Below are positions 1 through 64,000 of a DNA stretch of 64,000 bases, one piece after another (position 1 is the stretch's first letter; every line of letters begins with the position of its first letter). Position numbers and translations under genes: made by a program. The stretch covers positions 1-64,000 of the forward strand of contig CAJQRD010000017.1 of assembly GCA_905480605.1 (NCBI GenBank), in the 5' to 3' direction. A model generated the notes under the pieces. That model was not told the DNA's origin, did no database searches, and worked only from the letters and a program-made list of their open reading frames with translations. The stretch comes from an uncultured Saprospiraceae bacterium (GTDB lineage Bacteria; Bacteroidota; Bacteroidia; Chitinophagales; Saprospiraceae).

Positions 1-13
1 TTCTCTTAGCCAT
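1..13 (-). CDS. First codons of a gene running off the left edge
   Basis: An ATG on the minus strand at 13-11 opens a frame reading Met-Ala-Lys-Arg before the window ends. A Bacteroidota -7 element, TAAATTTG, lies on the minus strand at 47-40, at a suitable distance for a short leader. Nothing can be said about the product. It would be divergent from nothing and co-directional with the HAD gene at 82-714, which lies upstream of it. Confidence 0.35.
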
Positions 14-81
14 TTTTTTATTTTAATTTTGAAAGACAGCAAATTTACAAAACTCTACCAAATATAGTTTGGTGATACACG

Positions 82-714
82 TTAAATTTCTAACTCTTTA
101 AACGAGCTGAAGGTTTTTATATCATAAGTTTTAATTTCATCATTGATTCCTGGGTGTAAAACTCCCCAAACATCCATATTGGCGGACAGTGCAGCTTCAA
201 TACCAGGAACTGTATCTTCTATGACCAAACATTTATCTGTTTCGACCCCCATTTTTTCCGCCGCATATAAAAACAAATCAGGATTTGGCTTAAATGAATC
301 TATATCGTAAGCTGAAAAAGTATTCACTTTTGTAAAGAAAGCATCCAAACCAGTAGCCTTTAGTGATACTTTCATTTTATTCTGTGGACCATTTGAAGCT
401 ATACAGTAAGGAATATCTAATTTATTGATAAATGGGATTGCACCTTCAATTGTTTTTAAATCATTTTCAAAAAGCAATTGACACCTGGTTCTAAATTCTT
501 TTTCAAAGTCATAATCGAACTCTATAGTTTTATGTTTTTTAACATATTCTGTAATAAGTTGAAAGTGTGTGCCTTTAAATAATTTTAAACTTTGAGTTTC
601 TGTCATGTTAATTCCAACCTCATTCATCATGTTGGAAATTAATTTGTTAGACAATGATTCACTATCGACCAAACTACCGTCGCAATCAAAAATTATTAAT
701 TTATACTCTAGCAT
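82..714 (-). CDS. HAD-superfamily phosphatase, beta-phosphoglucomutase-like
   Basis: A 210-residue cytoplasmic haloacid-dehalogenase hydrolase. All four HAD motifs are visible: motif I DCDGSLVDS with nucleophile Asp10 and acid/base Asp12, motif II Ser107 (IASNG), motif III Lys142 (FKPNP), and motif IV Glu166-Asp167 (VIEDTVPGIEAA). The helical stretch at about residues 18-90 is the C1 cap typical of the PGM/phosphoglycolate/GPP group. The DGSLVDSE form and the VIEDTVPGI form fit the beta-phosphoglucomutase-like subfamily, which hydrolyses small phosphomonoesters. The exact substrate cannot be told. Length is normal and the start is an ATG. Confidence 0.85.
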   Translation of the reverse strand: MLEYKLIIFDCDGSLVDSESLSNKLISNMMNEVGINMTETQSLKLFKGTHFQLITEYVKKHKTIEFDYDFEKEFRTRCQLLFENDLKTIEGAIPFINKLDIPYCIASNGPQNKMKVSLKATGLDAFFTKVNTFSAYDIDSFKPNPDLFLYAAEKMGVETDKCLVIEDTVPGIEAALSANMDVWGVLHPGINDEIKTYDIKTFSSFKELEI

Positions 715-788
715 ATTTGATTCTTAACGTTATTAAGACAGAATCAACGGATTCTGGTACCTCTTCATTAATTTAAACTGTTTTCTAT

Positions 789-796
789 TACCTTTG
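789..796 (+). promoter_or_regulatory. -7 promoter element of the DUF4340 gene
   Basis: TACCTTTG matches the Bacteroidota sigma-A -7 consensus TAnnTTTG. It sits 34 nt upstream of the ATG at 830 and overlaps the possible TTG codon at 794. This argues that translation starts at 830, not further upstream. No well-spaced TTG -33 element is seen. Confidence 0.5.
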
Positions 797-829
797 CGCC
801 TGCGAATTTCGCTATTTGAAATTAAACTA

Positions 830-1828
830 ATGAAAAAAACTTTAATCTTACTTTTAATTCTAATAATAGCTGCTTGTGCTTATTATTTTTTAGGAAGGGG
901 AGACAATGATTCCTCAATAAATATCGACAGTAGAAACTTTATTGTTGAAAACATGGAGGATATAGCTTTTATTACCATTAAAAACCCTGGATATCCTCTT
1001 ATACACTTGGAAAAGAAATCTGAGGATAATTGGATTTTAAACAAGAAGTTTAAGGCTAGCAAATTTGTACTCAATAATATGATTGGTGTTTTGAGTAAAA
1101 TGGAAATAAAATATATCCCAACAAAAGCTAGAAATGCCAATGTTATTGACAATTTAAGTCAAGTCGGAATTGAAATAACAAGCTTTGATAATAATGGTAA
1201 GATATTGTCTGAGCTTATAATGGGTGATAATGACAATAAGGAAGGTGCGACATATTGTGTAAGAAAAGGATTTAAGCAATCTTATGCAATGCATGTCAAA
1301 GTTACAGAAGGTGGACTAAGAAGTTATTTTCAACATAACCAGCTGGATTTAAGGGATAAAAGCGTATTCGATATCAATTCAAAAGATATCAAATCATTAA
1401 AAATGACCTATCCTAAAGACAAGAAGAATTCATTTGAAATCTCAAAAAATGGCAGCACTTTCAACATTGAAGCGACGGATCAGTTTGGTGGCTCTAACCA
1501 AAATGGGAATAGCAATATTATTGAGTCCTATATCAAAGATTACAGCCATGTCTTCAGTGAAGTAATTAGAACAGGTGATCCAAGTTTAGATACTATATCG
1601 AATTTAGTTCCATTTGCAAAATTGGAATTTCAACTTTCAAACGGGGAAAATCAAATTTATGACTTTTATCCGATGATTGATATGTTGGAAAAAGATGTAA
1701 ATACGCAGACAGTAAGTGACTTGCACAAAGTGGAAAGGTTTTTTGTATTTGCAAGCAATAATGAAATTTATGTTGTTCAACGTCGATTGATTAAAGAGTT
1801 TTTCAAGCCAATTGCTTACTTTTATTAA
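830..1828 (+). CDS. DUF4340 domain-containing lipoprotein or anchored protein
   Basis: A 332-residue protein with an N-terminal hydrophobic segment, KKTLILLLILIIAACAYY. The IAAC sequence fits a lipobox, so it may be a lipoprotein, although it could also be a simple membrane anchor. The rest has the DUF4340 layout: repeated short beta modules, VENMEDIAFITIKNPGYPLI near the start and DNWILNKKFKAS after it. DUF4340 proteins occur near GldF/GldG-type ABC transporters in Bacteroidota, but no such transporter is present here. The frame extends to a TTG at 794, but that codon lies in the promoter, so the ATG at 830 is preferred. The function is unknown. Confidence 0.75.
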   Translation: MKKTLILLLILIIAACAYYFLGRGDNDSSINIDSRNFIVENMEDIAFITIKNPGYPLIHLEKKSEDNWILNKKFKASKFVLNNMIGVLSKMEIKYIPTKARNANVIDNLSQVGIEITSFDNNGKILSELIMGDNDNKEGATYCVRKGFKQSYAMHVKVTEGGLRSYFQHNQLDLRDKSVFDINSKDIKSLKMTYPKDKKNSFEISKNGSTFNIEATDQFGGSNQNGNSNIIESYIKDYSHVFSEVIRTGDPSLDTISNLVPFAKLEFQLSNGENQIYDFYPMIDMLEKDVNTQTVSDLHKVERFFVFASNNEIYVVQRRLIKEFFKPIAYFY

Positions 1829-1850
1829 AAATAATAATTAACAAATTCTA

Positions 1851-2999
1851 TTGAAAAAGCCTTTATTTTATTTAGTCCTTCTAACAATTGTGCTTAGCAG
1901 TTTTATGAATAAATATGACTGGGGATTTTTCGGACACCGTAAAATTAACAGGATGGCAGTTTTTACGTTGCCACAAGAACTTTTAGGTTTTTATAAAAAG
2001 AATATAGAATATATTACGGCGCATGCAGTTGATCCAGATAAACGACGATATGCCTTAAAAAATGAATTTGCGAGGCATTATATTGATATCGACCATTGGG
2101 ATACTTTACCATTTAACAATGTTCCGAGATCACTCAATTCCTCCGCAATGAAGTACGGTCATGTGATGGCTGTCAACGAGAATGATACACTGGAGATTAT
2201 GATTCCTGATAGTTTAAAAGGAGACTTTTATTCTAAATATATCTTTGAATCTAGATACTCTTCTGTGACGCCAATAAATTCTGACAGTTTAATTATTTAT
2301 TTCGATGATCTGGCAAATTGGAATAATTTCAGCCTTATATATTTTGATAATAAACTGGTGCAATATGGGATCCATCCATATTTTCTAGAAGAATTTTATA
2401 ACAGGCTTGTAAAATATTTTTATAAAAAAGATGTTAAAATGATCCTTAAGATCAGTGCAGATATTGGTCATTATATTTCGGATGGGCATGTGCCGTTACA
2501 TACAACTGAGAATTACAATGGGCAGCTTACCAATCAAATAGGTATTCATGCTTTCTGGGAAAGTAGACTGCCTGAATTATTTGCAGATGAATCTTATGAT
2601 TTTGTAGTTGGTAAAGCGGAATACATTCCTGACATGAAATCTTACATTTGGGATTTCATCAAAGAAAGTCATGCATTACTACCTGAAGTATTGAAGGTAG
2701 AGCAAGATTTGAAGAATGAGTTCCCACAAGATCAACAATTCTGTTTTGAGGAAAGGTTGGAGGTCACCACGCGAATTCAGTGTGAGGATTTCTCTAAAGC
2801 TTATCATGAAAAACTAGGTGGGATGGTTGAGCAAAGAATGCAAGATGCTATTTTGGCAGTAGGAAGTTTTTGGTATTCTGCATGGGTGGAAGCTGGTCAG
2901 CCGGACCTTGGAGTTGTTTCAAAAATTGAGGATGTGGTTCAAAAAGAACTAGATGATGCATATAACTCAGGTAATATCTATGGACGCAAACATGATTAA
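1851..2999 (+). CDS. Zinc-dependent phospholipase C / S1-P1 nuclease-like hydrolase
   Basis: A 382-residue exported protein. The hydrophobic N-terminus (KKPLFYLVLLTIVLSSF) is a signal peptide. The mature protein begins with the metal-binding Trp of the S1/P1-phospholipase C fold, WGFFGHRKINR (Trp24, His29). Further zinc ligands are visible: His76 and Asp79 in RHYIDIDHW, DIGHYISDGHVPLH (His207, Asp211, His213, His217), and IHAFWE (His233, Glu237). The family cleaves phosphodiester bonds in phospholipids or nucleic acids using three zinc ions. Which one applies here cannot be decided. The start is a TTG; no ATG precedes the signal peptide. It follows the DUF4340 gene by 22 nt, probably in one operon. 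Confidence 0.8.
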   Translation: MKKPLFYLVLLTIVLSSFMNKYDWGFFGHRKINRMAVFTLPQELLGFYKKNIEYITAHAVDPDKRRYALKNEFARHYIDIDHWDTLPFNNVPRSLNSSAMKYGHVMAVNENDTLEIMIPDSLKGDFYSKYIFESRYSSVTPINSDSLIIYFDDLANWNNFSLIYFDNKLVQYGIHPYFLEEFYNRLVKYFYKKDVKMILKISADIGHYISDGHVPLHTTENYNGQLTNQIGIHAFWESRLPELFADESYDFVVGKAEYIPDMKSYIWDFIKESHALLPEVLKVEQDLKNEFPQDQQFCFEERLEVTTRIQCEDFSKAYHEKLGGMVEQRMQDAILAVGSFWYSAWVEAGQPDLGVVSKIEDVVQKELDDAYNSGNIYGRKHD

Positions 3000-3036
3000 G
3001 TGTTTGAACCAATGAATAAACATAAACTATAATCGG

Positions 3037-4002
3037 ATGAAATTAAGTTTGATATTTAAAGGCATGGCAATGGGTATTGCAGAGGTAATTCCTGGGGTTT
3101 CAGGAGGGACAATTGCATTTATAACAGGCATTTATAAAGAACTAATCGACACAATAAAGTCTTTTGATATATCAGCTATTAAGCTTCTTTTGACAGCTGA
3201 CTTTAAAGGATTCTTTACAAAGATAAATTTTTCATTCTTGTTATTTCTTCTACTGGGGATGTTAGGAGGTATTGTTGTAGGTGTATTTGGGGTGACTCAT
3301 TTGTTAGAGAACAATCCTGAAGTTTTATGGGCGTTTTTCTTCGGACTTATTTTAGCATCGGTTCCAATGATGTTACAAACTATTAAAAACAAGACAGTTT
3401 TGACTTGGATTGTATTCCTTGTTGGAGCTGTAATCGCATTTATAATTACAAGTTTATCACCAGCAGAAGCAAGTACAAGTTATCCTTACATTTTTATTTC
3501 TGGGATGATAGGTATTGTTGCCTTAGTATTGCCAGGTGTTTCTGGAAGTTTTATCTTATTGCTCTTAGGAATGTATACTTTTATAATACCAACTATAAAG
3601 TCATTTTTAAGTGGGCCAAATAGTTCTGATTTTTTTGTTTTAGCTGTTTTCGGAATGGGGTGTTTGACTGGTCTTCTGTTTTTTGTAAGGTTGGTTTCCA
3701 ATGCTTTTGAAAAGCATTATAATATTACAGTGGCAGTGATGTCTGGATTTATGCTAGGTTCATTAAATAAAATATGGCCTTGGAGAAATGTAGAAACGTA
3801 TCTCAATAAAACAACCAATCAAATAATCAACTCCTCAGAAATTCCAATTCAACTCAATACAGATAATATTAAAATAATTACAGAACAAAATGTTTTTCCT
3901 TCAAGCTATCTGTCTGATCCAAAACTGCCATGGGTTATTTTCTCATTCGTACTTGGTTTGGTGGTAATAGCACTTCTTAATAAATATCAAGCTAAAGACT
4001 AA
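3037..4002 (+). CDS. popT: DUF368 family undecaprenyl-phosphate transporter (PopT-like)
   Basis: A 321-residue multi-pass inner-membrane protein with about eight hydrophobic segments. Two related signature loops are visible, EVIPGVSGGTIAFITGIY near residue 17 and LVLPGVSGSFILLLLGMY in the second half. This is the inverted internal duplication expected of DUF368. Members of this family were shown in Vibrio and other bacteria to recycle the lipid carrier undecaprenyl phosphate across the membrane for wall and surface polymer synthesis. The assignment to that role is by family. It lies 37 nt after the zinc-hydrolase gene, same strand. A poorly conserved insert (residues about 248-290) separates the last segments. 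Confidence 0.85.
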   Translation: MKLSLIFKGMAMGIAEVIPGVSGGTIAFITGIYKELIDTIKSFDISAIKLLLTADFKGFFTKINFSFLLFLLLGMLGGIVVGVFGVTHLLENNPEVLWAFFFGLILASVPMMLQTIKNKTVLTWIVFLVGAVIAFIITSLSPAEASTSYPYIFISGMIGIVALVLPGVSGSFILLLLGMYTFIIPTIKSFLSGPNSSDFFVLAVFGMGCLTGLLFFVRLVSNAFEKHYNITVAVMSGFMLGSLNKIWPWRNVETYLNKTTNQIINSSEIPIQLNTDNIKIITEQNVFPSSYLSDPKLPWVIFSFVLGLVVIALLNKYQAKD

Positions 4003-4394
4003 TTCCTCTAAATTTATATCACTTTTTAGCATATTGATATTGTTAGGTTTTGCTTGTAAGCATAATCTTAAAATTTTCTTAGGCTATAAGGCATAAAAAT
4101 TACCCTAAAGGAAGCTCAATAATGAGTAACAGATAGGTTCGGTAAACCAACGAAAATTTATATTATTTGAAAGGAATAATAGTTTCGAATAGCTTGTAAA
4201 TCAGGTAGTTGATTTATTAGTTATTCCCTAAATGCGACATAGCATACTCACTTATCGCATATTCTTCCCTCCACATTAATTTTGTATGAAAGCAATAAAT
4301 AGGTTAGATGTAAGTATATTATTATATATAGTTACCTAACAATCAAGTTATTTCATATATTTGTATTTAATAATGTGTACACAAAAAGGTTATC
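4003..4394. other. Intergenic region without a recognised gene
   Basis: About 390 nt between popT and the PD40-SPOR gene. I see no ORF with coding character, no tRNA and no clear terminator. A short inverted pair, ATGCGA and TCGCAT, stands around 4233-4260. The only clear element is the promoter near its right end. Confidence 0.5.
4356..4363 (+). promoter_or_regulatory. -7 promoter element of the PD40-SPOR gene
   Basis: TATATTTG matches the Bacteroidota TAnnTTTG -7 consensus and lies 31 nt before the ATG at 4395. A TTA, not a clear TTG, stands at the -33 distance. Confidence 0.5.
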
Positions 4395-6521
4395 ATGTTT
4401 AAAAAACTACAATTATTGAGTATTTTAGTATTGTTACAGCTATTTGCAGTATCAATCATCGCTCAAAAATCTCTTATCAAAGCAGAAAGACAATTTGAGT
4501 TGAAAGCTTTTGATTTGGCAATTGAAAGCGCAAAACTAGCTTTGGACAAAAAGCCTGAATGCTCTAAATGTCATTATGTAATAGCAGAATCATTCAGAAT
4601 GATGAATGAAAATGTTGATGCTGCTATATGGTATCGTAAAATGGAAAAGTTTGATGACCTTCCGAATGAGTTTGCATTTAATTATGGGTTATTGCTTAAA
4701 AGAATGGGGCAGTACAATAAAGCAAAACAATATTTTAAAAAATATGCTGAAGTAAATCCGCCCATTGGAGAGTACTTTGCTGAAAGTTGTGAGTTTGCTA
4801 AAATGGAATTGTCTTCGGAATTAAATTTTGAGCTTAACCTTTACTCAGCAAGCTCTAAGTTTACTGATTATGCGCCTACATTTTTTAAAAATAAATTGGT
4901 ATTTGCTTCTTTTAGAAATGATTTTAAAAGATCACTCGAAAAGCAAAACCCAAGCTTAATACAAAACAAAGGATCACAATTGTTTATTGGAGGATTAGGA
5001 GTTACGGGTGATATCAATAGTGTTAATTTCCTTTTACATGATGATGAGGAAACATTTGATATGGGACCGATTCATTATGCTCAAAATGCTCCGATTTGTG
5101 CAATTACAAGAAATAACTTTAAGAATGGTGAGAAACAAGTCTTTTCCCAAGATTTAGAATTAACATTATATACGGCTCAAGTTGAAGCTGATGGCTCTTT
5201 CAATAATAAAGTAGCTTATCCTTACAATGAAGCGGGTTATGCTTCTGGTTTTGGTACACTTAATGAAGCTGGCAATATTATGTATTTTTCTTCCAATAGA
5301 CCTGGAGGCTATGGTGGTTTTGATCTGTATGTCACATACTACAAAAATGGTGAATGGACATATCCAGAAAATCTAGGAAGTACAATTAATTCAGAAGGGA
5401 ATGAAATTACACCATCGTTCACAAAAGGTAAATTATACTTTTCTTCTGATTTTCTAATGGGCTTAGGTGGATTTGATGTATTTGCGTCTACTGTAGAGGT
5501 TGGTAAATGGACTTATCCACAGAATATGGGTAATGGTGTTAACTCACCTGAAGATGATTATTACTTCGTTAAACATCCCGCAAAGGATTCGTACTATTTA
5601 ACATCTAATAGACTAGGTGGTAGGGGAGCACATGATATTTATCTTGTGAATGCCGCACCTGCTGAAAAAGAAGTTGTAAATGTTAACTTTGAGGATGTAA
5701 TGCCAGCAGCAGTAAGTATTGAAGATGATATTATATCGGATGTTGCCCCTAAAGTACAAAATGTCAAACTTGAAGAAAATGTAGTTGATGAGGCTATAGA
5801 TGAAACTGAATTTACAAAGTCTAATAAAACAATGGTTGATGGAAGTTCAGTTATCGACTTTTCTAAGTTGCTTCCTCCAAAAGCTGTAGACTTGAACAAG
5901 TCAAATGCTAGAGCGGTTTCTTTGGTAGGTGCTAAAAGAGTTGCTTTCGGAGAAGTTATTACAACAAGTTCAAACGTATATTTCATTCAATTAGCAGCTT
6001 TGTTTAAAAGTGCTGGAAATATTGAAGACTTTATTCCTTTAAAAAGATATGGTAGTATTTATAAAGTGAGACATACAAATGCTACAAAAGTAAAGTTGGG
6101 ATACTTTATGGATGAAGCGCAAGCAAAAGAAATCTTAAGAAAAGTAAAGAGTCTTGGTTACTCCGATGCTTTTATTACATATGAAACATTAAATACAAGC
6201 AGAATGGAGCTTGTAGAAGTTGCTGAGAAAACGATGCATTCATACAGCAATACAGAATTCGAAACTGATGAGACGACTGGAGTAAACTACAAAGTTCGTT
6301 TGGCATCTTATGAAGATCCTATTTGGTTTGAGACTGAAAAAGTTTCTGATCTTGGAATTATCGAGCAATGGAGTAAGGATGAGTGGACAATTTTTGTCCT
6401 AAGTGGTTACAGCACACAAGGAGAGGCTAACAAAGCCAGATTAGTTGCACATTCTAGAGGTTTTACTGACTCTGAAGTTGTATTAGATCGTGATGGCATC
6501 TTAGAAAAGCTACAAAAGTAG
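4395..6521 (+). CDS. Secreted TPR - PD40 beta-propeller - SPOR protein
   Basis: A 708-residue exported protein with signal peptide MFKKLQLLSILVLLQLFAVSIIAQ. Residues about 26-135 form TPR helices (ALDKKPECSKCHYVIAESF). Residues about 140-425 carry PD40/WD40-like blades with the hallmark SSNRPGGYGGFDLY and YFSSDFLMGLGGFDVF. After a flexible linker, two SPOR-like modules follow, starting near residues 533 (NVYFIQLAALFKS) and 630 (NYKVRLASYED). It resembles the PorE/PD40-OmpA lipoproteins linked to the type IX secretion system and gliding. Here the peptidoglycan-binding OmpA domain is missing and SPOR modules stand in its place. A periplasmic wall-attached role is likely. The gene has its own promoter and a strong terminator, so it is monocistronic. 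Confidence 0.75.
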   Translation: MFKKLQLLSILVLLQLFAVSIIAQKSLIKAERQFELKAFDLAIESAKLALDKKPECSKCHYVIAESFRMMNENVDAAIWYRKMEKFDDLPNEFAFNYGLLLKRMGQYNKAKQYFKKYAEVNPPIGEYFAESCEFAKMELSSELNFELNLYSASSKFTDYAPTFFKNKLVFASFRNDFKRSLEKQNPSLIQNKGSQLFIGGLGVTGDINSVNFLLHDDEETFDMGPIHYAQNAPICAITRNNFKNGEKQVFSQDLELTLYTAQVEADGSFNNKVAYPYNEAGYASGFGTLNEAGNIMYFSSNRPGGYGGFDLYVTYYKNGEWTYPENLGSTINSEGNEITPSFTKGKLYFSSDFLMGLGGFDVFASTVEVGKWTYPQNMGNGVNSPEDDYYFVKHPAKDSYYLTSNRLGGRGAHDIYLVNAAPAEKEVVNVNFEDVMPAAVSIEDDIISDVAPKVQNVKLEENVVDEAIDETEFTKSNKTMVDGSSVIDFSKLLPPKAVDLNKSNARAVSLVGAKRVAFGEVITTSSNVYFIQLAALFKSAGNIEDFIPLKRYGSIYKVRHTNATKVKLGYFMDEAQAKEILRKVKSLGYSDAFITYETLNTSRMELVEVAEKTMHSYSNTEFETDETTGVNYKVRLASYEDPIWFETEKVSDLGIIEQWSKDEWTIFVLSGYSTQGEANKARLVAHSRGFTDSEVVLDRDGILEKLQK

Positions 6522-6543
6522 TTTTTGATGCAATAACTTCTGG

Positions 6544-6574
6544 AAGGCATATGTTTTAAACATATGCCTTTTTT
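6544..6574 (+). terminator. Rho-independent terminator after the PD40-SPOR gene
   Basis: AAGGCATATGTTT and its exact reverse complement are separated by one base, followed by a run of T. It lies 22 nt after the stop codon. Confidence 0.85.
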
Positions 6575-6778
6575 AGTTATAAATTGCATTTATGTCTTTT
6601 TACAAGATGTTATTTAAATAAAAGATGATACCATTGAATTATTAGTAGAATACCTGTACTTTTTCAAGAAAAATTACTAATTGTACTCTTTTTAAGATTT
6701 TAGTTTCAGAAAAATGATTTTTGTGTAACTTTTATGAAATTGTTAACGTTATAATAACTGACAGACAATCGTAGCTTT

Positions 6779-7000
6779 ATGAAAAAATTCCTATCTAAAA
6801 TTAGCTTTTGCTCGATTATTATATTGAGTTGTATTTGCTTTTACTATATCAATACGGCAGATCTGAATGATAATCATGATGATTTAAATATAACTGAGAT
6901 GGAACACCCAGTTAATGACAAAATGATAGGTTCTGTAAAAACAGCTTCAATTCTTTTTACTAGAGTCTTGGAAGTACTTTCTCATAGAGGGGACTTATAG
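6779..7000 (+). CDS. Small hypothetical exported or membrane protein
   Basis: A 73-residue frame beginning MKKFLSKISFCSIIILSCICFYY, a good signal or anchor segment, followed by an acidic polar stretch. I recognise no family. Only five bases separate it from the end of fmt, which runs the other way. The N-terminus is the main evidence that it is real. Confidence 0.4.
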   Translation: MKKFLSKISFCSIIILSCICFYYINTADLNDNHDDLNITEMEHPVNDKMIGSVKTASILFTRVLEVLSHRGDL

Positions 7001-7005
7001 TTGCT

Positions 7006-7926
7006 CTAAATAAATGGATTGATATCAAATCCATTCAATAATTCATTTACTGCCATTTTCCTTTTACCACTTATTTGAATGTCTACAATGTTGATGTAAC
7101 CGTCTAAACAAGCCACTTTTATATATTTCTTATTATCACTTATTAATTTTCCGGATTGCAGATTGTGCTCTTCAAGTTCTATTTCTGCTTTAAAGATTTT
7201 GGCTGTGTTTTTTCCTATTTTAAACCATGCTCCTGGATATAAACTTAATCCCCTGATAAAGTTGTAAACACTAACTGTGTCTTGTCTGAAATCAATAAGG
7301 GTATTTTCTTTATTAAGCTTAGGAGCATGTGATGTTTCAGTATCATCTTGTTCCTTGAGGGTAATATCACCTTTTTTTATTTTTTTTACGGATTCCAATA
7401 CTAAATCTGCTCCAACGTACATCATTCTATCATGAACGTCAGTGGCATTGTCACTTTGATAAATTGGTATTTCTTTTTGCATCAAAATTGATCCAGTATC
7501 TATTTCTTGTTTCAGTTTGAAGGTTGTCACACCTGTTGTAGTCTCTCCGTTGATAACAGCCCAGTTTATAGGTGCGGCACCTCTGTACTGTGGTAAAAGC
7601 GATCCATGTAAATTATAGGTACCTAACTTTGGCATATTCCACACAACTTTTGGAAGCATTCTAAATGCAACTACTATTTGTAGATCAGCATTAAGTGCTT
7701 TCAATTCTTCATTGAATTTTGGACTCTTCAAGTTTTTTGGTTGTAATATATTAAGGCCTTTTTCAACGGCAAACTTTTTAACTGCGGATTCAATCACTGT
7801 CTTTCTTCCCCTTCCACCCATTTTATCTACACTGGTAATAACTCCTACAATGTCATAGCCAGCATTATAAAGTATTTCTAATGATGCTACTGCAAATTGT
7901 GGCGTTCCCATGAAAATAATCCTCAT
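7006..7926 (-). CDS. fmt: Methionyl-tRNA formyltransferase
   Basis: A 306-residue cytoplasmic enzyme that formylates initiator Met-tRNA with 10-formyl-tetrahydrofolate. The N-terminus MRIIFMGTPQFA, the loop SLLPQYRGAAPINWAV and the active-site triad Asn105, His107 and Asp143 (YNLHGSLLP, EIDTGSI) are all present. The positions match the well-studied E. coli enzyme within one residue. The basic RGRGRK-type loop near residues 38-42 (GGRGRK) is the tRNA acceptor-binding insert. The C-terminal OB-like domain begins near residue 205. ATG start. It is followed by the small plus-strand ORF convergently. Confidence 0.97.
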   Translation of the reverse strand: MRIIFMGTPQFAVASLEILYNAGYDIVGVITSVDKMGGRGRKTVIESAVKKFAVEKGLNILQPKNLKSPKFNEELKALNADLQIVVAFRMLPKVVWNMPKLGTYNLHGSLLPQYRGAAPINWAVINGETTTGVTTFKLKQEIDTGSILMQKEIPIYQSDNATDVHDRMMYVGADLVLESVKKIKKGDITLKEQDDTETSHAPKLNKENTLIDFRQDTVSVYNFIRGLSLYPGAWFKIGKNTAKIFKAEIELEEHNLQSGKLISDNKKYIKVACLDGYINIVDIQISGKRKMAVNELLNGFDINPFI

Positions 7927-8071
7927 TTTTCTAATTTTTAAACAAATAAACCTATTTATAAGTAATTCTTTCTGCTTCAGCCAATCATTTGCGTATTATT
8001 TGTACAACATTTGCACATCCATTTTGATATTTCTTTTAATGTTGTTCATATTACTGGGATAAACAAGTTCT

Positions 8072-8430
8072 ATGAAAACTTGTATAATATCATTCTTCCT
8101 TAGTGCCCTTTCATCTTTGATTTGGACTCAAACTATTCCTGTTGATGGATATATCTATGGATCTGGTAATCTGGTTATCTTCATCAGGTTACTATTATAG
8201 TTCCGGATAAAGACAAGGTTAACTTAAAAGTGGTCAAATCAGATAAAAATGATTTTGGGGATGCTTGTGATGCTTGCAATGTGGTAAATTCATTAATTCA
8301 ATCAGAAGAACATATATATGTTGAAAAACCACAAGGAGGTATAATTATGACTTCACCGTCGGGAACTTGTTTTTTAATTTATGTTTCTGATACAGGATTA
8401 GTATCATCATTAGAAGTTGATTGTCCTTAA
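8072..8430 (+). pseudogene. Small secreted-protein gene broken by an 8-bp duplication
   Basis: An ATG at 8072 opens a frame with a signal peptide (MKTCIISFFLSALSSLIWTQ) that stops at about 8198. A second frame then runs to 8430 without its own convincing start. The switch point carries two adjacent 8-mers, ATCTGGTA (8161-8168) and ATCTGGTT (8169-8176). Removing one copy joins the frames into a single protein of about 117 residues reading ...YGSGYLHQVTIIVPDKDKV.... The product is unknown; it ends with a short beta-rich, Cys-containing domain (GDACDACNVVNSL ... SLEVDCP). Either a true frameshift mutation, phase variation or a sequencing error is possible. Confidence 0.6.
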
Positions 8431-8433
8431 TTT

Positions 8434-8985
8434 CTAAAAGGAATATACCAATCCAAGACCTAGACTTTGATCGCTTAGTTTTATACTTAAGTCATCACTG
8501 ACATCAAACTCGATAAGGTGTCGATCTATAAATGCATCAGCAGTTACGATAAGATGTACGCCAAGAAATATCAACCATTGGTTATCCTTGTTGCTTCTTG
8601 CATCATCTCTTATACCTTTAACTGTTTGAATTTGTGAAACTGTAAAGCCATCACATTCATTGCCATCAGCCAAGCTTTTCCAGCATGTATCCCATTTGTT
8701 GTAGGTAGATGTTCTTTGAATTAAGAAGTAGATTGCAGCGGCTTCTGCTCCAATAACCACTGGCACTTTCCAATATCTTTTGTTATAGATTTGCCCAGCG
8801 CTAGGCAGTACCAATGAATACAAAGCTGCTTTGCCTGGGTTTCCTTTGAACATGCTAAACATGCCATAAGGATCTTCTTTTACAATAGTATCTTGAACTG
8901 TTGTTGTATCAACTGGGAAATTATTTTGACCAATAACGAATTGTTGGCAAACGAGAAGTACAATTATAAGAGACAGTTTATTCAC
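8434..8985 (-). CDS. DUF5683 domain-containing membrane protein
   Basis: A 183-residue protein with signal peptide MNKLSLIIVLLVCQQFVIGQ and a core GKAALYSLVLPSAGQIYNKRYWKVPVV followed by hydrophobic segments. This pattern is the DUF5683 family, which in Bacteroidota regularly sits just after parB. The order here is the same: hydrolase, parA, parB, DUF5683, all on the minus strand. The function is not established. It starts 26 nt after the parB stop. Confidence 0.8.
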   Translation of the reverse strand: MNKLSLIIVLLVCQQFVIGQNNFPVDTTTVQDTIVKEDPYGMFSMFKGNPGKAALYSLVLPSAGQIYNKRYWKVPVVIGAEAAAIYFLIQRTSTYNKWDTCWKSLADGNECDGFTVSQIQTVKGIRDDARSNKDNQWLIFLGVHLIVTADAFIDRHLIEFDVSDDLSIKLSDQSLGLGLVYSF

Positions 8986-9011
8986 AACAGTATAACGATA
9001 AGTTATTAATA

Positions 9012-9911
9012 TTAGTCTTCTATCATATCAACGATGTCATTCAATTGATCATCTGAATCAAATTGAATAACAATCTTTCCTTTTCCTTTTGCTGATCGAG
9101 AAATATCAACTTTACTATTGAGATGATGCATCAATCTATCTTGCATTTTTCTCACCTCTGGATGTAAGATTCTATTAGGAGCAGCTTTAATTCCAGTTTT
9201 GGAACTTTGCTTAATTTCTCTTATTATTTTTTCTGTATTTCTAACAGAGAGACCTTCATTGCGAATCAATTTAAAAACATGAAGTTGTTTGGTGGGATCT
9301 TCCAATCCTAACAATGCTCTGGCATGGCCCATAGATAATTCCTTAGTTCTTAATTCTGATTGTATATCAGGGGGCAGTTTTAATAAACGTATATAGTTTG
9401 ATATAGTGCTTCGTTCTTTTCCAACACGCTTAGCCATTTCATCATGTTGAAGGTTGCACTCGTCAATTAGCCTTTGATAGGAGAGAGCGACTTCAAGAGG
9501 GTTTAGATTACTTCTCTGAATATTTTCAACCAACGCCATCTCCAGCATGCCTTGATCATCAGCCAATCTTATGTAGGCTGGTATTGTTTTTAGGCCAGCT
9601 AATTTTGAAGCTCTCCATCTTCTTTCACCTGAAATCAGCTGATAGCTATCTTCACTTAATCTTCTAACTGTTATCGGTTGAATAAGTCCCAAGGTTTTTA
9701 TGGATTGAACCAATTCGTTCAACTCTTCAGTGTTAAATTCTTTCCTTGGTTGATATGGGTTTGGTTCTATTCTATTTGTAGGGATCTCAGCTATAGTTTT
9801 GCTTAATTCAGCAACTACTTGTTTCTTTTCCTTTGGCTTACTTTCTACCTTATCGATATTTGTCAATAAAGCACGCAATCCTTTTCCTAATTCTTGTTTT
9901 TTCTTGCTCAA
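9012..9911 (-). CDS. parB: Chromosome-partitioning protein ParB
   Basis: A 299-residue DNA-binding CTPase that loads on parS sites and spreads. Visible parts: N-terminal KKKQELGKGLRALL, which stimulates ParA; the ParB/Srx domain with PNPYQPRKEF and the CTP-binding SGERRWRASK motif near residues 94-104; the helix-turn-helix RVGKERSTISNYIRLLKLP; and a C-terminal dimerisation segment. The start is a TTG at 9911, because no ATG precedes the conserved N-terminus; it lies 11 nt after the parA stop. I did not see a parS palindrome in the window. Confidence 0.95.
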   Translation of the reverse strand: MSKKKQELGKGLRALLTNIDKVESKPKEKKQVVAELSKTIAEIPTNRIEPNPYQPRKEFNTEELNELVQSIKTLGLIQPITVRRLSEDSYQLISGERRWRASKLAGLKTIPAYIRLADDQGMLEMALVENIQRSNLNPLEVALSYQRLIDECNLQHDEMAKRVGKERSTISNYIRLLKLPPDIQSELRTKELSMGHARALLGLEDPTKQLHVFKLIRNEGLSVRNTEKIIREIKQSSKTGIKAAPNRILHPEVRKMQDRLMHHLNSKVDISRSAKGKGKIVIQFDSDDQLNDIVDMIED

Positions 9912-9922
9912 TTTTTTCTTGT

Positions 9923-10711
9923 TTATGATTCTTGTAATGTAGCTTCTGGTTCATTTTTTAAAATGAATTCATGCGCTAGATTTAAGAAGTTTCTAGAACC
10001 TTTACTTGAAATATCATAAAGTAAAATAGGTTTTCCAACACTTGGTGCCTCTCCAATTTTAGAATTTCTATGGATTATAGTATCAAATATTTTATCACTT
10101 AGAATGTTGTGAACTTCCTCAACAACCATCTTCGCTAATCTTAACCTTTTGTCGTACATCGAAAGAACAATACCTTCAATTTCTAACTTATTGTTAAGAG
10201 TGCTTTGTATTAATCCAATCGTGTTTTTAAGCTTGCCAAGGCCCTGTAAAGAAAATACTTCACATTGTACAGGGATTAGAACAGAATCGGCTGCACACAA
10301 TGCATTAACTGTAATTAAACCCAAAGAGGGGAGGCAATCGATAAACACGTAATCATATTTATCTTTGACCTTATCAATTACTCCTTGCAATACGTATTCT
10401 CTGTTTTCTAGGTTAGCCAGTTCCAATTCGGCACCTACCAAATCAATACTAGATCCAAGTATATCTAAGTTTTCAACTTCGGTACCACAAATCGCAAGAT
10501 TTGGATCAATACCATTACTTAGACAATCATATAAATTATATTCTTGTTCATCTGGAAAAACTCCTAGTCCAGTTGTCGCATTTGCTTGCGGGTCCGCATC
10601 GATCAGAAGCACCTTCTTTTCTAGAATTGCTACAGCTGCTGATAGATTAATTGCAGTTGTTGTTTTACCTACGCCACCTTTTTGATTGGCGATCGCTATT
10701 ACTTTGGCCAT
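9923..10711 (-). CDS. parA: Chromosome-partitioning ATPase ParA (Soj)
   Basis: A 262-residue ATPase of the ParA/MinD group. The deviant Walker [19 protein letters not shown], occupies residues 11 onward. The A' motif ([16 protein letters not shown]) and Walker B ([11 protein letters not shown]) follow. It drives segregation of ParB-parS complexes along the nucleoid. It sits between the UPF0173 hydrolase (2 nt gap) and parB (11 nt gap), so the genes are cotranscribed. It lacks an N-terminal DNA-binding extension, as expected for a chromosomal Soj-type protein. Confidence 0.96.
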
Positions 10712-10713
10712 AT

Positions 10714-11394
10714 TTATATGTTTATTGATTCACCAATACTTGGAAGAATCAGATTTTTATTTTTCTTTTTAAATGCCTCGATTGCCTTTGATTTATCAAT
10801 CTTAATGTACCCAAATGTATCATAGTGACATCCAATTATTGTGTCACATTCTATAAATTCAGCAGCAATGGCTGCATCTTCATAACCCATTGTAAAATTG
10901 TCACCAATTGGGAGAATGGCAAAGTCTAGTTTTGGGCAAGTCATGGGAATTAACTTCATATCTAATGTTAATCCAGTATCACCAGCAAAATAGAAACAAG
11001 AATCATCGTCCCAAACAACAAACCCACCTGGATTGCCACCATTGGCACCGTCAGGCATTGAGCTTGTGTGAATTGCATTTACATATTTTACTCTTCCGAA
11101 GTCAAAAGTGTACTTGCCGCCATGATTTAATGGATGCCCAGTAACTCCTTTCTTTTCAAACCAATTGACAACTTCATAATTTGAAATAAGCTTAGCACCA
11201 TTGTTTTTCGCAATGTCTTCAACGTCTGAAACGTGGTCTCCATGTCCATGAGATACCAATATCCATTTAGCATTCAATTGATTTGTATCAAAATTTGAAT
11301 GTAACGGATTGCCAGTGAAAAATGGATCAAAAAGCAGTTTGGTACCATTAAAATCAATTTCAAAGGTAGAATGCCCGTAAAATGTAATTTTCAT
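10714..11394 (-). CDS. UPF0173 metal-dependent hydrolase
   Basis: A 226-residue metallo-beta-lactamase-fold hydrolase of the UPF0173/YtkL-like group. The metal-binding HGHGDHVSD motif near residues 49-57 is intact, along with FDPFFTGNP upstream, GDTGL further on, and a late His in GCHYDTFG. The family's substrate is not known. It is the first gene of the parAB operon in the minus direction, which is a common arrangement in this phylum. ATG start. Confidence 0.85.
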
Positions 11395-11590
11395 TATATA
11401 AAATTATGAGTGCAAATATACTAAGGTTGCAACTTTAATGCCGTTGAGCGCTTGATATAATTACTTTTTATAATATAAATAGGATTCCTAATTAATTAGT
11501 TCCTTTCTTTTATACCTATAGCCCAGATTGTGATTAAATTGAGAATTGGGTAGAATTTATATTTTAACCCTAAGCCAACATTTATTATAT

Positions 11591-11626
11591 AAAAAAAAAC
11601 GGCTGCTCCTTATATAGGAACAACCG
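11591..11626 (-). terminator. Rho-independent terminator of the HYR adhesin gene
   Basis: On the minus strand, CGGTTGTTCC pairs with GGAGCAGCCG (two G-U wobbles) around a short loop, and is followed by nine T residues. It lies 26 nt after the adhesin stop codon. Confidence 0.85.
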
Positions 11627-11651
11627 CCAAATCGTTAGGTCTAGATTAAGA

Positions 11652-14600
11652 TTATTTTTGGATCATAATCTTTTTCGACACTTTATCTCCATTGTTATTT
11701 TCAACAGAAATTAAGTACATACCCGAATTGAGTGTAGATACGTTAATCTTATTCTTATTCTGAATGTCTTTATTTTCAATGGCTATTACTGCCATACCTT
11801 GGTTGTTATAAATAGTTACAGCAGTAATATTATCTATATATTCTAAATTAATATTGATATAATCAATAGCCGGATTAGGATATACTTCAACATCAAAAGT
11901 TGAATTGTTTTCTTGTAAATGAACTGGTGATGATCCTGCAGACCTAGAATTGATAACTTCATTTGATATTATTGTTCCTGTTCCCCAAATTGATAAACAA
12001 TAATCTTCAGTTTCCCCATATTGGTAATTATCGCAAGGTCCAGTGGCATATGAGCCCGGTTTCATAATAATCCTCATTCTTGTTTCTCCTGGAGTTAAAA
12101 TTTGAGGCATTACAATAGTACCTGACAATGTGCTTGTTCCACATCCATAAGCAACGTATTCATCATCATCTTCAAAATCTCCGTCTTGATTAAAATCAAT
12201 CCAAACTTTCCAGTATACTTTGTCATCTGGTTGACCTTCATATCCAGGATCCAGTTGTAAAGCGTATGAAATATTTTGATCTACATTGTAGCATTTATAA
12301 GTAAAGTCACCGTAACCTCCATTATCACCACTTGGGTTATTTAGAGACCCTAGAACAACAGAATCAATATAATAATTTAATGAAATCACTCCTGATGAAG
12401 TACAATATGTTTTATTCGTAGGAATAGATTCTACATTGATATCGAAAGAACAAGTTTCTGTGTTACCGCATCCGTCAGTCGCTGCATAAGTTACTGTATG
12501 ATAAGAGCCTGGCAGTAATAAACTACCTGATGTTGGTCCTGCTGTTTGAGTAACATTTAAACAACCAGGTAATTCCATGATGTATTCTAAATTATAAGTA
12601 TTGTACTGATCATTCCATTGTCCGTTGTTTAATAACTCAACAAAATCTTGATTATTGTTGTAATTGTTGGGCTGACCTGGATACCAGTTTGTGTAATTTA
12701 AATCATCACCATTAACCCATTCGAAATTGCCTTCTGTATCATTGTCACTAAGTCCGATCCAAGCAGATTGTGTGTTCAATAAATTGGCTAAGAATGCATT
12801 TTCATATTCATCATTGATTACGGCTAAGTAACCATCATTGATCTCACAATTCTGTTTTGCACTTTCCCAGTTGTCTGCTTGAGTTGAACAATAATAATAA
12901 TGTCCTCCAAACGTACCCATGTAGACAAAGTTAGGTATAGCACCTCCCGCAGTATCGTTACAGTTATTGCAACATGTAAAAACGTTAGGATCTTCCCAGT
13001 CCACTGTAATACCGTTAGAGTTTGCAGGTGCTGAAACACTTATATCACTTGGGCACTCAATGATTAATCCACCATCAACGATGATATCAAAACTACAAGA
13101 AGAATTTGCACCACATGCATCACTCAAAGCATATGTAACAGTATATGTTCCTCCAGTTAAAAAGCTTCCAGGTTCAGGGCCTCCGGTTTGTTGTATATAA
13201 GTACACGGAACTTCCATGATAAATTCTAATGCATAGTGATTGTATTGGTCATTCCACAAACCACTGTTTAACATTTCAACATAATCTTGGTTATTGTTGT
13301 AATTATTAGGCTGATTTATATACCAATTTGTATAATCCAATGGATCTCCATTGTCCCAAACAAAATCACCTTCATTTGCAGCATCCGATAATCCAATCCA
13401 TGCTGATTGAAGTGTAAGAATATCTGCCAAGAACTGATTCTCTGCATCATCATTTATACTAGCTAGGTAACCACCATTGTTGTTACATATCTGTTGCGCT
13501 TGAGGCCAAGTTGCTTGACCCGTTGAACAGTAATATTGATTGCCATTAAATGTTCCCATGTATACAAAACCTGCAATTGTATTTGTTGAGTTGCAATTAC
13601 CACAAGTACCTTCATATTCAGGAGCGGTCCAATTTGCTATAGCACCACCGGTTGAATCACAAGTCAAATAAATATCACTAGGACAAGTAATCGTTGCTAA
13701 ATTGTCATAGAGTACTGTTACGTTAAAATTGCAGTAATTAACATTCCCACAATTATCAATTGCGGTATAGACCACGTTTGTTGTCCCAACAGGGAAATAA
13801 TTGCCTGGTTGGTGTGTGCTTGTTACTGATGGTATTGAACAAAAATCACTGACAATTGGAGCATTCCAATTTACTATTGTTGTATTGTTATCTACTATGA
13901 TATCATTAGGACAATTTGTAAAAGTTGGTGATATAACATCCTTTGCATTTATAATCTGAACACAACTAGAGGTCAGATTACTTCCTGAATTGTATGATGC
14001 AGTCCATGTTCTATTAATTACTTTTTGTCCATGACAAGGGCCAGTTGCAGTGATTATATCTTGATAATTAACAACAGGTGTAGGACAATTGCTTCCTGCA
14101 TATGCAGTGGCCCATCCTAAGATTGAGGCACTGCTGCTTGATCCGGGGCAGATTACTTTATCTGAAGGGCAAGTAATGCTTGGTGCTGAATTACAAGCGT
14201 TGTTTTGAACTGTAATATTAAAACTGCAATAGTTTAAATTGCCACAATTATCGATAGCAGTATAAGTTACTGTAGTTGTACCAACTGGGAAATATTGCCC
14301 TGACTGATGAGTACTTGTAACTGAAGGTATACTGCAAAAGTCCGTAACTACAGGTGTCGACCAATTGACTACAGTCATGTTGTCATATACTATAATATCA
14401 CTGGGACAATTTGTAAATGTAGGAGACAATTCGTCTTTGGCTGCTATTACTTGAATGCAACTTGAAGTTAAATTACTCCCTGAGTTATATGAAGCCGTCC
14501 ATATTCTGTTAATTATTTTTTCTCCTGCACAAGGACCATTTGATGTTATAACATCTTGATAATTAACAACTGGAGTTGGACAATTTATACCTGCATAAGC

Positions 14601-17399
14601 GGTTGCCCATCCTAAGATTGATGCACTACTATTTGAGCCTGGACAAATAATTTTATTTGATGGACAAGTAATGCTTGGCGCAGTGTTACAACTTTGCGCA
14701 CAAGTTACAGTTACATTAAATTCACACTCTGCAGTGTTGCCACACAAGTCTGTAGCTGTATATGTTACTGTGTTTAATCCTTGGTTAAATACACTGCCAC
14801 TGGCTACTGGAGTTCCATATTGGTCAACAGCATTTAAATCTGGTAATGAACAATTATCTGTAGCTGTTACAGCACTCCACGATGCAATTGCTGTACAATT
14901 GGTGTTGTGTGCAATAACTGTTAGATTAGCAGGACAATAAACGAAATAAGGTGAATTTGTATCTTCTAAAGAAATGATTTGAGTATAAGTAGTAAACAAA
15001 GAACTGTTGCTAGGATCAGTAGCAGTCCAAGTTCTTTCAATTACATCTGCTCCAAGACATAAACCTGAATTCAAAATGGAATCGCTATATGTTATTGTTG
15101 GTGTGGCACAATCAACACTTCCAGGAGTTGCAGTTGCCCATCCTGAAACATCTGGACCTGGTATACTTCCTGTTGGACATGCCCAATAATTCTGTGGGCC
15201 TGTAATTACAGGAGGTAAAACACAACTTGAAAAACAAAATATGGTAATGTCAAATGATGCTGTAGATGATTGACCACAATTATCGGTTGCTGTATATATG
15301 ATTGTTGTTACACCTTCTGATAAAAATGAACCACTGGCAATATTTGATGTTGAACTGACAATACCACAACTGTCACTAAAAGTTGGGCTATTCCAACTTA
15401 CAGGAATCATACAGCTATTCCCAAAACCATTCACAGTAAAGTCCATTGGAACATTTGTTATAATGGGTACATCATTATCCTCTAAAGTGATAGTTTGTAT
15501 ACAATTGACATTCAAAATTGTATTATTCGGATCTGTTGCTATCCAAGTTCTCTCAACTGTCATTACTCCTGAACAGATTCCTGTAGATGTAATGTTATCA
15601 ATAAACGATAATATGGGTTGATTGCAATCAACACTTCCAGGTAACGCTACAGCATATCCACTTATAGATGGATTTGGTATTGATAAAGAAGGACAACTCG
15701 TAAAGTTTTGTGGACAAAATAACGTTGGTAAAGTAGTACATTGTGTAGTACACGTAACGGTAACTAAAAATGAAGCTGTTGCAGAATTTCCGCAGTTATC
15801 AATTGCTGTATATGTTATAGTGGTAGTACCCTCATTAAATGTACTACCTATTGGATAATCAGAATCAAAACTTGCAATCCCACAATTATCAGATGCTGCT
15901 GGAAGGTTCCAACTTATGGGAACACTGCATCCTGAATTAGATCCTGTTACAGTAATGTCAGATGGTACATTTGTTATCGTTGGTAATGTATCGTCTGATA
16001 GATTTATTGCTTGCACACAACTTGTTGATAAACTAGAGTTATTTGGATCAGTAGCAGTCCAAGTTCTATCAATTGTTTTTGTACCAGGACAATTTCCAGT
16101 TGAAGTTATAATATCAGAATAAACCAATAATGGTTGATTGCAGTCAATATTTCCTGGAAATGTTATGGCATATCCACTAACTAAAGGGCTTGGGTTTGAG
16201 ACAGATGGACAACTTGAATAGAAATTTGGACAAATAAGGTTAGGTGCGGTAGAACAACTAGCTGCTTGACAAGTCACAGTAACTAGAAAAGCTCCTTGTG
16301 CTGTATTTCCGCAATTATCCGTCGCTGTATAAATAACTAACGTAAAACCCTCTGAAAATAAATCTCCACTTGAGTAGTTTGAATCAAAACTTGCAATTCC
16401 GCAATTGTCAAATACACTTAAGTCCGGCCAGGTTACAACGACATTACATCCGGTTCCTGTTCCAGAAACATTTATATTACTTGGGATATCTGTAATTATT
16501 GGCTGCTGCAGATCACTTACACTTATCAATTGTAAACAGCTTGCTGTGATTGTACTGTCAATTGTATCCGTCGCAGTCCAGGTTCTAAGAAGCAACATGG
16601 ATCCTAAGCATGGAAATGTAGTTAAAGTACTGTCAACGTATGTTACCAAAGGGGTAGGACATGATGGGTCATTTGTTATCGGGATTGCAAAACCGGTATT
16701 GGTTGGAGTAGTATCTCCTCCCACACAAACTAATCTGTCAGTAGGGCATATTAATGATATTGCACTACAACAAGAACCTACAACTGTCACATTAAACGCA
16801 CATGTAGTTTCCTGAACACACCAATCTTGTGCTGTATAGGTGACAGGTGTAGTACCTAGAGGGAATGGCGTTCCACTATTATGAGTTGTAGTAAAGTATT
16901 GTATGCCACAATCATCAGTTGCAGTTGGAATATTCCATGTCGCAATACCTGCACAATTGTCAACCAAATCTATTGTGATATCAGCTGGACAGTTTTCTAT
17001 AACGGGTAGCTCTAGGTCTTCAAGAACTAAAGTCTGCTGACATTGTGAATGCAATTTTATATTTGCAGATCCAGGAGGATATTCAGCCAACCAAGTTCTG
17101 TGTATAACTTTTAAACAAGGAGTGTTTGTTACATAAACGTCTGTATATGTGACTATTGGCATTGGACAATTGATATCTCCAGGCATTGCAGTTGGAAATC
17201 CTGTAACGCTTGGATCTATATTATTTGTAGGACATCCAAAATAAGTCGACGGACATATTATTATTGGTGCAGTTATACAATCCAAACATTCTTCAACTTC
17301 CAAAATATTTGAATTGTTATTAGCGGTTAAATCTACATTTTGAGTGAAAATCAAACAAACTAATAGTAACACATTGGGTACAAAATTTCTCATTTTCAT
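11652..17399 (-). CDS. Giant secreted HYR / C-type lectin / GEVED adhesin, T9SS cargo
   Basis: A protein of about 1,915 residues starting at the ATG at 17399 (MKMRNFVPNVLLLVCLIF signal peptide); the longer TTG start is less likely. After the signal come seven modules of about 150-160 residues, each opening with a CPxxxxxCP-like segment (for example ITCPSNKIICPGS). Each contains an HYR domain ending in the ...TTVTYTAIDNCGN... motif. Two further HYR units each contain an inserted C-type lectin domain with WIGLSD, QPNNYNNNQD and WND motifs. A GEVED domain (VWIDFNQDGDFEDDDEY) and a type A T9SS sorting domain (VYPNPAIDYI) complete it. The protein is likely exported by the type IX system and displayed or released, with calcium-dependent glycan binding possible. 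Repeats 6 and 7 are close copies at DNA level. Confidence 0.88.
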   Translation of the reverse strand: MKMRNFVPNVLLLVCLIFTQNVDLTANNNSNILEVEECLDCITAPIIICPSTYFGCPTNNIDPSVTGFPTAMPGDINCPMPIVTYTDVYVTNTPCLKVIHRTWLAEYPPGSANIKLHSQCQQTLVLEDLELPVIENCPADITIDLVDNCAGIATWNIPTATDDCGIQYFTTTHNSGTPFPLGTTPVTYTAQDWCVQETTCAFNVTVVGSCCSAISLICPTDRLVCVGGDTTPTNTGFAIPITNDPSCPTPLVTYVDSTLTTFPCLGSMLLLRTWTATDTIDSTITASCLQLISVSDLQQPIITDIPSNINVSGTGTGCNVVVTWPDLSVFDNCGIASFDSNYSSGDLFSEGFTLVIYTATDNCGNTAQGAFLVTVTCQAASCSTAPNLICPNFYSSCPSVSNPSPLVSGYAITFPGNIDCNQPLLVYSDIITSTGNCPGTKTIDRTWTATDPNNSSLSTSCVQAINLSDDTLPTITNVPSDITVTGSNSGCSVPISWNLPAASDNCGIASFDSDYPIGSTFNEGTTTITYTAIDNCGNSATASFLVTVTCTTQCTTLPTLFCPQNFTSCPSLSIPNPSISGYAVALPGSVDCNQPILSFIDNITSTGICSGVMTVERTWIATDPNNTILNVNCIQTITLEDNDVPIITNVPMDFTVNGFGNSCMIPVSWNSPTFSDSCGIVSSTSNIASGSFLSEGVTTIIYTATDNCGQSSTASFDITIFCFSSCVLPPVITGPQNYWACPTGSIPGPDVSGWATATPGSVDCATPTITYSDSILNSGLCLGADVIERTWTATDPSNSSLFTTYTQIISLEDTNSPYFVYCPANLTVIAHNTNCTAIASWSAVTATDNCSLPDLNAVDQYGTPVASGSVFNQGLNTVTYTATDLCGNTAECEFNVTVTCAQSCNTAPSITCPSNKIICPGSNSSASILGWATAYAGINCPTPVVNYQDVITSNGPCAGEKIINRIWTASYNSGSNLTSSCIQVIAAKDELSPTFTNCPSDIIVYDNMTVVNWSTPVVTDFCSIPSVTSTHQSGQYFPVGTTTVTYTAIDNCGNLNYCSFNITVQNNACNSAPSITCPSDKVICPGSSSSASILGWATAYAGSNCPTPVVNYQDIITATGPCHGQKVINRTWTASYNSGSNLTSSCVQIINAKDVISPTFTNCPNDIIVDNNTTIVNWNAPIVSDFCSIPSVTSTHQPGNYFPVGTTNVVYTAIDNCGNVNYCNFNVTVLYDNLATITCPSDIYLTCDSTGGAIANWTAPEYEGTCGNCNSTNTIAGFVYMGTFNGNQYYCSTGQATWPQAQQICNNNGGYLASINDDAENQFLADILTLQSAWIGLSDAANEGDFVWDNGDPLDYTNWYINQPNNYNNNQDYVEMLNSGLWNDQYNHYALEFIMEVPCTYIQQTGGPEPGSFLTGGTYTVTYALSDACGANSSCSFDIIVDGGLIIECPSDISVSAPANSNGITVDWEDPNVFTCCNNCNDTAGGAIPNFVYMGTFGGHYYYCSTQADNWESAKQNCEINDGYLAVINDEYENAFLANLLNTQSAWIGLSDNDTEGNFEWVNGDDLNYTNWYPGQPNNYNNNQDFVELLNNGQWNDQYNTYNLEYIMELPGCLNVTQTAGPTSGSLLLPGSYHTVTYAATDGCGNTETCSFDINVESIPTNKTYCTSSGVISLNYYIDSVVLGSLNNPSGDNGGYGDFTYKCYNVDQNISYALQLDPGYEGQPDDKVYWKVWIDFNQDGDFEDDDEYVAYGCGTSTLSGTIVMPQILTPGETRMRIIMKPGSYATGPCDNYQYGETEDYCLSIWGTGTIISNEVINSRSAGSSPVHLQENNSTFDVEVYPNPAIDYININLEYIDNITAVTIYNNQGMAVIAIENKDIQNKNKINVSTLNSGMYLISVENNNGDKVSKKIMIQK

Positions 17400-17640
17400 A
17401 AATAATTGACTTCTCACCAACCTTACAGAGGGCGAGCATTACAAAATACTAGGAATTGCTTAATACAACTTCAATACGTACAGCGAGGCTGAAACGCTTC
17501 TAGTAAATGAATAAAAGTGTTAATTATCTATAGAATACCTACTATTTGGGTTGTAAATAACATAGTTTCAGGATTTTATGAAATTATCCAGATTACAAAT
17601 GTGGCGATTATATTAAACGGATTTGTATGAAAAAGCAGAA

Positions 17641-18684
17641 TTAAAACCCATTAAGGTCTCCTGTTTTAATACCAATAAATTGAATGACTTGGGTTTCTCC
17701 TGGAATGACATCTATAGAAATGTCATTTACAGGAAATTGATAGGCATCCGCATTTGGAAATTCAGATAACAATCCAAGAATTACTCTTTGCAATGTCAAT
17801 AAATCAATAGCATTTGTGGCTGAATCACCAGTGACATCAGCTGCCAGTAATAAATCTGGATCTGAAATGGGTACTAAATTTAGTATGTGCCTTATTAAAA
17901 TCAAGATATCTATAGCACTTAATTTGTCTTTAGCACCATCCGTTTTGCGAATTCTTATTACTGGATCGTTTAAGTTTGGGTAGTCTTCTTCAAACTTTTC
18001 AAACACTATAATTCCATTATTCAAACTTAAAGGAAACTCTTGTGATGACGAAGCAGAACCCAAAACCAATTCTGATTCTTCAATTGAATTCCCAAAGAAA
18101 TCTTCAACTTGAATTTGTATTGTGGTAGGTAGCACCTCCGCTCCAGGTTTTTCTGCTCCTGTATCTGCTATTGCTTGATCTAAAGCTGCAATTGTATTGG
18201 CTACACCTCCTCCTCCAATTCCATAATTAACTGACCCGTCTGGAGATATTACAGCAAATTCAGGAGTACCAAAGAATGATCCGAAAGTTCCGGTAATATA
18301 AGGCTCTAAAGCTATAAGGGCACCCCCATCTTCTCCAGCTCCTGGGAAAGTAAGGTTAAATTCTTCTTTATATTCTTTGACATCTAAGTTACTGTCAAAT
18401 GATTTGTTACTTAATTCAATAAACTCTACGTCATGTTCACCTTCTCCCCATTCTTCATAAAGTGTTTGTATTGAGGGTGCAATCGCTCTGCAAGGAGGGC
18501 AATTCACAAAAAATATCTTTAGTAAAACTGTTTTTCCTTGATTTAAATAATCATCATATAAATCATGAGTTACACCTTCTGTATCTGTAAATGTGAAATT
18601 TGGTGCAGTTTGCGCAGATAACGATACATTTGCAATTACAAACAAAATTAAAGTGAGAATTAAACCTTTTTGCATGTTGATCAT
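17641..18684 (-). CDS. Exported thioredoxin-like protein with a dockerin-type module
   Basis: A 347-residue protein with a signal peptide (LILTLILFVIANVSLSAQ). Residues about 27-175 form a TlpA/redoxin-like thioredoxin fold with an active-site CPPC at 62-65. A linker with beta character follows. Residues about 250-308 hold two dockerin-like EF-hand helices: DKLSAIDILILIRHILN and DVTGDSATNAIDLLTLQR. The end, IGIKTGDLNGF, is the cap often seen behind such modules in Saprospiria-type proteins. There is no T9SS sorting domain. It likely acts outside the cytoplasm in thiol chemistry; the dockerin may dock it to a cohesin partner, though none is in view. Confidence 0.75.
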   Translation of the reverse strand: MINMQKGLILTLILFVIANVSLSAQTAPNFTFTDTEGVTHDLYDDYLNQGKTVLLKIFFVNCPPCRAIAPSIQTLYEEWGEGEHDVEFIELSNKSFDSNLDVKEYKEEFNLTFPGAGEDGGALIALEPYITGTFGSFFGTPEFAVISPDGSVNYGIGGGGVANTIAALDQAIADTGAEKPGAEVLPTTIQIQVEDFFGNSIEESELVLGSASSSQEFPLSLNNGIIVFEKFEEDYPNLNDPVIRIRKTDGAKDKLSAIDILILIRHILNLVPISDPDLLLAADVTGDSATNAIDLLTLQRVILGLLSEFPNADAYQFPVNDISIDVIPGETQVIQFIGIKTGDLNGF

Positions 18685-18748
18685 TTTTTATAAAGGGATT
18701 ATCTTAAAAAAACCATTGATACCCTCATTAGTTTAAAGAATTAAGGCT

Positions 18749-19459
18749 ATGAATGTTCAATATCACAAAATTAAAAATAAGAGTTATCAAAATGTTTGGG
18801 ACTTTCAGACCTTATTGCACAATGATTTGAAATCTCAAAAAAAAGCATTTTTAAAGCATTCTGATTATATCAAAGCTAAGCCTAATTTTTTAAATCATTT
18901 ATTATTCTGTGAACATAATCACGTATTGACATTCGGGAAATCAGCGTCTGAGAGTAATTTGATCACTTCAAAAGAAACTCTTACTCAAAGTAATGTTGAA
19001 TTATTTAGTATCAATAGAGGTGGGGATATAACCTATCATGGACCTGGGCAAATTACCGGATACCTAATTTTTGATTTGGAATTGCTTTATAGGGATGTGC
19101 ACAAGTTTGTGCGGACTATAGAAGAGTGTATTATTCAATTTTTAAAAATCTATGAAATAAATGCATTTCGCCTAAAAGACTTTACTGGAGTTTGGCTTGG
19201 TGATCCTCATAATTTGAGAAAAATCTGTGCAATTGGGGTACATCTAAGTAGATGGGTAAGTATGCATGGTTTTGGTCTTAATATTAATACTGATCTTTCT
19301 TATTTTAACAATATTATTCCATGTGGGATTCAAGAAAGTAATAAAACTGTGACATCTTTGTCGCAAGAAGTTGGACGTGAAATTGATTTAAATTTGGCAT
19401 CAATTCAACTTAAAGAAATTGTTTTAGATGTTTTTGGATTGAACGAATTAAAGTTTTAG
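18749..19459 (+). CDS. lipB: Lipoyl(octanoyl) transferase LipB
   Basis: A 236-residue cytoplasmic enzyme transferring octanoate from acyl carrier protein to lipoate-dependent proteins. The family signature RGGDITYHGPGQITGYLI is at residues 90-105. The catalytic Lys158 (RKICAIGV) and Cys192 (IPCGI) are present. Length and ATG start are normal. The next gene starts directly after its stop codon, so they are translationally coupled. Confidence 0.95.
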   Translation: MNVQYHKIKNKSYQNVWDFQTLLHNDLKSQKKAFLKHSDYIKAKPNFLNHLLFCEHNHVLTFGKSASESNLITSKETLTQSNVELFSINRGGDITYHGPGQITGYLIFDLELLYRDVHKFVRTIEECIIQFLKIYEINAFRLKDFTGVWLGDPHNLRKICAIGVHLSRWVSMHGFGLNINTDLSYFNNIIPCGIQESNKTVTSLSQEVGREIDLNLASIQLKEIVLDVFGLNELKF

Positions 19460-19981
19460 ATGAAAGGGAAAAAAGTTGCAGATAGTAAAACGATAATGAC
19501 TGAGTTGATTATGCCAAATGATACCAATCCTTTGGGTAATCTTATGGGAGGCAATTTGATGAGGTGGATGGATATTGCTGGAAGTATCTGTGCGGGCAGA
19601 CATTGTGAATCTCATGTTGTAACAGCTTCTGTTGATCACGTCTCGTTTCAACACCCGATCAAACTGGGAAATGTAATCAGCATTAATGCTACAGTAACAC
19701 GTGCATTCACTACTTCAGTTGAGATTTACTTGGAAGTATATGCCTCGGATATAACGGGTGCAAACACAACTAAGTCTAATCATGCTTATATGACTTTTGT
19801 TGCTTTAGACTCTAATTCATTAAAACCCAAAAAAGTACCTGTATTATTACCCGTTTCTTCTGAGGAACAACGCTTGTTTAAAAGTGCAATTAGAAGGAGA
19901 GAACTAAGGTTGATCTTAAGTGGCCGACTCAAAGCTAAAGATGCTATTGACTTGAGAGCTTATTTCGATGATCTCGATTAA
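19460..19981 (+). CDS. Acyl-CoA thioesterase, hotdog fold (YciA/ACOT-like)
   Basis: A 173-residue single-hotdog thioesterase. The motif DTNPLGNLMGGNLMRWMDIAG near residues 20-41 carries the conserved Asn/Asp region of the YciA/BACH family, and VDHVSFQHPI is the second conserved block. It hydrolyses acyl-CoA thioesters; chain-length preference is unknown. It begins at the base after the lipB stop, with no gap. The C-terminal basic stretch (RRRELRLILSGRLKAKD) is a short extension. Confidence 0.88.
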   Translation: MKGKKVADSKTIMTELIMPNDTNPLGNLMGGNLMRWMDIAGSICAGRHCESHVVTASVDHVSFQHPIKLGNVISINATVTRAFTTSVEIYLEVYASDITGANTTKSNHAYMTFVALDSNSLKPKKVPVLLPVSSEEQRLFKSAIRRRELRLILSGRLKAKDAIDLRAYFDDLD

Positions 19982-20005
19982 TTATTCAGTTGATTGAACT
20001 TAAAA

Positions 20006-20776
20006 TCAGTTTTCTCTACCTGATCTGGTAATAAGATTACTGCTGGCTTGCTGTGTCCCCATCACCAATATGTCTTGGATATTTACATGCACAGGTTGGC
20101 TGGCAATAAAATATATTACCTTGGCTATATCCTTTGAGTTTACAGGTATAAAGTCTTCGTATATTTTTGATTTTTCTTTGTCTCCATCAAATCTTACAAG
20201 TGAGAATTCTGTTTGCTCTACATGACCAGGAGCAACTTGACTTACTCTGACGCCGTACTTATGTAAATCAATTCTCATGGCTCTGGTTAATGCGTCAACG
20301 CCGTGTTTAGTGGCACAATAAACATTGCCTTTTGGGTATACTTCCTTCCCTGCTATTGAGGCGACATTAATAACATGCCCAGAACCTCTTTCAACCATTC
20401 TTGGTGTTACCATTCTCGTCATATATAATAAACCTTTAAGGTTGGTGTCAATCATGATTTCCCAATCATTTATATTGCCAGTATGAATCTCATCAAATCC
20501 TTTGGCAAGGCCAGCATTATTTAATAAAATGTCAATTTTTTTCCACCTGCCTTTTAATTGTGCTATTGCCTTTTTGACCTCTTTTAATTTGCGAACGTCG
20601 AAGCAAAGTGGTAAGACATTGACGGCATATTTTTTTTTGATCTTTTCAGCAACTTGATTCAATTTATGCTCTCTTCGCCCTGTAATTACAAGGTCAAAAC
20701 CATTTTTGGCAAAAATCATGGCACTTGCTTTTCCTATGCCAGAAGTGGCGCCAGTTATCAAAATTGTTTTGGACAT
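20006..20776 (-). CDS. Short-chain dehydrogenase/reductase, YdfG-like
   Basis: A 256-residue classical SDR. The nucleotide-binding TGATSGIGKA (residues 7-16), NNAGLA, and the catalytic Ser and YCATKHG (YxxxK) are all present. The spacing and the phrase VSQVAPGHVEQTEFS fit the YdfG/3-hydroxy acid dehydrogenase group, which oxidises serine and related hydroxy acids with NADP. The exact substrate is not proven. It is 3 nt downstream of the TlpA-lipoprotein gene, in one operon. Confidence 0.88.
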   Translation of the reverse strand: MSKTILITGATSGIGKASAMIFAKNGFDLVITGRREHKLNQVAEKIKKKYAVNVLPLCFDVRKLKEVKKAIAQLKGRWKKIDILLNNAGLAKGFDEIHTGNINDWEIMIDTNLKGLLYMTRMVTPRMVERGSGHVINVASIAGKEVYPKGNVYCATKHGVDALTRAMRIDLHKYGVRVSQVAPGHVEQTEFSLVRFDGDKEKSKIYEDFIPVNSKDIAKVIYFIASQPVHVNIQDILVMGTQQASSNLITRSGREN

Positions 20777-20779
20777 AAC

Positions 20780-22069
20780 TTATAGGTTTAAGCTCTTAAG
20801 TTTTTCAAAAAAGTCTTTTCGAAAAGTAGTATATTCTGAAGTTGCAGGTCCATAAAATCCTGTGTGAATATCAACTATATTATTCTTATCATCTATTAGC
20901 AATAGGGTAGGATAGGAGTGAATTTTATCAAGGAATGAAAACATTTTGCTTGTCTCTTCTTTATCTGCATAACCTCCTAGTAGAAGTGGCCAATTGAATG
21001 CCATTTCTTGCTTGTACTTTTGAAGGATAGAAAAAGCTTTCTTTTCATCCCTGTATTTTTCAAATGCTAAACTAATTATTGCAATATCATTATTGTATTT
21101 CTGGACTTCTTTTAAGAAATTAATTTCATCTCTACAGTTAGGGCACCAAGTTCCCATAATGTTTATCAATTTATATTTCCCTTCGTACTCTGCATCATTA
21201 ATTGATACTGTTTTATTGGCAGAGGACACAAAAGAAAAGTCTACTTTTTCATTTGGAACAGCTTTTGTCATGTTGTACGGATTTGTCAATTCAAAAGCTT
21301 CATCACGTACGGCCATCCATTTAGATTTGTAATGTTTGCCACTTCTAAATTCACCGTAAATAGTATCATTACTTATCTTTCCACTAAACAAGAAAGCATG
21401 AGCTCCATCAAAAACAGATAGTTTCATTTTGTCAGCATAAGCATTACCATCTAAGTATCTGTAATTACCTGTTTCAGTTATAAAAGTTCCACTTAGTTTA
21501 TTGCCATCTTGTACAAATTCTCCAATGGCTGGGTATTGATCATCATTGTCATATTCGAATGTGACCTTCCATTTCCCACCAAATTCAGATGTGGATTTTA
21601 CTTGAGGAATATCAAATCTATGGCTTTCTCCATAGTAAGCAATGAATTTAATTTTATAGTCTTTATTTCTATTTGGTACCTTCCAATTTCCTTCAATTAT
21701 ATTGTCTTCATAAAAGCCATCTAAAGTAGTGTCAAAAGCGACAAACCCAAATTGTAAAGTATCTTTTGCTGTTCTTGGATCTCTTCCGTAATTCACACTT
21801 TCAACCTTAATTCGTTCTTCTCCATTGATAATATAGACATCCATGTTGTTGTTTTCATCATACACTACATCTAAATTAAATGGTAATTTGAAATAATCAT
21901 TCATGCCTTCCGTTTCAGCGGCTGGAATGGAGTCATCTACTTGATCAGGCTCAGTCAATTTCATAACAACGCGCCATTTGCCTGGAGGTAATTTTGTGTA
22001 ATTATTTGGTGTCTCCAAACACGAAGTCAACATTACTATGAAGACTAGCCATAAACTTAACTTTTGCAT
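20780..22069 (-). CDS. TlpA-family thioredoxin lipoprotein
   Basis: A 429-residue lipoprotein with lipobox LTSC at Cys17. The N-terminal roughly 270 residues are a beta-rich region typical of Bacteroidota TlpA proteins. The C-terminal thioredoxin domain starts near residue 285 with active-site WCPNC at 308-312 and a cis-Pro loop SYPTLLL. It is periplasmic-facing and probably transfers electrons to oxidised thiols. It precedes the SDR gene in the same operon. The role of the N-terminal half is not known. Confidence 0.88.
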   Translation of the reverse strand: MQKLSLWLVFIVMLTSCLETPNNYTKLPPGKWRVVMKLTEPDQVDDSIPAAETEGMNDYFKLPFNLDVVYDENNNMDVYIINGEERIKVESVNYGRDPRTAKDTLQFGFVAFDTTLDGFYEDNIIEGNWKVPNRNKDYKIKFIAYYGESHRFDIPQVKSTSEFGGKWKVTFEYDNDDQYPAIGEFVQDGNKLSGTFITETGNYRYLDGNAYADKMKLSVFDGAHAFLFSGKISNDTIYGEFRSGKHYKSKWMAVRDEAFELTNPYNMTKAVPNEKVDFSFVSSANKTVSINDAEYEGKYKLINIMGTWCPNCRDEINFLKEVQKYNNDIAIISLAFEKYRDEKKAFSILQKYKQEMAFNWPLLLGGYADKEETSKMFSFLDKIHSYPTLLLIDDKNNIVDIHTGFYGPATSEYTTFRKDFFEKLKSLNL

Positions 22070-22103
22070 ATTATTGGTTTATAAATACTAAACTGTAGAA
22101 ACT

Positions 22104-23156
22104 CTAAAATGTTGGACAAAAAATCGCTTCATTTTCATGCTCTCCTGAGTATCTTATCGACATTTCAAAAGTGTTGAAATTGAAGGGGCTTTCAAATGTA
22201 TCGGTCATAGGAACATCATAAGACAGTCCTAAAATAAATCCTTGATGAATGACTCCAAAAAGGGGTGTTAAACTTTCCAATCTGGATCCATCGAGATCTT
22301 TGTTACCAGAAACCCAAATACCAAATACAATTCCGGTATTTGATTGCTTAAAATTGTACTGGACGTTTGATCCAATACTCAAAAGTGTACTTTCTCCTTG
22401 TTGCTGATATATAACTCTAGGCTGCCATTCCAAATTAAATTTCAACAATTTGTCCATGCTAAAATGGAAAGTAAACCTAGATAAAAGTGTTTCTGTCAGA
22501 TCAAGGTTTGGATTCGGATTGTTTAGCCTATTGAAAAAAGAAATGTTAGGATTAGTCAAATGGTGAGATGCAAACCCAACATAGTATTTCGTAGTTTTAT
22601 CAATATTAATATAATAGTTCAGACCTAGTGAAACGTCAAAGAATCCAATGTTATTGGGAGGAAGTGTCTCAATTGTTGGTCTGTCAAAACTATTAATCTG
22701 ATCGAATTGATCACCAAAAGTTAGATTGTCGTAATTTATATTTCTTTGAATAACACCAATCTTAATACCTGCACCTATAAAACTTGGATTTTTTTCTGTT
22801 AACCTCTTATGGTAGGCAAAATATCCAGCAATGTTGTTTGTATTTGCCTGAAATTCAGCAACCCGATCACTTGTAAAAAACAAACCTACACCAAAATGAT
22901 CTTTGGAGTTTTTAGCAAAGTTTAACCCAACTTTTGTATCACCGCCTGCAATAAAAGTCTTATATGGTGTATCTATACTGTTGTTCCACTGGTCTCTATA
23001 AACCAAAGACATACGATATGTCCCTTCATAAGCACCCGTGAGAGCAGGGTTCATATGCACAGGGATTGCGAAAAACTGTGAAAAACGTTCATCTTGGGCC
23101 TCTGTCTGTCCAGTAAATGCAAAAAAAGCTATAAATAGAGGTAAAATATATTTCAT
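22104..23156 (-). CDS. PorP/SprF family type IX secretion-associated outer-membrane protein
   Basis: A 350-residue outer-membrane beta-barrel protein with signal peptide (YILPLFIAFFAFTGQTEAQ). The leading block DERFSQFFAIPVHMNPALTGAYEGTYRMS is the standard start of PorP/SprF proteins, and further strands such as VGLFFTSDRVAEF follow the family pattern. Such proteins anchor type B T9SS substrates at the cell surface. Their usual partner, a large adhesin with a gliding-type C-terminus, is not adjacent here. ATG start. Confidence 0.93.
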   Translation of the reverse strand: MKYILPLFIAFFAFTGQTEAQDERFSQFFAIPVHMNPALTGAYEGTYRMSLVYRDQWNNSIDTPYKTFIAGGDTKVGLNFAKNSKDHFGVGLFFTSDRVAEFQANTNNIAGYFAYHKRLTEKNPSFIGAGIKIGVIQRNINYDNLTFGDQFDQINSFDRPTIETLPPNNIGFFDVSLGLNYYINIDKTTKYYVGFASHHLTNPNISFFNRLNNPNPNLDLTETLLSRFTFHFSMDKLLKFNLEWQPRVIYQQQGESTLLSIGSNVQYNFKQSNTGIVFGIWVSGNKDLDGSRLESLTPLFGVIHQGFILGLSYDVPMTDTFESPFNFNTFEMSIRYSGEHENEAIFCPTF

Positions 23157-23401
23157 ATCACAAATCTACAATATTGTATAAGAAAGAAGTGAAATTCTAA
23201 CACTTCTTATAACTAACATATAACGTAATATTGCAATTGATTATTGAATTATCTGGAGGCTAGTTTTTATTAAGATTGGTTCATTGAAGATAGTTTGGTT
23301 TGTATTATATTCAGTTTTGTAAGATATGGAAGTACTCTTGATATTCTAAGTTTTGTTATTACCCATAGACATTGTAAATTCGCGTTAGAAAACTATTTTT
23401 T

Positions 23402-24196
23402 TTGGTCTTGGAAGAAAGTATACTTTATGGTGTCTGCAAAGTTAGTGTAGCGGGCTTGTTGTCAAAGCCTGATTATGGGTCGGCTTTGATTTCGCAATGC
23501 CTATTTGGCGAATTCATTAAGGTTATAAAAACAAAAAATAAGCGTTGGATTAAAGTCAAATGCCTTTGGGACAATACAGAAGGCTGGATAGACGCTTTGC
23601 AGTTTTATATCTCAGAAGATATAAAAGAGAGTGAGACCAAAGATTGTGACGCTTTTGCTTTGGAACTCATTCATGGGTTATATTCCAACAATATGACCTT
23701 GCCTATTTCGATTGGAGCCAATCTTCCAAATTGTGATGGGATAAATTTAAAGTTGCCTTTTGGAAAATTTCAATACACAGGTCAAATAATCAACCTTCAG
23801 CAAACCGTTAATATTCAAACCTTACTCAGTAAGATTGCTGTAAAGTACTTACATGCTCCAGCATTAAATGGTGGGCGTTCAATACTAGGGATTGACTCGC
23901 CAGCCTTGACTCAATTGGCATTTAAAATGATAGGTAAATCCTTACCAAGAACAGCTTACGAACAGTCTGAACTTGGTACAGACATTGGGTTTGTCGCATA
24001 TTCAAAAGTTGGTGATTTAGCATTTTTTGCAAATAAAGACAATGAGATTGTTCATGTAGGATTTATTGTTGAACCAATGAAAATTATTCACGTCCATGGT
24101 AAGGTAAAGATTGATCAGTTGGATAACCAAGGAATATACGATCTTGAAACAAAAAAGTATACTTACAAGTTAAGAACTATTAGAAGAATCCTTTAA
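23402..24196 (+). CDS. SH3 / NlpC-P60-like protein lacking the catalytic cysteine
   Basis: A 264-residue protein. An SH3-type region occupies residues about 10-65, and an NlpC/P60 peptidase-like domain covers the C-terminal half. At the point where the active enzymes have Asp-Cys-Ser-Gly, this protein reads GIDSPALTQ: Ser166 replaces the nucleophile Cys. The later His218 (HVGFIV) and His230/His232 (IIHVHG) are retained. Peptidase activity on wall peptides is therefore unlikely; a binding role is possible. There is no signal peptide. The start is a TTG (23402 or 23408); an upstream stop codon excludes an earlier ATG. Confidence 0.7.
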   Translation: MVLEESILYGVCKVSVAGLLSKPDYGSALISQCLFGEFIKVIKTKNKRWIKVKCLWDNTEGWIDALQFYISEDIKESETKDCDAFALELIHGLYSNNMTLPISIGANLPNCDGINLKLPFGKFQYTGQIINLQQTVNIQTLLSKIAVKYLHAPALNGGRSILGIDSPALTQLAFKMIGKSLPRTAYEQSELGTDIGFVAYSKVGDLAFFANKDNEIVHVGFIVEPMKIIHVHGKVKIDQLDNQGIYDLETKKYTYKLRTIRRIL

Positions 24197-24223
24197 TTTT
24201 TCATTTTGGGGTAAATATTTTGC

Positions 24224-24838
24224 TTATTGAAGTAATGTATTTTCTCCATTTTCATATGTCCAACATTCTTTTAGAATTGAACAATATTTGTAGTTCAATT
24301 TTATTCTATAAATACTTCCTAAGTCTTGACCTTCTCTTTGTTCGATCAATAAGTTTAACATAGTAATTTCTTCTCCTGGAGACAAAAAAACATCTTTAAA
24401 TGAACCAACAGATAAGTCCCCAAATGATAAGTTATCTTGATTTGAAATGAAATCGAAAAGTAGTTTGTTGCCTTCAGTATAAATTTTGTTGTTGTAAGTA
24501 AGTTTAATACTATCAAGTAAAGCTGGTCCAAACCCCTTATTCGTGATTGTTATTTTTACTTGAGTATAATCTATCCCGTCTTTGATATTTGTATTTATTC
24601 CTGTATTAGGAATCAAATAAGGAAAAATAGATGACCTTTGTTGAGTTGCCATTATTTCTTGTTGATCTTTCATGATATTGGCTTGTATTATTGATACACC
24701 AAAAGCACCAAGACTTAAAAGCACGGCAAGAATCGATATTAAATCGGATCTGTCAAAGTTATATTTATAAACAGTTTTAGGCCCAGCGTTTTTTATTTCT
24801 TCTATATCCTGATTTCCTATTTTCTCTTTCATATGCAT
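24224..24838 (-). CDS. Hypothetical membrane-anchored protein
   Basis: A 204-residue protein with a cytoplasmic N-terminus, one transmembrane segment (SDLISILAVLLSLGAFGVSI) near residues 31-50, then a short helical linker and a beta-rich exposed domain. I recognise no family. The repeated small strands (TQVKITITNKGFGPALLDSI) suggest an immunoglobulin-like fold. It is convergent with the NlpC-like gene, with about 28 nt between them. Confidence 0.55.
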   Translation of the reverse strand: MHMKEKIGNQDIEEIKNAGPKTVYKYNFDRSDLISILAVLLSLGAFGVSIIQANIMKDQQEIMATQQRSSIFPYLIPNTGINTNIKDGIDYTQVKITITNKGFGPALLDSIKLTYNNKIYTEGNKLLFDFISNQDNLSFGDLSVGSFKDVFLSPGEEITMLNLLIEQREGQDLGSIYRIKLNYKYCSILKECWTYENGENTLLQ

Positions 24839-24844
24839 TTATAA

Positions 24845-26950
<2,106 letters not shown>

Positions 26951-26979
26951 TCAGTTTAAAGAGTATTTAAAATAATTAA

Positions 26980-27888
26980 TTGAGACGCAGCAATAATAAT
27001 TTACCTCTAATTATACTGGCATTTGCCAATACCTATATTGTCTGGGGTTCCACGTATTTGTTTTCTGCTTTTGCATTAAGACAACTACCTGCTTTTGGAA
27101 TATGTGGTTATCGATATATTATAGCTTCCTTATTGACGCTAGGGATATATCTTTTTATGAAGAAACCCAATAAGCCGAAATTGCTTGAGATACGAAATGC
27201 TGCGCTTGCTGGTTTTGTATTTCTAGGGCTTGGGACAGGAGGTGCCATATGGTCTTTGAATTATTTAGATACTGGATTTACAGCATTAATTATTTCTGGG
27301 GAACCTTTATTGATAGTATTCCTAATGTGGCTTATAAATAAACAAGCTCCCACTATGCAAACTATTTTTGGTATCATAATGGGTATTGTTGGTATTTACT
27401 TATTGGTGTCTCAGAAATCATTGGTTGCAACCGATGACCAATGGCTAGGTATTTTTATGGTGCTTTTATCAATGATAGCATGGGGATTAGGATCCATCTT
27501 TGTGAGCAAAGCCAAGATGCCAGACAATCAATTTTTCAGTACAACCATTCAAATGTTTGTAGGTGGTCTTACCACTTTGATAATTAGTATCATTATTGGT
27601 GAGGAGATGTTGGCTTTGAGTGAGTGGAATGATTTGACAATGATCTCTTTGGCTTTTTTAATTGTATTTGGATCGGTTGTCGCATTTACTTCTTTCAACT
27701 ATCTATTGAAAACTGTTTCTACTGAAAAAGTAGTGACCAATACTTATATCAATCCGATAATTGCTATGCTTTTAGGTTATTTATATAACAATGAAATTAT
27801 AACTGGTCAATCAGTATTTGCGGCAGTTGTTATGTTGGCTGGTGTATTTATTATCAACAGTAATAAAACCAAATCCTTTAAAGGCTAG
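26980..27888 (+). CDS. EamA family drug/metabolite exporter
   Basis: A 302-residue inner-membrane protein with ten hydrophobic segments arranged as two EamA repeats. Early in repeat one is ANTYIVWGSTYLF; repeat two begins near residue 150 (WLGIFMVLLSMIAWGLGSIF). EamA proteins export amino acids or metabolites. The start is a TTG at 26980, 29 nt after the flavoprotein gene, which suggests one operon. The substrate is unknown. Confidence 0.85.
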   Translation: MRRSNNNLPLIILAFANTYIVWGSTYLFSAFALRQLPAFGICGYRYIIASLLTLGIYLFMKKPNKPKLLEIRNAALAGFVFLGLGTGGAIWSLNYLDTGFTALIISGEPLLIVFLMWLINKQAPTMQTIFGIIMGIVGIYLLVSQKSLVATDDQWLGIFMVLLSMIAWGLGSIFVSKAKMPDNQFFSTTIQMFVGGLTTLIISIIIGEEMLALSEWNDLTMISLAFLIVFGSVVAFTSFNYLLKTVSTEKVVTNTYINPIIAMLLGYLYNNEIITGQSVFAAVVMLAGVFIINSNKTKSFKG

Positions 27889-27966
27889 GCTTTACTTTAA
27901 TGTTTAATTGAAATATCAATTATGTTATTTTGTAGGTTTACCCAAATTTCATAATCTTATCTTAAA

Positions 27967-27998
27967 TAAAAAAGCCTTCCAAGAAAACTTGAAAGGCT
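27967..27998 (-). terminator. Terminator for the DUF2795 gene
   Basis: AGCCTTCCAAG and CTTGAAAGGCT form a near-perfect hairpin with an AAAA loop. On the minus strand it is followed by TTTTTTATTT, as expected for transcripts of the gene at 28007-28228. It also lies behind the EamA gene. Confidence 0.8.
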
Positions 27999-28006
27999 AT
28001 TTATTT

Positions 28007-28228
28007 TTAATACTCATCCTCATTAAAGAGGAAGTCATCTTTCCGTGGATAATCTGGCCAAATTTCGACCATGTTTTCGTAGGCATCTCCTTCGTCTTCA
28101 ATCTGTTGCAGATTTTCAATTACCTCTAGGGGTGCACCGGTTCTGATAGCGTAATCTATCAATTCATCCCTTGTTGCTGGCCAAGGAGCATCTTCTAAAT
28201 GATGTGCCAATTCAAGCGTCCAATACAT
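28007..28228 (-). CDS. DUF2795 family small protein
   Basis: A 73-residue acidic protein. The stretch DELIDYAIRTGAPLEVIENL and the ending EIWPDYPRKDDFLFNEDEY are the hallmarks of the Bacteroidota DUF2795 family. These small proteins are highly conserved and of unknown function. It has its own terminator downstream. ATG start. Confidence 0.85.
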   Translation of the reverse strand: MYWTLELAHHLEDAPWPATRDELIDYAIRTGAPLEVIENLQQIEDEGDAYENMVEIWPDYPRKDDFLFNEDEY

Positions 28229-28510
28229 TTAATACTTATTTAAAATTTTTACCAATTGGTACATAATGACCTCAAAATATTTACAAATGTATTAAATTTT
28301 TTATTCGAAAAAAGCTTTTTTAAATAAAATTAATAAAAATGCGTAATGAGTTAATTATCAATATATTATGAGGCCAATTTTTTATTTTATGTTAATTACA
28401 TATCTAATAACTACTTAAGTATTTAAATAATTCCATAATTGCAGAAATTATTTTTTACTTAACCAAATAAATGTAGAAAAAAGTAATTCCCCACAATAAC
28501 AGGCTGCTAT

Positions 28511-29575
28511 TTAGATAATTAGCATGGCATCACCATAACTGAAAAATCTATACTTTTCTTTGATTGCCTCATTGTATGCATCCATAATCAATTCCCTTCC
28601 ACCAAATGCTGACACCATAATTATCAATGACGATTTAGGTAAGTGAAAGTTTGTTACCATTGAATTGGCAATACTAAATTCATAAGGATGATATATGAAA
28701 GTATTTGTCCATCCTTCAGCTTCCTTCAACATACCAGTTGCAGATACTGCAGACTCAATTGATCTCATAGACGTTGTACCGATACTACAAACGCTTTGTT
28801 TGGCTTTTTTTGTAGCGTTAACTATTTGAGCAGTTTCATCTGTAATCTGAAAATATTCAGCTTCCATTTTGTGCTTAGACAAATCTTCAACTTCAATATC
28901 TCTAAATGTTCCTAGACCGACGTGTAATGTTACTTCTGCTAAATTGACACCTTTGATCTCTAACCTTTTCATAAGGCTTTTACTAAAGTGAAGCCCAGCT
29001 GTTGGAGCAGCTACCGCACCTAATCTAGAAGCATAAACAGTTTGATATCTTTCAAAATCACTTGCTTCTGGTTCACGGTTGATATATTTAGGCAATGGAG
29101 TATTACCCAGTTGCTTTAATACAGCTTGATATTCTTCTTCATCACCATCAAAAAAGAATCTGATTGTTCTACCTCTTGATGTTGTATTGTCAACAACCTC
29201 AGCAACAAGTACATCATTCCCTTCTGCATCAGAGAAGTATAATTTATTACCTACTCTTATTTTTCTTGCTGGATCAACCAAAACGTCCCATAATCTAGCT
29301 TCTTTGTTTAATTCTCTAAGTAAGAATACTTCGATTTGTGCACCTGTTTTTTCTTTTTTTCCATACAGTCTTGCTGGAAATACCTTTGTGTTATTGAAGA
29401 TTATTGTATCATCCTCTACAAAATAGTCAAGTAAGTCTTTGAATACTTTATGTTCAATCTTGCCTGTTTCTCTATTGATGACCATTAGTCTTGCTTCATC
29501 TCTTTCTTTTGAAGGATATTTAGCAATTAAATCTTCTGGTAGCTTAAAGTCAAAACTCGATAATTTGGTTTTCAT
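28511..29575 (-). CDS. queA: tRNA queuosine synthesis enzyme QueA
   Basis: A 354-residue S-adenosylmethionine:tRNA ribosyltransferase-isomerase, which makes epoxyqueuosine in anticodon wobble positions. Recognised blocks: [25 protein letters not shown] at the start (its first 20 residues), [12 protein letters not shown], and [18 protein letters not shown] near the end. Length is normal. A -7 element stands upstream, on the minus strand at 29649-29642 (TATTTTTG). Confidence 0.96.
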
Positions 29576-29879
29576 ATTATTACTTACTTTTTAAAATGTA
29601 TGTGCAATATTAATTCCTAGGTCTTTGCCTGAAATAAGCGGCAAAAATAGAAAAATTGCATTAAATGTTTTTGTAGAACTTGCTCATTTTGAAAGTATTC
29701 CATGCTAAATGCAAAATAATTCTATTTAGATGAGTTTTTCTCGTTCATCTAGCTATAAAACATGCACTTTCTGGAAGTTTTAATAGATAAGTTCATTTGA
29801 ATTAATCGTTAGCAGATGATAAAAGTTCATTTATCTAATAAATCTTTATAAAAAAGTTACATTTTCTTACATTACATCC
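29576..29879. other. Divergent intergenic region between queA and the ABC permease
   Basis: About 300 nt between oppositely oriented genes. It holds a TATTTTTG -7 element for queA on the minus strand at 29642-29649. I see no RNA gene, no hairpin terminator and no further ORF with coding character. Confidence 0.5.
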
Positions 29880-31151
29880 ATGATTTCAGGTTTAAAATTT
29901 ATGATTGTTTTCGGAAAGGTCGTATTCGAAAGTACAAGACAGGCATTTCACTCTTTAATTTCTAATAAGTTAAGAACCTTTCTTTCCTTAATTGGGATTA
30001 CAATTGGAATATTTGTAATAGTTGCTGTTCGATCAGCAGTTGATTCTTTACAGGCTAACGTAAAAGAAGGTATTTCTGAATTGGGATCTGACGTGCTTTA
30101 TGTTGAAAAATTTCCTTGGACGAGTACGACAGAAGATAACTATTGGAAGTTTTTGAAACGACCAGAACCATCGCTCGATGATTACAAAGCTATTAAGGAA
30201 AGATCTAATTTTACTGATAAGACTTCCTTAATTGTAAATTCAAATGCTGGAACATTGACCTATCGCTCAAGTTCAGCCAGGGCAGACGCCATGCTTTGTA
30301 CATCACATGAATATCAGGAAATTCAGAAATTAGATTTTGCAAAAGGTAGATACTTTACACCCAATGAGTCTAATTCTGGGGCGGATAAAGTAATATTAGG
30401 TCATACATTGGCTAAGGAGTTGTTTGGAAAAATAGAACCAATAGGAAAACAGCTAAAAATGAAAGGTAGAAAATACAATGTCATTGGTGTCTTAAAAGAA
30501 GAAGGCGAAGGCATGTTTAATTTTGTAAATTTTGACGGGGTAGCATGGATTCCATTAAATACAGGAAGGAAATTTATAAATATTCGCCAACCAAGGGTAG
30601 ATAAATCACTAGTAATTAAGGGCAAAGAAGAAATTGATCTAGAAGACCTTAAGAGTGAAATAACAGGAATTCTAAGGTCTAAACGAAAGTTAAAGCCAAG
30701 AGAGGACGATAACTTTTCGCTTATGGAAATGAGTTCTATAAATCAATCACTTGAAGGCTTCTTTACTACTTTAAACACTGCAGGTTTTATAATTGGATTC
30801 TTTGCGTTGCTTGTAGGAATGTTTAGTGTGGCAAATATCATGTTTGTATCAGTAAAAGAAAGAACTGGTCAGATAGGGGTTAAAATGGCTATTGGGGCTC
30901 AGAAGTTTGTAATACTTTCGGAGTTCTTAATAGAAGGTATCATTCTATGCATGATCGGTGGATTAATGGGTTTGGCTTTTGTTTATGGGGTCGTTACGAT
31001 TATTTCTACGGTGAGCCCATTCAAAATGGCTTTGACTGCTGATAATATTGCTTTTGGCGTCGCTATATCATTATTGGTAGGTTTGGTGTCCGCAATTATT
31101 CCAGCTGTCCAAGCTTCAAAATTAGATCCTGTTGTGGCAATCCGAAAATAG
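29880..31151 (+). CDS. MacB/FtsX-type ABC transporter permease
   Basis: A 423-residue inner-membrane permease. One N-terminal transmembrane helix (NKLRTFLSLIGITIGIFVIVA) is followed by a large periplasmic MacB-PCD domain (about residues 60-280) and three C-terminal helices with the FtsX signature. The core VKERTGQIGVKMAIGA is in the cytoplasmic loop. It is a MacB-type mechanotransmission permease; no ATPase gene is adjacent. ATG start. A bidirectional terminator lies after it. Confidence 0.87.
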   Translation: MISGLKFMIVFGKVVFESTRQAFHSLISNKLRTFLSLIGITIGIFVIVAVRSAVDSLQANVKEGISELGSDVLYVEKFPWTSTTEDNYWKFLKRPEPSLDDYKAIKERSNFTDKTSLIVNSNAGTLTYRSSSARADAMLCTSHEYQEIQKLDFAKGRYFTPNESNSGADKVILGHTLAKELFGKIEPIGKQLKMKGRKYNVIGVLKEEGEGMFNFVNFDGVAWIPLNTGRKFINIRQPRVDKSLVIKGKEEIDLEDLKSEITGILRSKRKLKPREDDNFSLMEMSSINQSLEGFFTTLNTAGFIIGFFALLVGMFSVANIMFVSVKERTGQIGVKMAIGAQKFVILSEFLIEGIILCMIGGLMGLAFVYGVVTIISTVSPFKMALTADNIAFGVAISLLVGLVSAIIPAVQASKLDPVVAIRK

Positions 31152-31230
31152 ATCGCTGAATCAATGCTGATATTGTTGACATTTAACTACGTTAAAACTT
31201 TGGTAAACGAGGTTGAAATAAAGGCATAAA

Positions 31231-31260
31231 AAAAGCCAAGTAATTAATTACTTGGCTTTT
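31231..31260. terminator. Bidirectional terminator between the ABC permease and rplT
   Basis: A perfect 22-nt palindrome, arms GCCAAGTAATT, at 31235-31256, with A residues on the left and T residues on the right. It suits transcripts from both sides. Confidence 0.85.
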
Positions 31261-31279
31261 TTTATTCTTCGTATATAGG

Positions 31280-31624
31280 CTATGATACTTTAGCAACTAT
31301 TGCTTTGAAAGCTGTTGGATGATTCATTGCTAAATCAGCCAATACTTTTCTGTTTAAGTCGATTTCATTCTGCTTTAAAGCATACATGAATTTAGAGTAT
31401 GACATTCCTTCCATTCTTGAAGCGGCATTGATTCTTGCGATCCAAAGTCTTCTGAATGCTCTTTTCTTGTTTCTTCTGTCCCTGTAAGCATAACACCATG
31501 CTTTTTCGACAGCGTTTTTGGCAACTGTATAAACGTTGCTTCTTGCACCAAAGTAACCTTTGGCTGCTTTTAAAATTTTCTTTCTTCTTTTTCTAGATGC
31601 TACTGCATTTACTGAACGTGGCAT
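31280..31624 (-). CDS. rplT: Large ribosomal subunit protein bL20
   Basis: A 114-residue basic protein of the 50S subunit. It begins [20 protein letters not shown] and contains [18 protein letters not shown], the standard L20 block. It binds 23S rRNA and in many bacteria represses its own operon. It is the last gene of infC-rpmI-rplT. Length is normal for the family. Confidence 0.97.
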
Positions 31625-31690
31625 ATTTTACGGTTTTTTGATTTCAAGGGACTATCATTGGATAGTCTTGGCCTCAAATCAATTAAAAAA

Positions 31691-31885
31691 TTAGATACAC
31701 AATAAAGCTTTGATTCTTTTTTCGTCAGCTTTACTTACAAGCGTTGATCCTGTCAGGTTATTCTTAGCTTTTTTCGATTTTTTTCTAAGTAAGTGTTGCT
31801 TACCTGCTTGAAATCTTTTAACCTTTCCTGAACCAGTCACTTTAAATCTTTTCTTCGCACTTGAGTGCGTCTTCATCTTAGGCAT
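31691..31885 (-). CDS. rpmI: Large ribosomal subunit protein bL35
   Basis: A 64-residue very basic protein, beginning [23 protein letters not shown]. This is the common L35 start. It lies between infC and rplT on the minus strand, the usual order. Adjacent gap to rplT is 66 nt. Confidence 0.97.
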
Positions 31886-32013
31886 AATGCTTAATTTAGG
31901 GGCGCAAAATTACATTATTTTTCTGTTTCATGCAGTTTTAACAAGAAAAAATATCAATTATTTCTAATAAAAACTGAAAACAATGCTACTTGGCGCTGTT
32001 TTACGTGAGTATC

Positions 32014-32604
32014 TTATGTTTTTTGCTTTTTGATAGGAGCTATCATCACGATCATACGTCTTCCTTCCATTTTTGGCAATGCTTCAGCAGCACCAACTTC
32101 TGCCAATTCATTTATGAATCTTAAAAGAAGTAATTGACCTCTGTCCTTGAATACGATAGTTCTTCCTTTGAAGTGAACATATGCTTTAACTTTAGCACCG
32201 TCTGTAAGAAACTTTGTGGCATGCTTGAGTTTGAAGTTAAAATCATGCTCATCGGTATTTGGTCCAAAACGTACCTCTTTGATAACCGTTTTAGCTGTCT
32301 TACCTTTAATTTCCTTTTCCTTCTTCTTCTTAAGGTATAGAAACTTATTGTAATCAATGATTTTACAAACAGGTGGGTTTGCATTTGGACTAATTTGAAC
32401 GACATCTAAATCCAATGCTCTTGACCAATCAAGTACTTGTCTTGTTCTGAATACACCAGTTTCAACAGGTTTTCCCTCAATTTCACTTATGTCTTCGAAA
32501 TTATCACCTACTAATCTAACTTCAGGTACTCTAATCTCACCGTTAATTTTGAAACTTGATCTTTCGTCGTGAACGGGTTTTCTAAAATTGTTTCTTCTCT
32601 TCAA
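32014..32604 (-). CDS. infC: Translation initiation factor IF-3
   Basis: A 196-residue protein. It has the N-terminal domain (INGEIRVPEVRLVGDN), the lysine-rich linker (LYLKKKKEKEIKGKTAK) and the C-terminal domain (RFGPNTDEHDFNFKLKHA). It controls start-codon and initiator tRNA selection. The frame has no ATG start; it begins with TTG at 32604. A rare start codon is a recurrent feature of infC, where it allows autoregulation by IF-3. The identification of the start is therefore an inference. First gene of the operon with rpmI and rplT. Confidence 0.96.
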   Translation of the reverse strand: MKRRNNFRKPVHDERSSFKINGEIRVPEVRLVGDNFEDISEIEGKPVETGVFRTRQVLDWSRALDLDVVQISPNANPPVCKIIDYNKFLYLKKKKEKEIKGKTAKTVIKEVRFGPNTDEHDFNFKLKHATKFLTDGAKVKAYVHFKGRTIVFKDRGQLLLLRFINELAEVGAAEALPKMEGRRMIVMIAPIKKQKT

Positions 32605-32639
32605 ACGTATTTTATGTTTATTAAAAAATTAATTCAACT

Positions 32640-33295
32640 ATCAAAATGTGTGATAATTATGTAATTGGTACCAAAAATACCAAATTCATTTACTATTAAT
32701 CAAAAAACCAGTATAATTTTGAGAAACACATTTCGAATGGTTAAATCCTTTCTAGTGTTTAAACTGATAAAGTAGGAATTTAGTTTCATCTAAGACGATT
32801 GTAATTATATCATATCCCAAGTTGCATTGTATGTTTTTAAAGTTCTGCTATCTGTATTCTGACCAATGCCCCTAAACCCTGACCTCCTGAATAATAGCTG
32901 AAAGCATATACCGTTAGGAAGACCATATCTACCACTCGGACAATAGTTCTAATTCAAACTTAATAGACTTCTATATTTGTGGGGTAATATTTAAAGGTGA
33001 GAGTAAGCTTTATTTTGTCCTGTAACTTCAGAGATATTTAGAAATAGAAAAGTTGCTAATACTGAAGTTACTGAAACGAGTAGCGATAGATCTTTTGACA
33101 ATGAGGCAGATAATGAGATAAAATTCTTTCCTAAATAATATGAGACAAAGTCCATGCATAATCCACAAAACATTAATAATACTGTTTTATATTGAAGTTA
33201 GATGCTCCACTAGAGACAGCAGAAACCATTGACAATGAAGTTATTATTAATATCTGTAGGTCTAAAGAATTTAAGACATAAAGTAATTGTATACT
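32640..33295. other. Intergenic stretch with possible decayed coding sequence
   Basis: About 650 nt between the clpC terminator and infC. On the minus strand, one frame around 32830-32950 reads YAFSYYSGGQGLGALVRIQIAEL before a stop at about 32847. Another gives a 60-residue frame at 32991-33173. Neither has a convincing start or family. It could be a remnant of a secreted-protein gene, but I cannot confirm that. The infC promoter must lie here; no clear TAnnTTTG is evident. Confidence 0.35.
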
Positions 33296-33296
33296 T

Positions 33297-33335
33297 CTAA
33301 AAAAAATACCCTACTTAATGTTATAAGTAGGGTAT
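33297..33335 (-). terminator. Terminator of clpC
   Basis: ATACCCTACTTA (33306-33317) and TAAGTAGGGTAT (33324-33335) are exact complements with a 6-nt loop. On the minus strand a T-run follows. It lies 45 nt after the clpC stop codon. Confidence 0.87.
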
Positions 33336-33379
33336 TGATATTTAAGAATTTAAAATTCCTAATATGATATTAAAGTTGA

Positions 33380-35920
33380 TTAAGCGTCCTCTGCACTCAA
33401 GCTTTTGGATAATTTAATTTGTATGCTGTCTTTTGATTTTGACAATACAGCTTTTAATTCAGAACCTTCTTCAGGACTTTCATTTAAAATGAATTCTGCC
33501 AAAGGATCCTCAATATGTTTTTGTATGGCTCTGTTTAATGGTCTTGCTCCAAACTGCGGATCAAATCCTTTCTCAGAAACAAACTTTTTAGCTCCAGCTG
33601 TCAAAGTCAATTTATATCCGATTTCTTCAAGTCTCTTGTAAAGATCTTTCAAACTGATATCAATAATCTTGAAAATATGTTCTTGCTCTAAACTCTCAAA
33701 AATTACAACATCATCAATCCTGTTTAAAAACTCAGGCGAGAAAGTTTTCTTAAGTGCTTTCTCAATAACTCCCTTGGAGTTATCGTCGACTGATTCTTGT
33801 CTGGCTTGTGTATTGAAACCAACCCCTTGACCAAAGTCTTTAAGTTGTCTTGCTCCAATATTAGAAGTCATGATAATTAAAGTATTTTTAAAGTCAACTT
33901 TACGTCCTAGGCCGTCTGTCAATTGGCCATCATCAAATACTTGAAGCAACACATTATAAATATCTGGGTGCGCTTTTTCGATTTCATCCAATAAAATCAC
34001 AGAATATGGCTTACGTCTCACTTTTTCAGTCAACTGACCACCTTCTTCATAACCTACATATCCTGGAGGCGCTCCAATCAATCTACTCAAAGTAAACTTC
34101 TCCATATATTCCGTCATATCAATTCTGATCAACGAATCCAGAGAGTCAAATACATTCTTCGCCAAAGCTTTTGCAAGCTCCGTTTTACCAACACCAGTTG
34201 GTCCTAAGAATATGAAAGTACCAATTGGCTTAGATGGATCTTTTAAACCCAACCTGTTTCTTTGAATTGCTCTGGTGATTTTGTCCACTGCATTATCTTG
34301 TCCGATAATAGCTTTTTTCAAATCATTAGCCATTCCAACCAATTTCTTATTCTCTTTTTGCGCGACCTTTGTAACAGGAATTCCAGTCATCATGCTTACT
34401 ACTTCAGCAATGTCATCTTCTTCAACAGGGTATTTGGCATTTTTAGCCTCTTCATCCCATTGCTTTTTGCTATCATCTAACTTCTTGATAAATTTAGATT
34501 CTTTGTCTCTTAAATCAGCAGCTTTTTCATACTGTTGATTTTTTACAGCTTGATTTTTATGTTCCTTAATTTGCTCAATCTGTTCTTCTAATTCTTCAAT
34601 GTACTTTGGAACATGAATGTTTTTTAAATGTGTTCTTGCACCAACTTCATCCAATACATCAATTGCCTTGTCTGGCAAAAACCTATCTGTAATATAACGA
34701 GTACTTAATTGTACACAAGCTTTAATGGCTTCATCAGAGTATTTGACATTGTGAAAATCTTCATATTTAGATTTGATATTTTGAAGTATATCAATTGCTT
34801 CCTCAGGCGATGGAGGGTCAATAATTACCTTTTGGAATCTTCTATCCAACGCACCATCTTTTTCTATGTATTGTCTGTACTCATCAAGAGTCGAAGCTCC
34901 AATCACTTGCAATTCACCTCTAGCCAAGGCCGGTTTAAATATATTGGATGCATCTAATGAGCCTGTAGCTCCACCAGCACCAACAATAGTATGAACTTCA
35001 TCTATAAACAGAATGACATCTCTTGTTTTTTCAAGCTCATTCATAATGGCCTTCATTCTTTCTTCAAATTGTCCTCTATACTTTGTACCTGCAACCAAAG
35101 CCGCAAGGTCAAGCATAATTAACCTTTTGTCAAATAAGGTTCTACTCACTCTCTTTTGAATAATTCTAAGAGCTAATCCTTCAGCTATGGCAGTTTTACC
35201 AACACCAGGTTCTCCAATCAAAATTGGATTGTTCTTTTTTCTACGGCTTAAAATCTGAGATACACGTTCGATTTCAGTTTCTCTACCTATAATCGGATCT
35301 AATTTACCTTCCTCTGCCAATTTGGTTATATCACGACCAAAATTGTCAAGAACTGGTGTTTTAGATTTTGAATTTGTTTTTCTCCTTGATGAAAAATCGT
35401 CCTGTTCTTCATCCATGGGCAATTCTGAATCACCAGCTGAGCCGATAATATCAGAATAGTTTCCGTTTTCTTCTTGATTCACGTATTCCAATTCATTTTT
35501 ATAAATAGCATAATCGATTTCAAATTCATCCAAAATCGTAGAAGCTGTGTTTTCTCCAATTTTTAGAATCGAAAGCATAATATGTTCGGGGTTAATTTCT
35601 TCTTGTTTCAATGATTTTGCTTCCAAAAAGGAAACTTTCAATGCTTTTTCGGCATGTTTATTAAGAGGTATACTGCCTACACTTTGTTGTGATATCACGC
35701 CTCTTTTATTTTCTATAGAAGACTCGATCTTATATTTTAATTCATATAGATCAACATCTAAACTATCCAAAACCTTGATAGCTAAGCTGTCTTTTTCTTT
35801 TATCATTCCGAGAAGAAGATGTTCTGTACCAATGAAGTCATTACCCAACCTAATGGCTTCGTCTCTACTTATCGAAATTATCTTCTTTACTTTAGGTGAA
35901 AATTTACTATTCATCTGCAT
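33380..35920 (-). CDS. clpC: Clp protease ATP-binding subunit ClpC
   Basis: An 846-residue HSP100 unfoldase. Two Clp-N repeats (about 5-150), first AAA+ domain with Walker A GEPGVGKT at 236-243, a UVR/M-domain region ([17 protein letters not shown]), second AAA+ domain with [14 protein letters not shown], and a C-terminal ClpB-D2-small domain are all visible. It pairs with ClpP to degrade proteins. The M domain separates it from ClpA and is typical of ClpC. Start ATG at 35920; a second ATG at 35914 is equally possible. Confidence 0.96.
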
Positions 35921-36021
35921 CTAATTTAAACATCTAATATTGTGAAATATATCCATATATTAATAAGATATATTATTTAGTTAAGTTTTAAAGTCGAAAA
36001 ACCGTACCATATCATCAAACG

Positions 36022-36036
36022 TTGACAAATTGTCAA
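36022..36036. repeat. Perfect 15-nt palindrome upstream of clpC
   Basis: TTGACAA, one central A, TTGTCAA. It lies 102 nt before the clpC start codon and could be an operator for a repressor. It does not match the HrcA CIRCE or CtsR boxes. Confidence 0.5.
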
Positions 36037-36221
36037 GAGTTTTGAATTTATGTACTTTTTTTTATAATTAGATAGCCTTTTAACATAATCTTATAATTGC
36101 GGCTTGTCATTTAGACTTGATTCGGTCATTTAGTCACGGTAAAACAAAGAATTGCTGAATGATTTTAGTGGCTAAAATGACATATTCTTTCCCTGAAGAA
36201 CTTTTTCAAAATAATTTTAAG

Positions 36222-36251
36222 TTGTATAATACTATTATTGCATTAAATTTG
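36222..36251 (+). promoter_or_regulatory. Promoter of the STAS protein gene
   Basis: TTG at 36222-36224 and TAAATTTG at 36244-36251, separated by 19 nt. This is the full Bacteroidota consensus at its usual spacing. The ATG follows 32 nt later. Confidence 0.75.
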
Positions 36252-36283
36252 CGTTTCTATATAATATAAAATAGAATAAACGG

Positions 36284-36661
36284 ATGAAGTTTGTAATTGA
36301 TAAACAAGATAAATACTCTCTACTTCAGTTAAATGAAGAAAACCTTAATTCTTTGATAGCACCAGATTTAAAATCTGAGTTTGTATTTTTATGCAATGAA
36401 GGGGTTAGAAATCTTATTTTAGATTTGTCGGAGGTACATTATGTTGATTCTTCTGGATTGAGTTCAATATTGACAGCTAATCGCTTGTGGAAAGATCAAG
36501 GCAGCTTCGTTTTGACTGGTATAGCTCATCCAAGTGTCAAGAAGTTGATAGAAATTAGCCGTTTAGAAACAATCTTTAAAATTATTCCAACAGTTGAGGA
36601 AGCAATTGATTTCATATTCATGGAAGAAATTGAAAGAGAGCTATCTTCTGAGGAAGAGTAG
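36284..36661 (+). CDS. STAS-domain anti-sigma-factor antagonist-like protein
   Basis: A 125-residue protein with one STAS domain. The core LDLSEVHYVDSSGLSSIL holds Asp55-Ser56-Ser57-Gly58. In SpoIIAA-like antagonists the second serine is the one phosphorylated and dephosphorylated in partner switching. The C-terminus is acidic (EEIERELSSEEE). No anti-sigma kinase or phosphatase is nearby, so the partner is unknown. It precedes rnz by 6 nt in one operon. Confidence 0.88.
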   Translation: MKFVIDKQDKYSLLQLNEENLNSLIAPDLKSEFVFLCNEGVRNLILDLSEVHYVDSSGLSSILTANRLWKDQGSFVLTGIAHPSVKKLIEISRLETIFKIIPTVEEAIDFIFMEEIERELSSEEE

Positions 36662-36667
36662 GGCCTA

Positions 36668-37615
36668 GTGAATCGCCAATTAAAACTTACTGTTTTAGGA
36701 AGCAATTCTGCGTCTCCAGCTTATGGCAGGTTTCCAACAAGTCAATATTTAAATATTAATGATCATTCATTTCTAATTGATTGCGGTGAAGGTTCTCAAG
36801 TAAGGATTGCTGAGTACAAACTAAAGCGCAACAAACTATCTCATATATTTATAAGTCATATGCATGGTGATCATATTTTTGGTTTGCCTGGGCTTATCAC
36901 CTCAATGAACCTTAACAGCCGCCAAGAAAAGCTTACTATTATTGGCCCCGTTGGAATAAAGGAATTTCTTGATGTGGTAATTAGACTGAGTTATTCATTT
37001 ATGTCATTTGAATTAGAGATAATTGAAATTGAGGTATCAGACAAACAATTGGTTCTTGATCTGGAAGATATAGCCGTACATGCTTTTCCAGTTTACCACC
37101 GAATTCCAACCCATGGATTCCTATTTACACAAAAACTAATGAAACGCAACATCAGAAAAGAGGTTATAGAACAGTACGGATTGAATATTGAGCAGATAAA
37201 ACTAATCAAAGCTGGACAAGACTTGACCCTTGAAAATAAGGTCATTCAGAATCAGGAATTGACAAATAACGCCGTTGAGCCATGCAGTTATGCTTTTTGT
37301 GCTGACACCATCGCTGATGCGCGAATAATTGATCATGTCAAAGGGGTAACAGCTTTGTATTTTGAAACTACATATACAGATGAGCTTAGAGAAAAAGCCA
37401 AGGAAAGAGGTCATTCGACATCTGGTCAAGCTGCAGAAATGGCACTTTTATCAGAGGTTAAAGTTTTAGTTACTGGGCATTATTCTTCTAGATATAAAAA
37501 CGTTGATTTGATCTTGTCGGAAGCTAAAAATATATTTCCTGACACGGTATTGGGTTATGATGGGCTAATATTGGATATTCAAAATTACAAAAGAGTCAAA
37601 ATTGATCGGATTTAG
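36668..37615 (+). CDS. rnz: Ribonuclease Z
   Basis: A 315-residue metallo-beta-lactamase-fold endonuclease that removes 3' trailers from tRNA precursors. The zinc motif SHMHGDHIFGLPGL is near residues 63-76 and the late GHYSSRY block holds another ligand. The central insert (RIPTHGFLF) is standard. It starts with GTG at 36668, 6 nt after the STAS gene. The tRNA-Lys gene downstream lacks an encoded CCA end, so such an enzyme is needed to process it. Confidence 0.95.
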   Translation: MNRQLKLTVLGSNSASPAYGRFPTSQYLNINDHSFLIDCGEGSQVRIAEYKLKRNKLSHIFISHMHGDHIFGLPGLITSMNLNSRQEKLTIIGPVGIKEFLDVVIRLSYSFMSFELEIIEIEVSDKQLVLDLEDIAVHAFPVYHRIPTHGFLFTQKLMKRNIRKEVIEQYGLNIEQIKLIKAGQDLTLENKVIQNQELTNNAVEPCSYAFCADTIADARIIDHVKGVTALYFETTYTDELREKAKERGHSTSGQAAEMALLSEVKVLVTGHYSSRYKNVDLILSEAKNIFPDTVLGYDGLILDIQNYKRVKIDRI

Positions 37616-37676
37616 TATGTTTTTGATGATTTAAAAAAAAAAAATTAAAAATCTCTAACAAAATTTCAAAAAGCAT

Positions 37677-37706
37677 TTGGACATTAAAAAATAGAATATA
37701 TATTTG
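37677..37706 (+). promoter_or_regulatory. Promoter of tRNA-Lys
   Basis: TTG at 37677-37679 and TATATTTG at 37699-37706, separated by 19 nt, a full Bacteroidota promoter. The tRNA begins 39 nt after it. Confidence 0.8.
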
Positions 37707-37745
37707 CACCACCTTAGATAGATGGGGTAAACAAAATAAAATTTT

Positions 37746-37818
37746 GATCGGTTAGCTCAGTTGGTAGAGCAACGCCCTTTTAAGGCGTGGGTCCTGGGTT
37801 CGAGCCCCAGACCGATCA
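37746..37818 (+). tRNA. tRNA-Lys (anticodon TTT)
   Basis: A 73-nt cloverleaf. Acceptor arms GATCGGT and ACCGATC pair fully; the D arm is GCTC/GAGC; the anticodon stem is ACGCC/GGCGT around loop CTTTTAA with anticodon TTT; the T arm CTGGG-TTCGAGC-CCCAG is complete. The discriminator base is A and no CCA is encoded. It has its own promoter and terminator. Confidence 0.97.
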
Positions 37819-37828
37819 CATTCTAAAG

Positions 37829-37859
37829 GAGTCAAATTTTTATTTGACTCTTTTTTTTT
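37829..37859 (+). terminator. Terminator of tRNA-Lys
   Basis: GAGTCAAAT and ATTTGACTC pair exactly around a short T loop and are followed by nine T residues, 11 nt after the tRNA. Confidence 0.92.
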
Positions 37860-37997
37860 GCCTTAAATTATTGCAATGCAGAATCTAAATTTGAATCATA
37901 AACTCTAACTTACCTATATTTGTCAGCAATTGAAGTGATATAAAAAATATTATCAATCATCTCAATAACCGTTATAAAATTAACTTCATTTATAAAA

Positions 37998-39560
37998 ATG
38001 GAATCTAGTAATAAAAAGTCTGTTGGCGATCATAACTTAACCGAAGCGCAAATTGCTCAATGTGTATCAATTCTCAACTCATTAAATGCTGATACAAATA
38101 TAGTGTATGACCTTCCAGAAGACTTGCGTGTAGCCCTAATGGCTGCTGCAGGTAAATTGTCTAGACCGGATAGAAAGGAAATAACTAGAAGAAGGAAGGA
38201 TCACAAGAAGGCTCAGAAAAGAAAGAAGACGGAGAGAGATAAGCATGCTCGAAAAGAAACAGGTATAAGGAGCGCAAGAGAATCTTCTATTTTTATTGCT
38301 CCTCCTATGATTGCCAATACAGGAAAAGAAGATAGAAGTGAGAGTAAACTGTCATCTCCACGTAATTGCTACGTATGTAAAAAAGAGTATCATTATCTGC
38401 ACCATTTTTATGATACGATGTGTGAAGAATGTGGTGACTTTAATTATGCTAAAAGATATCAAACAGCAGATATGAAAGGGCAAGTTGCTCTTGTTACCGG
38501 CTCTAGATTAAAGATAGGTTATCATATTACATTGATGATGTTGAAGGCTGGTGCGACAGTAATTGCCACAACACGATTTCCAATTGATTCAGCATTGAGG
38601 TTTTCGAAGGAACCAGATTTTACAGATTGGGGACATAGATTAAATATTCATGGTCTTGACTTGAGGCATATTCCAAGTGTCGAGATATTTTGCAATTATA
38701 TAGAACAGCAATATGACAGATTAGATGTTTTGATTAATAATGCAGCTCAAACCGTTAGAAGGCCTTCTGCCTTTTACAAGCACTTAATGCCCAATGAGCA
38801 AAAAGAGTTAAGTGAACTTCCTGAGTATGCACGTGATCTGTTGAAAGATCATAATTCATGTATTAACGAACTGAGAAGACTAAGTGAGCCATTTACAAAT
38901 GGTCAACAAAAAAACCTTCCTGTTTCTTGGCATGGCAAACAATTGGGTATTGGATTAAGTGCATCTGCTGAGCTATCTCAAATTCCTTACAGCATAGACA
39001 ACTCATTGACCCCGGAAGAAGTATTTCCTGAAGGAGAGTTTGATGCTGATTTACAACAAGTTGATTTGAGAAAAACCAACAGTTGGAGATTGAAACTGGG
39101 TGAAATTAGTACCACCGAAATGCTTGAGGTACAGATTGTAAATTCAGTCGCGCCATTTGTGTTATGCAATAGATTGGCAAACCTAATGAAGAAGGATGAT
39201 ACGGGAATGAAACACATCATTAATGTGTCTGCTATGGAGGGAAAATTTCATCGATTCCATAAAGAAGACAGGCATCCTCATACCAATATGGCAAAGGCAG
39301 CTTTGAATATGATGACGCATACGGCTTCTGCTGATTTTGCAAAGTATGGTATTTATATGAATGCTGTCGATACAGGATGGGTTACTGATGAGGATCCTGT
39401 TGAGTTGGCCAAACGTAAAGAGGATTTACACGATTTTCAACCTCCTCTTGATATTGTAGATGGTGCGGCTCGTGTCATGGATCCATTGTTTGACGGAATC
39501 AATACTGGTAAACACTGGTGCGGGAAATTCCTTAAGGATTATAGACCTATCGATTGGTAA
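37998..39560 (+). CDS. SDR-type oxidoreductase with N-terminal basic region and zinc ribbon
   Basis: A 520-residue protein. Residues 55-92 are very rich in Lys and Arg. Four cysteines, CYVC (124, 127) and CEEC (142, 145), form a probable zinc ribbon. From residue 160 an SDR fold follows: VTGSRLKIG (Rossmann), NNAA (247-250), INVSAMEG (Ser411). A 120-residue insert (about 252-375) splits it. In the catalytic YxxxK position the sequence is Thr429-Asn-Met-Ala-Lys433, so the usual Tyr is replaced by Thr. The residue Lys433 is kept. The function is unknown; nucleic-acid or RNP association is suggested only by the basic region and ribbon. Confidence 0.7.
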
Positions 39561-39585
39561 CCTTAATTAAGAATTCCGTTATTAT

Positions 39586-42500
39586 CTAGTTTATTTCAAA
39601 CGTTTCTAATGGCCCATTGTTTTTAGCAACGAAGATCATTTTTTTTGATCCAACATTTATTATTGACATGTCTTTTACATTGCCGTCTACTTTAAAACCA
39701 CTGTTTGTGTGGTACTTAAATTCACCGGTGCCATCCCCTAAAAGAATATAACCTTTTGAAGCATCGTATCTCAGTGTTTCTACTTCTGAGTTGTATATGT
39801 TACCAGCCCCAATAATATCTAGGTGACCATCATTGTTGATGTCAATAATTTCAGAACAAAGTGTAGGGCCATATTGGGCTTCGACAGGAAGCGACATTGA
39901 TTTAAACTGTCCTGTTCCATCATTTATCAATACAACTGATTCAAAATTGTTGACAGTGTAATGCAAAGCACCAGTCAATTTATCTTGCCCATAGATCGCA
40001 GACAAATCTGCTTCTGCAAAACTTTTAAAAGTTGGAAACTTTTCCTTAATAAATGGCATTTGTTGGGACGAACATTCCCTTCCTCGAACGGGAAGAAATT
40101 TTCCTTTCTTTTCTTTACTTAAAACTATATCAAGATTTCCAGAATCATCAAAATCATCACAAAATACATGAAATGGTTTTTCATCATTGGCACCAAATTT
40201 ATTGTTTAATCCTAGGTTGCCAATGAAATAATCCATATGACCATCTTTATTAAAATCAGCAGCATTTATATTGTACCACCAGCCAATACCTGTGATATCT
40301 TCTAGTGATTTTTTAGTAAATTTATTGTCATCATTTACATAAACAGTTAAGGCCATCCATTCTCCTGTAACAAGGATATCTAAATCATTGTCTCCATCAT
40401 AATCACTGAAGATAGCGTCAGTGACCAAACCAATTTCATTCAACTCAGGTGCTGTGCTATTTGTCACATCGACAAATTTCCCTTTTTTATTTTCCAGCAA
40501 AACTGACCTTGCAGGTAATGGATACTGACCAGGTACAACTCTGCCGCCAATAAACAAATCCATATCACCATCTTTGTCAAAATCTCCTTTTGCAATACTT
40601 TTTCCACTAGTAATAATCTTAGGAATATTTAATCTTTGAACAAATTTACCTTTACCATCATTTGTATAATAATGGTCGGAATAATGATTTGTCTTACTTG
40701 GTTTTTCATTGCCTCCGTTCACAGTATATAAATCTAAATCGCCATCTAAATCACCATCAATAAATATAGCGCCTACTGTTTCGTAGGCTTTGTTTTTAAT
40801 AAAAGCAGAATTGTTTTTTAACTGAAATGATCCATTGGAGTCTTGCAAAAACAATTGGCTTGGTTGTCCGCTAGCACCGCTAATATGTAAATCTTCAAGA
40901 CCATCTCCATTTACATCACCTTTTATAATAGAAGGTCCAAGTGTTGAATATTTATGTGGTAAGAGAATCTCTTTCACAAAATCATTGTAGGCGTTTTCCT
41001 TATGATTAAAGGTTAATGGAGAGTCATCTTTTCTTGTTATAAACTTCTGAGTTCCTTTTTTCTTTAATGGAGTATCAGCTGCGTTATTATAATTAAAAAT
41101 TAAAGTAGAATTTGCCTTTGCAGAATCGATTGTCTGTGTTTTTCCATCTACCCATTCTACGGTTATAGCACCAGTATCCTTTGTGTTCTTAAGGCCAAAA
41201 ACAATACCTTCGCCCATAGACGATAGGAATCCACGATTTAAATAATACTCTGCATATTGCTTTTCTGATTCTGTATCTACAGTTACCTTAGCTCCTAGAC
41301 CTAAAGTGTTATTAGGTGGTCCTTTAAATTTTATTTTGAGAAAATTGAGTGAACTGTTGTTTTGATAAATGGAGGCATAATCGTCTAAGTTATTTGTTAC
41401 AAGATCGAGGTCACCATCATTGTCAAGATCAGCGTATGCAGCACCGTTAGAATTTAAATATTGAGTTAATCCCCAATCGTCAGTTTTTTTGGTAAAGCCA
41501 CTGTTGCCATTATTTTCAAAAATATAGTTTTTAATTTTTCTAGATGGTATTAAGTTAAAAAGATCATCCAGTGTCATTTTACCTTCAGCCGCTCTTTTAT
41601 CCAATGCAATTTTATAATCATTATCCGTCATATCCCTTTTTATCCCATTGGTTACAAAGAGATCCTTCAGTCCATCGTTATTAAAATCAGCTAATAAAGG
41701 TGCCCAACTCCAATCGGTATTGGCGACACCTGCAGTTAGGGCAATATCACTATACATTCCATCACCTCGGTTTAATTGCAGTGTATTACTCATGTATTGA
41801 TAATGATGACCAAGTTTTACCAATTGATGAAATTGCGAGGTACTCATGGCTGCCATATTTTTTTTATTGGCAACGTGGTCCTCTGAAACCATATCGAGTA
41901 CAATCAAATCAGGTTTGCTATCGTTGTTGATGTCGGCAATGTCAGATCCCATTGAAAAGAATGAAGTATGATCCATGATATCATGAATCTTATTTTCAAA
42001 TCCTCCATTTTGATTATTGATCCATAAATTATCACCATGAATGAAATCATTACAAACATATATATCTGGCCATCCATCTTCGTTGAAATCAGAAATGGAT
42101 GCACTTAGTCCCCAAACATTGTTTAATAATCCAGCTTTTTGTGTCACATCTGTAAAATGCTCACCATCATTACAATAGAGCTTGTCTGTTGTAAGCGAAG
42201 ATGTCTTACCAGCTGTGTTTGCATTTATACGAATGTTATTTTCAAAATCCACACGATGATTAACAAGATACATGTCATTGTCTCCATCTTTGTCGTAATC
42301 AAGGAAGTAAGCTTGACTTGAGTAAGCTTCATCATCGATACCATATTTACGAGCAAGTTCTTTGAAACTGTTATTGCCTTGATTAATAAAAAGTTTGTTT
42401 TTTCTTGCGGTACTATTGTTTAATGAGGCAGATTTACAGACATATATATCCATAAGCCCATCGTTGTTGATGTCAGTCATGCTAATTCCCGTTGTCCAAC

Positions 42501-42861
42501 CTTGGTTGTCTGATACACCAGCCTTAACAGTTATGTCTTCAAATTTAAATCCACCTTTGTTTAAGTATAGTTTGTTGGTGGCTTGGTTTGAACAGAGGTA
42601 AATGTCTGTCAAACCATCATTATTTATATCTCCTAAAGCAACACCACCTCCATTATAAATATAACTGTATCTAATAAAATTAAAATCATTGTTTTCTTTG
42701 ACCTCATTTTTGAAAAAGACCTTTGTTTGCGAAGGAGTTAGAGCAGAAAATAAGGGTCCGTTGTTTACAGGTTTGACTTTAATGGCTGCATCATCATCGC
42801 TGCAAGAAGGTAAAATCAACATCAATAGAACAAATGTAAAAGCAATACTTCTCAAGTTCAT
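39586..42861 (-). CDS. Large FG-GAP/VCBS lipoprotein with ASPIC/UnbV domain
   Basis: A 1,091-residue lipoprotein, lipobox ILPSC at Cys20. It is a run of FG-GAP beta-propeller repeats, each with calcium-binding DxNxDGxxD loops (for example GDINNDGLTDIYL). An ASPIC/UnbV domain sits near residues 525-590 (LGLGAKVTVDTES and GEGIVFGLKNT). This is the CRTAC1-like class, common in Bacteroidota as surface-exposed lipoproteins. No T9SS tail is present. The ligand is unknown. It is convergent with the SDR gene and is not obviously in an operon. Confidence 0.88.
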   Translation of the reverse strand: MNLRSIAFTFVLLMLILPSCSDDDAAIKVKPVNNGPLFSALTPSQTKVFFKNEVKENNDFNFIRYSYIYNGGGVALGDINNDGLTDIYLCSNQATNKLYLNKGGFKFEDITVKAGVSDNQGWTTGISMTDINNDGLMDIYVCKSASLNNSTARKNKLFINQGNNSFKELARKYGIDDEAYSSQAYFLDYDKDGDNDMYLVNHRVDFENNIRINANTAGKTSSLTTDKLYCNDGEHFTDVTQKAGLLNNVWGLSASISDFNEDGWPDIYVCNDFIHGDNLWINNQNGGFENKIHDIMDHTSFFSMGSDIADINNDSKPDLIVLDMVSEDHVANKKNMAAMSTSQFHQLVKLGHHYQYMSNTLQLNRGDGMYSDIALTAGVANTDWSWAPLLADFNNDGLKDLFVTNGIKRDMTDNDYKIALDKRAAEGKMTLDDLFNLIPSRKIKNYIFENNGNSGFTKKTDDWGLTQYLNSNGAAYADLDNDGDLDLVTNNLDDYASIYQNNSSLNFLKIKFKGPPNNTLGLGAKVTVDTESEKQYAEYYLNRGFLSSMGEGIVFGLKNTKDTGAITVEWVDGKTQTIDSAKANSTLIFNYNNAADTPLKKKGTQKFITRKDDSPLTFNHKENAYNDFVKEILLPHKYSTLGPSIIKGDVNGDGLEDLHISGASGQPSQLFLQDSNGSFQLKNNSAFIKNKAYETVGAIFIDGDLDGDLDLYTVNGGNEKPSKTNHYSDHYYTNDGKGKFVQRLNIPKIITSGKSIAKGDFDKDGDMDLFIGGRVVPGQYPLPARSVLLENKKGKFVDVTNSTAPELNEIGLVTDAIFSDYDGDNDLDILVTGEWMALTVYVNDDNKFTKKSLEDITGIGWWYNINAADFNKDGHMDYFIGNLGLNNKFGANDEKPFHVFCDDFDDSGNLDIVLSKEKKGKFLPVRGRECSSQQMPFIKEKFPTFKSFAEADLSAIYGQDKLTGALHYTVNNFESVVLINDGTGQFKSMSLPVEAQYGPTLCSEIIDINNDGHLDIIGAGNIYNSEVETLRYDASKGYILLGDGTGEFKYHTNSGFKVDGNVKDMSIINVGSKKMIFVAKNNGPLETFEIN

Positions 42862-42979
42862 TGTAAAAATTAGTTATTGTCTTAAAATATAAACGCCAAT
42901 TTACCAAATTATTGCATTAATCTTAGTTTCTGGATTGAAGTAAGTTTGTGGCTTTTAAGCATATAAACAAATCAAATAT

Positions 42980-42987
42980 TACCTTTG
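42980..42987 (+). promoter_or_regulatory. -7 promoter element of the PycTM-like gene
   Basis: TACCTTTG matches TAnnTTTG and lies 16 nt before the ATG at 43004. No well-spaced TTG is seen. Confidence 0.5.
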
Positions 42988-43003
42988 TGGCAAATTTAAC
43001 GTG

Positions 43004-43561
43004 ATGGAACAAGAACAAAAGGAGGTAAAAAGGTTATCTAAGGATGTACTGAATATAATTAGAACAACCTTACGTAATAATATTGAACTGATGAATATAG
43101 CAGATAATAAAGCCAATGTTCTTTTGAGTTTGAACGCATTAATGCTTACATTCCTGATTCCTTCAGTTATTCCAAATATTGATATGATTAAAGAATCATA
43201 TCTTTCCATTCCTTTGATGTTGATAGTTTTAACATGTTTGATCACTATATATTTATCAGCTTTGGTTCTGAAACCTGGTGATTTTGATAAAAGCAAGAAG
43301 GAATTTGCAAATGGTGAATTTATAAGTCCTTTTTTCTTTGGTAATTATTATACTATGGATTTTAAAGAGTATGAAGCCTATATGCAAGATGCCATGTCAA
43401 AAGAAAAATTGGTAAGGAGGCATGTGACCCAAGATTTGCATTATTTGGGATCAAGATTAGGACAGAAAATGTCTATTATAAGAAATGCTTTTAATATATT
43501 TTTAGCTGGGCTGATTATCTCGGCAATCACCGCAGTAGTAATTATGTTTTTTTTTAATTAG
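43004..43561 (+). CDS. PycTM-like (Pycsar effector family, DUF5706) membrane protein
   Basis: A 185-residue protein from the ATG at 43004 (a GTG at 43001 is also in frame). The N-terminal helix ends in ADNKANVLLSLNALMLTF. This is the family mark, with the first membrane segment at once behind it. Further hydrophobic segments run at about 68-89 and 162-183. In Pycsar defence such proteins are triggered by cyclic CMP or UMP and damage the membrane. No cyclase is next to it here. The gene is followed after 4 nt by the phosphatase/CotH-like gene, so they are probably translated together. Confidence 0.72.
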   Translation: MEQEQKEVKRLSKDVLNIIRTTLRNNIELMNIADNKANVLLSLNALMLTFLIPSVIPNIDMIKESYLSIPLMLIVLTCLITIYLSALVLKPGDFDKSKKEFANGEFISPFFFGNYYTMDFKEYEAYMQDAMSKEKLVRRHVTQDLHYLGSRLGQKMSIIRNAFNIFLAGLIISAITAVVIMFFFN

Positions 43562-43565
43562 AAAT

Positions 43566-45605
43566 ATGAAGTTTTCACAATTTATAATTCTGCTTTTATG
43601 CTTTTTGTTTGTCCAAAATGATATAGATGCCCAAAGAAATCGTAAGTTTTTTGATGGGCCTTATATAACTATCAACGATGACAGCAAAGACATCTTGTGG
43701 ATTCAAAAGAGTAAGGTTAAAAAGGAGTCTATAACATCTGATACCATTGAATTTTTTAATGTTCCAAATCTTCCTAAGGTTGATTTGTATAATTTAGATT
43801 TTGATATCGATACGACCTTATCATATTCTGATGTGAATCATTTTGCAGCAATTAGTGATATTCATGGACAACATGACTTGTTCATTGACTTATTGATAGC
43901 ACAAGGTATCATTGACAGTCTACAAAACTGGAGTTATGGCGATGGACATTTGGTTATTGTCGGAGATATTTTTGATCGAGGAGATAAGGTAACAGAAAGC
44001 CTTTGGTTTTTATTTGATCTTGAAAAACAAGCAAAAAAAACAGGCGGTAAAGTTCACGTTTTATTAGGGAATCATGAAGTTATGGTGCTTCATGGAGATA
44101 TTGGATATATTAATCCTAAATACAGGTATACAAGTGGTGCGTCACGAACTCCATATCCAGATCTTTTTACTGACAAAACGCTTCTTGGTCAATGGTTGCG
44201 ATCTAAAAATATAACTGTTACAATTAATGATTTTGTTTTTGTTCATGGAGGTTTTTCCAAAAAAGTTATTGATAAGGAAAATTCACTGAATCAAATTAAC
44301 AAAGTTTTTAAAGATAAAATTTTGCCTGAGCGTGCGATTTTATATGATACAACTGAATTTATATCAAACTTGTATTTTGAAAATGGTCCCTTATGGTACA
44401 GGGGCTACGCCCATCCTGAAGGTTTTGATTCTGAGCAAGCTGAATATATTCTTGGAAAACTTGATAAGGAGTCAATCATTGTAGGTCATACATCTATGCC
44501 ACAGGTTATGTCATTGTTTGACAATAGGGTCGTATTGGTAGATAGCAGTATCAAATTTGGAAAATCAGGAGAGATCTTGATCTTTGAAGATGATATTTTG
44601 TACAGAGGATTATTGAATGGAGATAGATTATTGTTGGATTCAGATAATAAAAATGGTAAAAGATCAATTTTTGATTACTTATTTGAGGTGGTTGACTCAA
44701 ATACTATTTTAACTTTGAAAACAGATGTTAAACATCTTAAGAAAACAAAAACAGAGAAAGAATATCAGCCTTCTGAAGTTACTTTATCTGATGATTTAGA
44801 TGAGCCGCTAGTGTTTGAAACTAGAGTAAAAGTTCGTGGCAACATGCGTAAGAAATTATGCACTTTACCTCCGTTAAAAATAGATTTTAATAAAGCTGAT
44901 TTGAGAAATCATGGTTTTTCAAATAAAGATAAGGTCAAGCTGGTATTGCAATGCATGGATTTTAAGTCACAAGTAATATCAGTTAAAAAAGAACATCTTG
45001 TATATGAATTGTATCGGCAAATTGACACGCTGGGTTTGAGATCTAAACTAATCAATGTCAATTTGATTACTGAAAAAAATGACAAAGAAGTTTATCAGGG
45101 TTTTATTTTGGAAGATGAAGAGAATTTGGCAAGAAGGGTAGGCGGAAAGGTGATCGAGAAAGGGATAGTGCGTCCTGAAGCTATGCACCGTGAAGCATAT
45201 CTTAAGATGGTGTTTTTCCAATATATGATATGCAATACCGACTGGTCCGTATCTGGTAGACATAATATTGAGACTATTTTATTAGATGATGGAATTCGTC
45301 TTTTTGCTGTGGCCTATGATTTTGACTATGCTGGAATCGTTGGGCAAGAATATGCAGTCCCTTCAGATATTTTCCCCATAATGGATGTTGATCAACGTTA
45401 CTTCAGACTTAAGGATTTGACAAAGGATGAATTAAAAGCTATGAGAAAATTTTACAATGATGAGCGAGATAACTTAAACAATATAATCCAAGGAGCAGTT
45501 TATTTGTCGGAAAAGGAAAGAAACCGTTTTAATAGTGTTGTGGATGATTTCTATAAAATAATCAATAGTAAAAGAAAGTCCAAGGTTCTTTTGGGCGATG
45601 ATTAG
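43566..45605 (+). CDS. Exported metallophosphatase fused to a CotH-kinase-like domain
   Basis: A 679-residue protein with signal peptide MKFSQFIILLLCFLFVQ. Residues 90-330 form a PPP/Shelph-type calcineurin phosphatase with all motifs: SDIHG (Asp98, His100), GDIFDRG (Asp134), GNHE (Asn169, His170), VHGG (His227) and VGHTS (His308). Residues about 380-670 hold a second domain with VRGNMRKK (424-426), NTDWSVSGRHN (Asp559, Asn567) and YDFDYAG (Asp585, Asp587). These resemble the RGN, catalytic Asp/Asn and DFD-like metal sites of CotH protein kinases. I infer a combined phosphatase and kinase working outside the cytoplasm; the second assignment is weak. Confidence 0.68.
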   Translation: MKFSQFIILLLCFLFVQNDIDAQRNRKFFDGPYITINDDSKDILWIQKSKVKKESITSDTIEFFNVPNLPKVDLYNLDFDIDTTLSYSDVNHFAAISDIHGQHDLFIDLLIAQGIIDSLQNWSYGDGHLVIVGDIFDRGDKVTESLWFLFDLEKQAKKTGGKVHVLLGNHEVMVLHGDIGYINPKYRYTSGASRTPYPDLFTDKTLLGQWLRSKNITVTINDFVFVHGGFSKKVIDKENSLNQINKVFKDKILPERAILYDTTEFISNLYFENGPLWYRGYAHPEGFDSEQAEYILGKLDKESIIVGHTSMPQVMSLFDNRVVLVDSSIKFGKSGEILIFEDDILYRGLLNGDRLLLDSDNKNGKRSIFDYLFEVVDSNTILTLKTDVKHLKKTKTEKEYQPSEVTLSDDLDEPLVFETRVKVRGNMRKKLCTLPPLKIDFNKADLRNHGFSNKDKVKLVLQCMDFKSQVISVKKEHLVYELYRQIDTLGLRSKLINVNLITEKNDKEVYQGFILEDEENLARRVGGKVIEKGIVRPEAMHREAYLKMVFFQYMICNTDWSVSGRHNIETILLDDGIRLFAVAYDFDYAGIVGQEYAVPSDIFPIMDVDQRYFRLKDLTKDELKAMRKFYNDERDNLNNIIQGAVYLSEKERNRFNSVVDDFYKIINSKRKSKVLLGDD

Positions 45606-45663
45606 TTATGTCCTGAAGGAGTAATGAAAAGAAGAATAAAGTTAAAATTGAAAATAGAATAAA

Positions 45664-46062
45664 TTACTCTTCTTCTTCTTCTTCTTCTTCTTCTTCTTCT
45701 TCTCCATCAAATATGTCCTCGATAATCTCTTTTCCTTCGTTCATTACATTTTTCAGAGTAGAAGAGGTCTCGATCATTTCATCAGCTATGTCAGATCCTA
45801 ATTCTTTAGCTTTATCAACGGCTTGTCCAGCTTTGTCCTTGATATTTTCTAGATTGACATTGTCTTCAATAACATCTTTTGTTTTTTGATAGATAGTACC
45901 AGCTTTCTCCACGGCCTTTCCTGTTGTTTCTTTTAAATCATCAACAGCATTTGTGATATATTCTTTTTCAAGTACATCATCTATGAAATCCATAGACTTG
46001 CCAACTGTTTCAGTAGCTTTTTTTCCAGATTTGAATAATGCTTTGAATATTTTAGATATCAT
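45664..46062 (-). CDS. LEA/YtxH-like helical protein with a polyglutamate tail
   Basis: A 132-residue protein that is almost all amphipathic helix with 11-mer-like repeats (DDLKETTGKAVEKAG, KDKAGQAVDKAKELG) and ends in twelve consecutive Glu. This is the type of YtxH/late-embryogenesis-abundant stress protein. The Glu run is encoded by a GAA/GAG microsatellite at 45667-45702. It could change in length by slippage. No signal peptide. Function not established. Confidence 0.65.
   Translation of the reverse strand: MISKIFKALFKSGKKATETVGKSMDFIDDVLEKEYITNAVDDLKETTGKAVEKAGTIYQKTKDVIEDNVNLENIKDKAGQAVDKAKELGSDIADEMIETSSTLKNVMNEGKEIIEDIFDGEEEEEEEEEEEE
45667..45702. repeat. Trinucleotide repeat encoding the Glu tail
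   Basis: Twelve TTC/CTC codon complements in a row at the 3' end of the LEA-like gene. It is in frame, so length changes would not break the protein. Confidence 0.9.
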
Positions 46063-46206
46063 AACAATGAATTTTTAGTAAGGTAGCGAATCAGAATTAC
46101 AATTCAGAATTTAAAATTAGATTACTTATGTATTTTAATCCAAGTAAAAAACTCTATATATGTGGATGATGTGGGTATAAAAAGAAATAGATGATTAGAT
46201 TCTTCG

Positions 46207-47538
46207 CTAATAATATCCAACATAATTTTGTGGAGTAATTGCCAATAGCTCTGCTTTTATTTCATCGTTTACTTCTAGGTTATTAATGAATTCCTGGATA
46301 GACTCTTTGGTGATTTTGTTATTGCCTCTTGTCAAAGCTTTCAATGCTTCATAGGGTTTAGGAAAAGCTTCTCTTCTTAAAATATTTTGAATAGCTTCGG
46401 CAATCACAGCCCAATTGTTTTCTAAATCTTCGTTAAGCTTTACTTTGTTTAGGATAATTTTGCTCAATCCTTTTTTAAGTGACTTAAACGCAATGCCTGT
46501 GTGTGCAAATGGAACACCAATGTTTCTGAGAACAGTACTGTCTGTAAGGTCTCTTTGTAATCTTGAAATAGGTAGTTTTTCAGCTAAGAATCCTAAGATC
46601 GCATTTGACATACCTAAATTTCCTTCAGCATTTTCAAAGTCAATTGGATTTACCTTGTGGGGCATTGCAGATGAACCAACTTCATTGGCAATAACTCTTT
46701 GCTTGAAATAATCCATACTGATATACGTCCAAATGTCCCGAGCTAAATCAATGAAAATAGTATTGATTCTTCCGACGTTTTGACAGATTGCAGCTATATG
46801 GTCGTAATGTGCAATTTGGGTTGTCATCTTTGATCTTTCCATACCCAAATATTTATTAACAAAGTTATCACCAAATTCACACCAATCAATATTTGGAAAT
46901 GAAACCTTATGGGCATTGTAATTTCCCGTTGCTCCACCAAATTTGGCTTTGATTGGCAGTTGCTTTAAAAGGGACAATTGATTTTCAACTCTTTCAATGA
47001 AAACTAAAAATTCTTTCCCTACTGTAGTAGGACTTGCTGCTTGTCCATGGGTTCGTGCTAAAAGAGGAATTCCTTTGTATTCTTCAGCCAATTTTTTCAA
47101 CTGGTCAATTAATGATTCCAATTCTGGATAATAAACCTCATTTAGATAATCTTTGATCATCCAAGGGGTTGACGTATTGTTTATATCCTGTGATGTCAAA
47201 GCAAAGTGAACCCATTCAAGATACGCAGATAAACCTAATTTTTCCATTTCATCCTTGATGTAATATTCAACTGCTTTTACATCATGATTTGTTGTCTTCT
47301 CAGTTTCCTTTATAAATTGAGCATTGTCGATATCAAAATTGTCATAGATTTTTTGAATTTCAGACTTCTTATCAGCCAATGCAGCCAATTGAGGCAGACC
47401 TAGATCTATAAGTGCTAGTAAGTATTGAACTTCAACTCTTACTCGGTATTTGATAAGTGCATATTCAGAAAAGTAATCTTGAAGTTTTTCTGTCTTATTT
47501 GAATATCTACCATCAATAGGAGAAACTGCTTTTAACAT
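46207..47538 (-). CDS. purB: Adenylosuccinate lyase
   Basis: A 443-residue enzyme of purine synthesis that splits succinylaminoimidazolecarboxamide ribotide and adenylosuccinate. It starts MLKAVSPIDGRYSNKTEKL (ATG 47538); the longer TTG start at 47556 is less likely. The family signature SSAMPHKVNPIDFENAEGN, its His/Ser loop, and TTNHDVKAVEYYI are present. It has the length and layout of the E. coli type, not the B. subtilis type. Confidence 0.96.
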   Translation of the reverse strand: MLKAVSPIDGRYSNKTEKLQDYFSEYALIKYRVRVEVQYLLALIDLGLPQLAALADKKSEIQKIYDNFDIDNAQFIKETEKTTNHDVKAVEYYIKDEMEKLGLSAYLEWVHFALTSQDINNTSTPWMIKDYLNEVYYPELESLIDQLKKLAEEYKGIPLLARTHGQAASPTTVGKEFLVFIERVENQLSLLKQLPIKAKFGGATGNYNAHKVSFPNIDWCEFGDNFVNKYLGMERSKMTTQIAHYDHIAAICQNVGRINTIFIDLARDIWTYISMDYFKQRVIANEVGSSAMPHKVNPIDFENAEGNLGMSNAILGFLAEKLPISRLQRDLTDSTVLRNIGVPFAHTGIAFKSLKKGLSKIILNKVKLNEDLENNWAVIAEAIQNILRREAFPKPYEALKALTRGNNKITKESIQEFINNLEVNDEIKAELLAITPQNYVGYY

Positions 47539-47737
47539 AGTCTGATTTTTGTCCAAAAGTATTAATAATTAGATAAAGAATATAACGCGTGGTTGTTGAA
47601 GTGATTTGTAACTATAATGTTAATTGTATTCGAAGACCTTGAGTTCTAACTCTTCGTATTATGAAAGTTGGTTCTTTTATCACCTCATTAGTTTGACTAT
47701 TATCAATCTCTTTTTATAAATTTGGGAAATTTCATTT

Positions 47738-48196
47738 ATGAATTTCATTCTTGACACTTACAATCAACTTTTATCACAATCCGATGGAAAACAAAAATTT
47801 TCTGAAATGGTCTGTGAAATAACACCTTACTTTAAAAGCATAAGCCCATTAGTTGTTGAATTACGACCGGGATTCGGAAAATGGTCAATGAAGAAAGTCA
47901 AAGAGGTACAGAATCATATTGGGACAGTGCATGCTATTGCCATGTGTAATCTCTGTGAAGTTACTGCTGGTTTAGCGACTGAGGTCTCTATTCCTGACAA
48001 TAAGCGATGGATTCCTATCGGAATGGATGTGGAGTACTTGAAAAAGGCCACGACTGACCTAACGGCAAGTTGTTTTTTTGAAAATATTGACTGGAATAAT
48101 ATTGATACATTGAATGTTGAGGTCTCAGTTAAGGATATTAATGAACAAGAAGTTATGAAGGCCAATATCAAAATGAAAATTTCTGATAAATCTTAA
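47738..48196 (+). CDS. DUF4442 hotdog-fold protein
   Basis: A 152-residue protein of the DUF4442 family, which is related to the hotdog thioesterases. The block VRNHIGTVHAIAMCNLCEVTAG-like (here NHIGTVHAIAMCNLCEVTAG) and PIGMDVEYLKKATTDL are visible. Substrate is unknown; acyl-CoA or acyl-ACP is likely by fold. It is monocistronic. Confidence 0.85.
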   Translation: MNFILDTYNQLLSQSDGKQKFSEMVCEITPYFKSISPLVVELRPGFGKWSMKKVKEVQNHIGTVHAIAMCNLCEVTAGLATEVSIPDNKRWIPIGMDVEYLKKATTDLTASCFFENIDWNNIDTLNVEVSVKDINEQEVMKANIKMKISDKS

Positions 48197-48202
48197 TTTT
48201 TA

Positions 48203-48346
48203 TTATGCTCTATGAACATGCTGTGCCATTGATGGGCTGTTGATGTCATGTTTTGATTCCACACTTTCTAGGTTCTTTAAAATACATAGACTTATGACCA
48301 TAATTAAGACCGCCTCTACAATTGAAAATAATTTTTCATCTCTCAT
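48203..48346 (-). CDS. Possible 47-residue small membrane protein
   Basis: An ATG at 48346 opens a frame ending at 48203. It reads MRDEKLFSIVEAVLIMVISL followed by CILKN and a polar tail, so there is one hydrophobic helix. I know no family and no conservation can be tested here. It is convergent with the DUF4442 gene. Support rests on the amino-acid character alone. Confidence 0.35.
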   Translation of the reverse strand: MRDEKLFSIVEAVLIMVISLCILKNLESVESKHDINSPSMAQHVHRA

Positions 48347-48582
48347 TTTTATCTATTTTAGACTAAAATGAATATTTTGTTATCATTATTGTTCTTAAAT
48401 AAAAAAATGTGAAAATATTATTTATTGTTTGGTCATTTAAATTCTGACAAATGCATTAAAATGCATGTCCCAAATTTAATTTATTTAAAAAATATATTTG
48501 ATCAAAACTTATTTATCTTGCGAAAATACATTACAAACTTGAAATGAATTCCCCAAAACATTATTTCAATTTTAATATTAGA

Positions 48583-48611
48583 CAAAAAAAAAGAGACTTT
48601 TAAAGTCTCTT
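48583..48611 (-). terminator. Rho-independent terminator of a short minus-strand transcript
   Basis: AAGAGACTTT and AAAGTCTCTT flank a single base, and on the minus strand nine T residues follow. No annotated gene would otherwise need it. Confidence 0.85.
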
Positions 48612-48632
48612 AAATTATATATTTTTTTATAG

Positions 48633-48692
48633 TTAGAAACCAGAAACAGTTTCTTCTATAATCTCAATAAGAGTAACAATAAATTCTATCAT
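48633..48692 (-). CDS. Possible 19-residue peptide gene
   Basis: An ATG at 48692 opens the frame MIEFIVTLIEIIEETVSGF, then stops at 48633. It sits just before the terminator at 48583-48611. Upstream on the minus strand are TTG (48763-48761) and TAAAATTG (48740-48733), 20 nt apart, close to a Bacteroidota promoter. The transcript would be about 140 nt. The peptide is amphipathic and acidic. It could also be a small RNA with no peptide. Divergent from the TPR-like gene. Confidence 0.35.
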   Translation of the reverse strand: MIEFIVTLIEIIEETVSGF

Positions 48693-48732
48693 CGTGGTAG
48701 ATTTTTAGTTAGTGAATTAGGGAGTAAAACGG

Positions 48733-48763
48733 CAATTTTAAACCTAGTTTGAACGAATTTCAA
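48733..48763 (-). promoter_or_regulatory. Candidate promoter of the short minus-strand transcript
   Basis: TTG at 48763-48761 and TAAAATTG at 48740-48733, separated by 20 nt. The -7 part has one mismatch to TAnnTTTG. Confidence 0.4.
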
Positions 48764-48888
48764 GGGTATGATCAAAATTAAACGTAATTTATGATCATAC
48801 CATTTTTATTTTTAAGTAAATTCGCAAATGTAAAGTAGATGACATACTTTTTTACTTTATTGTAAGTTATTGAAATTCAGATTCTTAA

Positions 48889-50286
48889 ATGAGAAAAATT
48901 CTGCTTGATTTATCAAAAGTTCGCAATGATCTTTGTACCAACGAAGTCACTAATGCGATATATTCGAACCTGCCTCAAGTTCAAAAGAGTATATTAAAAG
49001 GTGTTGAAAAGGGTTGGGCCGAGAAAAGAATTTCACAAACATTATATAAAACAGGACCTTCAGGAAGATCTTATCAATTGGCTAAGAATAAGTTAATTGA
49101 GCAACTCCTCTACATGGTGCCCTTTATTAATGAAGGCGATAAAATACAAAAAGAAAAAATAAAGGTATATAGATTTTGCAGTGCCATCAAGATATGTGGC
49201 TTGTTTGGCTTGGCCAGTTTAGAATTTGCATTGGCTAAAAGAACCCTTAAAAAAGCAGAATTTTATCACCTATGGTCTGAGGCTACATACTTATGTGATA
49301 TTCTTTCTACTCATATCGCTGTTTTCCAATTAGATATCAAGACTGCACAACAGTATCACGATAAAGCACTTTTATATTCTAAATATATAAATGATGAAAT
49401 TGAATTTAAGTGGGCATATTCAAGAGTCAGAAATTATTTTCGAATAAATGGTGAAAAAAGTGATTCTGCAAATATCAAATCTATAGGAGATGAACTTGTT
49501 ATAAAATTAGACAAGAACAATATTCGTTGTTATTTCTTCTATTTTATAATTCGATATACTGAGTACAATTGTAATAGTGATCTTAAAGGTGCTATTAATG
49601 TATTAGAAATGGCTCTTGAATATGTGGATAATATGGATTATGATCATACCATTATACGACATTATTTTACTTCTGCACTGGTTCAAGCCTATATAAGTGA
49701 GCATGCATATGTCAAAGCTGAAAGCCTAATCAATGTTTTCTTTTCAAAATCATCTAAAAACACAACACAGATATTTAGATATAAAGAGTTGATGTTTAAA
49801 ATTATGATGCATAGAAATGATTTTGAAAAGGCATCTTACTTGTTGGAATATTTAGAAAATAATCAGAAAAGATTTAATGATCCAGAACTAAAAGATCGCT
49901 TGCTCATTTATAATTTGTTTTTAAATCTTATAAATGGTAAAGAAGTAAACTTGCGTAAATTGCGATACAGGTTTAACAAAATCAACAAAGATAAAGATGA
50001 AGTCTTGTTGCCATTTAAAATTGGCGAAATAGCTATAATGTATTTGTATGATGAGGATAAACTATATGATAAATTAGACGCGCTCAATCAATATACTTAT
50101 AGGGTTTTAAAGCATAAGCGATTTGAGAGAACTGTTTTGTTTATAAGAATTATGACTAAAATAGTGCTTGGAAAGCCCTATGATATAAATAAACTGCAGT
50201 CATCAAATAATTTATCAAATGGTACAATAGAAATAATTAATTATTCGTGTTTGATTGAATTCTTACTTTCTAAAAAAAGCAATTAG
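48889..50286 (+). CDS. TPR-like all-helical protein of unknown role
   Basis: A 465-residue cytoplasmic protein made of helix pairs from about residue 100 to the end, resembling tetratricopeptide or RRNPP-type repeats (AQQYHDKALLYSKYIN; KAESLINVFFSK; EKASYLLEYLENNQ). The N-terminal about 80 residues are helical, with GWAEKRISQTLYKTGPSGRSYQ; no clear helix-turn-helix can be read. I do not recognise a family. It is divergent from the candidate 19-residue peptide gene and 15 nt ahead of the FAD oxidase gene. Confidence 0.6.
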   Translation: MRKILLDLSKVRNDLCTNEVTNAIYSNLPQVQKSILKGVEKGWAEKRISQTLYKTGPSGRSYQLAKNKLIEQLLYMVPFINEGDKIQKEKIKVYRFCSAIKICGLFGLASLEFALAKRTLKKAEFYHLWSEATYLCDILSTHIAVFQLDIKTAQQYHDKALLYSKYINDEIEFKWAYSRVRNYFRINGEKSDSANIKSIGDELVIKLDKNNIRCYFFYFIIRYTEYNCNSDLKGAINVLEMALEYVDNMDYDHTIIRHYFTSALVQAYISEHAYVKAESLINVFFSKSSKNTTQIFRYKELMFKIMMHRNDFEKASYLLEYLENNQKRFNDPELKDRLLIYNLFLNLINGKEVNLRKLRYRFNKINKDKDEVLLPFKIGEIAIMYLYDEDKLYDKLDALNQYTYRVLKHKRFERTVLFIRIMTKIVLGKPYDINKLQSSNNLSNGTIEIINYSCLIEFLLSKKSN

Positions 50287-50301
50287 GGATAAATTTTATT
50301 A

Positions 50302-51693
50302 ATGAGAGATAATTTAATTTTAGAATTGGAAAGTGCCTTAGGTACTCTTAAGTGCTTGACTGGTGATGCTCTAAAGGTCAGATATGTACATATTTGGAAA
50401 ATGCATGAAGGTTTAAAAGCAAAATGTGTTGTACTACCTGAATCAACGGGTGATGTTGCTGAAATAATGAGGATTTGTGATAGCTATGATCAACACGTTG
50501 TTGTTCATGGTGGATTAACCAATTTGGTAGGGAGTACTGAGACCATTGGTGATGAAGTGGTAATCTCAATGGAGAGATTGAATAATATAGAAGAGGTTGA
50601 TATTAGTAGTCGTACAATCACTGTGCAAGCTGGCGTTATTTTGGAAAAAGTAATAAATGCTGCTGATGAAAATGACCTTCTCTTTCCTATGAATTTTGGT
50701 GCCAAAGGCTCTGCACAAATTGGAGGTATTGTATCCACTAATGCTGGCGGATTGAAAGTGTTTAAATATGGTATGACTAGAAATTTGGTGTTGGGACTTG
50801 AAGTAGTATTACCTAACGGTACAATAATATCTTCAATGAAAAAAATCATTAAGGATAATTCTGCTTATGATATAAAACAGATGTTTATTGGATCTGAAGG
50901 AACGCTTGGTATTATCACGAAAGTAATCTTACGGTTGGTAGAAAAACCGAGGAGTCGTGTAAGTGCATTTGTGGGTTTAAATGAATATTCAAAAGTTGTA
51001 AACCTGTTAAAGTTTATGGACAAATCCCTTGGAGGCAATTTAAGTAGCTTTGAGTTGATTTGGGGAAGAACTTATAACTTGATGACGTCTCCTCCTTCAG
51101 TAAATAAACCCCCAATACCTCATGGTTATAAATACTATGTATTGTTTGAATCACTGGGAAGTCATCAAGAAAAAGATGAATTGCATTTTGAATCAGTAGT
51201 TACAGAAGCCATGGAGAGTCAGATGTTTGAAGATGGTGCTATAGCACAAAATGCTTCGGACTTAAATTGGTTTTGGAATATTCGTGAGGATGTGCATATC
51301 ATAGCTTCACAATGTAATAATGATCAGCATTTTGATATTAGCTTACCGATTCCTCTGATAGGAGATTATGTAGATGATATTTTATCTCAACTTGATTCAA
51401 CTTCTGGTGTACAAAATGCATATCCTTTTGGGCATATAGCTGATGGTAATATTCATTTTATAGTTGGGAAAGAAATTCAGTCAGATGAAATGATCAACAT
51501 TGTTAATGATATTATTTATAAACCTCTTAAATCAAGAGGTGGATCTGTTTCGGCAGAGCATGGAATTGGGTTGCATAAGAAAAGGTACTTGCCTTTATGT
51601 CGAACTGAGGAAGAGATTGATTTGATGCGGCAGATAAAACGAACTCTAGACCCTAAAAATCTATTAAATCGAAATAAGGTAATAGATATGTGA
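50302..51693 (+). CDS. FAD-linked 2-hydroxy-acid oxidase/dehydrogenase (GlcD-like)
   Basis: A 463-residue flavoenzyme. The FAD-binding PCMH domain has VVHGGLTNLVG and GAKGSAQIGGIVSTNAGG; the C-terminal half is the FAD-oxidase domain with GHIADGNIHF and SAEHGIGLHKKRYL. It belongs to the glycolate oxidase GlcD / D-lactate / D-2-hydroxyglutarate dehydrogenase group. The substrate is not decided. It is close behind the TPR-like gene and 70 nt ahead of the AhpD-like gene. Confidence 0.92.
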   Translation: MRDNLILELESALGTLKCLTGDALKVRYVHIWKMHEGLKAKCVVLPESTGDVAEIMRICDSYDQHVVVHGGLTNLVGSTETIGDEVVISMERLNNIEEVDISSRTITVQAGVILEKVINAADENDLLFPMNFGAKGSAQIGGIVSTNAGGLKVFKYGMTRNLVLGLEVVLPNGTIISSMKKIIKDNSAYDIKQMFIGSEGTLGIITKVILRLVEKPRSRVSAFVGLNEYSKVVNLLKFMDKSLGGNLSSFELIWGRTYNLMTSPPSVNKPPIPHGYKYYVLFESLGSHQEKDELHFESVVTEAMESQMFEDGAIAQNASDLNWFWNIREDVHIIASQCNNDQHFDISLPIPLIGDYVDDILSQLDSTSGVQNAYPFGHIADGNIHFIVGKEIQSDEMINIVNDIIYKPLKSRGGSVSAEHGIGLHKKRYLPLCRTEEEIDLMRQIKRTLDPKNLLNRNKVIDM

Positions 51694-51762
51694 TGTGGTA
51701 AATAAACGACTCGAAAATGTAAATTATAAATATATCTTAGAGATCTAATAAAAATTTAAATA

Positions 51763-52362
51763 ATGGAAAAACCATTGGTTACACCGATAGATAAGAATTC
51801 AAGTGCTGAAACAGCTGAAATGGCTCGGTTTTATGACGAAACCTTAGGATTCACACCCAACAGTTTATTCACAATGATGAGGCGTCCTCGAATCGCAAGA
51901 GCTTTTCTTGAAATGAATCAAGCAGTGATGGAGAATAAAGGGAAAGTAACAAGCGCCTTGAAACGACAATTGGCTTATTTGTCAAGTATGACAACAGGAT
52001 GCCGATATTGTGAAGCGCATACCATAAGAGCTGCAGAAAGGTATGGTTCTGACCAAGATAAATTGAATCACATTTGGGAATATCAAACGTATTCTGCTTT
52101 TACTGATGCTGAAAGGGTAGTATTTGATTTTGCTATTGCTGCAAGCCAAGTTCCAAATGCTGTAAATGATGAGTTGGCAGAAAACATGAGAAAGCATTGG
52201 GATGATGGAGAGATTGTTGAAATACTAGGTGTAGTGGCACTGTTTGGTTATTTGAACAGATGGAACGACAGTATGGGAACTCAACTTGAGGAACCTGCGG
52301 CGGCTGATGGTGAAAAGTACTTGGCTAAGAAAGGTTGGAGTAGAGGCAAACATCAGTACTAG
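51763..52362 (+). CDS. Carboxymuconolactone-decarboxylase / AhpD-like protein
   Basis: A 199-residue protein of the CMD family with the redox motif CRYCEAHT near residues 80-87. The Cys pair and His are as in AhpD-type alkylhydroperoxidases. Likely cytoplasmic thiol peroxidase or decarboxylase; not resolved. It may be in the same operon as the FAD oxidase. Confidence 0.9.
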   Translation: MEKPLVTPIDKNSSAETAEMARFYDETLGFTPNSLFTMMRRPRIARAFLEMNQAVMENKGKVTSALKRQLAYLSSMTTGCRYCEAHTIRAAERYGSDQDKLNHIWEYQTYSAFTDAERVVFDFAIAASQVPNAVNDELAENMRKHWDDGEIVEILGVVALFGYLNRWNDSMGTQLEEPAAADGEKYLAKKGWSRGKHQY

Positions 52363-52643
52363 CGAAGCTGCGCTTTAGTTGTTTAATGCGTGATAAGAGT
52401 GTGAATCAATTTAATGTACTCTTCTTTGCATTTTATGGATTTTACTCCCAACAAAATAAAAAGCATAATTTATATCATTTTATTGTTATAAATTATTGAA
52501 CCTCTTCGGAGTGTTTTAATTGCAATTTTTGGTCAAATTGGAATTACGGCCTAGGTAAAACTGGGCCTATTTTATTTGAGATAAAGACAATGCCAATTAC
52601 CAATTATTTTTCTAGGGTTTTAATAAATATTTACTCTCCTTAT

Positions 52644-52958
52644 TTATAACCAATCAAAGTTTCCTTGGTAGATAATAGAAAAAAAAGCGGTTACTAATAA
52701 TGGTGGCCAAATTGATAGAAACATCCAAATGAAAAAAGACCTTGGGACCTTAGATTTTTCAACCAGTTCTATTACTAATGCAAAAATCCATAGCGCTGCA
52801 AAAATAACTGCAAAGATAATACAGATAAGCATTCCAGTATATTCACTAACAAGCCAAAGCCCAGAATATAGTATTACTTGAATAAGAAATCCCTGAAAAT
52901 ATGTCATGGTATAAAGATATGAGAAAACAATGGCAACAATGTTAGTAATGTCCAACAA
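52644..52958 (-). CDS. Hypothetical small membrane protein
   Basis: A 104-residue protein with about three transmembrane segments (LIQVILYSGLWLVSEYTGML, FAVIFAALWIFALVIELV, FFIWMFLSIWPPLLVTAFF). I recognise no family. ATG start. It has no operon neighbours. Confidence 0.6.
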   Translation of the reverse strand: MLDITNIVAIVFSYLYTMTYFQGFLIQVILYSGLWLVSEYTGMLICIIFAVIFAALWIFALVIELVEKSKVPRSFFIWMFLSIWPPLLVTAFFSIIYQGNFDWL

Positions 52959-53026
52959 TGTTTAATTTAATGTTTCAATGCACTAATGATCTAATGTCAT
53001 TTTTTTCATTATTAAACATCCCTATT

Positions 53027-53082
53027 AATTCATAATTCATAATTCATAATTCATAATTCATAATTCATAATTCATAATCCAT
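53027..53082. repeat. Heptamer tandem repeat, AATTCAT
   Basis: Seven perfect head-to-tail copies of AATTCAT at 53027-53075, then one variant AATCCAT. It lies in the intergenic region between the small membrane protein and the DUF2459 remnant. No ORF crosses it. Its copy number might vary between strains. Confidence 0.95.
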
Positions 53083-53117
53083 AATTTCCACTCTCATACT
53101 TCTTAAATACTCATGTA

Positions 53118-53667
53118 TCAAATGTAGCACACAAACATGATTTTATCCATTGTTTTAAGATATTTATTAACCCAAGAGTTACAAGTGAAAAGCATACTGT
53201 AAGCACCGTTAGCTATATAGAATGTATCTGTGTTATTGTAAAAATATTTTGTTTGTATGTTCTGTAAACCACCATCTACTTTTCTGTCTAATGCTTACAA
53301 AATATACGCGATCATCTTTTGATATTGGTACTTACTTATTTTCATTTTCTTACAAGATTCGGACACTGACATTTGATCATGTAAAAACCTTTATATCCCC
53401 AACCCAATGCCAAGTATGAAATTTTTGATTCTTTGGACTGTATATTTTTATGTTTAAATAATTTTATCCAATCATAGATTCCAGTGGCAGGTACAACAAT
53501 GTCAGTATGGACACAATTTGTCAATATATGTTTTGTTACTCCTTCTGCAGTTTTAGGTCCATTATGAACTATTATGCTGGAGAGTACATATTCTATCGTA
53601 AGATATGATGTTAAGAGCGGTATTATTGAAAGGACGGTCTAGAATATTTTTTTAATGCTTTTTTCAT
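53118..53667 (-). pseudogene. Decayed DUF2459 (TIGR02117-type) gene
   Basis: About 550 nt on the minus strand still spell a DUF2459 protein through more than one frame. Pieces in order are a hydrophobic N-terminus (IIPLLTSYLTIEYVLSSIIV) after a stop codon (TAG at 53641-53639); VHTDIVVPATGIYDWIKLF and YLALGWGYKGFYM; then, in another frame, KISKYQYQKMIAYIL, a TAA, and NTDTFYIANGAYSML with FTCNSWVNKYL. DUF2459 proteins are of unknown function and about 200 residues. At least one frameshift and two in-frame stops make this copy non-functional. Confidence 0.75.
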
Positions 53668-53737
53668 AAACTGAAATATTTAATACACTTTAAAAAAGTA
53701 TATTTGGAATTCACTACTTCAATTTATTTTTCAATAA

Positions 53738-54949
53738 TTAATTTAGAATCTTATTCCTTTCCTCTTGAGTTGGCATTCTACATGTTTCTTTTTTATCAAA
53801 CCATTTGTACCTGTTCTTAGCAAAGAACTTATAAATATTGTCCCTTATAAACTTGGGAACGATGAGTAAAATTATAAGTATTTTCCAGATGCCTCCCATC
53901 GCTGATATACTTCTTATGACAGCATCGGTTCTGGTATAGATTTTATCATCAGCATATAATGCCAAGGTGTCAAGATTTGTGATCAATTGTGGGGGTAGTT
54001 TTGATTTTGCAGTTTGACCTTGCATTGCAGCAAACCGTAATGTGTGGTCAACATCAGCGGATATTAGAAAGTCAATAAATCCGTTGCATACACTGCAAAC
54101 ACCATCAAAAAAGAGAATGCCATATTCTTTTGGTTTGGCTGGAAGCCAACGACTGTCAAAAGTAAACCAATGAATCATCAGCATTCCCAAGGTTAAATCT
54201 GCGAAGTCCACAATCATCAAAATACCGCAATGCATCATGATCATAAATAACCAAATCCACTTTCTAGTAAAAGGAATAAGCGCCAATGGTAAGAAAAATA
54301 TTTCTAAGGTAAGACTTCCCCATGTTTTTATTTTCAAGACAAAATCTGGTAAGCTAAGTAAGAGCTCTCTCAACCACCAATCTCTTGCCAATGGATTTTC
54401 TAACAAATGTAAAATAGCAGAACCATTTCTCCAACTTGGAGCTTGGAATTTATCTAAACCACTGATTGTGTAGCCGATGGCCATTAATGCCCAAGCACCA
54501 TAAAAAAGCAGTTTTGGCATTTCCCATTCTTCATCTTTTTTTGATTTGGTGACACTCCATTTTTCTCCTAATGGAATTGCAGCTAAGCACAGCAACAGCC
54601 AACCAATGTATGGAATGCCGGGATTGTTAATGAAATTGTTGCGATCAAATAAACACAACCAGCCATACCAAATCAATATAGCAACATATCGTCTTTGAAA
54701 TCCTATCGTTAAGCAAACTGATAAAATAGCTAGTAATGCAACGAATACTTGCGTCTGAATAGGATTGTCAAAATAGCCTAATAAATTGGGCACTATCCCA
54801 AATGTAAGATTTATGGCAGGATCTGCAATCAATCCTTCATTTGACCAAATTTCAGGGGCATAACCAATCAATGAGAAAAAGTGAATGACAAGATATGAAC
54901 CTAGAATAATTCTGAATATAGCGAACTGATATGTTGAGTAACTTTTCAT
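53738..54949 (-). CDS. HTTM-type membrane protein fused to a DCC thiol-oxidoreductase domain
   Basis: About 403 residues from the ATG at 54949; a longer TTG start is less likely. Residues 1-270 have about seven to eight transmembrane segments of the HTTM/vitamin-K-carboxylase-like type (RIILGSYLVIHFFSLIGYAP). Residues about 275-390 are a DCC domain (DUF393) with FFDGVCSVCNGFIDF, CxxC, and RFAAMQG. The role may be lipid or protein thiol modification at the membrane, but this is unproven. The start codon overlaps the stop codon of the preceding gene by one base (TAATG). Confidence 0.82.
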   Translation of the reverse strand: MKSYSTYQFAIFRIILGSYLVIHFFSLIGYAPEIWSNEGLIADPAINLTFGIVPNLLGYFDNPIQTQVFVALLAILSVCLTIGFQRRYVAILIWYGWLCLFDRNNFINNPGIPYIGWLLLCLAAIPLGEKWSVTKSKKDEEWEMPKLLFYGAWALMAIGYTISGLDKFQAPSWRNGSAILHLLENPLARDWWLRELLLSLPDFVLKIKTWGSLTLEIFFLPLALIPFTRKWIWLFMIMMHCGILMIVDFADLTLGMLMIHWFTFDSRWLPAKPKEYGILFFDGVCSVCNGFIDFLISADVDHTLRFAAMQGQTAKSKLPPQLITNLDTLALYADDKIYTRTDAVIRSISAMGGIWKILIILLIVPKFIRDNIYKFFAKNRYKWFDKKETCRMPTQEERNKILN

Positions 54950-55443
54950 TATTCGCAGTTTGCATTTAGTGTCCAATTGTCGCTTCTATTCTTTGTTCTT
55001 GTTTCAATGTAAATTGAAAATTCATCCTTTGAAACAGGAACCTGAAGTTCATCTTTATAGATATCGTTGCACAGTCCATAGTTGATTACCGACTTCCATA
55101 ATTTTTGGGGTAAAACTGGACCATAGGAAATAGCAGCGCCGTAAATGTTTCTTCTATTGTAAGGACCTTTTAATTTTGAATACATTTCTGGAGTTATTTT
55201 GACTTTTTGATTTTCTCCATTTGCACTCTTGTATTGCATATAAAAATCACTAGCAAATGTTTCAACACCTTTTACCTCACTAAAAACAAGGGGAAGGGGA
55301 GAGGAGGAAGTAAGGCGACCTAGATTTCGAATGTTATCGATACACGTCAGGTAACCAATGATTTGCAGAGAACCAACCAATACAACAAGACTATAAATTG
55401 CAAGATTTATCTTATTTGTTTTCTTTGTAATCATCATTGACAT
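54949..55443 (-). CDS. Hypothetical anchored protein of the HTTM/DCC operon
   Basis: A 164-residue protein with one N-terminal transmembrane segment (INLAIYSLVVLVGSLQIIGYL) and an exported beta-rich domain. I recognise no family. It overlaps the sterol-desaturase gene by 32 nt and the HTTM/DCC gene by one base. The close overlaps suggest the three products work together, probably at the membrane. Confidence 0.65.
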   Translation of the reverse strand: MSMMITKKTNKINLAIYSLVVLVGSLQIIGYLTCIDNIRNLGRLTSSSPLPLVFSEVKGVETFASDFYMQYKSANGENQKVKITPEMYSKLKGPYNRRNIYGAAISYGPVLPQKLWKSVINYGLCNDIYKDELQVPVSKDEFSIYIETRTKNRSDNWTLNANCE

Positions 55444-56146
55444 TTTTAAGAAGCAGCATTTCTTTAAACTTTATTTCTCGTTCAGGTTTAAACCCGCATG
55501 CAGTGTCTACATTTTTAGGATTCTCAAAAGTGCCAAATAGCATATCCCAAATACGTAGATCAGAAAAATTGTTGTAATGCTTGGATCGCCTATGATGAAT
55601 CAAATGCATTTCTGGATGTTGAAAAAAGTAACCCATTGCATGAGGTGTCTTTATACTCATGTGATAAACATATTCGCTGATAGAACTTAGCAATATACAG
55701 TATGCGGCTGATTTAACTGAAAGTCCTAGGATTAAAAAATTGATAGAACCGATTATCAAAGAATTGCATATTATTTCTAAGGGGTGTTTGTAGAATGAAG
55801 TAATCGTTTCTATGAGTTGTGGACTATGATGAAGTTGATGAAATGTTTTCCAGAGGAACTCAATATCGTGTCTCCATCTGTGCCACCAATAGGAAACAAA
55901 AGTGATGATGAGGTATGAAATGAGTCCCCCAGCGAATGGTGATACTGATTCTGACAATGAAAATAGGGATGCTTTTTTCAACCAAATATCCCAACTGTAA
56001 CTTCCAAGTATAATGACTCCAAGCTGCATTACATTTATAAGAATAACCCTAGTCCACCATCCCTTAACATGTGGTAATTTTTGGTCAGGAATAATTCTCT
56101 CAATAAGCATTATTGACAATCCAATGGCTATAATTATAGGAATCAT
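55412..56146 (-). CDS. Sterol desaturase / fatty acid hydroxylase family protein
   Basis: A 244-residue inner-membrane di-iron enzyme. The histidine boxes are complete: WWHRWRHD, FHQLHHS and HPEMHLIHHRRSKHYN. The family hydroxylates or desaturates lipids or carotenoids; the substrate is not known. First gene of the overlapping three-gene operon. Confidence 0.9.
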   Translation of the reverse strand: MIPIIIAIGLSIMLIERIIPDQKLPHVKGWWTRVILINVMQLGVIILGSYSWDIWLKKASLFSLSESVSPFAGGLISYLIITFVSYWWHRWRHDIEFLWKTFHQLHHSPQLIETITSFYKHPLEIICNSLIIGSINFLILGLSVKSAAYCILLSSISEYVYHMSIKTPHAMGYFFQHPEMHLIHHRRSKHYNNFSDLRIWDMLFGTFENPKNVDTACGFKPEREIKFKEMLLLKNVNDDYKENK

Positions 56147-56303
56147 AATGGTTAAGTTAATATAACAAAAATGCTTTCATAACGATAAGTCACGAATATA
56201 AACTAATATCGATTAAGATATCTTGCATGATTACTGTGATCTTAGATTAATGTACAATTGATTTAGACTAATAACCGATTTTAAATAAATTATAAAAATC
56301 AAT

Positions 56304-56311
56304 TAACTTTG
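56304..56311 (+). promoter_or_regulatory. -7 promoter element of the T9SS cargo gene
   Basis: TAACTTTG matches TAnnTTTG, 22 nt before the ATG at 56334. Confidence 0.5.
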
Positions 56312-56333
56312 AGATATACTAAATTAATATATT

Positions 56334-57968
56334 ATGAAATCCTTTGGTCTTCTAATGTTCTGTTTAATAGGAATCAACTCATATTCGCAGAAAGGTATAA
56401 GTGAGTCTAATCAACAAGCCTTTAAGATGTATGCTGAAACGCTTGATGAAGATGATCCTTTTTTATATTATTTAGAACAGATTGCTAAGAAAGACGAAAC
56501 GTTAGAAAGACGATCAGATTATAATTTTGTTTTGGATAGTATTTGGAATGTTGATACACTTGCTGATTCAGGAGGCCAATGGCTTGCATTAGGTGAGAAA
56601 TCTATTTTTGAATATGATGAGGATAATGAATATGAAACCATCTGGCAGGTTAAAAACCAAGGTTGGGAAAAGCAAAGTAAAATTCAAAGGAGATACGATG
56701 AGAATAGCAATCTCTTAGAACACTTTGAAGTTGTTTACTTAGAAGATGATTCTTTAGAGTTTGTACCATTTTTAAAGATCAATTATTCCTACAATGAGAA
56801 TAGTCTCATCTTAAGTGTAAACGTAATTAGTTATCAATATACAGATTCAATTACAGTGATTTATAACAGACGCACAGAATATGAATACAGTGCTAACAAC
56901 CGATTAGTTAGATTTAAAGTGTATGATATTATAGACATCGGCGTTGAAGAATTGTTAACAGATGCAACATATAATTATAATAGTTTTAATTTACCAACAT
57001 CAGTTTTGCAATACTTTTACAATGCAATAAGTGATAGTTTGAGTCTTTGTAAAAAAATAATATATACCTATGGCAATGACAATCTGTTATCAGAAGTAGA
57101 GACCACTTCTTTTAATGAATCAGGGATTGTCGATGATTTGGAAATTTTGAACTATTATTATGATTCCTTAAGTCGAACTGCAGCAATAGTACGGACTCAA
57201 TATTTTGATTCAAATCAAATAATTGTTGGTGACAGTACCAATTATTTTTATAACGAAGATGGGCGTTTGGTATTAAATGATAACTGGGATTGGGATTTAA
57301 ATACGAGTGAATATTTAATAGATTTTGAGGTTACAAATATATATGATGCTAATCAAATTTTGATTCAAAAAAGTACTTTTTCTCAATTTGATTTCACAAC
57401 TGAGGAATTTACTAGAAAGGAGTTTAAAACTTATGGCTTCGATAATTTCTATAATTTAATTGTGATTCAAACTGATATCGAATATATCAATTTAATGGGT
57501 GAGGAAGATTTTCAAAATGATTGGGTAAGACTTGAGTTCAACAATGCAGTTCCTATCGATGATATAAAGTTGCCGTTGCACTTGACATATCCTTTTCAGA
57601 GTTTTAATATGCTTAAGCGTGTAAGTTTCTCTCCCGAAGAAAACGAACTTGGTTTGCCAACTGGTTTTAATACTGTCAATTATTTCTACACAGAGCAGGA
57701 AACTTCATCAATTAATACTGTAAAAAAAGAGAATGATTTATTTGTCAAAATAATTCCAAACCCAGCTTGGGATAATATCAAATTGCAATTACCATCTGAT
57801 ATTAACTTGGTTGACTTGGTAATCGTAAATCAAAGCGGTAAGGAAGTTTTTAAAGGCTCAGTTCATAACAATCAAAACCTTTCAATCGCAGATTTTCCAA
57901 GTGGTTTGTATGTTTATAAAGTTACTTCTGGCAGTAAGATTAATACAGGTAAAATTATTAAGATCTAA
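56334..57968 (+). CDS. Secreted protein with type A T9SS sorting domain
   Basis: A 544-residue exported protein, signal peptide SFGLLMFCLIGINSYSQ. The body is made of RHS/YD-like short beta repeats such as YDENSNLLEHFEV and YNEDGRLVL. The last 70 residues are the T9SS tail (KIIPNPAWDNIKLQLP ... GLYVYKVTSG). It should be passed through the outer membrane and kept on the surface or released. No enzyme domain is seen. Confidence 0.87.
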   Translation: MKSFGLLMFCLIGINSYSQKGISESNQQAFKMYAETLDEDDPFLYYLEQIAKKDETLERRSDYNFVLDSIWNVDTLADSGGQWLALGEKSIFEYDEDNEYETIWQVKNQGWEKQSKIQRRYDENSNLLEHFEVVYLEDDSLEFVPFLKINYSYNENSLILSVNVISYQYTDSITVIYNRRTEYEYSANNRLVRFKVYDIIDIGVEELLTDATYNYNSFNLPTSVLQYFYNAISDSLSLCKKIIYTYGNDNLLSEVETTSFNESGIVDDLEILNYYYDSLSRTAAIVRTQYFDSNQIIVGDSTNYFYNEDGRLVLNDNWDWDLNTSEYLIDFEVTNIYDANQILIQKSTFSQFDFTTEEFTRKEFKTYGFDNFYNLIVIQTDIEYINLMGEEDFQNDWVRLEFNNAVPIDDIKLPLHLTYPFQSFNMLKRVSFSPEENELGLPTGFNTVNYFYTEQETSSINTVKKENDLFVKIIPNPAWDNIKLQLPSDINLVDLVIVNQSGKEVFKGSVHNNQNLSIADFPSGLYVYKVTSGSKINTGKIIKI

Positions 57969-57979
57969 TCTAACTTTAA

Positions 57980-59089
57980 CTAAATCAAACTAAGCAAGAA
58001 ACCTGCTAAGGCACCACCAGCGATAATATAGAGTGTATTAACTTTTTTCCAAGAGAAGAAAACAAAGCATGATGCGATAGCGATCAAAGCTGTGCGCCAA
58101 TCAATTATTATACTTTGTGCCATTTTGAAAGTAACGACGACCATTACTGCAACTGCAGCAACATTTACAGCAGAAAGAAAAGCTTTAAGAATCTTGGAAG
58201 ACTTCATTTTCTTTAAGAATCTGTGTAATAATAACACATAGAAAAAAGACGGAATAAATATTCCTAAAGTCGCAAGCCCAGCGCCTGGGAAGCCACCTAA
58301 TTTATAACCAATAAATGTAGCTGTAGACAAAACAGGTCCTGGCGTCATTTGCCCAACGGCAATAGCTTCAACCAAGTCTGGTCTAGTTAACCAACCTACA
58401 TTCGAAACCAACTCTCCATCCAAGTAAGCAAATAGTACATAGCCACTTCCAAATAGCACCAAACCAACTTTGAAAAATATAAGAAATAACTTTAAGTGTG
58501 TGTAACTCACGTTTGCCATCAAAAGTAATGGTAAGAAAAATGAGTTAATTGTACGGTTTTGAATAAATGAGTGTATAATTAATCCTAGAAACCCAACGAT
58601 GAGAATACAGAAAATCTCATTCAAACCTAGAAGGTTCATAACGATTGTCAGTAGTCCAAAAGCTAGTAATAATTTTGTTTTAACAGCTTTTTTACCAAGC
58701 TTAATTATTGCACCAATAATAAATGAGATAACGGCTGCTTTGATACCGTCAAGTATTGGAGTCATCCAAGCCAACTCACTTGATTTCTCAAAGAAGATAG
58801 CGACTAAAAGTGTTAGCGAAGCAGCTGGAATAATAAAACTCATTCCTCCAACGAAAAGACCTGCAACTCCTGCTCGATGATAACCACAATGCATGGTCAT
58901 TTCAGTAGAGTTTGGTCCAGGAATTAAATTGGTAGCGCCCATGTAGTCAAGAAATTCTTCTGTTGACAACCATTTCTTGTCTTCAACCAAATCACGTTCC
59001 ATCATGGCTACATGGGCAGCTGGTCCACCAAAAGCAACAAACCCCAGTTTAAAAAAATATAGAAATACCTCCTTAAGTTTATCTGACAT
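57980..59089 (-). CDS. chrA: Chromate transporter family protein (ChrA-like)
   Basis: A 369-residue inner-membrane protein with two CHR halves. The first half starts FFKLGFVAFGGPAAHVAMME with NLIPGPNSTEM. The second half has FFKVGLVLFGSGYVL and AIAVGQMTPGPVLS. Known family members export chromate or take up sulphate-like anions. It is 18 nt after the Na/Pi gene and may be in the same operon. Confidence 0.92.
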   Translation of the reverse strand: MSDKLKEVFLYFFKLGFVAFGGPAAHVAMMERDLVEDKKWLSTEEFLDYMGATNLIPGPNSTEMTMHCGYHRAGVAGLFVGGMSFIIPAASLTLLVAIFFEKSSELAWMTPILDGIKAAVISFIIGAIIKLGKKAVKTKLLLAFGLLTIVMNLLGLNEIFCILIVGFLGLIIHSFIQNRTINSFFLPLLLMANVSYTHLKLFLIFFKVGLVLFGSGYVLFAYLDGELVSNVGWLTRPDLVEAIAVGQMTPGPVLSTATFIGYKLGGFPGAGLATLGIFIPSFFYVLLLHRFLKKMKSSKILKAFLSAVNVAAVAVMVVVTFKMAQSIIIDWRTALIAIASCFVFFSWKKVNTLYIIAGGALAGFLLSLI

Positions 59090-59107
59090 AGCTTGCTTGT
59101 TACTAAT

Positions 59108-60823
59108 TTATATTTCTCCTACAATTGCTTCAGAAACATTAATTATATGATCTCCAATTTTTTCTAAAGAGGAGAAGATATTATTATAAACCATTGCTGA
59201 ATTTATATTGTAATCTTTCTTTCCAAGATTGTTTAGATTTTCTTTTCTCAATTTATTTCTGAATCTATTGATGTCTGTTTCAATATCGTTGGCTTTGTTA
59301 ATAGAAACATCATCATAACTCGGCGTTTCAAGATTCTCTTTCATAGTCGCAAATGCAGAATCAACGATATCCATATATTCATTTAAGTTTTTACGTTGCA
59401 TTTCGTTAAAGTAAAAGTTACTTTCATTTTTGCGCTCGATGGTTTTTGATATTTGATAATAAACATCTCCCATTCTTTCAAGGTCATTCGTGATATTTAA
59501 GATACTGCGCAATCTGATGCTAGTTCTAGACGTGATTTCTTCATTGCTCAAAGCCGTTATATACTCTGTAACTTCTTTTTCCATCTCGTCAGTAATGTTT
59601 TCATACTTAGCCATTTTCTTGTACATTTCCTCTCTTTCTTTTGGTTCAGTGCTATTGACAAGAGTTCTCATGAAACCAGACATTCGGGTTACGACTTCAC
59701 CAAAATGTGCTGTTTCTTTTTGTAATTCAACTGTTGCCAATTCTGGAGTTCTACTTCCACCTTTGATGAAGGTCAATCTGATATCTTCATCATCTTCATT
59801 TTTAGATTTAACAGACCAAATGGCTGCTTTTACCAAGTATGGAACAAATGGTAACATCAGCAATACATTAAGAAGATTAAAAAATGTATGGAATGCAGCA
59901 AGTTTATATGTATTTAAAGTGTTTATAGTATCTAAGTTCTCTTTGGTTTTTACACCTTGTTCAAATACATCAGAAAAGCTTTCAACAAATCCACCAAGCC
60001 ACCCCATAACAACAGGCAGTAAAATTATCATCCAAGTCACACCAATAATATTAAACATTGAGTGAATTCTTGCAGATCTTTTTGCGTGAACATTTCCAAC
60101 CATAGAAGCGATTTCAGCGGTAATAGTTGTTCCAATATTTTCACCAAGAATCATTGCAGCTGCGACATCCAATGGCAACCAACCTGTGTATACCAAGGTT
60201 AAAGTAATGGCCATGGCAGCGCTTGATGACTGTACAACTACAGTTATCAATGCTCCAATGAAAACAAAGAATACTCTTGATAAGAAACCATAATCTGCAA
60301 AATTCTGGATCCAAGCCAATACTTCTGGATTGCCTTTGATATCAGGAACAGCTCCTTTTAAATAACTTAATCCTAAGAATAAAATGGCAAAACCAATTAA
60401 AAATTCACCCCAGTATTTGAATTTTCCTTTTTTAGAAAATAACATAGGTACTGCGACGGCAAAAAGGGGTATTGATAATACATGTAATTTTACCTTAAAA
60501 CCTAAAAAAGAAACGATCCAGCCTGTAATAGTTGTACCAATATTGGCACCCATCATTACACCTGCCGATTCTACCAATGACAATAAACCTGCATTTACAA
60601 AACTTACTGTCATTACTGTTGTAGCTGATGAAGACTGAACCAATGCTGTTGTTAAAAAACCAGTGAAGACACCCAAGTATCTATTTTTGGTCATTGTTCT
60701 AAGTATCTTTCTCAATTGAGAACCAGCAGCTCGCTGAATACCGTCACTCATCATTTTCATACCATAGACAAAAAATGCAAGTGCTCCTAAGATCTGAATT
60801 ACATCACCGAATCCGAAATCCAT
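59108..60823 (-). CDS. Na+/phosphate symporter with C-terminal PhoU-like domain
   Basis: A 571-residue inner-membrane protein. The NptA-type repeats are visible as TALVQSSSATTVM and VVVQSSSAAMAI. The final roughly 200 residues are a PhoU-like helical domain. It imports phosphate with sodium. It lies 37 nt after the porin gene in one operon. Confidence 0.94.
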   Translation of the reverse strand: MDFGFGDVIQILGALAFFVYGMKMMSDGIQRAAGSQLRKILRTMTKNRYLGVFTGFLTTALVQSSSATTVMTVSFVNAGLLSLVESAGVMMGANIGTTITGWIVSFLGFKVKLHVLSIPLFAVAVPMLFSKKGKFKYWGEFLIGFAILFLGLSYLKGAVPDIKGNPEVLAWIQNFADYGFLSRVFFVFIGALITVVVQSSSAAMAITLTLVYTGWLPLDVAAAMILGENIGTTITAEIASMVGNVHAKRSARIHSMFNIIGVTWMIILLPVVMGWLGGFVESFSDVFEQGVKTKENLDTINTLNTYKLAAFHTFFNLLNVLLMLPFVPYLVKAAIWSVKSKNEDDEDIRLTFIKGGSRTPELATVELQKETAHFGEVVTRMSGFMRTLVNSTEPKEREEMYKKMAKYENITDEMEKEVTEYITALSNEEITSRTSIRLRSILNITNDLERMGDVYYQISKTIERKNESNFYFNEMQRKNLNEYMDIVDSAFATMKENLETPSYDDVSINKANDIETDINRFRNKLRKENLNNLGKKDYNINSAMVYNNIFSSLEKIGDHIINVSEAIVGEI

Positions 60824-60860
60824 AATTATTATTTTTAGTTGTTAGTTATTGTTATTGCGT

Positions 60861-62060
60861 TTAAAAGTGGAACTCAACTTGAGTTCTCCAAATGAATCTG
60901 TTGTCACTGTTTTCAAATTCACGAATGGTAAAATCATTCTGAATTTTCAATTTGTGACCTACTATATATTTTGAAAAACCAAGCGTGTATTGGTTTTCGT
61001 CCGAAGATACACTTTCATCTGGTTTTATTGTGGTGTATCTTGCGGCTATTTCCCAGTTTTTACCTATTAAATATCCAGCTTGCACGTTTGCGCCATATCC
61101 TGTATAGTAAGTTCCGATTACATTTCCGTTATTGTCTAGTACATCTGGTAAATCATCAGAAGTTTTTCTTTGAGCGTATTCTGCCATTAATGAAAACCCA
61201 TTATGTTTATACATCAAATCTGCAAAGAATACATTTAAGTCTTTTCCAAAGTACTCTCCATTTTCATCTTGAATGAAATTGCCTAATTGACCTCTTTCTC
61301 TAACAGCACTTTTGTTTAAGTTGTAGGCAAATGCTACTGCAAGTTTTGGTTTTTGTTCTTTTTTTAGATCAGCTCCTACATAATCTCCTTTGGATTGAAA
61401 TTTACCAAATGGTAAGAATTCCAAGTGGAAAGTGTAGCTAAATCCTCCAAGATATCCTTCCGTTACATTTCTTCCCTCACCTTGACTTAAGGCAAATCTT
61501 TCTTTTACTATAAATGTTTCACCCAATTTGAAATGGTGTAATAAATCTATACTAAAATCTCTATCAATATTGAATCGAGAATTTAATCTTGAGCGATCAA
61601 CCAATTGTAGATTAGCTGAAGAAATTACCCGCTCTCTATTTCCTGGTAATTTACCTTGACCAAACCGAACTGAGAAGTTTTTGTAAAAGTTATACGTTAC
61701 ATAAGCATCTAAAACAAGATTGGCAGTATTCCTAAATTCTGGTCTTTGACCACCATTTAGATCTCTATTAGATAACGCCAACTCAAATTTGTACTGGAAT
61801 TTGGGATTTAAGGCCCACCCATTGATTTTGATTCTTGACCTTCGGGTAAATAAACTCCCATTATAGTCTGTAAATGAACCATCTTGCATTTGCCATTCTC
61901 CAGAGTACAAACTTTGAAACCTAAATCCAAGTTTCATGTAATATGAAGAATCTTTGCCCATTAATTGTAGGCCTTTTCCAAATGATGTAGGAATAATTTG
62001 AGCTTGTACGCTCGAAAATAGAGCTGATATTACTATCAAGCAGGTTATAATGTTTCGCAT
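60861..62060 (-). CDS. OprP/OprO-type phosphate-selective porin
   Basis: A 399-residue outer-membrane beta barrel with signal peptide. The sequence has the porin O/P pattern, beginning SFGKGLQLMGKDSSYYMKLGFRF and ending in Phe (TQVEFHF). It is first in the operon with the Na/Pi symporter, supporting a phosphate role. Start ATG at 62060. Confidence 0.9.
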   Translation of the reverse strand: MRNIITCLIVISALFSSVQAQIIPTSFGKGLQLMGKDSSYYMKLGFRFQSLYSGEWQMQDGSFTDYNGSLFTRRSRIKINGWALNPKFQYKFELALSNRDLNGGQRPEFRNTANLVLDAYVTYNFYKNFSVRFGQGKLPGNRERVISSANLQLVDRSRLNSRFNIDRDFSIDLLHHFKLGETFIVKERFALSQGEGRNVTEGYLGGFSYTFHLEFLPFGKFQSKGDYVGADLKKEQKPKLAVAFAYNLNKSAVRERGQLGNFIQDENGEYFGKDLNVFFADLMYKHNGFSLMAEYAQRKTSDDLPDVLDNNGNVIGTYYTGYGANVQAGYLIGKNWEIAARYTTIKPDESVSSDENQYTLGFSKYIVGHKLKIQNDFTIREFENSDNRFIWRTQVEFHF

Positions 62061-62094
62061 CGGGACAATTTGATACTGTATATAAAATATGCCA

Positions 62095-62102
62095 CAAAAT
62101 TA
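62095..62102 (-). promoter_or_regulatory. -7 promoter element of the porin operon
   Basis: On the minus strand TAATTTTG, 34 nt before the porin ATG. The direct repeat of the candidate Pho box is 9 bp upstream of it. Confidence 0.55.
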
Positions 62103-62111
62103 TCCCTTCAA

Positions 62112-62129
62112 TGTTAACTCAATGTTAAC
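62112..62129 (-). promoter_or_regulatory. Candidate Pho box of the porin operon
   Basis: Two copies of GTTAACA with a 4-bp spacer (TTGA) on the minus strand, an 11-bp period. The whole 11-mer GTTAACATTGA occurs twice in succession. This is the geometry of PhoB half-sites. The binding protein is inferred. Confidence 0.55.
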
Positions 62130-62322
62130 TATGCGCAACTAAGGTAAATTGATTGTTAAATGTGATTCAAAGAACATTTTAGTGATGCTGGACGATTATA
62201 ATATCACTTAAAAAAAGAGGATCAAGCTTGCATCATAAATTGTCCCGAAATATAACATTTTGCTTGACCCTCCAATTGAATCACAAAGCAAAGACTCTTT
62301 TGTTATTCAAAGGTTTACACAA

Positions 62323-62340
62323 TGTTAATTCTGTGTTACT
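62323..62340 (+). promoter_or_regulatory. Candidate Pho box 2, lipoprotein side
   Basis: TGTTAAT and TGTTACT with a 4-bp spacer (TCTG). The half-sites are similar to those of the porin side and lie upstream of the lipoprotein gene. Confidence 0.45.
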
Positions 62341-62363
62341 TAAACTAGTCGGTAATTATCTAA

Positions 62364-62381
62364 TGTTACCTGAATGTTACC
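62364..62381 (+). promoter_or_regulatory. Candidate Pho box 3, lipoprotein side
   Basis: TGTTACC repeated with a 4-bp spacer (TGAA). An additional TGTTAAC stands at 62395-62401, two bases out of the 11-bp phase. Confidence 0.5.
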
Positions 62382-62444
62382 TAAAGCATTCACTTGTTAA
62401 CAGTTCATTAAAGAGCAATTAATAGACTGGTTATACTAAGCCTT

Positions 62445-62452
62445 TATGTTTG
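62445..62452 (+). promoter_or_regulatory. -7 promoter element of the surface lipoprotein gene
   Basis: TATGTTTG matches TAnnTTTG, 50 nt before the first start codon. No TTG at the -33 distance, in line with an activated promoter. Confidence 0.5.
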
Positions 62453-62502
62453 CATCGAAATTGTATAAAACCAGGTTAGACTTTTAAATAACCAAATATT
62501 AA

Positions 62503-63834
62503 ATGTTAAAAATGAAAAAACTTAATTTATTAATTCCCGTTTTATTTTCACTTTTTATCATCTCTTGTAGTGATGATTGTGAAACAGTATGTAATCAAGG
62601 TGAAGTATTGACAAATGATTGTGAGTGTTTAGCAGTTGATCCTTGTGTAGGAGTAACTTGTGACGCTGGTGAAATTCTAACAGCTGACTGTGATTGTGTT
62701 GACAGTGCTGCTAATCTTCCTGTAATTGTATCTGGTGAATTAAACGCAAATGCAACATGGACTTCTGATAAAATATATGAATTAGCTAACAAAGTAGTGG
62801 TAAGCTCTGGCGTAACCTTAACAATTGAACCAGGTACGATTATTAAAGGTAGAGAAGGATCAGGTTCTTCAGCTACAGCTTTAGTTGTTGCAAAAGGAGG
62901 GAAAATAGAAGCTTGTGGTACTGCTGCAAAGCCAATAATATTCACTTCAACTTTGGATAATATTGCAGTTGGACAAACTGCAGGTACAAATTTAAATGAT
63001 ACACAAGTTGGTCTTTGGGGTGGATTAATCATTCTAGGAAATGCGCCTTGTTCTTTTGAAGGTGATCCTAGTGAATTACAAATTGAAGGAATTCCGGCTG
63101 ATGATGCATTTGGATTGTATGGAGGAGATGATCCAGATGATAATTCAGGAAGTTTATGCTATATATCTGTAAGACACGGAGGTGCATTGATTGGATCTGA
63201 TAATGAAATTAATGGAATTACTTTAGGTGGAGTAGGAAGAGGAACAACAATCAACAATGTTGAAGTAGTTGCAAACAAAGATGATGGCATCGAGTTCTTT
63301 GGTGGAACAGTAAATGTTACCAATGCTATTGTTTGGTCTCAAGGAGATGATGCTTTTGATGTAGATCAAGCTTACTCAGGTACACTTGATAATTATGTAT
63401 CAATTGCAGGACCTGATTCCGATCACAGTTTAGAAATTGATGGACCAGAAGGTACAGCTACAGGGAGATTTACTTTTACAAATGGAACACATAAAGGATT
63501 TGCATCTGAATTTGCAGATTTTAGAAAGTCAGCAATGGGTACCGTATCTAATACATACTTCTTTGGCTTTCCTGAAGATGCAGATTTTGAAATAGATGAT
63601 GATGGCAGTTCAATGAATGTGGTTAATGGAATTTTAGAATTTGCTAACCTTGAATTTAATACAACTAAGTCGATAGCTGAAATTTGTTTGGACAAAGCTC
63701 CTGCAGGAGATCAAGCAGCTTTTACTATATACATGGAGCAAAATGCATCAGTAGTTTCAACACCAACCGTAGGTGCTGATACTTCTGTTTTCGGCTGGAC
63801 TTATACGGCTCAAAAAAACGCTTTAAACTTTTAA
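62503..63834 (+). CDS. Surface lipoprotein with EGF-like start and beta-helix
   Basis: A 443-residue lipoprotein with lipobox IISC. After the lipid site come two short Cys-rich repeats (CNQGEVLTNDCECL and CDAGEILTADCDCV), then a right-handed beta-helix-like region with GTIIKGREGSG. Similar proteins occur beside TonB-dependent receptors, often at phosphate-responsive loci. It is immediately followed by such a receptor. Start either ATG at 62503 or at 62512. Confidence 0.8.
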   Translation: MLKMKKLNLLIPVLFSLFIISCSDDCETVCNQGEVLTNDCECLAVDPCVGVTCDAGEILTADCDCVDSAANLPVIVSGELNANATWTSDKIYELANKVVVSSGVTLTIEPGTIIKGREGSGSSATALVVAKGGKIEACGTAAKPIIFTSTLDNIAVGQTAGTNLNDTQVGLWGGLIILGNAPCSFEGDPSELQIEGIPADDAFGLYGGDDPDDNSGSLCYISVRHGGALIGSDNEINGITLGGVGRGTTINNVEVVANKDDGIEFFGGTVNVTNAIVWSQGDDAFDVDQAYSGTLDNYVSIAGPDSDHSLEIDGPEGTATGRFTFTNGTHKGFASEFADFRKSAMGTVSNTYFFGFPEDADFEIDDDGSSMNVVNGILEFANLEFNTTKSIAEICLDKAPAGDQAAFTIYMEQNASVVSTPTVGADTSVFGWTYTAQKNALNF

Positions 63835-63850
63835 TAAAAAATAAACCAGT

Positions 63851-63884
63851 ACCTGTTGTATTTTAATACAGCAGGTATATTTTT
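63851..63884 (+). terminator. Hairpin with T-run between the lipoprotein and receptor genes
   Basis: ACCTGTTGTATT and AATACAGCAGGT pair with one wobble around a TT loop, then T residues. It may end or lessen transcription into the next gene. Confidence 0.7.
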
Positions 63885-63897
63885 TAAAAATGAAAAA

Positions 63898-64000
63898 ATG
63901 GAAAAATTGCAAAAAAATATCTTAATTCTTGTTGTTCTTTTAATTCAGACAACATTTATATTGTCTCAATCTGGAACTGTCAGAGGTCAATTAATTGATG
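63898..64000 (+). CDS. Start of a TonB-dependent receptor (partial)
   Basis: From the ATG at 63898 the frame reads a signal peptide (LILVVLLIQTTFILSQ) and SGTVRGQLID, the start of the carboxypeptidase-regulatory-like plug domain of SusC/TonB-type receptors. The gene continues past the right edge. Confidence 0.75.
   Translation, partial: MEKLQKNILILVVLLIQTTFILSQSGTVRGQLID

Follow-up and report, generated by a model that had tools for sequence, protein, structure and literature searches.

Predicted Pho-box promoters, phased with the -7 element, in a divergent phosphate locus of a Saprospiraceae bacterium

What switches on the two divergent operons at the end of the window (the whole 64-kb stretch of DNA that we analyzed)? 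On one side of the intergenic region (62061-62502) lies a porin gene, followed on the same strand, after a gap of 37 bp, by a Na/Pi cotransporter; these two probably form one operon. On the other side lie a surface lipoprotein and a TonB-dependent receptor (Table 1). The porin has the Porin_O_P domain expected of OprP or OprO (PF07396, 41.1 bits versus a cutoff of 20.9); its selectivity for phosphate is a prediction. In the list of open reading frames, the receptor starts at a TTG (63856). We think it quite likely that the intergenic region is a divergent pair of PhoB-type promoters that switches on both operons at low phosphate.

A sequence-only reading of this DNA had reported three pairs of 7-bp repeats with a 4-bp spacer, and all three were found where it had placed them: TGTTAAC-TCAA-TGTTAAC (62112-62129), TGTTAAT-TCTG-TGTTACT (62323-62340), and TGTTACC-TGAA-TGTTACC (62364-62381). 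The pattern TGTTA-N6-TGTTA occurs three times in the 64-kb window, versus an average of 0.42 in shuffled sequences, and just 1 of 100 shuffles reached three. Across the genome (4.51 Mb), there were 22 matches to this pattern and 51 to a reversed-pattern control, which means no genome-wide enrichment. With matches at this density, 0.0013 would be expected in 270 bp, and 3 were observed, which is far above chance. Only one of five simple-pattern counts in this genome exceeded its control (12 versus 4); besides the 22 versus 51 above, the other counts were 2 versus 4, 172 versus 229, and 10 versus 15. In one Flavobacterium genome, a simple pattern had 12 matches versus 17 for its control.

The sequence-only reading had also proposed that a Bacteroidota Pho box is based on TGTTA. 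A Pho-type operator with a period of 11 bp does hold up, but TGTTA is the unit's reverse reading: comparison with relatives gives the unit TTAACATTnnn, repeated head to tail every 11 bp, with units starting at distances of 15, 26, 37, and 48 bp ahead of TAnnTTTG, the -7 element of Bacteroidota. (Because TTAA is palindromic, its flanks decide the orientation of the units.) For the lipoprotein, there was a match in 79 of 100 genomes from the family, and we took the upstream DNA for the best 30 loci; 29 of the 30 had a start codon, and the 19 with a perfect TAnnTTTG became anchors. For the porin, we considered 27 genomes, omitted three partial or weak matches and two without a start, and obtained 13 anchors from the 22 that were read. 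Both sets of anchors include the window's own promoter. Across these 32 anchored promoters, which are all from one family, a single helical phase of 11 holds 49 of the 69 TTAA words, while the maximum among 2,000 shifts was 21; the phase was noticed by eye before this test, and the null takes the best phase. Base counts were TTAACATT-like at -15, -26, -37, and -48 but not at -59, and C was the most common fifth base at -15, -26, and -48 (37-46%). The porin and lipoprotein promoters have this grammar in common even though the genes are unrelated.

When we asked if the repeats are conserved at orthologous loci, we found that an operator with the 11-bp period is common to orthologues in other genera. 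Comparison of sequences thus establishes the units, their period, their phase, and their sharing by relatives. As in a Pho box, there are head-to-tail repeats of about seven conserved bases with a period of 11 bp; these have a fixed placement beside the -7 element, within the window's family (-15, -26, -37, and -48 from TAnnTTTG); and they are present at phosphate genes and are common to orthologues. In the Flavobacterium FI-operon promoters that we listed, the distances of the conserved repeats from the -7 element are, as judged by eye, about 41 and 52 bp, which is a different phase.

In the window itself, the porin pair reads on the minus strand as GTTAACATTGA twice, and, as the sequence-only reading had it, 9 bp separate the end of the second 7-mer (GTTAACA) from TAATTTTG (62102-62095). 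Read as TTAACATT, this pair is oriented toward the porin, with the same geometry as in relatives' porin promoters; it is a box of the TTAACATTnnn type, phased to the -7 element. The other two pairs, read as TTAACATT, point away from the lipoprotein, which is not the activating orientation for that gene. By eye, the array that includes the second pair has no TAnnTTTG in matching phase. The lipoprotein promoter has an array of its own, which the sequence-only reading had missed: TTAACAGTTCA TTAAAGAGCAA TTAATAGACTG GTTATACTAAGCCTT TATGTTTG (62397-62452), phased but weaker, with a poor fourth unit (GTTATACT). The earlier interpretation as a whole is partly supported.

Table 1. Features of the divergent locus (window coordinates)
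Feature	Position	Strand	Details
Na/Pi cotransporter, C-terminal PhoU-like domains	59108..60823	-	PF02690 E 5.3e-60, PF01895 E 5.8e-12
Outer-membrane porin, Porin_O_P family	60861..62060	-	PF07396 E 1.7e-10
Imperfect inverted repeat round porin promoter, left arm	62049..62071	.	extends to porin start codon
Porin -7 element	62095..62102	-	TAATTTTG
Porin Pho box (predicted)	62107..62129	-	two TTAACATT units, starts 26 and 15 bp before -7
Imperfect inverted repeat round porin promoter, right arm	62237..62259	.	
Minus-oriented array, includes second reported pair	62299..62340	-	contig's best four-unit array, score 20.4
Minus-oriented two-unit pair (third reported pair)	62364..62381	-	starts 81 bp before lipoprotein -7
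Lipoprotein-promoter Pho box (predicted)	62397..62444	+	units -48, -37, -26, poor one -15
Lipoprotein -7 element	62445..62452	+	TATGTTTG
Surface lipoprotein, beta-helix type, relative of Flavobacterium FI-type lipoproteins	62503..63834	+	
TonB-dependent receptor start	63898..64000, continuing to contig 66723	+	PF00593, PF07715, PF13715

We then scored promoters from outside the family. Of 30 loci, 24 were read (the omitted ones were the window's own, L124, L135, L145, L146, and L148). The held-out set took 11 orthologues from these, chosen without regard to the motif, and excluded L122 and 12 paralogues that are more distant. The 11 held-out promoters scored above 263 control regions (AUC 0.94, P = 4.7e-7). 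Seven hand-picked promoters from outside the family also gave an AUC of 0.94, and these were added after their boxes had been seen: they are five first-gene regions (L153 and L155-L158) from 17 real stretches and two Porphyromonas loci (L215 and L216). (The other stretches were unused: L149-L152 and L154, and L159-L165, which duplicate genes already read. F. johnsoniae was absent among the 50 named loci listed in the scan that supplied L215 and L216.) The signal was weaker for 48 FI-type first genes, many of them close kin (AUC 0.75), and the 13 sequences left out of the held-out set were slightly above the controls (AUC 0.64, P = 0.04). When a perfect TAnnTTTG in phase was made a condition, the 18 outside promoters showed no signal (P = 0.66); 13 of the 18 are without a usable perfect TAnnTTTG. 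Because the outside promoters were inspected by eye before they were scored, this was not a blind test. As for the controls, a first set of 174 regions contained lipoprotein genes and loci chosen for motif hits and was replaced by 265 regions; removing two L156 genes of the cluster left the final 263.

A matrix that was trained without this genome found four sites scoring at least 15 in the 77.9-kb contig, all in its last 15.6 kb; six other periods gave one site in total, and the null mean was 0.27. A single array is not significant by itself (the contig's best score was 20.4, versus a maximum of 23.5 and a mean of 14.7 in 30 nulls). This, and simple patterns that are at or below control genome-wide, is what would be expected if the repeats arose by chance in AT-rich intergenic DNA. 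But chance is extremely unlikely: three sites scoring at least 19 were seen in 0 of 100 nulls, the phase is common to promoters of many genera, and the scoring of outside promoters also argues against it. Of the four arrays, only the one at 76475 has a phased -7 element with genes behind it; by eye, those at 62299 and 67032 are oriented away from the closest start downstream of them, and the one at 73110 is upstream of an open reading frame without a known family.

Beyond the window, phased arrays lie upstream of a TonB-receptor/phytase operon (units at 48, 37, and 26) and of a CDP-alcohol transferase operon. High-scoring arrays are also found upstream of genes without a known phosphate role (top controls and MarC). 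These last would fit with the repeats being an UP-element-like promoter feature of an AT-rich clade, without a specific regulator, as would the AT-rich units and their phasing with the promoter. However, the specific period, the preference for C as the fifth base, and the far lower scores of most control upstream regions make this very unlikely.

If the arrays are Pho boxes, which protein would bind them? The genome has six OmpR-type regulators. In two other genomes, a PhoB-like protein adjoins the receptor/lipoprotein pair, and one of the six regulators, on a contig other than the window's (L110:4723-5406), shares 56% and 53% identity with these two proteins; for the remaining five, identity is at most 35%. 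The two best families of the L110 regulator are NF053854 and TIGR02154, but it scores below the NCBIfam cutoffs for PhoB equivalogs (208.7 versus 270 bits and 204.1 versus 296.2 bits), so we call it PhoB-like. Upstream of its gene is an unphased array, with no perfect phased -7 element.

The closest published site is that of PhoP from Riemerella anatipestifer, of the same phylum, whose core, TTTAACA by DAP-seq and EMSA, is also that of the unit described here; according to the available parts of that study (PMC9603813), PhoP binds upstream of its own phoPR operon and has 583 peaks upstream of 764 genes, with binding also seen without phosphorylation. The main text does not contain "direct repeat," "11-bp," or "spacer," and the available passages give no phasing with a -7 element, unlike here. 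From the 50 direct targets, the available text singles out genes for the membrane and for aerotolerance rather than for phosphate uptake, and the motif resembles the E. coli ArcA box (PMC9603813). Hence the units might be bound by another OmpR-type response regulator, such as an ArcA-like redox regulator, and the genome has six OmpR-type regulators to choose from. We consider this unlikely: the arrays sit at phosphate genes, the phoB-like gene has one too, and the authors report that the PhoP they studied is up-regulated in phosphate starvation (PMC9603813). Instead, because of the phased arrays at phosphate genes, the Riemerella core, and the induction at low phosphate of Flavobacterium relatives (see below), the arrays are very probably Pho boxes, as predicted from sequence.

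We infer that the PhoB-like protein binds and activates these promoters. When phosphate is scarce, phosphorylation by a PhoR-like kinase would let it occupy the units in tandem over the -33 region and bring in the housekeeping sigma factor, activating the porin and the cotransporter in one direction and the lipoprotein and the receptor in the other. E. coli PhoB similarly recognizes seven-base units, head to tail, with a period of 11 bp (PMC4415409, as far as the available text describes it). However, its unit is CTGTCAT rather than TTAACATT, the units here are phased to the Bacteroidota -7 element, and the lipoprotein promoters here have three to four units, some with a reverse pair upstream. 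The PhoP box of Bacillus subtilis consists of TTAACA-like repeats, so that its unit and period are nearly those described here, but it belongs to another phylum and another promoter type; in the literature searched, we found no text that states its consensus. Nor did the available literature state a Pho-box promoter grammar for Bacteroidota; besides the Riemerella core, the nearest were Pho boxes computed for marine bacterial plcP clusters, in a set with a flavobacterium among its isolates (PMC4796936).

What might the receptor pair import? The lipoprotein shares 31-36% identity with the 24 relatives compared, FI-type proteins and others, and the downstream receptor is as expected for an FI/FII-type pair. 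Its predicted structure is strand-rich (mean pLDDT of 68) with weak, pectate-lyase-like beta-helix matches in a fold search (the best, E = 2.6e-3, with none at 0.001), and a profile search of solved structures gave no matches. In F. johnsoniae, PUSIII and PUSIV resemble this locus, with an FI/FII lipoprotein plus TonB receptor and a phytase plus TonB receptor, and these relatives are induced at low phosphate (available text of PMC8115612). There, by the published description, the FII pair is beside phoBR (PMC8115612), whereas here the pair is divergent from the porin and cotransporter, the phytase operon follows it, and the phoB-like gene is on another contig. Similarly, Caulobacter has a phosphate-starvation lipoprotein, ElpS, adjoining a TonB receptor, CC0171, and overexpression raised extracellular phosphatase activity; this likeness is by description, and ElpS has a link to type II secretion, while expression of CC0171 was constitutive (PMC2996285, available text). 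From context, it is plausible that the pair here imports phosphate or organophosphate. As for porins, OprP of F. johnsoniae (Fjoh_0542) was not induced (FC -1.3, FDR 0.25; PMC8115612, available data). In B. fragilis, one porin-O gene was 3.55-fold up in the wild type and down in a phoB mutant, and a second, BF2289, was 3.16-fold down in the wild type.

The grammar (TTAACATT units, 11-bp period, phased with TAnnTTTG) would aid in predicting phosphate-starvation regulons in Bacteroidota, a phylum of importance in the gut, the sea, and soil. Candidate additions to the regulon are the receptor/lipoprotein pair, the phytase operon, and the CDP-alcohol transferase operon, with an arsenic operon as a further possibility.

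Across the 19 anchored lipoprotein promoters, a reverse TRTTA at -81 or -82 was counted 8 times. The lipoprotein promoter might then have a composite operator, in which a forward PhoB array, in phase with the -7 element, stands back to back with a reverse pair from about -81; filaments of the regulator would extend both ways and may bridge to the divergent porin promoter. Also, because the only PhoU domains (PF01895) found in the genome are the two stretches of the cotransporter, which lies in a Pho-box operon, the cotransporter's tail may signal phosphate flux to PhoR, replacing a separate PhoU. Taken jointly, these two ideas are tentative, and we would call the combination rather doubtful. 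Finally, the inverted repeat that surrounds the porin promoter, which is imperfect, does not belong to the Pho box.

The repeats are conserved at orthologous loci. We compared the DNA upstream of 29 orthologues of the lipoprotein and 22 orthologues of the porin, all from Saprospiraceae, and used a perfect -7 element (TAnnTTTG) as the anchor, which was present in 19 lipoprotein and 13 porin promoters. In the lipoprotein promoters, TTAA lies 26 bp before the anchor in 11 of 19, 37 bp before it in 10, 48 bp before it in 12, and 15 bp before it in 2. In the porin promoters, the main distances are 15 bp (6 of 13) and 26 bp (5 of 13), with two more at 16 bp, two at 27 bp, and three at 48 bp. Together, 49 of the 69 TTAA words share one helical phase of 11 bp, while the maxima of 2,000 circular shifts averaged 10.6 and never exceeded 21. 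The base counts at -15, -26, -37, and -48 give TTAAYATT, and no unit signal is left at -59 in these anchored promoters. Because the lipoprotein and porin classes are unrelated, common descent of the DNA does not explain their common grammar, which is a unit TTAACATTnnn every 11 bp.

The sequence-only reading had proposed three repeat pairs as operators, and a sequence check found each pair where it had been placed (62112-62129, 62323-62340, and 62364-62381). The 4.51-Mb genome contains TGTTA-N6-TGTTA 22 times in exact form and the backwards-read pattern 51 times, so the pattern as such is ordinary. The clustering of three pairs within 270 bp is not ordinary (0.0013 expected). The porin pair fits the grammar, but the other two are reverse-oriented, and the lipoprotein's own array had been overlooked. 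Reverse TRTTA at -81 or -82 was counted 8 times over the 19 lipoprotein anchors, as compared to 30 such words at all 125 positions.

Arrays and pairs read with the grammar (contig positions; unit starts in bp relative to the -7 element)
Feature	Position	Units
Porin promoter		-26 and -15
Lipoprotein promoter	62397-62452, including -7	-48, -37, -26, and a poor -15
62364 pair	62364-62381	reverse-oriented; starts 81 bp before the lipoprotein -7
62323 pair	62323-62340	part of a four-unit reverse array (62299-62339), the contig's best in the matrix scan
Array 76475	76460-76515	-48, -37, -26, -15 before TAAATTTG
Phytase-receptor array	69056-69111	-48, -37, -26 before TATATTTG
phoB-like gene, upstream		ATTACATTAAG TTAACATAAAG ATAACCT

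We also scanned the 77.9-kb contig with a matrix of 78 units from relatives, this genome excluded. Four arrays scored at least 15 (62299, 67032, 76475, and 73110), all within the last 15.6 kb, and six other periods gave one site altogether. Null scans averaged 0.27 sites, and 0 of 100 had three sites scoring at least 19. One site alone is not decisive, since the single-array maximum reached 23.5 in 1 of 30 nulls. Behind array 76475 are a short ORF, a CDP-alcohol phosphatidyltransferase, a GtrA-like protein, and a further ORF (contig 75350-76455; L118 9351-10456); this operon is a candidate lipid-remodelling member of the phosphate regulon. Translation of the phytase receptor more likely starts at a later ATG, since the -7 falls among the opening codons of its longest ORF. 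The array at the phoB-like gene has no perfect phased -7. A strong minus-oriented array (67032-67072; L004 12033-12073) lies between the TonB receptor and an aspartyl-protease-like gene; it aims at the receptor's 3' end, and we saw no gene for it.

Outside the family, 11 orthologue promoters chosen without regard to the motif outscored 263 control regions (AUC 0.94, P = 4.7e-7), as did seven hand-picked promoters (AUC 0.94). The signal was weaker for 48 FI-type first genes, many of them close kin (AUC 0.75), and 13 left-out rows, mainly distant paralogues, were close to the controls (AUC 0.64). An earlier comparison of 18 promoters with 265 controls gave P = 4.9e-10. However, a strict test for a phased -7 found no signal outside the family (P = 0.66), and the strict pattern had 12 matches in a Flavobacterium genome versus 17 in the control. 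Those 12 include a DUF47-like gene, an alkaline phosphatase, and a TonB receptor (named by sequence reading only). Thus, the grammar holds firmly within the window's family but is less strict beyond it.

This genome encodes six OmpR-type regulators. For one, whose gene precedes that of a PhoR-like kinase, identity is 56% and 53% to the PhoB-like proteins that adjoin the lipoprotein/receptor pair in two other genomes; no other regulator of the six exceeds 35%. The best-matching families of this closest regulator are PhoB, although it falls under NCBI's PhoB cut-offs, so we call it PhoB-like. In those two genomes (L153 and L157), the pair is divergent from the phoB-like gene and a next ORF, presumably phoR, which matches the published PUSIV cluster of F. 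johnsoniae.

The left side of the locus encodes a porin of the OprP/OprO type and a Na/Pi cotransporter that carries a PhoU-like tail. The right-side lipoprotein, which has no family assignment in Pfam or NCBIfam, is followed by the TonB-dependent receptor. Of 100 family genomes, 79 have a match to the lipoprotein, and a profile detects matches in 206 of 296 genomes from across the phylum. Its model is rich in strands and weakly matches pectate lyases, which agrees with a published remark on polygalacturonase-like folds. Past the window are the aspartyl-protease-like gene, a small ORF, a second TonB receptor, and a 3-phytase (PF02333, E = 3.2e-63). In an F. johnsoniae study (PMC8115612, Table 1), fold changes were 14.47 and 9.91 for the lipoproteins FI and FII and 11.56 for FIII; the receptors Fjoh_3857 and Fjoh_0545 reached 12.50 and 8.02, respectively, and OprP was not induced. 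Caulobacter ElpS is a parallel for the pair (PMC2996285). Given the phytase neighbour, the low-phosphate-induced relatives, and ElpS, it is plausible that the pair imports phosphorus compounds.

The comparison gives good support, and a PhoB-type regulator very probably acts at this locus. The element is very probably a Pho box, an ordinary kind of element, with 11-bp units phased to the -7 and common to orthologues; most counts of simple patterns show no genome-wide enrichment. The literature we searched contained no description of a Pho-box promoter grammar in Bacteroidota. Our confidence is slightly lower because of results from Riemerella and B. fragilis. According to PMC9603813, the DAP-seq motif of Riemerella anatipestifer PhoP has the core TTTAACA and resembles that of ArcA, and PhoP binds upstream of phoPR in EMSA. 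It has 583 peaks, the unphosphorylated form binds too, and membrane and aerotolerance genes are emphasised among 50 direct targets; therefore, it is not limited to phosphate genes. The B. fragilis PhoB regulon is published (PMC3547664), in a main text without the words "motif," "consensus," or "direct repeat," and two of the porin-O genes behave oppositely. These porins, the F. johnsoniae OprP, the pattern counts, and the failed strict test call for caution, above all about general control of porins.

Several other observations concern this genome. A search of the 98% complete assembly for PF01895 (PhoU) matched the Na/Pi cotransporter alone (window 59108-60823). A chromate transporter gene (PF02417; 57980-59089) adjoins the phosphate operon and has no array upstream (matrix score 5.9). 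An imperfect inverted repeat with core GGACAATT flanks the porin promoter (62049-62071 and 62237-62259), and one arm touches the start codon. Among the 22 porin upstream regions, both arms recur in four (L036, L040, L041, and L045); they may serve as a second operator or, in read-through transcripts, fold into a hairpin. GGACAATT has 12 matches in the window versus 3.6 expected and is regularly spaced at 13909, 14083, 14404, and 14578 (13909-14585).

By eye, five TTAA-type units with an 11-bp period precede an operon (L111 3640-5889, contig G000:C3) of an ArsR-type regulator, an unassigned ORF, an ArsC-like ORF that scores low (34 bits; cut-off, 215), and an aquaporin. A likely ArsR dyad adjoins these units, and joint control by phosphate and arsenic is possible. 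Finally, a MarC-family gene (L113 2573-3133, contig G000:C45), divergent from an ORF that looks Lrp-like by eye, has TTAACATTAATTTAATATTGAG upstream.
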